A stretch of 23,354 nt of DNA. Source: a virus. Position numbers and translations under genes: made by a program. The stretch spans positions 1,064 through 24,417 of the IMG/VR virus record IMGVR_UViG_3300030102_006998, one strand, 5' to 3'. Numbering within the stretch: the first letter of the stretch is position 1; every line of letters starts with the position of its first letter. Positions 1 to 23,354 of this stretch are shown here, one piece after another. The notes beneath the pieces were generated by a model. The model did not search any database. It was not told where the DNA came from and saw nothing but the letters and a program-made list of their open reading frames with translations.

Positions 1-304
1 TGAAGTGTACACTGACTCCGCTTTTTCTTACCCATTGCTTAGGATCTTGTTTGTTCTGGATTGCCCAACGACTCAACACATCTACCAATTGGTCTTTGCT
101 TAATTTTGCCTGATCAACTGCAACATCTATATCACCTGATGTTGGTGCAAGTCCTGTTGTGCCAAGAGTGTTTGCTTTGAGTTCTAAACCAGTCACTTTC
201 TCCAACCAGTCTAGTGTGGGAGCCACGTCTGCTTTGTTGATTCGAGTAGTTGCTATTTGACCATTAGGATCTTTGAATACATTACCGCCTTCATTCAGTA
301 TCAT
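1..304 (-). CDS. nucleotidyltransferase-like protein, C-terminus beyond the edge
   Basis: The first 101 residues are present; the gene runs off the left edge. It starts at an ATG (302-304) inside the last codons of the upstream gene, a 14-bp overlap, so the two are probably translationally coupled. Around residues 47-64 a Gly/Thr-rich turn is followed by SGDIDVAVD, which fits the G-S...D-x-D metal-binding motif of polymerase-beta-type nucleotidyltransferases, with D58 and D60 as likely metal ligands. Proteins with this N-terminus are, to my knowledge, common in T4-like marine phages. Substrate unknown. The fold call rests on one motif and the catalytic domain is incomplete here. Confidence 0.6.
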   Translation of the reverse strand, partial: MILNEGGNVFKDPNGQIATTRINKADVAPTLDWLEKVTGLELKANTLGTTGLAPTSGDIDVAVDQAKLSKDQLVDVLSRWAIQNKQDPKQWVRKSGVSVHF

Positions 305-554
305 CTTGCTTTCCTTCGATAATTTTTTTGATCCCAACTCTGAATTTCTTTGGATCACCATTTTTAATAGAGTTAATAAAACGTCTTTCAAGTTCCTGTG
401 CCACTTCAGGTGGATAGTTTTCCTTGATCGTTTGCATGATATTCACAGCACTTTCGATGATATTACTGCCAGTTGTTTCAATAAAGGCTTCTGTGTCTTG
501 AACACGTCCTATATTTCTCAACTCGTCTAAGATACTTCTTGTGCGTTTTTTCAT
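291..554 (-). CDS. small conserved viral-type protein, unknown function
   Basis: Encodes 87 residues, largely helical and charged, with no signal peptide or membrane segment. It begins MKKRTRSILDEL, and the C-terminal half is Lys-rich (DPKKF, GIKKII). I do not recognise an enzymatic motif. It is the first gene of a pair with the nucleotidyltransferase-like gene, overlapping it by 14 bp. A TAAATAC box lies 18 nt upstream of the ATG and an AGGG ribosome-binding sequence lies between, so this gene has a short leader. Similar short proteins occur in marine myoviruses as far as I recall; function unknown. Confidence 0.6.
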   Translation of the reverse strand: MKKRTRSILDELRNIGRVQDTEAFIETTGSNIIESAVNIMQTIKENYPPEVAQELERRFINSIKNGDPKKFRVGIKKIIEGKQDDTE

Positions 555-572
555 ATTTTAACCCTATTTTGT

Positions 573-579
573 GTATTTA
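573..579 (-). promoter_or_regulatory. TAAATAC box upstream of the 87-residue protein
   Basis: GTAAATAC on the minus strand, ending 18 nt before the ATG at 554. It matches the box found before many other genes here, but with a longer leader containing AGGG. Confidence 0.45.
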
Positions 580-623
580 CCGTAAGCAGATGAATTATAA
601 AGTAGGATTTCATTGATTCAATT

Positions 624-652
624 AGCATAACATCTACCAAATCGAATGTCAA
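624..652 (-). promoter_or_regulatory. sigma70-type promoter TTGACA-17-TATGCT
   Basis: On the minus strand TTGACA (647-652) is followed after 17 bp by TATGCT (624-629), reading towards the gene starting at 554. This would give a leader of about 60 nt. The TAAATAC box nearer the gene could be a second start site. Confidence 0.45.
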
Positions 653-692
653 TATGCTATTTTGATGATAGGTTTGCTGTGAAATGGAGTGT

Positions 693-1118
693 TTAATACA
701 TATTTGGGTTACACACTGCCGACATCCTCACGAACAGTTCATCGTAATCAAATACTACTCCGTGTACTTCTAAAAGGTATTTCTTTTGTAATTCATAGAC
801 CTCTAACTCGGTTGCTCGCCAACATTCAAATTTTTCACCAACAACTTCGTTCATGTCTTGCACATAGTGAAGAAGTTCATGTAGTAGAATGCCTTTGTCG
901 AACGCATTGTGAATGTCAAAGTTTTCATTCAAGTAGATGGTATTACTTTTTGGATCGTAAAATGCGTGTAATTTGCCAGTGCCTGTCTTTTCCTCACCAT
1001 AGAACATATCATTCATTTCTGTCTGTGACATCTGAATTATAGCAGGGTGAGGCACCTTTACATTGTAATCAGTCTCTGCGCCGATCCATAATAATAAAAA
1101 TGCAATTAAGGTCTTCAT
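693..1118 (-). CDS. secreted or membrane-anchored HExxH metallopeptidase-like protein
   Basis: Encodes 141 residues from the ATG at 1116-1118. This start is preferred over an in-frame one 45 nt upstream because it opens directly on a hydrophobic signal or anchor (residues 3-13, TLIAFLLLWIG). Residues 80-84 are HELLH, the zinc-binding HExxH motif with E81 as catalytic base; E105 or E108 could be the third ligand. It resembles the short DUF6647-like putative peptidases. The protein probably acts in the periplasm or at the inner membrane. It follows the gene at 1132-1335 by 13 bp but has its own TAAATAC box 4 nt before the ATG. Substrate unknown. Confidence 0.7.
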   Translation of the reverse strand: MKTLIAFLLLWIGAETDYNVKVPHPAIIQMSQTEMNDMFYGEEKTGTGKLHAFYDPKSNTIYLNENFDIHNAFDKGILLHELLHYVQDMNEVVGEKFECWRATELEVYELQKKYLLEVHGVVFDYDELFVRMSAVCNPNMY

Positions 1119-1122
1119 ATTA

Positions 1123-1129
1123 GTATTTA
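1123..1129 (-). promoter_or_regulatory. TAAATAC box, 4 nt before ATG
   Basis: Minus strand TTAAATAC-TAAT-ATG immediately before the metallopeptidase-like gene. No Shine-Dalgarno and no -35 are visible, so transcripts would be leaderless. Confidence 0.55.
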
Positions 1130-1131
1130 AT

Positions 1132-1335
1132 TTAAATTGGTTGTCCTTTCTGAGGTACCACACTAGGATCTGCTTCTACGCAATAAACTTCACCGTGACT
1201 GTCAGGATAGTTGGTCATGAACCATTGCTTTGCGTTAGAACTTTCTGCTAGACATTCTTCCTGTGTGTCAAACCAACCAGTGATTTGGCTACAATCGAAC
1301 CCGATACAGACTGTGATAATCATTAACCATTTCAT
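1132..1335 (-). CDS. small secreted Cys-containing protein
   Basis: Encodes 67 residues. The N-terminus (KWLMIITVCIGFDC) is hydrophobic and looks like a signal sequence. The remainder has several cysteines and a WFDTQEECL stretch, a pattern shared with the protein at 10805-11116 (FNTMEECKAEL), so the two may belong to one family of small exported proteins. A box reading TAAGTAC lies 4 nt before the ATG. Function unknown. Confidence 0.6.
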   Translation of the reverse strand: MKWLMIITVCIGFDCSQITGWFDTQEECLAESSNAKQWFMTNYPDSHGEVYCVEADPSVVPQKGQPI

Positions 1336-1339
1336 AATA

Positions 1340-1346
1340 GTACTTA
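1340..1346 (-). promoter_or_regulatory. TAAGTAC variant of the TAAATAC box
   Basis: Minus strand TTTAAGTAC-TATT-ATG, with the same 4-nt spacing as the boxes of the metallopeptidase-like gene, hemA and speD. Confidence 0.5.
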
Positions 1347-1377
1347 AATCCTTTTGTGTGTATGTTCAGTACTATTA

Positions 1378-1494
1378 TTACTGACTTGACAACATACCAG
1401 GTTTGTGATAAACACAACCCAGAATGTATTGAGGTAGGTACATCAACCACGCATGGCTTCTGATAGTTAATACGTTGTAAGTTGATGTTTTCAT
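1378..1494 (-). CDS. possible 38-residue protein
   Basis: ATG at 1492-1494, stop TAA at 1378-1380. The product has hydrophobic and aromatic residues (AWLMYLPQYILGCVY) and could be membrane associated. Support: it fills an otherwise empty gap, and a TAAATAA box ends 6 nt before the ATG. Against: it is very short, with no homologue I recognise. The rest of 1336-1515 shows nothing else. Confidence 0.3.
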   Translation of the reverse strand: MKTSTYNVLTIRSHAWLMYLPQYILGCVYHKPGMLSSQ

Positions 1495-1515
1495 ATAAAG
1501 TTATTTATCAAGTGA

Positions 1516-1614
1516 TTATAATATATTAAATGTTCCTAGTATCATACAAACTAGTACATAAACTAGGTAACCTAATAATAGGTAGCCAACTATTTTTTCG
1601 GGCCAACTAAACAT
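1516..1614 (-). CDS. tiny single-span membrane protein
   Basis: Encodes 32 residues beginning MFSWPEKIVGYLLLGYLVYV. Most of it is one hydrophobic helix (residues 9-30), so it should be an inner-membrane miniprotein. The ATG lies 3 bp after the stop codon of the gene at 1618-1896, which suggests translational coupling and is the main support. Function unknown. Confidence 0.45.
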   Translation of the reverse strand: MFSWPEKIVGYLLLGYLVYVLVCMILGTFNIL

Positions 1615-1617
1615 AAA

Positions 1618-1896
1618 TTAATGAATTGTTTTGTTTTGGTTTATAATCTGCTGTTTAACTTGTTCAATATGGGCAAGTTCTTGATTGATTCTGTTTTGAA
1701 AATATTCTATGCAGATTTCATTCTTCCATCTTTGTCTTTGATCCTTAGGGTCTTTTGATTGTTCAAGATGTTCGTTTTGTTTTTTTAGAAAGTCTACTTC
1801 TTCCTTGTAGAGATCCACAAGGTTTATCTCCTCCATCGGAAAGTCGTCGTCGAATGGTTGGTGCATAACATTAATATTTATGCTAGATTTGTTCAT
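1618..1896 (-). CDS. hypothetical coiled-coil protein
   Basis: Encodes 92 residues, acidic at the N-terminus (PFDDDFPMEEI), then a long Lys/Glu/Gln-rich segment (about 30-90) expected to form a coiled coil. No signal or membrane segment. It overlaps the end of the oxygenase gene by 14 bp, so it is probably coupled to it. I recognise no family. Confidence 0.55.
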   Translation of the reverse strand: MNKSSININVMHQPFDDDFPMEEINLVDLYKEEVDFLKKQNEHLEQSKDPKDQRQRWKNEICIEYFQNRINQELAHIEQVKQQIINQNKTIH

Positions 1897-2557
1897 TAGG
1901 TGGTAGTGTGGCTGTTTTGTTTGCTATTGCTAATTGGGTCACATTGTCATAACCAAACTGCCCAAAAGCAAATAGGTTAAATGCAACACAGTATCTATCG
2001 TTGTCGCTTTCGCTTGGAAATACTGAATGCCAAAGTGTGCTAGGAAATAAAAGCAACATATTATTCTGTGGACGCACTGCCCAACCTTCCACATTAAAAT
2101 AGTTGTAGTTCTTATTGTTGAAAGGCACATTCACAGTTGGTGTGAAAAGATTGTAATGATTTTTATCTTTGTGAAATAAGACATCGCCACTCTTGTCATC
2201 TGTTTGCAGATACAAAATACCACTCAGCATACTGTTGGCGTGATTGTGTGGACCGCTTTCATCACCCTTGATGTGTTTGCTACTCCAACTGTTGGTCATT
2301 TCAAATTTTGCTTCTTGGCTGACATCTAACACATCATGAATAAAATGTTGTGCGTGTGTCATTATTAAAGACTTTAAATTTTTTAATTTCGGTGAGTCTA
2401 ATAAAAATTTGTTAGTGCTACCATATCCATTGTCAGCAGGATATCTTTTGTACTCTGTGCTTTTCACAAAGTCAATAGAGTCTTGGTCAATAGTTTGTAT
2501 CATTGATTGATATAATGGAATACCAAACAATGGAGTCACTTGAAATTTATCAGTCAT
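1883..2557 (-). CDS. 2-oxoglutarate/Fe(II)-dependent oxygenase, phage type
   Basis: Encodes 224 residues and resembles the TIGR02466 family of putative 2OG/Fe(II) oxygenases found in marine phages and bacteria. The cupin-like core shows H104-N-H106 followed by SMLSGILYL, and later FPSTLWHSVFP with H177, then R188 in DRYCVAFN. In this superfamily two His and an acidic residue bind iron and the Arg binds 2-oxoglutarate. Here the first motif is H-x-H rather than H-x-D, as is usual in this subfamily as I recall it. Substrate unknown; a hydroxylase is likely. Its promoter is TTGACT-17-TACAAT with the ATG only 6 nt after the -10, so the message should be almost leaderless. Two further oxygenases lie at 12079 and 14325. 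Confidence 0.8.
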   Translation of the reverse strand: MTDKFQVTPLFGIPLYQSMIQTIDQDSIDFVKSTEYKRYPADNGYGSTNKFLLDSPKLKNLKSLIMTHAQHFIHDVLDVSQEAKFEMTNSWSSKHIKGDESGPHNHANSMLSGILYLQTDDKSGDVLFHKDKNHYNLFTPTVNVPFNNKNYNYFNVEGWAVRPQNNMLLLFPSTLWHSVFPSESDNDRYCVAFNLFAFGQFGYDNVTQLAIANKTATLPPNEQI

Positions 2558-2563
2558 GAGTTT

Positions 2564-2592
2564 ATTGTACTACGACTACCAAAATAAGTCAA
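2564..2592 (-). promoter_or_regulatory. sigma70 promoter, near-leaderless
   Basis: Minus strand TTGACT (2587-2592), 17 bp, TACAAT (2564-2569), then AAACTC and the ATG at 2557. The -35 directly abuts the stop codon of the DUF454 gene. No Shine-Dalgarno. Confidence 0.65.
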
Positions 2593-3006
2593 CTATTTTA
2601 ACCAGCCGATTTTCTTGCCTTCTTTGATCCTTCGAGAATGTTCTTCAACTGTGCTAGGAAAACGCCATGCCCATACAGCCACCAGTGCCATAAACACACC
2701 TGACCATAACACTGCTTTCATATTGCCTGTGAAATACCAAGTGAATGCCAAGGTAGTGGACATCACAAATACCATTGCGTATTTGCCCTTTTGCGGAAAC
2801 ACTTTCTTCTGTGTCCAGTTTGTTAGGAATTTGCCAAACCATGGATGGTTGTATAACCAACGTTCCATCTTCTTGTTTGACTTTGCAAAACAATAAGCAG
2901 AGAACACAAGGAAAATACTGAATGGTATTCCTGGTGTAATGAAGCCTATGTATGCTATGGCTAAACTTATGAATCCTAAAGCCATAAAAATATATTTCTT
3001 AATCAT
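2593..3006 (-). CDS. DUF454 (YbaN-like) inner-membrane protein
   Basis: Encodes 137 residues with the DUF454 layout. An N-terminal hydrophobic pair (residues 5-37) carries the GxITPGIPFSIFLVFSAYCFAKS-type signature. A basic loop follows with WLYNHPWFGKFL, then two more hydrophobic segments (about 78-113) and a basic tail. The family is widespread in proteobacteria and of unknown biochemical role. The ATG overlaps the hemA stop by 8 bp, so it is translated together with ALAS. In some bacteria ybaN-type genes lie near haem or iron genes, but that link is only suggestive here. Confidence 0.85.
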   Translation of the reverse strand: MIKKYIFMALGFISLAIAYIGFITPGIPFSIFLVFSAYCFAKSNKKMERWLYNHPWFGKFLTNWTQKKVFPQKGKYAMVFVMSTTLAFTWYFTGNMKAVLWSGVFMALVAVWAWRFPSTVEEHSRRIKEGKKIGWLK

Positions 3007-4189
3007 GATATACCTCTGTTAATTTATCTGTTAGATCACTTATCATTGCGTCAGTGTGCATAGGTGTAGGAGCAAATCTCAGTCTCTCTGTGCCCTTTGC
3101 CACTGTTGGATAATTGATCGGTTGTACGTAGATGTCATGATCAAATAATAATGTGTCACTGATCTTCTTGCACTTGATAGGATCTCTGACCATAACTGGA
3201 ACCAAATGTGTTTCATTAGGATACACTTCAATATCGTTTTCTTTTAATAATGTTTTCAATTCCATTGCTTTTTCTTGATGTTGATTTCTTAAATCTCTTC
3301 CACCATCATCTTTTAGATACTTAACACTTGCCAATGCTCCTGCACAAATAACTGGCGGAATGCTGGTTGTGAATATAAAGCCGGGCGATATACTTCTTAT
3401 AGCATCTACAATTTCTTTGTCGCCTGCAATATATCCGCCATGCAATCCAACTGCTTTACTGAAACTGCCACTAACAATATCAACTCTGTCTTGCAAACCA
3501 ATTTTCTCTAACCAACCTGCTCCTGTGTGTCCGTAAAGTCCAACTGCATGAACTTCATCAATGTAAGTGATTGCTTTGTATTTGTCTGCTAAATCTAAAA
3601 TTTCTTTTATAGTTGCTACATCACCTTCCATGCTGTACACAGATTCAAATATCAAACAAGGTGTGCCTTTAACTGCTTTTAATTTTTCTTCTAGGTCTTC
3701 CATATTATTGTGTTTGAACAGATGCTTGGGTGCTTTACTTTTTAATATGCCTTGCACCAAGGACGCATGATTGTTATCATCACTTACGAATTCTATGTCA
3801 TCAATAATTTTTGTTAATGATATTAAGGTCCACTCATTGGCAACAAATGCCGATGTGTGTATGAGTGCTGATTCTTTTTTGTGCCATCTTGCAACTTCAG
3901 ATTCCAATGCCACGTGATAGTGTGTTGTACCAGATATATTTCTAGTTCCACCTGATCCAGCACCCGACTTGTCAAGAGCAGTGTGCATGGCATCAAGGAC
4001 AACTTTGTGTTGAGCCATACCTAAATAATCGTTGGCACACCAGTTGATAACATTTTTAATTCCGTATTTGCTGTACCATATGGTTCTAGGAAAGTTGCCT
4101 GCTTCACGAAGCACATCGTTGAACACACGATAGTTGCCTGCTTCTTTCAAGGCATCAGTAATTTTTACAAAAGGATCTTTGGATATCAT
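2999..4189 (-). CDS. hemA: 5-aminolevulinate synthase
   Basis: Encodes 396 residues, normal length for the family. ALAS condenses glycine and succinyl-CoA to 5-aminolevulinate, the first step of the alphaproteobacterial (C4) haem pathway, using pyridoxal phosphate in the cytosol. Visible signatures: WCANDYLGMAQ (50-60), SGAGSGGTRNISGTTHYH (75-92), DEVHAVGLYG with D211 and H214 contacting the cofactor, SGSFSKAVG with K245 as the PLP lysine, and the C-terminal INYPTVAKGTERLRFAPTP. Most ALAS enzymes have GTLGKAFG at the lysine; GSFSKAVG is a small departure also seen in other alpha-oxoamine synthases, but the rest is ALAS-specific. A TAAATAC box lies 4 nt before the ATG, without a Shine-Dalgarno. 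It forms an operon with the DUF454 gene. No other haem genes are in the window. Confidence 0.95.
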   Translation of the reverse strand: MISKDPFVKITDALKEAGNYRVFNDVLREAGNFPRTIWYSKYGIKNVINWCANDYLGMAQHKVVLDAMHTALDKSGAGSGGTRNISGTTHYHVALESEVARWHKKESALIHTSAFVANEWTLISLTKIIDDIEFVSDDNNHASLVQGILKSKAPKHLFKHNNMEDLEEKLKAVKGTPCLIFESVYSMEGDVATIKEILDLADKYKAITYIDEVHAVGLYGHTGAGWLEKIGLQDRVDIVSGSFSKAVGLHGGYIAGDKEIVDAIRSISPGFIFTTSIPPVICAGALASVKYLKDDGGRDLRNQHQEKAMELKTLLKENDIEVYPNETHLVPVMVRDPIKCKKISDTLLFDHDIYVQPINYPTVAKGTERLRFAPTPMHTDAMISDLTDKLTEVYHD

Positions 4190-4193
4190 ACTT

Positions 4194-4204
4194 GTATTTA
4201 TTAT
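4194..4204 (-). promoter_or_regulatory. TAAATAC box of hemA
   Basis: Minus strand TATAATAAATAC-AAGT-ATG. A TATAAT overlaps the box, but no -35 is visible at the right distance. Expected transcript is leaderless or nearly so. Confidence 0.6.
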
Positions 4205-4217
4205 ATGCGTAGTTAAT

Positions 4218-4757
4218 TTAGATGTATTTGTCTATGATTTGTTTGCTACAGATTTGAACTGCCTTCTCGTAGATTAAGTTGGTAGGTGTGTTCAATGCCA
4301 ACTCATCAGATGGTTCTGCTGTCATCCAACACTTGCTATTAATTTCTCCTTCTAATTGTCCTGGAGACCAAAGGCTCAAACCACTAAACACTCTCCATTG
4401 CTTTGGTTGATCCTGTTCATGTATCTTTTTCAACATCTGTGCATCACTTGTCAAACTGATTCCGTATTCAAGTGGTAAAGTGTTTTTACAACTCCATTCA
4501 TTTGTGTGAAGCATTAATATATTGCCTTGATTGACTGGACCTCCTGAATAAACTAAATCAGAAATATTAATAGTCTTGAAACCTTTTACTTGAAATATCT
4601 TTTGTAATTTTGTTCTGGTAGGTTTGTTAAGTATGATTCCTGCCACGTGTTGTGGAGATTCTTCATACAGATAGACAACACTCCTATCAAAAGCACTGTC
4701 GGCTCTCATTTTAGGAGTACTCACAAGAATTTTATTTGTCCATTTGTTTTCTATCAT
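4218..4757 (-). CDS. yqgE: YqgE/AlgH family protein (DUF179)
   Basis: Encodes 179 residues, the usual size. It has the family opening, KILVSTPKMRADSAFDRSVV, then VAGIILNKPT and YSGGPVNQGNILMLH, which are the conserved DUF179 blocks. The biochemical role of YqgE is not established; in pseudomonads AlgH was linked to alginate regulation. The start codon shares one base with the stop of the upstream basic-protein gene (TAATG), so a typical bacterial gene is translationally coupled to a viral-looking one. Confidence 0.9.
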   Translation of the reverse strand: MIENKWTNKILVSTPKMRADSAFDRSVVYLYEESPQHVAGIILNKPTRTKLQKIFQVKGFKTINISDLVYSGGPVNQGNILMLHTNEWSCKNTLPLEYGISLTSDAQMLKKIHEQDQPKQWRVFSGLSLWSPGQLEGEINSKCWMTAEPSDELALNTPTNLIYEKAVQICSKQIIDKYI

Positions 4758-4990
4758 TACTTGTACAAAGGTAAAGGACCACCATAAGGTTTTCCTTTAA
4801 TCTTTTTTCCTGCAACGTAAACTCTTTTTTTGCCTACTTTGTATGATTTCTTGCCTGATCTTTTTCTTAAGCCTTGTGATTTACATGAAGCCAGTTGACT
4901 GGCACCAAGAGCAGAGTCTGGCTTTTTACTTCTACAAAGAGCCTTACTTGCTGGTCCTTCTTCTTTGGATATGAATTCAACTATCTTCAT
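4757..4990 (-). CDS. small basic protein of marine-phage type
   Basis: Encodes 77 residues. The N-terminal part (ISKEEGPASKALCRSKKP) is followed by ALGASQLASCKSQGLRKR and a very basic tail with KKRVYVAGKKIKGKPYGGPL. I recall near-identical organisation in small proteins of T4-like cyanophages and pelagiphages, where the role is unknown; the charge suggests nucleic-acid or virion binding. First gene of a unit with yqgE, with a TAAATAT box 4 nt before the ATG. Confidence 0.7.
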   Translation of the reverse strand: MKIVEFISKEEGPASKALCRSKKPDSALGASQLASCKSQGLRKRSGKKSYKVGKKRVYVAGKKIKGKPYGGPLPLYK

Positions 4991-4994
4991 ACAA

Positions 4995-5001
4995 ATATTT
5001 A
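4995..5001 (-). promoter_or_regulatory. TAAATAT box, 4 nt before ATG
   Basis: Minus strand GTAAATAT-TTGT-ATG before the basic-protein/yqgE unit. It overlaps the last codons of the upstream gene. No -35 or Shine-Dalgarno. Confidence 0.55.
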
Positions 5002-5208
5002 CCTATATTGATCCGCTGGATCACCCATAACTGTAACCGGACACAGTTTAAATGTAAGCACCTTCCTGGTACCTCTTGTGGTATTAATCACAATGTCACC
5101 AGACTTTTCAAAGTGTTCTATTTTTGTTATTCTTGCTTTCTCTTGTTTTTTGCCAACAAGTATTTCTTGACCAAGTTGTAGATTGATCTGAATGGAATTT
5201 AAGTTCAT
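4999..5208 (-). CDS. small hypothetical protein, possibly viral type
   Basis: Encodes 69 residues from the ATG at 5206-5208. An in-frame ATG 12 nt upstream exists, but the sequence GGAGG lies between the two with 5 nt spacing to the downstream one, which makes the latter the better start. The product looks like a small beta-rich domain (LQLGQEILVGKKQEKARITKI, then VINTTRGTRKVL). No catalytic motif. It follows speD and has a TATAAATAC box at the speD stop codon. Function unknown. Confidence 0.6.
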   Translation of the reverse strand: MNLNSIQINLQLGQEILVGKKQEKARITKIEHFEKSGDIVINTTRGTRKVLTFKLCPVTVMGDPADQYR

Positions 5209-5242
5209 AACTGCCTCCATTAGATTAGTTTGAATTGCAGTT

Positions 5243-5249
5243 GTATTTA
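5243..5249 (-). promoter_or_regulatory. TATAAATAC box with downstream Shine-Dalgarno
   Basis: Minus strand ATATAAATAC overlapping the speD stop codon, a full match to the T4 late-promoter consensus TATAAATA. Unlike most boxes here it is followed by a 34-nt leader and a GGAGG (around 5213-5218) before the ATG at 5208. Confidence 0.5.
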
Positions 5250-5624
5250 TATGGTAAGTTCTGTGAAACCTTTTTCTCTGTCTAGGTACTTGTATTCTAC
5301 TTTAATAGGCTTTAGTTCTTGCATAATATCTAAGACACTTTGTGGCTTGAATGGTCCACAAGTGTACACATCAAGTTGTACAAGAGCAGGATTAACTTCG
5401 TCCCATATGTGCATGGCAATATGACTGGTTTCAATAATTGCAAATGCTGTGACTCCTCTGTTGCCTTTCATTTTGCAGTATGACGCTGTAGGTCCGTACA
5501 TTGCTTTCATATCAATCGATTTTATTATACGATTTAAGAATTTGATTGCTTTATTTCTTCGTGTGATAGGCTCAGAAACTTCTGCTCTAATAATAATGTG
5601 TTTGTGTTCTAGTACTTTTGTCAT
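5247..5624 (-). CDS. speD: S-adenosylmethionine decarboxylase family pyruvoyl enzyme
   Basis: Encodes 125 residues, the size of the prokaryotic class-1b proenzyme. The precursor self-cleaves before a serine that becomes the pyruvoyl group. Here the motif is IETSHIAMHIWDE (64-76), giving S67 as pyruvoyl serine and H72 as processing histidine. C89 in DVYTCG matches the proton-donor cysteine. Classical enzymes have ESH before the cleavage point; here the preceding residue is Thr (ETSH), a pattern I associate with phage and SAR11-like homologues. AdoMet decarboxylase supplies aminopropyl groups for spermidine, but some phage and bacterial SpeD homologues are known to have become ornithine or arginine decarboxylases, so the substrate is uncertain. 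No spermidine synthase is in the window. A TAAATAG box lies 4 nt before the ATG. Confidence 0.85.
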   Translation of the reverse strand: MTKVLEHKHIIIRAEVSEPITRRNKAIKFLNRIIKSIDMKAMYGPTASYCKMKGNRGVTAFAIIETSHIAMHIWDEVNPALVQLDVYTCGPFKPQSVLDIMQELKPIKVEYKYLDREKGFTELTI

Positions 5625-5628
5625 CGCT

Positions 5629-5635
5629 CTATTTA
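5629..5635 (-). promoter_or_regulatory. TAAATAG box of speD
   Basis: Minus strand GTAAATAG-AGCG-ATG. No Shine-Dalgarno. It is divergent from the sigma70 promoter at 5669-5697. Confidence 0.55.
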
Positions 5636-5668
5636 CAAAAAACCAATAAAATCAACCTTTTTGCACAG

Positions 5669-5697
5669 TTGACATTTTGGTGTTGTGATGTTAATAT
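5669..5697 (+). promoter_or_regulatory. sigma70 promoter, near-leaderless
   Basis: TTGACA (5669-5674), 17 bp, TAATAT (5692-5697), then AAAGT and ATG at 5703. The expected transcription start falls at or next to the start codon. Confidence 0.65.
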
Positions 5698-5702
5698 AAA
5701 GT

Positions 5703-5930
5703 ATGATGAGAATAATGTCAACAATTATTTTGTTTATTGCTTTGACCGGATGTTCAGCCACAGTTGGTGAATGGAATCACGGTACGAAAGCCAAAGGATA
5801 TCGATCCCATGATGTTTGCACGATTTGTGGTGAACAGATAAAATGGTTTCAACATGATCCAAATGGAGTTGAAAAGCAATTACAAGATTTGGATTACTAT
5901 AATAACCCAGATGTCATTATCAATTACTAA
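5703..5930 (+). CDS. small lipoprotein with CxxC motif
   Basis: Encodes 75 residues. The hydrophobic N-terminus ends in a lipobox, FIALTGC (C17), so the mature protein should be a lipid-anchored envelope protein. The mature part contains CTICGEQ, a CxxC pair that could bind metal or be redox active. Function unknown. The start is one of two consecutive ATGs placed 5 nt after a -10 element. Confidence 0.65.
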   Translation: MMRIMSTIILFIALTGCSATVGEWNHGTKAKGYRSHDVCTICGEQIKWFQHDPNGVEKQLQDLDYYNNPDVIINY

Positions 5931-5960
5931 AAACCCAATTTTTATGCGGTTTCTAGTAGG

Positions 5961-5990
5961 TTGACTGTTAATGCCAAAATGTGTTATAAT
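5961..5990 (+). promoter_or_regulatory. sigma70 promoter TTGACT-18-TATAAT of the tiny-gene cluster
   Basis: TTGACT (5961-5966), 18 bp, TATAAT (5985-5990), about 20 nt before the ATG at 6011, with AAGGAG between. It is an ordinary leadered promoter, in contrast to its neighbours. Confidence 0.75.
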
Positions 5991-6010
5991 AGATTAACTA
6001 AGGAGATAAA

Positions 6011-6199
6011 ATGCAGACTGAATACAATAAAGAGCAAGTTGCCAATTTAGAAAGGCAAAAGATTGCAATCAAAGACGAACTAGAGTTTACAACTAACATC
6101 AAAAGAATAATTGAGTTGGAAGAAAAGTTATATGAAGTTGAGGACACAATATCTAAACTAACAAACCCTGCGAGGAATGATGTCAAAGAAATCAACTAA
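6011..6199 (+). CDS. small coiled-coil protein
   Basis: Encodes 62 residues rich in Glu, Lys and Ile/Leu, predicted as one coiled-coil helix over most of its length. Strong AAGGAG ribosome-binding site and a good promoter support it. It is the first gene of a chain of at least eight tiny genes that overlap by a few bases. Function unknown. Confidence 0.65.
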   Translation: MQTEYNKEQVANLERQKIAIKDELEFTTNIKRIIELEEKLYEVEDTISKLTNPARNDVKEIN

Positions 6200-6317
6200 A
6201 CTTACAAAAAGAGAGAAACAGATATTAATCAAAGAACTATTAGAGTTTTGGCCCTTGAGTATTGTGGTGCCGGCGTGTATAATTGCAATTCTAGTAGGCG
6301 CTTGGATGGGAGTATAA
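6180..6317 (+). CDS. tiny membrane protein
   Basis: Encodes 45 residues: a basic N-terminus (KKSTKLTKREK), then one hydrophobic span (about 26-44, LSIVVPACIIAILVGAWMG). It overlaps the preceding gene by 20 bp in another frame, with GAGG just before a double ATG. Its stop shares a base with the next start (TAATG). Likely a single-pass inner-membrane protein; function unknown. Confidence 0.55.
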   Translation: MSKKSTKLTKREKQILIKELLEFWPLSIVVPACIIAILVGAWMGV

Positions 6318-6499
6318 TGGAAATAGTTTTATTTTTTACAGGTATCAGTGCAATCATTTACATGAGTTACAAGTTAGGTAAGGATCGTGGCACAATGTTA
6401 GCCAGCGAAAGAGCAGTAGACTTAATGATTGCTATGGGTTATCTTAAAGAAAGAGCAGACGGAGAGATAGAAAAGGTAAATGATGAACAGTCTAAGTAA
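6317..6499 (+). CDS. small membrane-anchored protein
   Basis: Encodes 60 residues starting MEIVLFFTGISAIIYMSYKL: an N-terminal transmembrane segment and a charged helical tail. The TAATG overlap with the gene before and GGGAG just upstream select this start over an in-frame one at 6248. It is part of the tiny-gene chain. Function unknown. Confidence 0.6.
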   Translation: MEIVLFFTGISAIIYMSYKLGKDRGTMLASERAVDLMIAMGYLKERADGEIEKVNDEQSK

Positions 6500-6635
6500 A
6501 ATATTTGAACCAAGTAAAGAACGTTTAATTAATAACGCAAGAACAATGATGCTGACAGCACAAGACCCGTGGTTCAAATCATATTGGGAAAAGGTGTACA
6601 AGCATCTATTAAAAGTATATGGGAGGTTAAACTAA
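6483..6635 (+). CDS. small hypothetical protein
   Basis: Encodes 50 residues from the second of two adjacent ATGs (the first is at 6480). Amphipathic and basic, with aromatic residues (DPWFKSYWEKVYKHLLKVYG). It overlaps the previous gene by 17 bp and shares its stop with the next start (TAATG). No family recognised. Confidence 0.5.
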   Translation: MNSLSKIFEPSKERLINNARTMMLTAQDPWFKSYWEKVYKHLLKVYGRLN

Positions 6636-6856
6636 TGACGAAAGAAGATGTATTAGGTTATAGTTCACACGATTGGAGAAAGCACACAGATGACGCTATT
6701 GTTAGGGACGATGTGAATAAAACATTTGCAAAAGTGAATGACTGTGTTGTAAGTTTTAAAAATCCAAGAACATTACAGATAGAAGAAGCAGATCTATCTA
6801 GATTGATTAGAGTGTTTGTGAACAATTTTGAAAGTCACAAAAGGAGTGTAAAATAA
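6635..6856 (+). CDS. small soluble hypothetical protein
   Basis: Encodes 73 residues from an ATG overlapping the previous stop. GGGAGG lies 8 nt upstream and fixes this start against an in-frame one at 6569. The product is charged, with no signal or membrane segment. No domain recognised. Next gene starts at its stop (TAATG). Confidence 0.6.
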   Translation: MTKEDVLGYSSHDWRKHTDDAIVRDDVNKTFAKVNDCVVSFKNPRTLQIEEADLSRLIRVFVNNFESHKRSVK

Positions 6857-7116
6857 TGTCAGACGACATTAAAAAGAAACTAGGCATTCAAGACACACAT
6901 CAACAGATGTATGATGAACTGTTTGCAGAAATGGTAGCAAGAGCAGTTGATAACGATCCACAGATGGTGGCAAGTACATTTGTTGCATTAGGACTTAGAC
7001 TTTATAGGTCAGCACTACCAAGAGAAGATTATGAAAGACTTTTAAAAACTTTCTTTGATATGGCAAAAGATATACAGCCATTCCAAGAAGGTGTGATTAA
7101 GGAGACTTTACACTAA
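6856..7116 (+). CDS. small helical hypothetical protein
   Basis: Encodes 86 residues, acidic at the N-terminus, mostly alpha-helical (QQMYDELFAEMVARAV, then FVALGLRLYRSAL). AGGAG upstream and TAATG overlaps on both sides. No recognised domain. Its all-helical make-up and its place in a tiny-gene chain are typical of phage accessory genes. Confidence 0.6.
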   Translation: MSDDIKKKLGIQDTHQQMYDELFAEMVARAVDNDPQMVASTFVALGLRLYRSALPREDYERLLKTFFDMAKDIQPFQEGVIKETLH

Positions 7117-7310
7117 TGGCTAAGAAGATATCTAACAAACAATTAATTAAAATTATTAAAGATGATTTCCAAGAGCCATACAAACATGAATGGGAACAGG
7201 TTGCAGAATGTATTGTGACTGATCAAGTGCCTGCTTCAGACATAGCAAAATTTTTTCAGAACAAAGCATTTTATAAATTTTATAAAAAGAACTACATGAG
7301 AGGCAGATGA
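7116..7310 (+). CDS. small basic hypothetical protein
   Basis: Encodes 64 residues, Lys-rich with many aromatics near the end (FYKFYKKNYMRGR). AAGGAG upstream; TAATG overlap with the preceding gene; the next gene starts 4 bp before its end. Possibly nucleic-acid binding from charge alone; function unknown. Confidence 0.55.
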   Translation: MAKKISNKQLIKIIKDDFQEPYKHEWEQVAECIVTDQVPASDIAKFFQNKAFYKFYKKNYMRGR

Positions 7311-7474
7311 AAGCATATCAATTTACAATGACCAGAGATAATGTCACTATTGAAACATTTGTGTATAGTGAAAATGGAAAAGATATTGAAAATAGATTTC
7401 CAGAATGGAAAGTAACAGGCATAAAAGAAATACCTGATCCAGTTTCACAACAACCAACAAAGAAAAAGGATTGA
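7307..7474 (+). CDS. small hypothetical protein
   Basis: Encodes 55 residues from an ATG that overlaps the previous stop (ATGA). It looks like one small beta-alpha unit (MKAYQFTMTRDNVTIETFVY, then NRFPEWKVTGI) with a polar tail ending in KKKD. A related pattern, MKxYxFxVTx with a later FP, is seen in the 47-residue protein at 12770, so both may belong to one family. Function unknown. Confidence 0.55.
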   Translation: MKAYQFTMTRDNVTIETFVYSENGKDIENRFPEWKVTGIKEIPDPVSQQPTKKKD

Positions 7475-7523
7475 CATAGATGATAAAATATGTTAATGTT
7501 AGAAAAGGCAACAGGAAGGCAAT

Positions 7524-7658
7524 ATGATAAAAGGCATGATAATCGGTGCTATTGCGATGTACATATACTTGGTACAGCCAGAATGGGCAGATCAAATAAT
7601 TGTTTCTGCTAAACTATTATGGCAGTCGATAATAGACGCTATCCAGAACAGAGCATAA
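7524..7658 (+). CDS. tiny membrane-associated protein
   Basis: Encodes 44 residues with a hydrophobic N-terminus (MIKGMIIGAIAMYIYLVQP) and an amphipathic second helix. AGGAAGG upstream at good distance. The 49 bases before it hold a 15-codon reading frame (from 7480) that could be a leader but is too short to call. Confidence 0.45.
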   Translation: MIKGMIIGAIAMYIYLVQPEWADQIIVSAKLLWQSIIDAIQNRA

Positions 7659-7697
7659 ACTTTTTTATTCTTTCTGGATTTAATAGTAAAGGAAAGA

Positions 7698-7934
7698 ATG
7701 AGAAGTTACAAATTTTCTAAAGACGACGAAAGACCTACAGAAGACAAGAAGGCTGAAAACGAACGTTTGATGCAAGAGTTCCTCAAAAAAGGTGGCAAGA
7801 TAGAAAAGATACCTTATGGCGTAACCAGTCAAGATTTAGGTGTTGGCAACCGAAATGCGTTCTGGGATCCACCAAAAACAAGCACACCCAAGGCTTGGAG
7901 ACGTAGGGAAACAATGAAAAAGAAAAAGAAGTAG
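7698..7934 (+). CDS. small charged protein of phage type
   Basis: Encodes 78 residues, strongly charged, with the block KKGGKIEKIPYGVTSQDLGV and a basic end (KAWRRRETMKKKKK). A good AAAGGA ribosome-binding site precedes it. The IEKIPYGV block reminds me of short marine-phage proteins, but I cannot name the family. Function unknown. Confidence 0.6.
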   Translation: MRSYKFSKDDERPTEDKKAENERLMQEFLKKGGKIEKIPYGVTSQDLGVGNRNAFWDPPKTSTPKAWRRRETMKKKKK

Positions 7935-7941
7935 TTTTCAA

Positions 7942-7948
7942 TAAATAC
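7942..7948 (+). promoter_or_regulatory. TAAATAC box, 7 nt before ATG
   Basis: AATAAATAC-TTTTATA-ATG before the secreted protein at 7956. No Shine-Dalgarno. Confidence 0.5.
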
Positions 7949-7955
7949 TTTTATA

Positions 7956-8306
7956 ATGAAATCTATCCTATTAGGAGCCTTCATGCTCCTATTTTTTTAT
8001 GTGCCTACCCAGGCCGACCATACCCGTTTACCGGAATTAGCAGAGCCATTTAGATGGCAAGATGTTCCAGTGGTGTGCGGACCACATCAAGCAATACTGG
8101 ACAAAGTGCAAATACAACATGGTTTAAAATTGGTTGAGATATCTTTTGGTAAACGTGGTGCACAGTCAAACGGTGATGTGGTATTTGCAATCATGCAGTT
8201 TGTTGGTGATAACAATGAAAGAGCGGTCATTATGTCATTACCAAACGATCCTATGGCGTGTGTGCTATATATAAGTTTTGATGCACAAGGAACTCCACAG
8301 AACTAA
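7956..8306 (+). CDS. small exported protein
   Basis: Encodes 116 residues. Residues 1-20 form a signal peptide (ILLGAFMLLFFYVPTQA), with cleavage likely after PTQA. The mature part has two cysteines (VVCGPHQAI and MACVLYI) that could form a disulfide, and looks beta-rich. Related small periplasmic proteins occur next to viral-type genes in marine data as I recall. Its first codons contain a terminator-like hairpin (7973-7998). It overlaps the next gene by 26 bp. Function unknown. Confidence 0.65.
   Translation: MKSILLGAFMLLFFYVPTQADHTRLPELAEPFRWQDVPVVCGPHQAILDKVQIQHGLKLVEISFGKRGAQSNGDVVFAIMQFVGDNNERAVIMSLPNDPMACVLYISFDAQGTPQN
7973..7998 (+). terminator. intrinsic-terminator-like hairpin inside a signal-peptide sequence
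   Basis: AGGAGC (7973-7978), 6-nt loop, GCTCCT (7985-7990), then A and seven T. It lies in codons 6-15 of the exported protein. It could act as an attenuator, end transcripts from the upstream cluster, or be chance from a Phe/Leu-rich signal peptide. Confidence 0.4.
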
Positions 8307-8493
8307 AGGTATAGGTTACCCAATATCCATATTTTATTTGTACACCAGTCCTGATGAAGCATATGAAGTATATGCCATGGATGTGGAGGATGCCTATGAA
8401 TGTTTGCTGGAGAATGAACCAAAATTGACAGTGGACAGCATCATCATGGTTAAGGAACATAAATGTCCTACCAAAAAAGAAATTGTAAATTAA
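8281..8493 (+). CDS. small hypothetical protein
   Basis: Encodes 70 residues from the ATG at 8281; a TTG one codon earlier is possible. A compact alpha/beta protein with ISIFYLYTSPDEAYEVYAMD and two cysteines. It overlaps the end of the exported protein. A TATAAGT sequence ends 4 nt before the ATG and may be a weak version of the start-proximal box. No family recognised. Confidence 0.5.
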   Translation: MHKELHRTKGIGYPISIFYLYTSPDEAYEVYAMDVEDAYECLLENEPKLTVDSIIMVKEHKCPTKKEIVN

Positions 8494-8507
8494 TTTACCA
8501 AAAGCAC

Positions 8508-8535
8508 TTGACATTTAGGGATCAATGCTTATATT
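8508..8535 (+). promoter_or_regulatory. promoter of dnaK
   Basis: TTGACA (8508-8513), 16 bp, TATATT (8530-8535); TATTAT two bases on gives an 18-bp spacer. No clear heat-shock (sigma32) -10 is visible. The leader is about 35 nt and ends in AGGAGG. Confidence 0.6.
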
Positions 8536-8574
8536 ATAGTATTATTGAACTTGCTTAAACAGGAGGACAAGAGA

Positions 8575-10485
8575 ATGAGTAAAATAATAGGAATAGACTT
8601 AGGTACTACCAATAGTTGTGTAGCACTTATGCAAGGCTCAAAAGCCACAGTAATAGAAAATACAGAAGGTGCGAGAACCACTCCAAGTGTGGTTGCTTAT
8701 AGTGATTCAGAAATACTAGTAGGTGCACCTGCAAAACGTCAGGCAGTCAGCAACGCAAAGAATACAATTTTTGCGGCAAAGAGATTGATTGGTAGAACGT
8801 TTGAAGGAGACTCTGTACAAAAAGATATCAAAACACTACCTTACGAAATTGTTAAATCAGATAAAGGAGATGCTTGGGTAAAAGCCAATGGCAAAAATTA
8901 TTCACCATCAGAAATATCTGCGAACGTTTTACGTAAGATGAAAGAAACAGCAGAGAAATATTTGGGTCAAGAGGTTAAGAAGGCAGTGATCACTGTTCCG
9001 GCTTACTTCAATGATAGCCAACGTAAGGCTACAAAGGACGCAGGTAAAATTGCTGGACTCGAAGTTGAAAGAATTATAAATGAACCAACAGCGGCGGCAT
9101 TGGCATATGGACTTGATAAGAAAAAGTCAGGTTTGGTTGCTGTGTATGACCTAGGTGGTGGAACATTTGACGTTTCAATTTTAGAATTAGGTGACGGTGT
9201 GTTTGAAGTTAAGTCCACAAATGGTGATACATCACTGGGTGGTGAAGACTTTGATGCACAATTAACAGATTACATTGTTAAAGAATTTAAGAAAGACAAT
9301 GGAATAGATTTGGCAAATGATAATTTAGCAGTACAACGTGTTAGAGAGGCGGCTGAAAAAGCCAAGATAGAATTGTCTAGCACAATGGAGACTGACATTA
9401 ATCTGCCATTTATAACAGCAGACAAAACAGGACCTAAACACATCAACATGAAATTATCAAGAAGCAAATTGGAAATGCTGGTTGGTGACTTCATAGCAAA
9501 AACATTATCTCCTTGCAAACAGGCATTGAAAGATGCTGGAGTAAGTGCAAGTGATATCAGTGAAGTTGTGTTGGTAGGTGGTATGACACGTATGCCAAAA
9601 GTACAGGAAACTGTCAAAGAGTTCTTTGGCAAGGAACCACACAAAGGAGTTAACCCAGATGAAGTGGTTGCTCTTGGTGCCGCAATACAAGGTGGAGTAC
9701 TACAAGGTGATGTCAAAGATGTGTTGCTGTTAGATGTAACACCATTATCACTAGGTATTGAAACACTAGGCGGAGTGACAACCAAATTGATTGAGAAGAA
9801 CACAACAATTCCTACAAAGAAAAGTCAGGTGTTCTCAACAGCAGAAGACAATCAAGCGGCTGTGACTATAAGAGTAACGCAGGGTGAAAGGGAAATGGCG
9901 TCTGATAACAAGATGTTAGGCACATTTAACCTAGAAGGAATAGCACCTGCTCCTAGAGGAGTACCACAAATAGAAGTAACTTTTGATATTGATGCAAATG
10001 GTATTGTGAGTGTGAGTGCAAAAGACAAAGGCACTGGCAAAGAACAGAAGATCACAATCCAGGCAGACGGCGGATTATCAGAAGAGGATATCGACAAGAT
10101 GGTTAAAGAAGCAGAAGCCAACAAAGAAGCAGACAAGAAGAAAAGAGAATTGGTAGATGCTAAAAACCAAGCAGAAACTTTAACACATCAAATAGAAAAG
10201 CAGTTGAAAGAACACGGCGATAAGATATCTGCAGAAGAAAAGAAGGCAATTGAAGATGCCAAAACTGATGTAACTGAAGCAATTAAGTCAGATGATGCAG
10301 AGAAAATAAAAACAGCAGTGGCTAAATTGACTGAAGTGTCTATGAAACTTGGTGAAGCAGTTTACAAACAGGCTCAGCAAGAACAAAAACCTGCTGAAGA
10401 GTCAAGCGACAGCAAGGATGAAAAAGTTGTAGACGCAGAGTTTGAAGAAGTGAAAAAAGACAAACCAGAAGACAAAAAAGAATAA
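8575..10485 (+). CDS. dnaK: molecular chaperone DnaK (Hsp70)
   Basis: Encodes 636 residues, close to the usual 638. ATP-driven chaperone of the cytosol. The start is the ATG before [14 protein letters not shown], fixed by AGGAGG 8 nt upstream; an in-frame ATG at 8545 lacks support. Nucleotide-binding domain (about 1-385) shows [39 protein letters not shown] and [11 protein letters not shown]. Then the linker [16 protein letters not shown], the substrate-binding beta domain, the helical lid and a C-terminus of the usual VVDAEFEEV type. All key motifs are intact. dnaJ and grpE are absent from the flanks; both neighbours are small uncharacterised genes. Confidence 0.98.
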
Positions 10486-10486
10486 C

Positions 10487-10515
10487 TTGACTTTGTTGAC
10501 CTTTTGTTGTAATAT
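10487..10515 (+). promoter_or_regulatory. sigma70 promoter, near-leaderless
   Basis: TTGACT (10487-10492), 17 bp, TAATAT (10510-10515), then TAGAT and ATG at 10521. The layout matches the promoter at 5669-5697, including the 5-nt gap to the ATG. Confidence 0.65.
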
Positions 10516-10520
10516 TAGAT

Positions 10521-10808
10521 ATGTTCGGCAAAAGGTCAACCTCAAAATTTAAAACAGAGATAGAAGCAGTAGTTCGTATCACTGTTGATCACAACACAAC
10601 TTTCACAGAAGATCAAATACTAGATGAGTTCGATCAGAATGTATCGGAGGACTTCAGTGGAGTAATGAGTAGTGATTCTAAAATACTCCAACCAACTTCT
10701 GTTACGGTAATGAGTGAGAAGGTAATCAAAAGCAATGGCATGGTACCATCAGTCAGTATATCTGCTGACGCAACTGTTGACTCAATCAAAAATAATTTAA
10801 AAGATTAA
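10521..10808 (+). CDS. hypothetical protein downstream of dnaK
   Basis: Encodes 95 residues, soluble, acidic in the middle (FTEDQILDEFDQNVSEDFSG). No signal peptide or known motif. It has its own promoter, so it is not simply a dnaK operon member, and nothing ties it to chaperone work. Its TAA overlaps the stop of the convergent gene at 10805. Function unknown. Confidence 0.6.
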   Translation: MFGKRSTSKFKTEIEAVVRITVDHNTTFTEDQILDEFDQNVSEDFSGVMSSDSKILQPTSVTVMSEKVIKSNGMVPSVSISADATVDSIKNNLKD

Positions 10809-11116
10809 ACTTTTAGTTGTCCACTAAATTCTAGATTTTGTAATTCGTCTGGTTTACCTTTAGGATAGGAAGGTTCAATTTGAAATTCTTCACCTGTTTC
10901 ATCATTCTTACAACCAGCCATCAACCAATCGTATTTGAAATTCATATCATTCACAAATTCCCATAATACATCATAGGTATCTCTCACAGGATCCTTTTTA
11001 AGAAGTTCTGCTTTGCATTCTTCCATTGTGTTGAAAGTTTGTCCCATTTGAAAAGTTTGTTGGGTTTCTATTGGTGATTGACCTATTAGGTAAGCAAGTA
11101 TTAATATTTTGTACAT
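10805..11116 (-). CDS. small exported protein
   Basis: Encodes 103 residues. A hydrophobic N-terminus (MYKILILAYLIGQSP) serves as signal sequence. The mature part has FNTMEECKAELL and WLMAGCKND, a two-cysteine arrangement similar to that in the protein at 1132-1335. Its stop overlaps that of the convergent gene. It follows the lipoprotein gene at 11123 by 6 bp; a TAAGTAA sequence 6 nt before the ATG may be a variant of the box or chance. Function unknown. Confidence 0.6.
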   Translation of the reverse strand: MYKILILAYLIGQSPIETQQTFQMGQTFNTMEECKAELLKKDPVRDTYDVLWEFVNDMNFKYDWLMAGCKNDETGEEFQIEPSYPKGKPDELQNLEFSGQLKV

Positions 11117-11122
11117 ATATTA

Positions 11123-11404
11123 TTACTTATTGTCTTTGGAAATATCTTCGTCCATTTCCATCATCTCTTGTGTGATTTCGTCCTGTAAATCTTCTTGTGA
11201 CTTTTGTTTTTTTAATTTTTCACACTCACCTGGTGCAAAGATACAACCAAGCATCTTAGATAATGTGCCATTATATACACTTATATTTGGTTGCTCTGCT
11301 GTTTTGGTACTTGCTTTTGGTGTTGCCATACAGCCAGACAGTCCTAAAAACACTAGGTACAACAACATTATCAATATAATTTTACGTTCCATATCTTTTG
11401 ACAT
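11123..11404 (-). CDS. small lipoprotein
   Basis: Encodes 93 residues from the ATG at 11402-11404. A hydrophobic stretch ends in LGLSGC, a lipobox, giving a lipid-anchored protein. The mature part has a short Cys-containing block (LGCIFAPGECEKL) and a very acidic, Met/Glu-rich tail. An ATG five codons downstream could also serve. A TAAATAT box ends 6 nt before the chosen start. Function unknown. Confidence 0.6.
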   Translation of the reverse strand: MSKDMERKIILIMLLYLVFLGLSGCMATPKASTKTAEQPNISVYNGTLSKMLGCIFAPGECEKLKKQKSQEDLQDEITQEMMEMDEDISKDNK

Positions 11405-11410
11405 CACCTT

Positions 11411-11417
11411 ATATTTA
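11411..11417 (-). promoter_or_regulatory. TAAATAT box, 6 nt before ATG
   Basis: Minus strand AATAAATAT-AAGGTG-ATG before the lipoprotein gene, divergent from the promoter at 11424-11452. Confidence 0.5.
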
Positions 11418-11423
11418 TTTCGG

Positions 11424-11452
11424 TTGACTTTTGGTTACAAATACCATATAAT
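11424..11452 (+). promoter_or_regulatory. sigma70 promoter followed by a TAAATAC box
   Basis: TTGACT (11424-11429), 17 bp, TATAAT (11447-11452). A TAAATAC (11456-11462) ends 5 nt before the ATG at 11468. Both promoter types lie in one 45-bp stretch. Confidence 0.7.
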
Positions 11453-11467
11453 GTTTAAATACATTGT

Positions 11468-11638
11468 ATGAAGATGTATGTCTTATTAATCTTAATGACT
11501 ATTATAGTAGGTTGTGCACCTAAAGTCAACAAAACTTTTGTGTTAGAAGTGCCAATTACTTACGAAGAAGAAAAAAGAGTTGCGGACAAGTATCCGGTTG
11601 AACCAGTTGAAATAAAAGAATTAGATGAAAAAAATTAA
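11468..11638 (+). CDS. small lipoprotein
   Basis: Encodes 56 residues. Hydrophobic start then a lipobox, TIIVGC (C16), followed by a short charged mature part (TYEEEKRVADKYPVEPVEI). Well placed behind a strong promoter. It overlaps the next gene by 14 bp. Function unknown. Confidence 0.6.
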   Translation: MKMYVLLILMTIIVGCAPKVNKTFVLEVPITYEEEKRVADKYPVEPVEIKELDEKN

Positions 11639-11747
11639 AATTAGAAAACCAAAAAACAAAAAAGAAACTATTGAATGGAGTTGTGGTTCAGCCATTCTGT
11701 TTGCATTTGTTTTGTTTATAATCACAGCAGTGGTATTGATATGGTAA
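11625..11747 (+). CDS. tiny single-span membrane protein
   Basis: Encodes 40 residues: a very basic N-terminus (MKKIKIRKPKNKKE) and a single hydrophobic helix (SAILFAFVLFIITAVVLIW) running to the C-terminus. It overlaps the genes on both sides (14 and 7 bp), suggesting coupled translation. Positive-inside topology puts the basic end in the cytosol. Confidence 0.5.
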   Translation: MKKIKIRKPKNKKETIEWSCGSAILFAFVLFIITAVVLIW

Positions 11748-11917
11748 AGTTTTTTAATGATGCTTTGTACTATACTATTATTGCATTGATTTTAATGGGT
11801 TTTATGTTCTTCCTTGTAGGAATGTTAAGTGTAACCTTAGTTCTAGAAATCTTAAATTGGTTTTATGTACGCCTGGGATTTCGAAGTTTAGTACATTATT
11901 GTTTAAACAAAAGATAG
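11741..11917 (+). CDS. small membrane protein
   Basis: Encodes 58 residues from the ATG at 11741, overlapping the previous stop (ATGGTAA); an in-frame start at 11675 would disrupt the hydrophobic design. One long or two short membrane helices (about 9-40) precede a basic tail. No family recognised. The structured RNA begins right after its TAG. Confidence 0.5.
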   Translation: MVKFFNDALYYTIIALILMGFMFFLVGMLSVTLVLEILNWFYVRLGFRSLVHYCLNKR

Positions 11918-12066
11918 AGCCGAACTAGGCCAGGCATTTAAAATTTCCTCATAGAGGGCCGGCAACGCACCGACAGGAAGGTGTATGGGAGCGAACCCAG
12001 TTGCTTAAGAGTCCGGAGTTGGTGGCGATAGCGCCAACTCCTCTTAGGTTCAACAGCCGGCGGATG
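11918..12066 (+). ncRNA. structured RNA of unknown class
   Basis: This gene-free stretch is clearly richer in G and C than its surroundings and folds into five nested helices. They are: GCCGGC 11958-11963 with 12056-12061; GCACC 11967-11971 with GGTGT 11980-11984; GAACC 11993-11997 with GGTTC 12047-12051; TAAGA 12006-12010 with TCTTA 12042-12046; GGAGTTGG 12015-12022 with CCAACTCC 12034-12041, capped by a GATA loop region. The whole is a three-way junction with a long bulged arm. A small CCTC-ATA-GAGG hairpin may precede it. It is not recognisable as tmRNA, SRP RNA, 6S or a common riboswitch. It could be a stand-alone small RNA or a leader of the oxygenase gene, whose box and ATG follow within 20 nt. 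Confidence 0.65.
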
Positions 12067-12067
12067 A

Positions 12068-12074
12068 TAAATTA
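12068..12074 (+). promoter_or_regulatory. TAAATTA variant box, 4 nt before ATG
   Basis: GATAAATTA-ATGT-ATG between the structured RNA and the oxygenase gene at 12079. It suggests the gene can be transcribed apart from the RNA. Confidence 0.4.
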
Positions 12075-12078
12075 ATGT

Positions 12079-12687
12079 ATGCAAGACACATCATATTCCA
12101 ATTTTCCTAATCAAGGTTTCATATCAGCCACATTGGAACCAAACGAAATAGATCCTATCAAACAGGAAATCGAACAGATTCAAAAAGATTTCGCAAATTC
12201 AACTGTGGAAGAACTGGGCAACGCAGGCAATTTAAAAAACAATTTCGCCCTGCAAACATCTTTACCTGCACTCCAAACCATAGTTCAACCTTTGTGTAAG
12301 AAATATTGTGAAGTGTTTGCACACGGCGATAGAACACAAAACGAATTCAATTTAAAGAATGCTTGGGTAAATTATCAGAGCAAACATGAATATTTTGGCA
12401 ATCACACACATAATGGTTTGTTCAGTTTTGCTCTATGGATTAAAGTACCTTACACAATAGAAGAGGAACGACAGCACGTAGACTATTCAAATAGAAACAT
12501 TCAACGATTACCAGCATTTCATTTTCATTACACAGATGCCTTAGGCACTATTAGAAATCAAATTATTCCGGTTGACAAAACCTATGAAAATAAGTTAATA
12601 TTATTTCCTGGCAACATGAATCATTCTGTTTCACCTTTTTATACATCAGATGAATACAGAATCACAGTGTCGGGTAATATTGAATAA
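12079..12687 (+). CDS. putative 2-oxoglutarate/Fe(II) oxygenase, phage type
   Basis: Encodes 202 residues. The core shows WVNYQSKHEYFGNHTHNG with H109-x-H111, then LILFPGNMNHSVSPF with H182, and R194 in YRITVSGN. That matches the iron- and 2-oxoglutarate-binding arrangement of phage-type 2OG oxygenases, again with H-x-H rather than H-x-D. It is a different subgroup from the protein at 1883. Substrate unknown. The stop codon TAA directly abuts the first base of tRNA-Thr, so RNase P cleavage would set the mRNA 3' end exactly at the stop. Confidence 0.75.
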   Translation: MQDTSYSNFPNQGFISATLEPNEIDPIKQEIEQIQKDFANSTVEELGNAGNLKNNFALQTSLPALQTIVQPLCKKYCEVFAHGDRTQNEFNLKNAWVNYQSKHEYFGNHTHNGLFSFALWIKVPYTIEEERQHVDYSNRNIQRLPAFHFHYTDALGTIRNQIIPVDKTYENKLILFPGNMNHSVSPFYTSDEYRITVSGNIE

Positions 12688-12763
12688 GCCGCTTTAGCTC
12701 AGTTGGTAGAGCAACTGATTTGTAATCAGTAGGTCCGCGGTTCGAATCCGTGAAGCGGCACCA
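12688..12763 (+). tRNA. tRNA-Thr(TGT)
   Basis: Acceptor GCCGCTT pairs with AAGCGGC; the anticodon stem ACTGA/TCAGT encloses TTTGTAA, giving anticodon TGT (Thr, reads ACA). Normal D-loop, a TTCGAAT T-loop and an encoded CCA. It begins at the base after the oxygenase stop codon. Confidence 0.95.
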
Positions 12764-12769
12764 CGCACT

Positions 12770-12913
12770 ATGAAGACATATTATTTTTGGGTAACACTTC
12801 CACACAAAGCACCTATGAAAGTGGCAGAAGAGGGTAGAACTGCCTCAGAAGCCATGAACATTGTGAAGGCACGTTTTCCAGATGCCAAGGTTATGTTTGC
12901 TGAAGGATTCTAA
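12770..12913 (+). CDS. tiny hypothetical protein of phage type
   Basis: Encodes 47 residues. It is one beta-alpha-beta unit: MKTYYFWVTLPHKAP, then GRTASEAMNIVKARFP, then AKVMFAEGF. I recall similar very short proteins in T4-like marine phages. The ATG lies 6 nt after the tRNA-Thr CCA with no Shine-Dalgarno, so tRNA 3' processing would leave a nearly leaderless message. Function unknown. Confidence 0.6.
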   Translation: MKTYYFWVTLPHKAPMKVAEEGRTASEAMNIVKARFPDAKVMFAEGF

Positions 12914-13089
12914 TGCACAACAACATCATCAATTTAAAGTCACATCCTTTGTACATTAAAAAGAAGATTAAAGGTAAAGCATTAAATTTATTTGGTGCGC
13001 CTATACCTGAGGACACAATAATTTCACACTATGAAATATTTGAAAAGTTGATTATACAGCAAGAAGACAAATCAAAAAGTAAATTGTAA
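12913..13089 (+). CDS. small basic hypothetical protein
   Basis: Encodes 58 residues, Lys-rich, with the start overlapping the previous stop (TAATG) and AAGGA upstream. No motif recognised. Its last 38 bp run antiparallel into the DUF3307 gene. Confidence 0.5.
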   Translation: MHNNIINLKSHPLYIKKKIKGKALNLFGAPIPEDTIISHYEIFEKLIIQQEDKSKSKL

Positions 13090-13417
13090 AGTGTAAGTTC
13101 TGATCTATTGTGGTTGCGACCCAATACATTTTTCCATCCTGAGTCCAATTATATTTCTTTACCAGTGTGCTCTTGGTATGATCAATCACATGGTGACTCA
13201 GTCCATCTATCAAAGCCAAACCTAGTGCGTAAGATATCGGTATGAATGGTAGCAGTACCATGAATGCTCCAACGCCGTGGTGCAAGGAATGTAATCCTGC
13301 TTTGGGTGAAAACAAATTGTGTTTGTGGCTGGGTCTACAATAGATGGCTTGAAGAGCCAAATCACAGATGCCGTGCTTGAGTGCAAATAAAAATAGTAAT
13401 AAGAAAATTTCAGTCAT
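13052..13417 (-). CDS. DUF3307-like membrane protein
   Basis: Encodes 121 residues with about four membrane helices. It has the His/Asp-rich pattern of DUF3307 proteins: FALKHGICDLALQ near the start, LHSLHHGVGAF, then ALIDGLSHHVIDHTKS and a closing DQNLHFTIYF. The family occurs in bacteria and many marine phages; role unknown, though the conserved His and Asp in the membrane suggest a metal site or hydrolase. Its ATG overlaps the lipoprotein stop (TGATG), so the two are coupled. A TAAATAC just before the ATG is part of the lipoprotein's last codons and may be chance. Confidence 0.7.
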   Translation of the reverse strand: MTEIFLLLFLFALKHGICDLALQAIYCRPSHKHNLFSPKAGLHSLHHGVGAFMVLLPFIPISYALGLALIDGLSHHVIDHTKSTLVKKYNWTQDGKMYWVATTIDQNLHFTIYFLICLLAV

Positions 13418-13590
13418 CAGTATTTACAAGTCCATAATCCGCCAGGTTGTGCTCTGTCCTTAATGTCTTTTAACATTGAAGAAGATTCATTATTTGATGT
13501 TTCTAATTCTACTTGCGGATTAAATTTACAGTCTTGTACAGCACAACCCGTTAAGAAAATCATGGACAATAAAACAATCAACTTCTTCAT
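13417..13590 (-). CDS. small lipoprotein
   Basis: Encodes 57 residues starting MKKLIVLLSMIFLTGC, a clear signal with lipobox (C16). The mature part has three more cysteines (C21, and C55 in LWTCKY, beside C16). The stop overlaps the start of the DUF3307 gene. TTGATT-17-TATATT lies directly upstream but ends only 1 nt before the ATG, so I do not call it with confidence. Function unknown. Confidence 0.6.
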   Translation of the reverse strand: MKKLIVLLSMIFLTGCAVQDCKFNPQVELETSNNESSSMLKDIKDRAQPGGLWTCKY

Positions 13591-13639
13591 TAATATAAAT
13601 TATTTTTTAGAATTAATCAAGTGATAGGTTTGCCAAAGA

Positions 13640-14095
13640 TTATTTTTTAAGCACACCCTTCTTGATCAATTTGGATTTGTTCTTCATGTGTTCTGCTTCG
13701 ACTAGACTTTTGTTCTGTCCGTAATATTGAACAGCATAACCTTCAGTACACATTTTTAAATTAAGATTGATTCCGTCAGCAAAGATCTCTCCAAGTATTC
13801 TACCAAACTTACCTGTTTCAGAACCTTTGTGTGTTTTGATTGTCAGTTTCTTTGCTTTCTTGATTGCATCTTTTAGATATGCTTTGGAAAGTAAACCTCT
13901 TACTTTCTCTTCTTTGTTTCTTGTTCTTGATTCTGGTGTGTCTATGCCAAACAGTCTAACTCTGCTTTGATATTTTATATCGAAACCCATGTCCAATAAC
14001 ACATCGATTGTGTCACCGTCAACAATCTTGGTTACTTTGTTGATTCTATAACTGAAGTCAGTTGGATCTCCTAATGCAGGGCCTCTTCTTGGCAT
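13640..14095 (-). CDS. thermonuclease-type nuclease (SNase domain)
   Basis: Encodes 151 residues from the ATG at 14093-14095, chosen because it overlaps the upstream stop (TAATG). Staphylococcal-nuclease fold: VTKIVDGDTIDV (21-32) with the Asp of the calcium site, RVRLFGIDTPES with R47, D52 and E55, and KFGRILGEI with R99. These correspond to the catalytic Arg, Asp, Glu and Arg of the family. It should hydrolyse DNA or RNA with calcium. No signal peptide is seen, so it probably acts in the cytosol, unlike secreted nucleases. Similar proteins are common in T4-like marine phages. Cotranscribed with a small basic protein. Confidence 0.85.
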   Translation of the reverse strand: MPRRGPALGDPTDFSYRINKVTKIVDGDTIDVLLDMGFDIKYQSRVRLFGIDTPESRTRNKEEKVRGLLSKAYLKDAIKKAKKLTIKTHKGSETGKFGRILGEIFADGINLNLKMCTEGYAVQYYGQNKSLVEAEHMKNKSKLIKKGVLKK

Positions 14096-14253
14096 TACAC
14101 TATTCCGTTCCAAGGTTCATTGTATGGGTCTTTTTTTCTTTTCTTAGCCTTCTTCTTTTTCTTTTTAGGCTTAGACTTCTTTTTTACTTCCCATTCAGGT
14201 TTTAACAACAAAGCCTGATTTTTCTGAACTAATTTTTTTAACCAATTAAACAT
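14095..14253 (-). CDS. tiny Lys-rich protein
   Basis: Encodes 52 residues: an aromatic/hydrophobic start (MFNWLKKLVQKNQALLL), a block of about 20 nearly unbroken lysines and arginines, and PYNEPWNGIV at the end. The charge suggests nucleic-acid binding. It shares a base with the nuclease start (TAATG), so the two may work together, but this is inference. A TAAATAA box ends 5 nt before the ATG, just after the tRNA-Gly. Confidence 0.55.
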   Translation of the reverse strand: MFNWLKKLVQKNQALLLKPEWEVKKKSKPKKKKKKAKKRKKDPYNEPWNGIV

Positions 14254-14258
14254 ATACT

Positions 14259-14265
14259 TTATTTA
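14259..14265 (-). promoter_or_regulatory. TAAATAA box, 5 nt before ATG
   Basis: Minus strand GATAAATAA-AGTAT-ATG, beginning 3 nt after the CCA of tRNA-Gly. Confidence 0.5.
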
Positions 14266-14268
14266 TCT

Positions 14269-14342
14269 TGGAGCGGACGGACGGTTACGCTCCGTCGTCT
14301 ACACGTTGGCAACGTGTCGTTCTGCTATTGAACCACGCCCGC
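14269..14342 (-). tRNA. tRNA-Gly(GCC) with abnormal T-loop
   Basis: Acceptor GCGGGCG/CGTCCGC (one G-U), anticodon stem ACACG/CGTGT around TTGCCAA (anticodon GCC), T73 and encoded CCA. The T-stem GACGG/CCGTC is perfect, but its loop is AGCGTAA instead of TTCRANN, so T54, T55 and A58 are lost while C56 is kept. The D-loop AATAGCA has A-G where G18-G19 is expected. The first 18 nt overlap the end of the oxygenase gene. Confidence 0.85.
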
Positions 14343-14942
14343 TTCTGTGAACAAATCAGGATTATAAATTTCTGCATCAAAAAACATCTGTATAGTCAGT
14401 CTTTTATCTGCCTCCATTGCTGTTGTGGTAACATTGTGTTCCACATCATTTTTTAAAAATATAATCCTATTTGGTCTGATTTCTAAATACTCTCCCACAG
14501 TGTCATTGATGTGTTTCCAAATCAATTGACCTCCCCAATTATAGTCCCAATCCTCATTTATATAGAACGTTGCCGCGGCATCTTGATCCAAATGATACTT
14601 GGTTGATGTGAGAGGCCATAGCACATGAAGATGAAAAGTTGAACCCTCTTTAGGCTTTCTTGTCCAATACTTTTTGTCAATCATGAATTGCACAATTCTA
14701 TCTTTCCATTCTGCAGACAGTGGTTTGTAAAACATATCATCATTCTTTTCTAATTTAAAATTAGCCTCTGTACCAACAGCAAGTTTTTGTCCTGCTCCAA
14801 GATTAAGAATGTCTAACTCTTGGTAATCATTATGGGCATGACGCCAACCACCATTGTTAAGTTCTTGTTTGATGTAAGTTTTGAACTCTTGCCACATTTC
14901 TGCAGGCATAAAATTGTCTACTACTTTGGCATTGTATTTCAT
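14325..14942 (-). CDS. 2-oxoglutarate/Fe(II) oxygenase (prolyl-hydroxylase-like)
   Basis: Encodes 205 residues. Here the iron motif is classical: YHLDQDAAATFYIN with H117-x-D119, WGGQLIWK, then IRPNRIIFLKNDVEHNV with H169 and R181 in KRLTIQMFF as the 2-oxoglutarate Arg. This resembles prolyl 4-hydroxylase-like enzymes of phages and bacteria. Substrate unknown. The gene ends inside tRNA-Gly: its TAG lies in the D-loop sequence, so the last five or six residues are encoded by the tRNA acceptor and D arm. A TAAATTA box and an overlapping TATAAT-like sequence lie just upstream of the ATG. Confidence 0.8.
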   Translation of the reverse strand: MKYNAKVVDNFMPAEMWQEFKTYIKQELNNGGWRHAHNDYQELDILNLGAGQKLAVGTEANFKLEKNDDMFYKPLSAEWKDRIVQFMIDKKYWTRKPKEGSTFHLHVLWPLTSTKYHLDQDAAATFYINEDWDYNWGGQLIWKHINDTVGEYLEIRPNRIIFLKNDVEHNVTTTAMEADKRLTIQMFFDAEIYNPDLFTEAGVVQ

Positions 14943-14948
14943 ATATTA

Positions 14949-14955
14949 TAATTTA
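14949..14955 (-). promoter_or_regulatory. TAAATTA variant box, 6 nt before ATG
   Basis: Minus strand AATAAATTA-TAATAT-ATG before the oxygenase gene and 12 nt after tRNA-Cys. Confidence 0.4.
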
Positions 14956-14966
14956 TTCGTTCAACT

Positions 14967-15040
14967 TGGAGGTAATGCCCAGAATCGAACTGGGATAAAA
15001 GGATTTGCAATCCTCCGCGTAACCATTCCGCCACATTACC
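14967..15040 (-). tRNA. tRNA-Cys(GCA)
   Basis: Acceptor GGTAATG/CATTACC, anticodon loop TTGCAAA with anticodon GCA, T-arm CCCAG-TTCGATT-CTGGG, T73 and encoded CCA. It lies 4 nt after tRNA-Glu on the same strand. Confidence 0.93.
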
Positions 15041-15044
15041 TTAA

Positions 15045-15119
15045 TGGCGGTCCCACGGGGAATCGAACCCCGCTTTCATGGATGAAAACCATGTGTCCTA
15101 ACCGATAGACGATGGGACC
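15045..15119 (-). tRNA. tRNA-Glu(TTC)
   Basis: Acceptor GGTCCCA/TGGGACC, anticodon stem CATGG/CCATG around TTTTCAT (anticodon TTC), normal T-loop TTCGATT, G73 and encoded CCA. Its first base is the last base of the petB stop codon TAG. Confidence 0.95.
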
Positions 15120-16387
15120 TAATCTTCTTTTTTAACAGGAAGTTTGTTCGCGGTGTGTATAGAGTCTGGGATAGCCAAAGGTTTTTCAGTCCAGCCTACC
15201 ACAGGTGCAATGACTAGGAAAAACAAGAACCAATATGCTGTTCCTATTCTACCTAGCAGAATGAATATACCTTCTGCTGGCATGGCTCCTACATACATCA
15301 ATAAGAAAAAGTCTGCCACAAGTATCCAAACAAATTGTTTCCAAATAGGTCTGAACACTGATGATCTTATCTTAGATGTATCTAACCAAGGCAGTAAACC
15401 AATTACTCCTATTGCTGATACCATTGCAATTACTCCACCTAACTTATCAGGTATTGCTCTTAAAATTGCATACCAAGGTAAGAAATACCATTCAGGTACA
15501 ATGTGTGCAGGAGTAACCAAAGGGTTGGCTTCTATATAATTGTCTGGATGTCCTAGATAGTTAGGCAAGTAAAATAAAAATCCAAAAAACAATATAATGA
15601 AAACTAAAAATGCCCAAAGGTCTTTTATTGTTATGTAAGGATGAAACGATACTGTGTCTCTTGTGTCCTTAGGCTCAACGCCCATAGGATTGTTTGATCC
15701 TGTCATGTGCAGTGCTATCACGTGAAACACCACAACACCTACAATCAAAAACGCAATCAACCAGTGCAATACAAATGCTCTATTTAAGAAAGCATCACCT
15801 ACAGAATAATCTCCCCAAAGTGCAGTTACAATCATGTCACCCACAAAAGGAATTGCCGAGAACAAACTGGTTATCACAGTTGCTCCCCAATAACTCATCT
15901 GTCCCCAAGGTAAAACATAACCTAGGAAAGCAGTTGCCATCATAAGGAAATAAATTATCACTCCTATGATCCACATCAGTTGCCGAGGGTCTTTGTATGA
16001 ACCAAAGTATAGTCCCCTAAACATATGTAGGTACACAGCAATAAAAAAGAATGATGCCAAGTTCATGTGCAGATACCTAAACAGCCAACCGTAGTTGACA
16101 TCTCTCATGATGTGTTCAACACTAGAGAATGCTTCGTTCACACTAGGTTTGTAATGCATACCAAGTACAAGTCCTGTTATGATTAGTCCCAGCAAACAAA
16201 ATGTAAGTATCGCTCCAAAACTCCACCAATAGTTCAAGTTCTTAGGCACTTGGAAATCCAAGTATTCCATCTTGAACATTCTAAATATTGGCAGTCTGTT
16301 GTCCAGCCAACCTAACACTCCTTTGAATGGAGATTTGTTTTCGCCGACTTTATTCGTATTAACTGGTTTATAGTTTTTGTCTTCCAT
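15119..16387 (-). CDS. petB: cytochrome b of the bc1 complex
   Basis: Encodes 422 residues, normal for alphaproteobacterial cytochrome b. This inner-membrane subunit carries both b haems and the quinone sites of complex III. The haem ligands are visible as two pairs spaced by 13 residues: H107/H121 in [18 protein letters not shown] and H208/H222 in [16 protein letters not shown]. The Qo-site PEWY (298-301) is present, followed by the ALR...DKxGG block. About eight hydrophobic spans are seen. The usual partners, Rieske protein and cytochrome c1, are missing from both sides; instead petB lies between tRNA genes. It has its own promoter, TTGACT-17-TATAAT, yet could also be read through from rnpB. 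The stop codon TAG overlaps tRNA-Glu by one base. Confidence 0.97.
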
Positions 16388-16401
16388 GTTTTTATGAATT
16401 T

Positions 16402-16430
16402 ATTATAGACTTAATTAGCAAAAAAGTCAA
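16402..16430 (-). promoter_or_regulatory. sigma70 promoter of petB
   Basis: Minus strand TTGACT (16425-16430), 17 bp, TATAAT (16402-16407), 14 nt before the petB ATG. No clear Shine-Dalgarno in the short leader. Confidence 0.75.
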
Positions 16431-16457
16431 GTGTACATATTATAACGAAGGTTTTTT

Positions 16458-16533
16458 TGGCGGTCCTTACGGGACTCGAACCCGTGATCTTCCGCGTGAC
16501 AGGCGGACGTGTTAACCACTACACCAAAGGACC
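16458..16533 (-). tRNA. tRNA-Asp(GTC)
   Basis: Acceptor GGTCCTT/AAGGACC, anticodon stem TCCGC/GCGGA around CTGTCAC (anticodon GTC), T-loop TTCGAGT, G73 and encoded CCA. One base separates it from tRNA-Gln. Confidence 0.95.
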
Positions 16534-16534
16534 T

Positions 16535-16608
16535 TGGCTGGCCCTCAAGGACTCGAACCTCAAATAACGGTACCAAAAACCGTTGTGATACCATTTCACC
16601 AAGGGCCA
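16535..16608 (-). tRNA. tRNA-Gln(TTG)
   Basis: Acceptor TGGCCCT/AGGGCCA, the U1-A72 start typical of tRNA-Gln, anticodon stem ACGGT/ACCGT around TTTTGGT (anticodon TTG), T-loop TTCGAGT, G73 and encoded CCA. It begins about 4 nt after the RNase P RNA. Confidence 0.95.
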
Positions 16609-16612
16609 ACAT

Positions 16613-16768
16613 TTTCAGTCCGTAAGCAGGATTCTGTTCTATGACATCATTTATCTTTGCGTTCTACCCTGAGTCATGGTTGAGCATAAAGACTCTCTAT
16701 TTGAACTCGCACTCTCAACAGTGTCCTGACTTTCCTCAGATATAAATCTGCGATGTCTCGACTGAATC
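16613..16768 (-). ncRNA. rnpB: RNase P RNA, strongly shortened (about 156 nt)
   Basis: RNase P removes 5' leaders from tRNAs. Diagnostic elements read 5' to 3': P1 TTCAGTC pairing with the terminal GACTGAA; P2 GACATC with GATGTC; P3 hairpin CAGAT-TTAT-ATCTG; GAGGAAAGTCAGGA as the 5' P4 strand and universal CR-I; ACAGAATCCTGCTTA as CR-V and the 3' P4 strand. P4 forms with the conserved bulged U (AAG-U-CAGGA with TCCTG-CTT). Only about 80 nt lie between the 5' P4 strand and the 3' P2 strand, against some 280 in E. coli, so the specificity domain and most P7-P18 elements are missing; GTTGAG/CTCAAC may form one remaining helix. A TTGACA-17-TACAAT promoter lies just upstream. Ends are set by P1 and are accurate to a few bases. 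Confidence 0.9.
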
Positions 16769-16771
16769 CTT

Positions 16772-16800
16772 ATTGTACAATAAAATTTTTGAAATGTCAA
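16772..16800 (-). promoter_or_regulatory. sigma70 promoter of rnpB and tRNA operon
   Basis: Minus strand TTGACA (16795-16800), 17 bp, TACAAT (16772-16777). The expected start falls at about 16766-16769, at the first base of P1, which supports the RNA 5' end. Confidence 0.8.
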
Positions 16801-16869
16801 TGGAACAAGAAACCTCAATTTGCACACATTTCCAATTAAATGCGTAGAAAATATTAACTGCTAGTTTTT

Positions 16870-16876
16870 TAAATAT
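16870..16876 (+). promoter_or_regulatory. TAAATAT box upstream of the giant exported protein
   Basis: TTTAAATAT 31 nt before the ATG at 16908, with GGGGG (16891-16895) between as a possible ribosome-binding site. The layout resembles the leadered box at 5243-5249. Confidence 0.35.
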
Positions 16877-16907
16877 TAGAAGCAATTAGCGGGGGCAAGT
16901 GCGACAC

Positions 16908-19900
16908 ATGAACATTCTCAATACGAGTGAACAAACACAAATCACATTAGACGGATCTACTCTAATCCATGGCAAGTACTCTGTGCAGGGCCAGGATTTG
17001 TTAATCACCACGGAGTTTGATTCAGTGTTGCTCAAAGACTACTTTGAACACTTGCCAACTCTTGTATCACCGCAAGGTTCAAAACTTACCCCCAAGTTAG
17101 TGTCCCTGCTATCTGCCTACCAACCCAATGACTACCTAGGCTTTGAAGATCCACAAGCCATAGGTGAGATCACACTGACAGGTGGACCAATCACAGTGAC
17201 CAGAGCAGGTCAACAGATTGAACTGAATGTAGGTGACTTCATCTATCTCAATGACTTGGTTGAGGTTGGAGAATACAATGTGGGTATCACATTTAAGGAC
17301 GACACAGCACTTTCATTGGAGTCTGGTGCAAGAATGATCATAGATGATTTTGTGTATGATCCAGACACACCCACAGAAGGTTCAATGAATGCCAACGTGT
17401 TGGGTGGCGGATTTTCTTTTGTGTCAGGTAATGTTGCCAAGGTTGGTGCCGATGCAATGACTGTGACCACTCCTGTTTTAACAATAGGTGTCAGAGGAAC
17501 GCAGGTGGCTGGAAGAGCCAATCAAGATGGTGAAGACAATGAAATAATTCTATTACCAAACGAGGATGGCACTGTGGGACAAATCATGGTGTCAAATGAT
17601 TCAGGTTCTGTGTTGTTGACAGAAGCATTCCAAGGCACAACAATTACCAGTGCTGTGGAGGCTCCATCAATTCCGGTGATCATACCTGAAGATATTGTGT
17701 TGAAAAAGTTTGCTAAAACAATTGCCACAAACAAAACTACATTGAAAACATCTAAGAAAAACAAACAGTCCAAAGAGGCTGAAAAAGAGAAACAGAAATT
17801 AGAAAAAGAAAAAGAAGAATTGGAACAAGAAAAGGAACAACTTGAAGAAGAGGCTGAACAACTTGAAGAAGAAAAAGCAGAGTTAGAAGAGAAACTGGCT
17901 GACGAAGATATCACTGAAGAAGAAAAAGCAGAGTTAGAAGAAGAACTTGCCGCTGTTGAAGAAAAGGCTGTGGCTGTGGAAGAAAAAGTTGAACAGGTTG
18001 TGGAACAAGCAGAAGAGGTTGAACAAAAGTTTGAAAAGGTTGAACAACAGATTCAAGAGATAGAACAAGAATTTGAACAGTTCTTTGAAGAGATCAAAGA
18101 AGAATTTGGCGAAGAAGTTGTGGCAGATGTTGAACAGGCAGTGGCAGAAGCCGAAAAAGTGTTTGAAGAAAAAATACAAGAAGAAGTTGCCAAAGAAGTA
18201 GAAGCAGAGATCAAAGAAGAAGAAACTATTGAAGATCCATTTGAGGAAGCACCAGAAGAAGAAATGGAAAAAGAAATGGAACAAAAAATGGAAGAAGAAA
18301 TTCTACTGTTGGAGGAAGAGCCACCTGTTGAAGAAATGCCTGTGGAAGAAGATATATTTGAAGAAAAAATGGAAGAGGAAGTCAACCAGATAGAAGAAGA
18401 ATTTGCTCCTGAGAATTTCGAAGAAGAACCAATGTTGGTGGAAGATAATGTGTTTGAAGATGCACAGAAAGATGAACCCAAGATTGAAGAAGAAAAAATT
18501 GAAGAAGTTAAAGTGGAAGATTTCAATCAGCCTATGATGAATGACGAAGTGTTCCAAGAAGAATTTGTAGCATTCTTTGAGCCTGATGCTAATGAAAACG
18601 AAGACACAAATGATTTTAATTTCCCGCCCATCATAAATTTAGAAACCAACGAAGAAGAGGATATTGAAGTAATTGAAGCAGAAACAGATGCTCCTATGTT
18701 GATCTTGAACTCAGCACCAACAATTGATTCTATTAGCAATGTGTCCAAGTCTGAGAATTTGAGTGTGGGATCAACGATTGCCACAGCATCGGCATCAGAT
18801 GCAGATGGTGATTCAATCACATACAGTTTGACAGTGGATCAAACCGGCAAACTATCTATTGATCAAAATGGTGTGATCACATTAGCAAGTGCATTTGAAG
18901 AACACTCATCAGATGTAGACTACAATGTGACAGTGAGAGCGTCTGATGGCACAGATGATGCCAAGATAAATTTTGTGTTGACTGTGACAGATGACGGAAC
19001 AATATTGACCAAAGCAGTAGGCACCGGAACCTTGAAAACAGAATGGGGTGACAATTACAGCAAAGACATGACAATGAACAACGCATGGTCTCAGCAAGAT
19101 GTATTGGTGTTTGGAGAGTTCAACTCGGGTACTAGACAGGATGTGATAGACGTGCTGGAAGACAACTACGGTACAGGTTGGAGTTTCAATGTGACCGACG
19201 GTGGTAATCACTGGGGCAGATTGGACACATACACCAACGCAGAACTATCCAAATACATGATGATTATAGATGTTACAGTGGACAACAGATGGGGTCCTGG
19301 TTCGGACCAAACTGGTGACAGCACTAACTTTAATAAAACCATAACCAACGGTGACAACACAGCCATCAAGGATTATCTCAGCATGGGTGGTGTGTTGTTG
19401 ATGCACGGTGAAAATATGCATTGGGACAACGGAGCCAACAGCACCCTACAGACATTGATCAGAGAATTGGACAGCGATGTGGATCAGACCAATCAGATAT
19501 ACGGTGGAGGCGGAAGCGGTGGTTCTCATCAACGAGGTACCAACGGAGAGTATGTGGACTTTTCGAATGCCAGTAGTGCATATAGTTTAAGCAGTATATC
19601 AGGATATCCACCAGCACCGGGAAAATTTGTAGACTCAAGATTGGGTGACGGTAATCTCATAGCAGGTAACGTGTTGGCGGAATGGGGAGGTGATGCTTTG
19701 AACACAGGTTACGAAGGAACATTCATAGCCTACCTGGACGGAAACTACATGATGGATAGTTACAACGGTTCGGGCCACACTACCAACGGCGGCACTCATT
19801 ACGGTCAACACTCGGCTGACCTATACCAGTTCATGAAAAATGAGGCCTACAATTCCTCATACGCCAATGGCAGGATTACCATAGATGAAGAATACCTTCC

Positions 19901-20441
19901 GAAATTTAAAACATCATACGGCGGAACAGATTACGTAGCACAAAACAATTACACCAAAGTGGATGCATATCACCTAGGCGACAATGTGTACATCGGCGGT
20001 GGTATGGATCACATCGACTTTGTGTGGGACGACTCGGCAGACACAGCCTACTGGGCATTCAACACAGACATGGACACTTCCGCAGACGTGAATGGTATAG
20101 ATGATCACTATGGAGTGATAGGATACGATGCAGACGGCGATGGAGACTTATGGGAAACGACAGACACGTTCAATCTGGACAAGATCAAGATCCTGGATGA
20201 CTCTGTGGACTACCTGGCACAGGATCCTGATGCCACAGGAGATTACTATTTAAAAATAACACCGGTCACATATGATAGTAACAGTTGGACTGTGGAGACC
20301 AGCAACACAGTCACAGTCACCAACACCACTGACTACAATGCATATCTTGACCTCAGTGCCAACACAGCATTTGATAACATCAACTATGCCCTGATTGAAA
20401 CAGAATCAGCACTGATATCAGAAGTAGTGATTAGTACGTAA
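16908..20441 (+). CDS. giant FecR-domain, Glu-rich, cadherin-like secreted protein
   Basis: Encodes 1,177 residues from the ATG at 16908 (an in-frame GTG at 16899 is possible). Layout: N-terminal region (1-85); FecR-like domain (about 88-210; GGPITVTRAGQQIELNVGD, then TPVLTIGVRGTQVAG) as seen at the start of many large type I-secreted proteins; Glu-rich coiled-coil region (about 285-590); one cadherin-like domain (about 615-705; DADGDSITYSLTVD). The long C-terminal part (705-1177) has VLVFGEFNSGTR, YMMIIDVTV and YLSMGGVLLMHGE, which together suggest a Rossmann-like or ThuA/amidotransferase-like fold, plus a calcium-loop-like DADGDGD. There are no RTX nonapeptides and no Sec signal. It is followed by TolC and an ABC membrane domain, so it is probably the substrate of that exporter. 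Confidence 0.85.
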   Translation: MNILNTSEQTQITLDGSTLIHGKYSVQGQDLLITTEFDSVLLKDYFEHLPTLVSPQGSKLTPKLVSLLSAYQPNDYLGFEDPQAIGEITLTGGPITVTRAGQQIELNVGDFIYLNDLVEVGEYNVGITFKDDTALSLESGARMIIDDFVYDPDTPTEGSMNANVLGGGFSFVSGNVAKVGADAMTVTTPVLTIGVRGTQVAGRANQDGEDNEIILLPNEDGTVGQIMVSNDSGSVLLTEAFQGTTITSAVEAPSIPVIIPEDIVLKKFAKTIATNKTTLKTSKKNKQSKEAEKEKQKLEKEKEELEQEKEQLEEEAEQLEEEKAELEEKLADEDITEEEKAELEEELAAVEEKAVAVEEKVEQVVEQAEEVEQKFEKVEQQIQEIEQEFEQFFEEIKEEFGEEVVADVEQAVAEAEKVFEEKIQEEVAKEVEAEIKEEETIEDPFEEAPEEEMEKEMEQKMEEEILLLEEEPPVEEMPVEEDIFEEKMEEEVNQIEEEFAPENFEEEPMLVEDNVFEDAQKDEPKIEEEKIEEVKVEDFNQPMMNDEVFQEEFVAFFEPDANENEDTNDFNFPPIINLETNEEEDIEVIEAETDAPMLILNSAPTIDSISNVSKSENLSVGSTIATASASDADGDSITYSLTVDQTGKLSIDQNGVITLASAFEEHSSDVDYNVTVRASDGTDDAKINFVLTVTDDGTILTKAVGTGTLKTEWGDNYSKDMTMNNAWSQQDVLVFGEFNSGTRQDVIDVLEDNYGTGWSFNVTDGGNHWGRLDTYTNAELSKYMMIIDVTVDNRWGPGSDQTGDSTNFNKTITNGDNTAIKDYLSMGGVLLMHGENMHWDNGANSTLQTLIRELDSDVDQTNQIYGGGGSGGSHQRGTNGEYVDFSNASSAYSLSSISGYPPAPGKFVDSRLGDGNLIAGNVLAEWGGDALNTGYEGTFIAYLDGNYMMDSYNGSGHTTNGGTHYGQHSADLYQFMKNEAYNSSYANGRITIDEEYLPKFKTSYGGTDYVAQNNYTKVDAYHLGDNVYIGGGMDHIDFVWDDSADTAYWAFNTDMDTSADVNGIDDHYGVIGYDADGDGDLWETTDTFNLDKIKILDDSVDYLAQDPDATGDYYLKITPVTYDSNSWTVETSNTVTVTNTTDYNAYLDLSANTAFDNINYALIETESALISEVVIST
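17770..18660 (+). repeat. GAA-rich low-complexity tract coding a Glu-rich coiled coil
   Basis: About 890 bp dominated by GAA and GAG codons. It includes a direct repeat encoding EEEKAELEE near 17865 and 17916, 51 bp apart. The tract gives long false open frames on the opposite strand. Confidence 0.7.
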
Positions 20442-20444
20442 TGA

Positions 20445-20451
20445 TAAATAT
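20445..20451 (+). promoter_or_regulatory. TAAATAT box, 9 nt before ATG
   Basis: GATAAATAT-GAGTATATT-ATG in the 19-bp gap before the TolC-type gene. Confidence 0.45.
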
Positions 20452-20460
20452 GAGTATATT

Positions 20461-21984
20461 ATGAATAAATTTTTAATAACCACAGCATTAACCACAATAC
20501 TACTAGGTTGTGGCACTGTTTCGTTGGGTGCTGAAAAAGACTTAAAGTGTAGCATCATAGAAGAAACAGACACATACATTCAAAAAAATTGTGTGAGCAA
20601 GAACGGCAAGGTTATCAGTGCCTCCATTGAGAGCAAACCAATGCCGGGCATCACCATTGTGAAAAGTGATGAAGGCACTCCACAGGTAAAAGTGAATGTG
20701 GAAAAATTTGTTGATGAAACAGCACTGCCAGAAGCACCAATCATTCAGGTCAAGGACGGTGAGATACTGCCACTTGATGTGATGTTACCAAAACTAATTG
20801 CAGAGTCAGACAGAGTGCAGGCGGCAAAAGAGAATTTCAAAGCCAGTGTGGAAGATCTAAAAAGTGCCAAGTCCATGTATCATCCCAATGTTAGTATCAC
20901 ATACGGACACAATGAAGAAAGCGACAGAACACCATCACAGAGCAGTGGTGCAGAATCCATTTCCAACACCAACAAGTCAGGCACAAAAGCATCAATCACG
21001 TTGACTCAATTGATATGGGACGGTGGTAGAACAGACACAGCAGTGGATATTGCAAAACGTAATTCACAAAAAGCACAGATCAATCTTGAACTTACAATAG
21101 AAGATGTGATTGTGGAAGGTGTCACGGTGTACATCAACATGATTAAGAACTACAACACATACCAAGCCAATTTGAAAATAGAAGACAATGCCAAGAAGGC
21201 ATTGGCAATGACCATTGAAAAGGTCAAAAAGGGTGAAGCATCCAAAATGGAACAGTTGCAGATTGAACAGCAGTTCAGAACTTATGAATCAATCACAACA
21301 CAGAGCAAGATACAATATGAAATTGCCAAAGAAAATTTTGTAAAAGTTTGGGGATTCAATCCACCTGAAGCAGATAAGTTTCCTATGCCCAATGAAGATT
21401 TATTAGGCAAGTTGCCAAACAATCCTAAGAACTACAACGGCAACAAGAGTTTGAGAATGGCAGACTACGACAAAGTGATAGCACGTCTAACCACAAAAAA
21501 CATGAAGAACGAATTCAAACCCACAATAGATTCAACTGTAAGTTACACAGACTATCAAAATGATCTAGGTGGCGGTTATGGATCTACCAAATCAGAATGG
21601 CGTTTCGATGTCACAATGCGTTGGACTCTGTTCAATGGTTGGAAGAACACTTCAGACTACAAGGCGGCTAAACACAGAGAACAAGCCATGGAGTTGACCT
21701 ACAAAGATACAGCAAAAAACATCAACAATCAAGTTAAGAGTTTATGGACTAATTTCAAAAACATGAAGAAAAACTTAAAGACTCTTGAAAGAAGCAACAA
21801 GATCAACAAAGAGATGTACGCATTAACTTTACAAGATTTCAAAGCAGGTAATTCTCCACTATTGGCTGTGTTCTCAATGAAGACAGCAGAAATCAACAGC
21901 GAAGTGGCTGTGAAGAATGCCAAGTTAGATCTATTGCTACAAAGATACAATATCCACAAATTGATTGGTTCAATCAACCAATAA
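20461..21984 (+). CDS. TolC-family outer-membrane efflux protein
   Basis: Encodes 507 residues. The N-terminal signal contains ILLGC (C17), which may be a lipobox, or cleavage may follow SLGA (24). An extra N-terminal domain (about 25-115) precedes the two TolC repeats. The first has NVSITYGH, then LTQLIWDGGRTDTAV and long helices ending at VWGFNPPEA. The second has PTIDSTVSYTDYQND, RWTLFNGWKNTSDY and helices ending near LLQRYNIHKLIG. OMF trimers form the outer-membrane channel and periplasmic tunnel of type I exporters. Placed between the giant FecR protein and an ABC membrane domain, it is very likely their channel. No membrane-fusion (HlyD) gene is in the window. Confidence 0.9.
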   Translation: MNKFLITTALTTILLGCGTVSLGAEKDLKCSIIEETDTYIQKNCVSKNGKVISASIESKPMPGITIVKSDEGTPQVKVNVEKFVDETALPEAPIIQVKDGEILPLDVMLPKLIAESDRVQAAKENFKASVEDLKSAKSMYHPNVSITYGHNEESDRTPSQSSGAESISNTNKSGTKASITLTQLIWDGGRTDTAVDIAKRNSQKAQINLELTIEDVIVEGVTVYINMIKNYNTYQANLKIEDNAKKALAMTIEKVKKGEASKMEQLQIEQQFRTYESITTQSKIQYEIAKENFVKVWGFNPPEADKFPMPNEDLLGKLPNNPKNYNGNKSLRMADYDKVIARLTTKNMKNEFKPTIDSTVSYTDYQNDLGGGYGSTKSEWRFDVTMRWTLFNGWKNTSDYKAAKHREQAMELTYKDTAKNINNQVKSLWTNFKNMKKNLKTLERSNKINKEMYALTLQDFKAGNSPLLAVFSMKTAEINSEVAVKNAKLDLLLQRYNIHKLIGSINQ

Positions 21985-21989
21985 TCAGT

Positions 21990-21996
21990 TAAATAC
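21990..21996 (+). promoter_or_regulatory. TAAATAC box, 7 nt before ATG
   Basis: GTTAAATAC-ACACATA-ATG between the TolC-type gene and the ABC membrane domain. No Shine-Dalgarno. Confidence 0.5.
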
Positions 21997-22003
21997 ACAC
22001 ATA

Positions 22004-22732
22004 ATGAAACAGTTTTTTAAGAGCCTATTCTCACAACCACGAACAGCCACTCTGTTGTTGATCAGCAGTTTACTGATTACCGTTTTGGCTCTAGTGCCAG
22101 CATTTTACGTAATCCTAGTATTGAACAAATTTTTATCAAGTGGAGTCATCAGTACATTGGTCACACTTACACTAGGGGCGATACTTTGCATCTTGTTTGA
22201 ATATGTGTTTAGACAGAACAGACAAAATCTACTGTCTTCTTTTTTGTACAAACAGTCACACAAACTTTTATTAGCAATGAAAGAAAAAGTACAACAAGAA
22301 AAACAAATGCCTATGGAAGTCAGTAAAAGTTTACAAACAATTGATATGACCAACAAGAGCAGTATAATTTCGGGTGTGCTGGACGCACCATTTCAATTGG
22401 TATTCTTTGCCATTATATTCTCTATGTCTTGGCAGATAGGTTTGTTGATTGTAGGATTTGTGTTGATTGCATGGATACTGAATCAATATCGCACAGTGTT
22501 TAATTTTAAAGAATATACTAACACACACCTTGACATGACTTTGACTAGTCTTCTCACAGTTGCTATAATTTCATTAGGTGCAGTATTGACATTGAATGGT
22601 CAATTGACTGTTGGCAGTTTGATAGGTTTAAACATTCTGAGTGCTAGAACTTTCATGACCATTAACAAATATTTTAAAGTAAAACCATTATTGTTAAACG
22701 ATTTTAAGTCTTGGCTTGATGTACTTGTTTGA
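22004..22732 (+). pseudogene. type I secretion ABC exporter, membrane domain only, truncated
   Basis: Encodes 242 residues from the ATG at 22004. Residues 15-45 and 50-66 form the first hairpin; DAPFQLVFFAIIFSMSWQIGLLIVGFVLI is the typical third/fourth helix region of PrtD/LapB-type exporters; GQLTVGSLIGLNILSARTFM matches the conserved end of the fifth helix. The cytosolic helices between spans four and five are much shorter than usual, and the whole ATPase domain (Walker A, signature, Walker B) is missing. Family-like sequence stops near residue 225, where the frame runs antisense to the tail-fibre gene. The gene is therefore probably cut at about 22675. If genuine, it would need an ATPase supplied by another gene. 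Confidence 0.7.
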
Positions 22733-22983
22733 ACAGTATTTTGATTTGGCATTAGGTTTAATGCACGACCATTTTCAGTATTAAACCAATGATGGTTACC
22801 TGTTGAAGTCCTGTGTTTTATCCAAACAGAACCACCCTCACCGCTTAAATCTAAACCATTATTAATACTTAATTCAGAACCTGTGCCATTGTACACATGA
22901 GTGCTATAAACATCGTCTACATCTAAAGTTGCACCTGAACCTTGATTTCCAGACTGACCCATTATCATTTTACTAAGTGACAT
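22600..22983 (-). pseudogene. phage tail-fibre-like protein, C-terminus lost
   Basis: Encodes 127 residues as read. Residues 1-102 look like a marine-phage structural protein: VYNGTGSELSINNGLDLSGE, VWIKHRTSTGNHHWFNTENG and a LKSFNNNGFTL block, as in DUF7483-type tail-fibre modules. Beyond about residue 103 the frame is the antisense of the ABC exporter gene and has no family character, so the true C-terminus (normally ending in a VAWTFR-like motif) is missing. It starts on the stop of the upstream gene (TAATG). Confidence 0.6.
22668..22682. other. probable junction between exporter gene and tail-fibre gene
   Basis: Family-like sequence of the exporter (plus strand) ends, and that of the tail-fibre gene (minus strand) ends, within the same A/T-rich 15 bp. 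Two convergent genes are cut at one point, as expected for a recombination breakpoint or an assembly chimera. Confidence 0.55.
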
Positions 22984-23354
22984 TATGCTACTCCTGTTAA
23001 AGCTTTTTTACCGAAGTATGTAGTGCCACCATCTACTGTTATAAATGTGTACAAATCTGTTGCTCCTGATGCTGTATTAGCAGGAGCACTACCACCTTGC
23101 CACTTTATTGAGTCAGGCCATGTAATTGCATAGTCTCCTGAAGTTGTTACCTCTAAAGCAAAAGAGTAGGCTTTTCCTGAAGCAGGAGGATTTGAAAAAG
23201 AAAATGTAGTAGCACCAGATAAAGATAAAGTAAAATAACTTCCTTGACTAAGATCTGCAGTTGCTGATTGAGTTGATATAAAAAGAAAAGCATCTAAATT
23301 ACCCACACTTGTACCTGTTCTATTTTCAAACCAAGTCCAAGTAGGGCTGCTAGG
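22983..23354 (-). CDS. phage tail-fibre or structural protein, 5' end beyond the edge
   Basis: At least 123 residues; the frame stays open to the right edge, and the GTG at 23306 is only an internal codon. The segment begins PSSPTWTWFENRTG, followed by a beta-rich region: QGSYFTLSLSGATTFSFSNPPASG, ALEVTTSGDYAITWPDSIKW and YTFITVDGGTTYFGKKALTGVA. This last pattern is typical of marine T4-like and pelagiphage tail-fibre proteins, which often end in GG..Y.G....G.A. It overlaps the next gene by one base. Confidence 0.75.
   Translation of the reverse strand, partial: PSSPTWTWFENRTGTSVGNLDAFLFISTQSATADLSQGSYFTLSLSGATTFSFSNPPASGKAYSFALEVTTSGDYAITWPDSIKWQGGSAPANTASGATDLYTFITVDGGTTYFGKKALTGVA

Follow-up and report, generated by a model that had tools for sequence, protein, structure and literature searches.

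The gene for RNase P RNA is regarded as one that cells cannot do without, and the full-length bacterial RNA is about 350-450 nt long. The stretch of DNA analysed here (23,354 nucleotides, referred to as the window, from an IMG/VR entry of 24,417 bases) contains on its minus strand a candidate RNase P RNA of about 155 nt. It is the place of occurrence together with the small size that gives a phage RNase P RNA its high interest. We asked whether this RNA is real and complete, what kind of genome carries it, and what it might do there.

Identity and anatomy of the window RNA

The first-pass annotation had read a minimal RNase P RNA at this locus and named an Infernal search as a check. Using cmscan with Rfam, we found a match to the bacterial class A model RF00010 on the minus strand at 16767-16607 (70.4 bits, E 8.8e-20), and class A was the best-scoring family of the Rfam clan. 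The score lies below the curated RF00010 gathering cut-off of 100 bits because the S-domain is absent and half of the model thus has no counterpart. The alignment runs over the whole of model positions 1-367 and leaves two large gaps, one for the S-domain (model positions ~66-218) and one for P18 (24 nt). A genome search with RF00010 gave no match in the window record, an effect of its initial filter, as cmscan and model R1 (below) both match the RNA. The feature at 16613-16767 (-) is accordingly a C-domain-only class A RNase P RNA; it also matches our covariance model R1 (E 5.4e-44), which was trained on seven sequences including the window RNA, so that this is a match to the model's own training sequence. 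A pattern for CR-I and CR-V occurs once in the window and in none of 100 shuffled versions. Minimum free energy folding gave a non-significant z of -0.62; for an RNA with two pseudoknots, formed by the core helices themselves, this is to be expected. The identity as an RNase P RNA is based on homology and covariation.

The RNA is closed by P1, where the 5' strand TTCAGTC (16760-16766) pairs with GACTGAA (16614-16620), and P2 is formed by GACATC (16752-16757) with GATGTC (16643-16648). A shortened P3 hairpin, CAGAT/ATCTG, follows at 16737-16750, and CR-I with the 5' strand of P4 occupies 16724-16737. In P4 (AAG-U-CAGGA/TCCTG-CTT), positions 16732-16724 pair with 16631-16624 and U16729 is bulged; the 3' strand lies with CR-V, ACAGAATCCTGCTTA, at 16623-16637, which was placed by the RF00010 alignment and a pattern scan. 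The same alignment supports P3, CR-I, P5, the P15-P17 arm and J18/2. Reading of the sequence also gives P5 as CACT/AGTG (16710-16723; 16723-16720 with 16713-16710), closing a 6-nt loop that stands in for the entire S-domain. The 5' strand of P6, GTTGAG (16714-16719), forms a pseudoknot with CTCAAC (16679-16684). The P15-P16-P17 arm (16661-16706) carries CAAATAG and an L15 sequence, GGGTA, containing the GGU motif that binds the 3' RCCA of tRNA. J18/2 is AGATAAATG (16648-16656), with P18 reduced to nothing. All of these elements are on the minus strand.

Thus, the window RNA keeps P1-P6, P15-P17, CR-I, CR-V, the L15 GGU motif and J18/2, and it lacks P7-P14 and P18. The P4 helix of CR-I and CR-V with its bulged U, the closing P1 and the P2/P4 pseudoknot are those of the RNase P RNA superfamily. 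The P6 pseudoknot between the loop side of P5 and L17 and the P15-P17 arm with the L15 GGU are those of class A, from whose S-domain CR-II/CR-III and P7-P12 are missing. The first-pass annotation had listed P1-P4, the bulged U, CR-I and CR-V, all of which are present. It had also taken everything from P7 to P18 to be reduced along with the S-domain; this part needs correction, since P6 and P15-P17 are retained and the loss is confined to P7-P14 and P18.

Covariation among homologues from related contigs, another check that had been proposed, is present in seven RNAs. Six further C-domain-only RNAs came from a motif search across 2.9 million viral contigs. Across the seven, 91.7% of the paired cells hold a base pair compared with 32-37% in slid controls, and 34 cells show changes on both sides compared with 13.0 +/- 2.3 in shuffles. 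On a manual alignment we counted covarying pairs in P1 (7/7), P2 (3/6), P3 (3/5), P6 (4/5), P15 (2/4) and P16 (2/5); the computed pair-cell count gave four P1 pairs changed on both sides. P6 had to be counted on the manual alignment because MAFFT shifts it by one column between groups. It is GUUGAG/CUCAAC in the window and GGUAG/CUACC, GGCAG/CUGCC or GGUGG/CCACC in the relatives. P4 is invariant, as are CR-I and the other catalytic-core and CCA-binding motifs, in all seven phages. These compensatory base changes support the predicted helices P1, P2, P3, P6, P15 and P16.

The RNA resembles the catalytic domain of bacterial class A RNase P RNA in all the elements that it keeps and in their order; it differs in its length, in the missing S-domain and P18, in being phage-encoded and in lying within a tRNA operon. 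Fungal mitochondria, the first-pass comparison, make a poorer parallel than two other cases. Type T RNA of Pyrobaculum and other Thermoproteaceae shares the natural loss of P18 and of most of the S-domain. Type T is an archaeal RNA that works with archaeal proteins, however, whereas the window RNA fits the bacterial class A model best, has a sigma-70-type promoter and is not of thermoproteacean origin. The other likeness is to an engineered E. coli C-domain RNA, Eco CP RPRdelP18, from which the S-domain and P18 were removed and in which a P6-type contact is important (PMC5839562). That laboratory construct still cleaves; the E. coli C-domain RNA relies on a P6 mimic or P6-like contact, and P18 is dispensable in E. 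coli RNase P RNA once the S-domain has been removed (PMC5839562). In contrast to the construct, the phage RNA is natural and has a shorter P3 and a longer P6 (5-6 pairs). The reduced forms known so far are type T of the Thermoproteaceae and the diverged CPR RNAs without P12 (PMC7191817, PMC8172020). As natural C-domain-only ribozymes of bacterial type, the phage RNAs would be material for studies of structure and evolution, among them the proposal that the C-domain arose first.

A predicted promoter-led tRNA operon on phage DNA

Upstream of P1 there is a -35 box, TTGACA (16795-16800), separated by a 17-bp spacer from a -10 box, TACAAT (16772-16777), that ends 4 nt before P1; the two boxes match at 11 of 12 positions. 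Promoters of this kind precede all seven C-domain-only RNAs, with a spacer of exactly 17 bp and 4-10 nt before P1. Their scores are 10-12 of 12, a range (>=10) reached by about 2% of random 60-mers. The first-pass view of a real, untruncated, minimal RNA with its own promoter is upheld.

Downstream on the same strand, tRNA-Gln(TTG), with its CCA encoded (16535-16608), starts 5 nt after P1, and tRNA-Asp(GTC) (16458-16533) starts 1 nt after tRNA-Gln. In being sited among tRNA/tmRNA genes the RNA resembles a member of the translation RNA sets of phages. A full gene for a bc1-type cytochrome b (15119-16387 (-)) lies within the operon and is adjoined by tRNA-Glu (15045-15119). In two related loci (L006 and L007) tRNA-Asp is directly followed by tRNA-Cys with nothing between, which makes cytochrome b and tRNA-Glu look inserted. 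Among phage records this cytochrome b had a single match, located at one end of a Helicobacter phage record.

The window DNA is that of a large marine bacterial virus, a phage rather than a bacterial chromosome. It contains the phage families phrog_81 (oxygenases), phrog_452 (nuclease) and phrog_22485 (DnaK), and at 22600-23306 there are tail-fibre families. The record itself, which is 24 kb long, has no capsid gene. The full DnaK gene (8545-10485 (+)) encodes a protein 77% identical to DnaK in two related contigs of 328 and 242 kb and 87% identical to DnaK in L006 and L007. The 328- and 242-kb contigs encode a T4-type major capsid protein gp23 (E 6e-97 and 3e-80) and a large terminase. Cell-like genes are also present in the window, namely cytochrome b, an ALAS-like aminotransferase (2999-4189 (-)), DnaK and TolC; there is an S-adenosylmethionine decarboxylase gene at 5247-5624 (-). 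Since the contig comes from a large phage, its RNase P RNA is an extra one in a host that presumably has its own. The window RNase P RNA is real, complete and phage-encoded.

Two other loci with a phage RNase P RNA contain an alphaproteobacterial-type permuted tmRNA with the tag ADENLALAA (L004:10573-10892 and L005:2675-2992), about 1.3-1.6 kb upstream of the RNase P RNA. This tmRNA type hints at an alphaproteobacterial host for such phages. The RNase P RNA of Pelagibacter, a possible relative of the host, is of the ordinary class A kind (PMC2704228). At 16899-22732 (+) the window also has a secretion-like module, in which an 1180-aa FecR/cadherin-like protein with a long coiled coil is followed by an outer membrane protein resembling TolC and by a fragment resembling an ABC transporter.

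RNase P RNAs in other phages

Scans that allowed longer gaps raised the number of short RNase P RNA candidates to 118, which fall into 78 k-mer clusters and comprise the window RNA, one from the isolate DLP_6, one from a MAG contig and 115 IMG/VR loci. Model R1 independently matched about 86 of the other loci at E <= 0.01. Among 115 phage-type RNAs with enough flank, 45 have a same-strand tRNA that begins 14-24 nt after CR-V, directly after P1. Several jumbo-phage copies, including L024, L034, L044 and that of a 735-kb phage, have no tRNA nearby. Capsid and terminase matches were found in 11 of 25 large records and a tail sheath in one more; the viral status of the remainder depends on how IMG/VR classifies them. 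Similar RNase P RNAs that had escaped annotation are present in many other giant phages.

One of these is a 249-nt RNA in Stenotrophomonas phage DLP_6 (KU682439.2:105774-106022; L001:2802-3050). Like the window RNA it is an unannotated, phage-encoded class A core directly before a tRNA (tRNA-Arg, 3 nt away), but it is longer and has a small hairpin domain at the S-domain position. A piece of its CR-V was the only match when the window RNA was compared with phage records by blastn; blastn with L003, L009 and L089 as queries gave no matches. We located two further unannotated RNAs by blastn and read them by eye, in LR756501 (735,411 bases; L119 ~1990-2215) and LR756511 (595 kb; L120 ~1870-2090). 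Neither was detected by Rfam at E 1e-4, and of the two huge phages R1 matches only LR756511 (E 5e-7). RNase P goes unmentioned in the paper on huge phages that reported a genome of 735 kb (PMC7162821). A full-text literature search, in which subscription papers and preprints were thinly covered so that an earlier description is possible, found no report of a phage-encoded RNase P RNA.

The longer phage-type RNAs (more than 100; L010-L118) mostly lack the canonical CR-II/CR-III motifs. A GGAG/GAAG box occurs in 72 of 110 of them at the position of the S-domain, and in many cases it belongs to a helix that also has a variable hairpin and CGUU. This region (for example L043:2115-2309 (-)) is possibly a phage-specific mini S-domain.

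A survey of 84,980 species genomes of bacteria and archaea for the short core gave one true case. This RNA (L009:3931-4107 (-)) lacks the S-domain, has P18 and a weak P1, and lies among tRNAs on an Elusimicrobia MAG contig whose genes look bacterial; the same MAG holds a full-length RNase P RNA. Two pattern matches were discarded, L008, which lies within a full-length Saprospiraceae rnpB, and L121, a chance match within an open reading frame.

On balance we favour the view that huge phages, that of 735 kb included, have unrecognised RNase P ribozymes of their own which have radiated into very diverse forms, from C-domain-only to mini-S-domain, which borrow the host protein and which in many cases may cut themselves from a tRNA array. 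If so, viruses would join the known distribution of RNase P RNA, with forms down to 155 nt.

Protein partner, proposed role and alternatives

The first-pass annotation had suggested a protein-rich RNase P or a relaxed tRNA substrate range. Neither is supported for an extra RNA on a large-phage contig. We found no rnpA (PF00825) in 26 related records, some of which may be incomplete, while 10 control bacteria matched; HARP (PF08745) gave only sub-threshold matches in the phage records. A full-length rnpB elsewhere in the genome, which would have undermined the original reading, was sought in the phage records and none was found. RF00010 and R1 detected one short RNA in each whole phage record and no second RNase P RNA, apart from two marginal fragments (E ~0.16). 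Because rnpA is missing from the 26 records, host C5 (RnpA) is the likely protein partner, and the window RNA is probably functional with this host protein.

We consider it likely that the window RNA is the leader gene of a host-transcribed tRNA operon and that, with host C5, it cuts the 5' leaders of pre-tRNAs and matures its own transcript. Its own sigma-70-type promoter would be used by host RNA polymerase, giving an operon transcript that starts with the RNase P RNA and runs on into tRNA-Gln, tRNA-Asp and probably more tRNAs. The C-domain would fold round P4, with the extended P6 pseudoknot as a brace where the S-domain has been lost, and would most likely bind host C5. The pre-tRNA would be gripped by its acceptor stem and by pairing of its 3' RCCA with the L15 GGU, and its 5' leader cut. 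A cut at the start of tRNA-Gln would free the 3' end of the ribozyme as well, and cleavage at tRNA-Asp would complete the 3' side of tRNA-Gln, so that one activity could mature the whole transcript. We infer pre-tRNA cleavage with host C5 from the anatomy, which is that of the active engineered E. coli C-domain RNA. With C5 and a model hairpin substrate, the E. coli RNA without its S-domain works about 100-fold more slowly than the full-length RNA (18 versus 2161; PMC5839562), and the phage RNA might therefore be weak or specialised.

A small RNA that binds host C5 or pre-tRNAs could instead act as a decoy in host takeover, lowering or redirecting host RNase P without cleaving. The P2-P4 and J18/2 core, the site of C5 binding, is kept while the S-domain is lost, and the phage provides no protein subunit, all of which would fit a decoy. 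We regard this as unlikely, since a decoy could dispense with an invariant P4 and its bulged U, with the CR-V residues and the L15 GGU, and with a site at the 5' ends of tRNAs as seen in many phages. Action in cis only, on the adjoining tRNA-Gln and on no tRNAs in trans, would suit the 5-nt gap to that tRNA, the similar spacing at the 45 loci and the large cost in trans efficiency that removal of the S-domain has for the E. coli RNA (PMC5839562); the jumbo-phage copies with no tRNA nearby make it very unlikely.

The cell-like genes of the window could be taken to mean that the contig is misclassed as viral and that a reduced-genome bacterium has this RNA as its only, normal RNase P RNA. This reading, to which we give very little weight, is already contradicted: the closest homologues of the window are in jumbo phages with capsid and terminase, and the one true S-domain-less RNA in the survey of species genomes sits beside a full-length one. 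The missing S-domain and P18 would suit a host rnpB that had been captured along with neighbouring tRNAs and is now in decay. That is the least credible account, being contradicted by covariation, as the same outline with compensatory changes recurs in two divergent phage groups, with the promoter intact at a similar distance and a tRNA adjacent.

For the proposed ribozyme acting with host C5, the gain would be that phage tRNA processing is sustained when the host supply is limiting. If this is true, some phages bring with them tRNAs, tmRNA and the core of the enzyme that matures them, and the need of a phage for its own tRNA processing as the host supply collapses becomes testable. Stenotrophomonas phage DLP_6 is a cultured, experimentally accessible carrier of an RNase P RNA.
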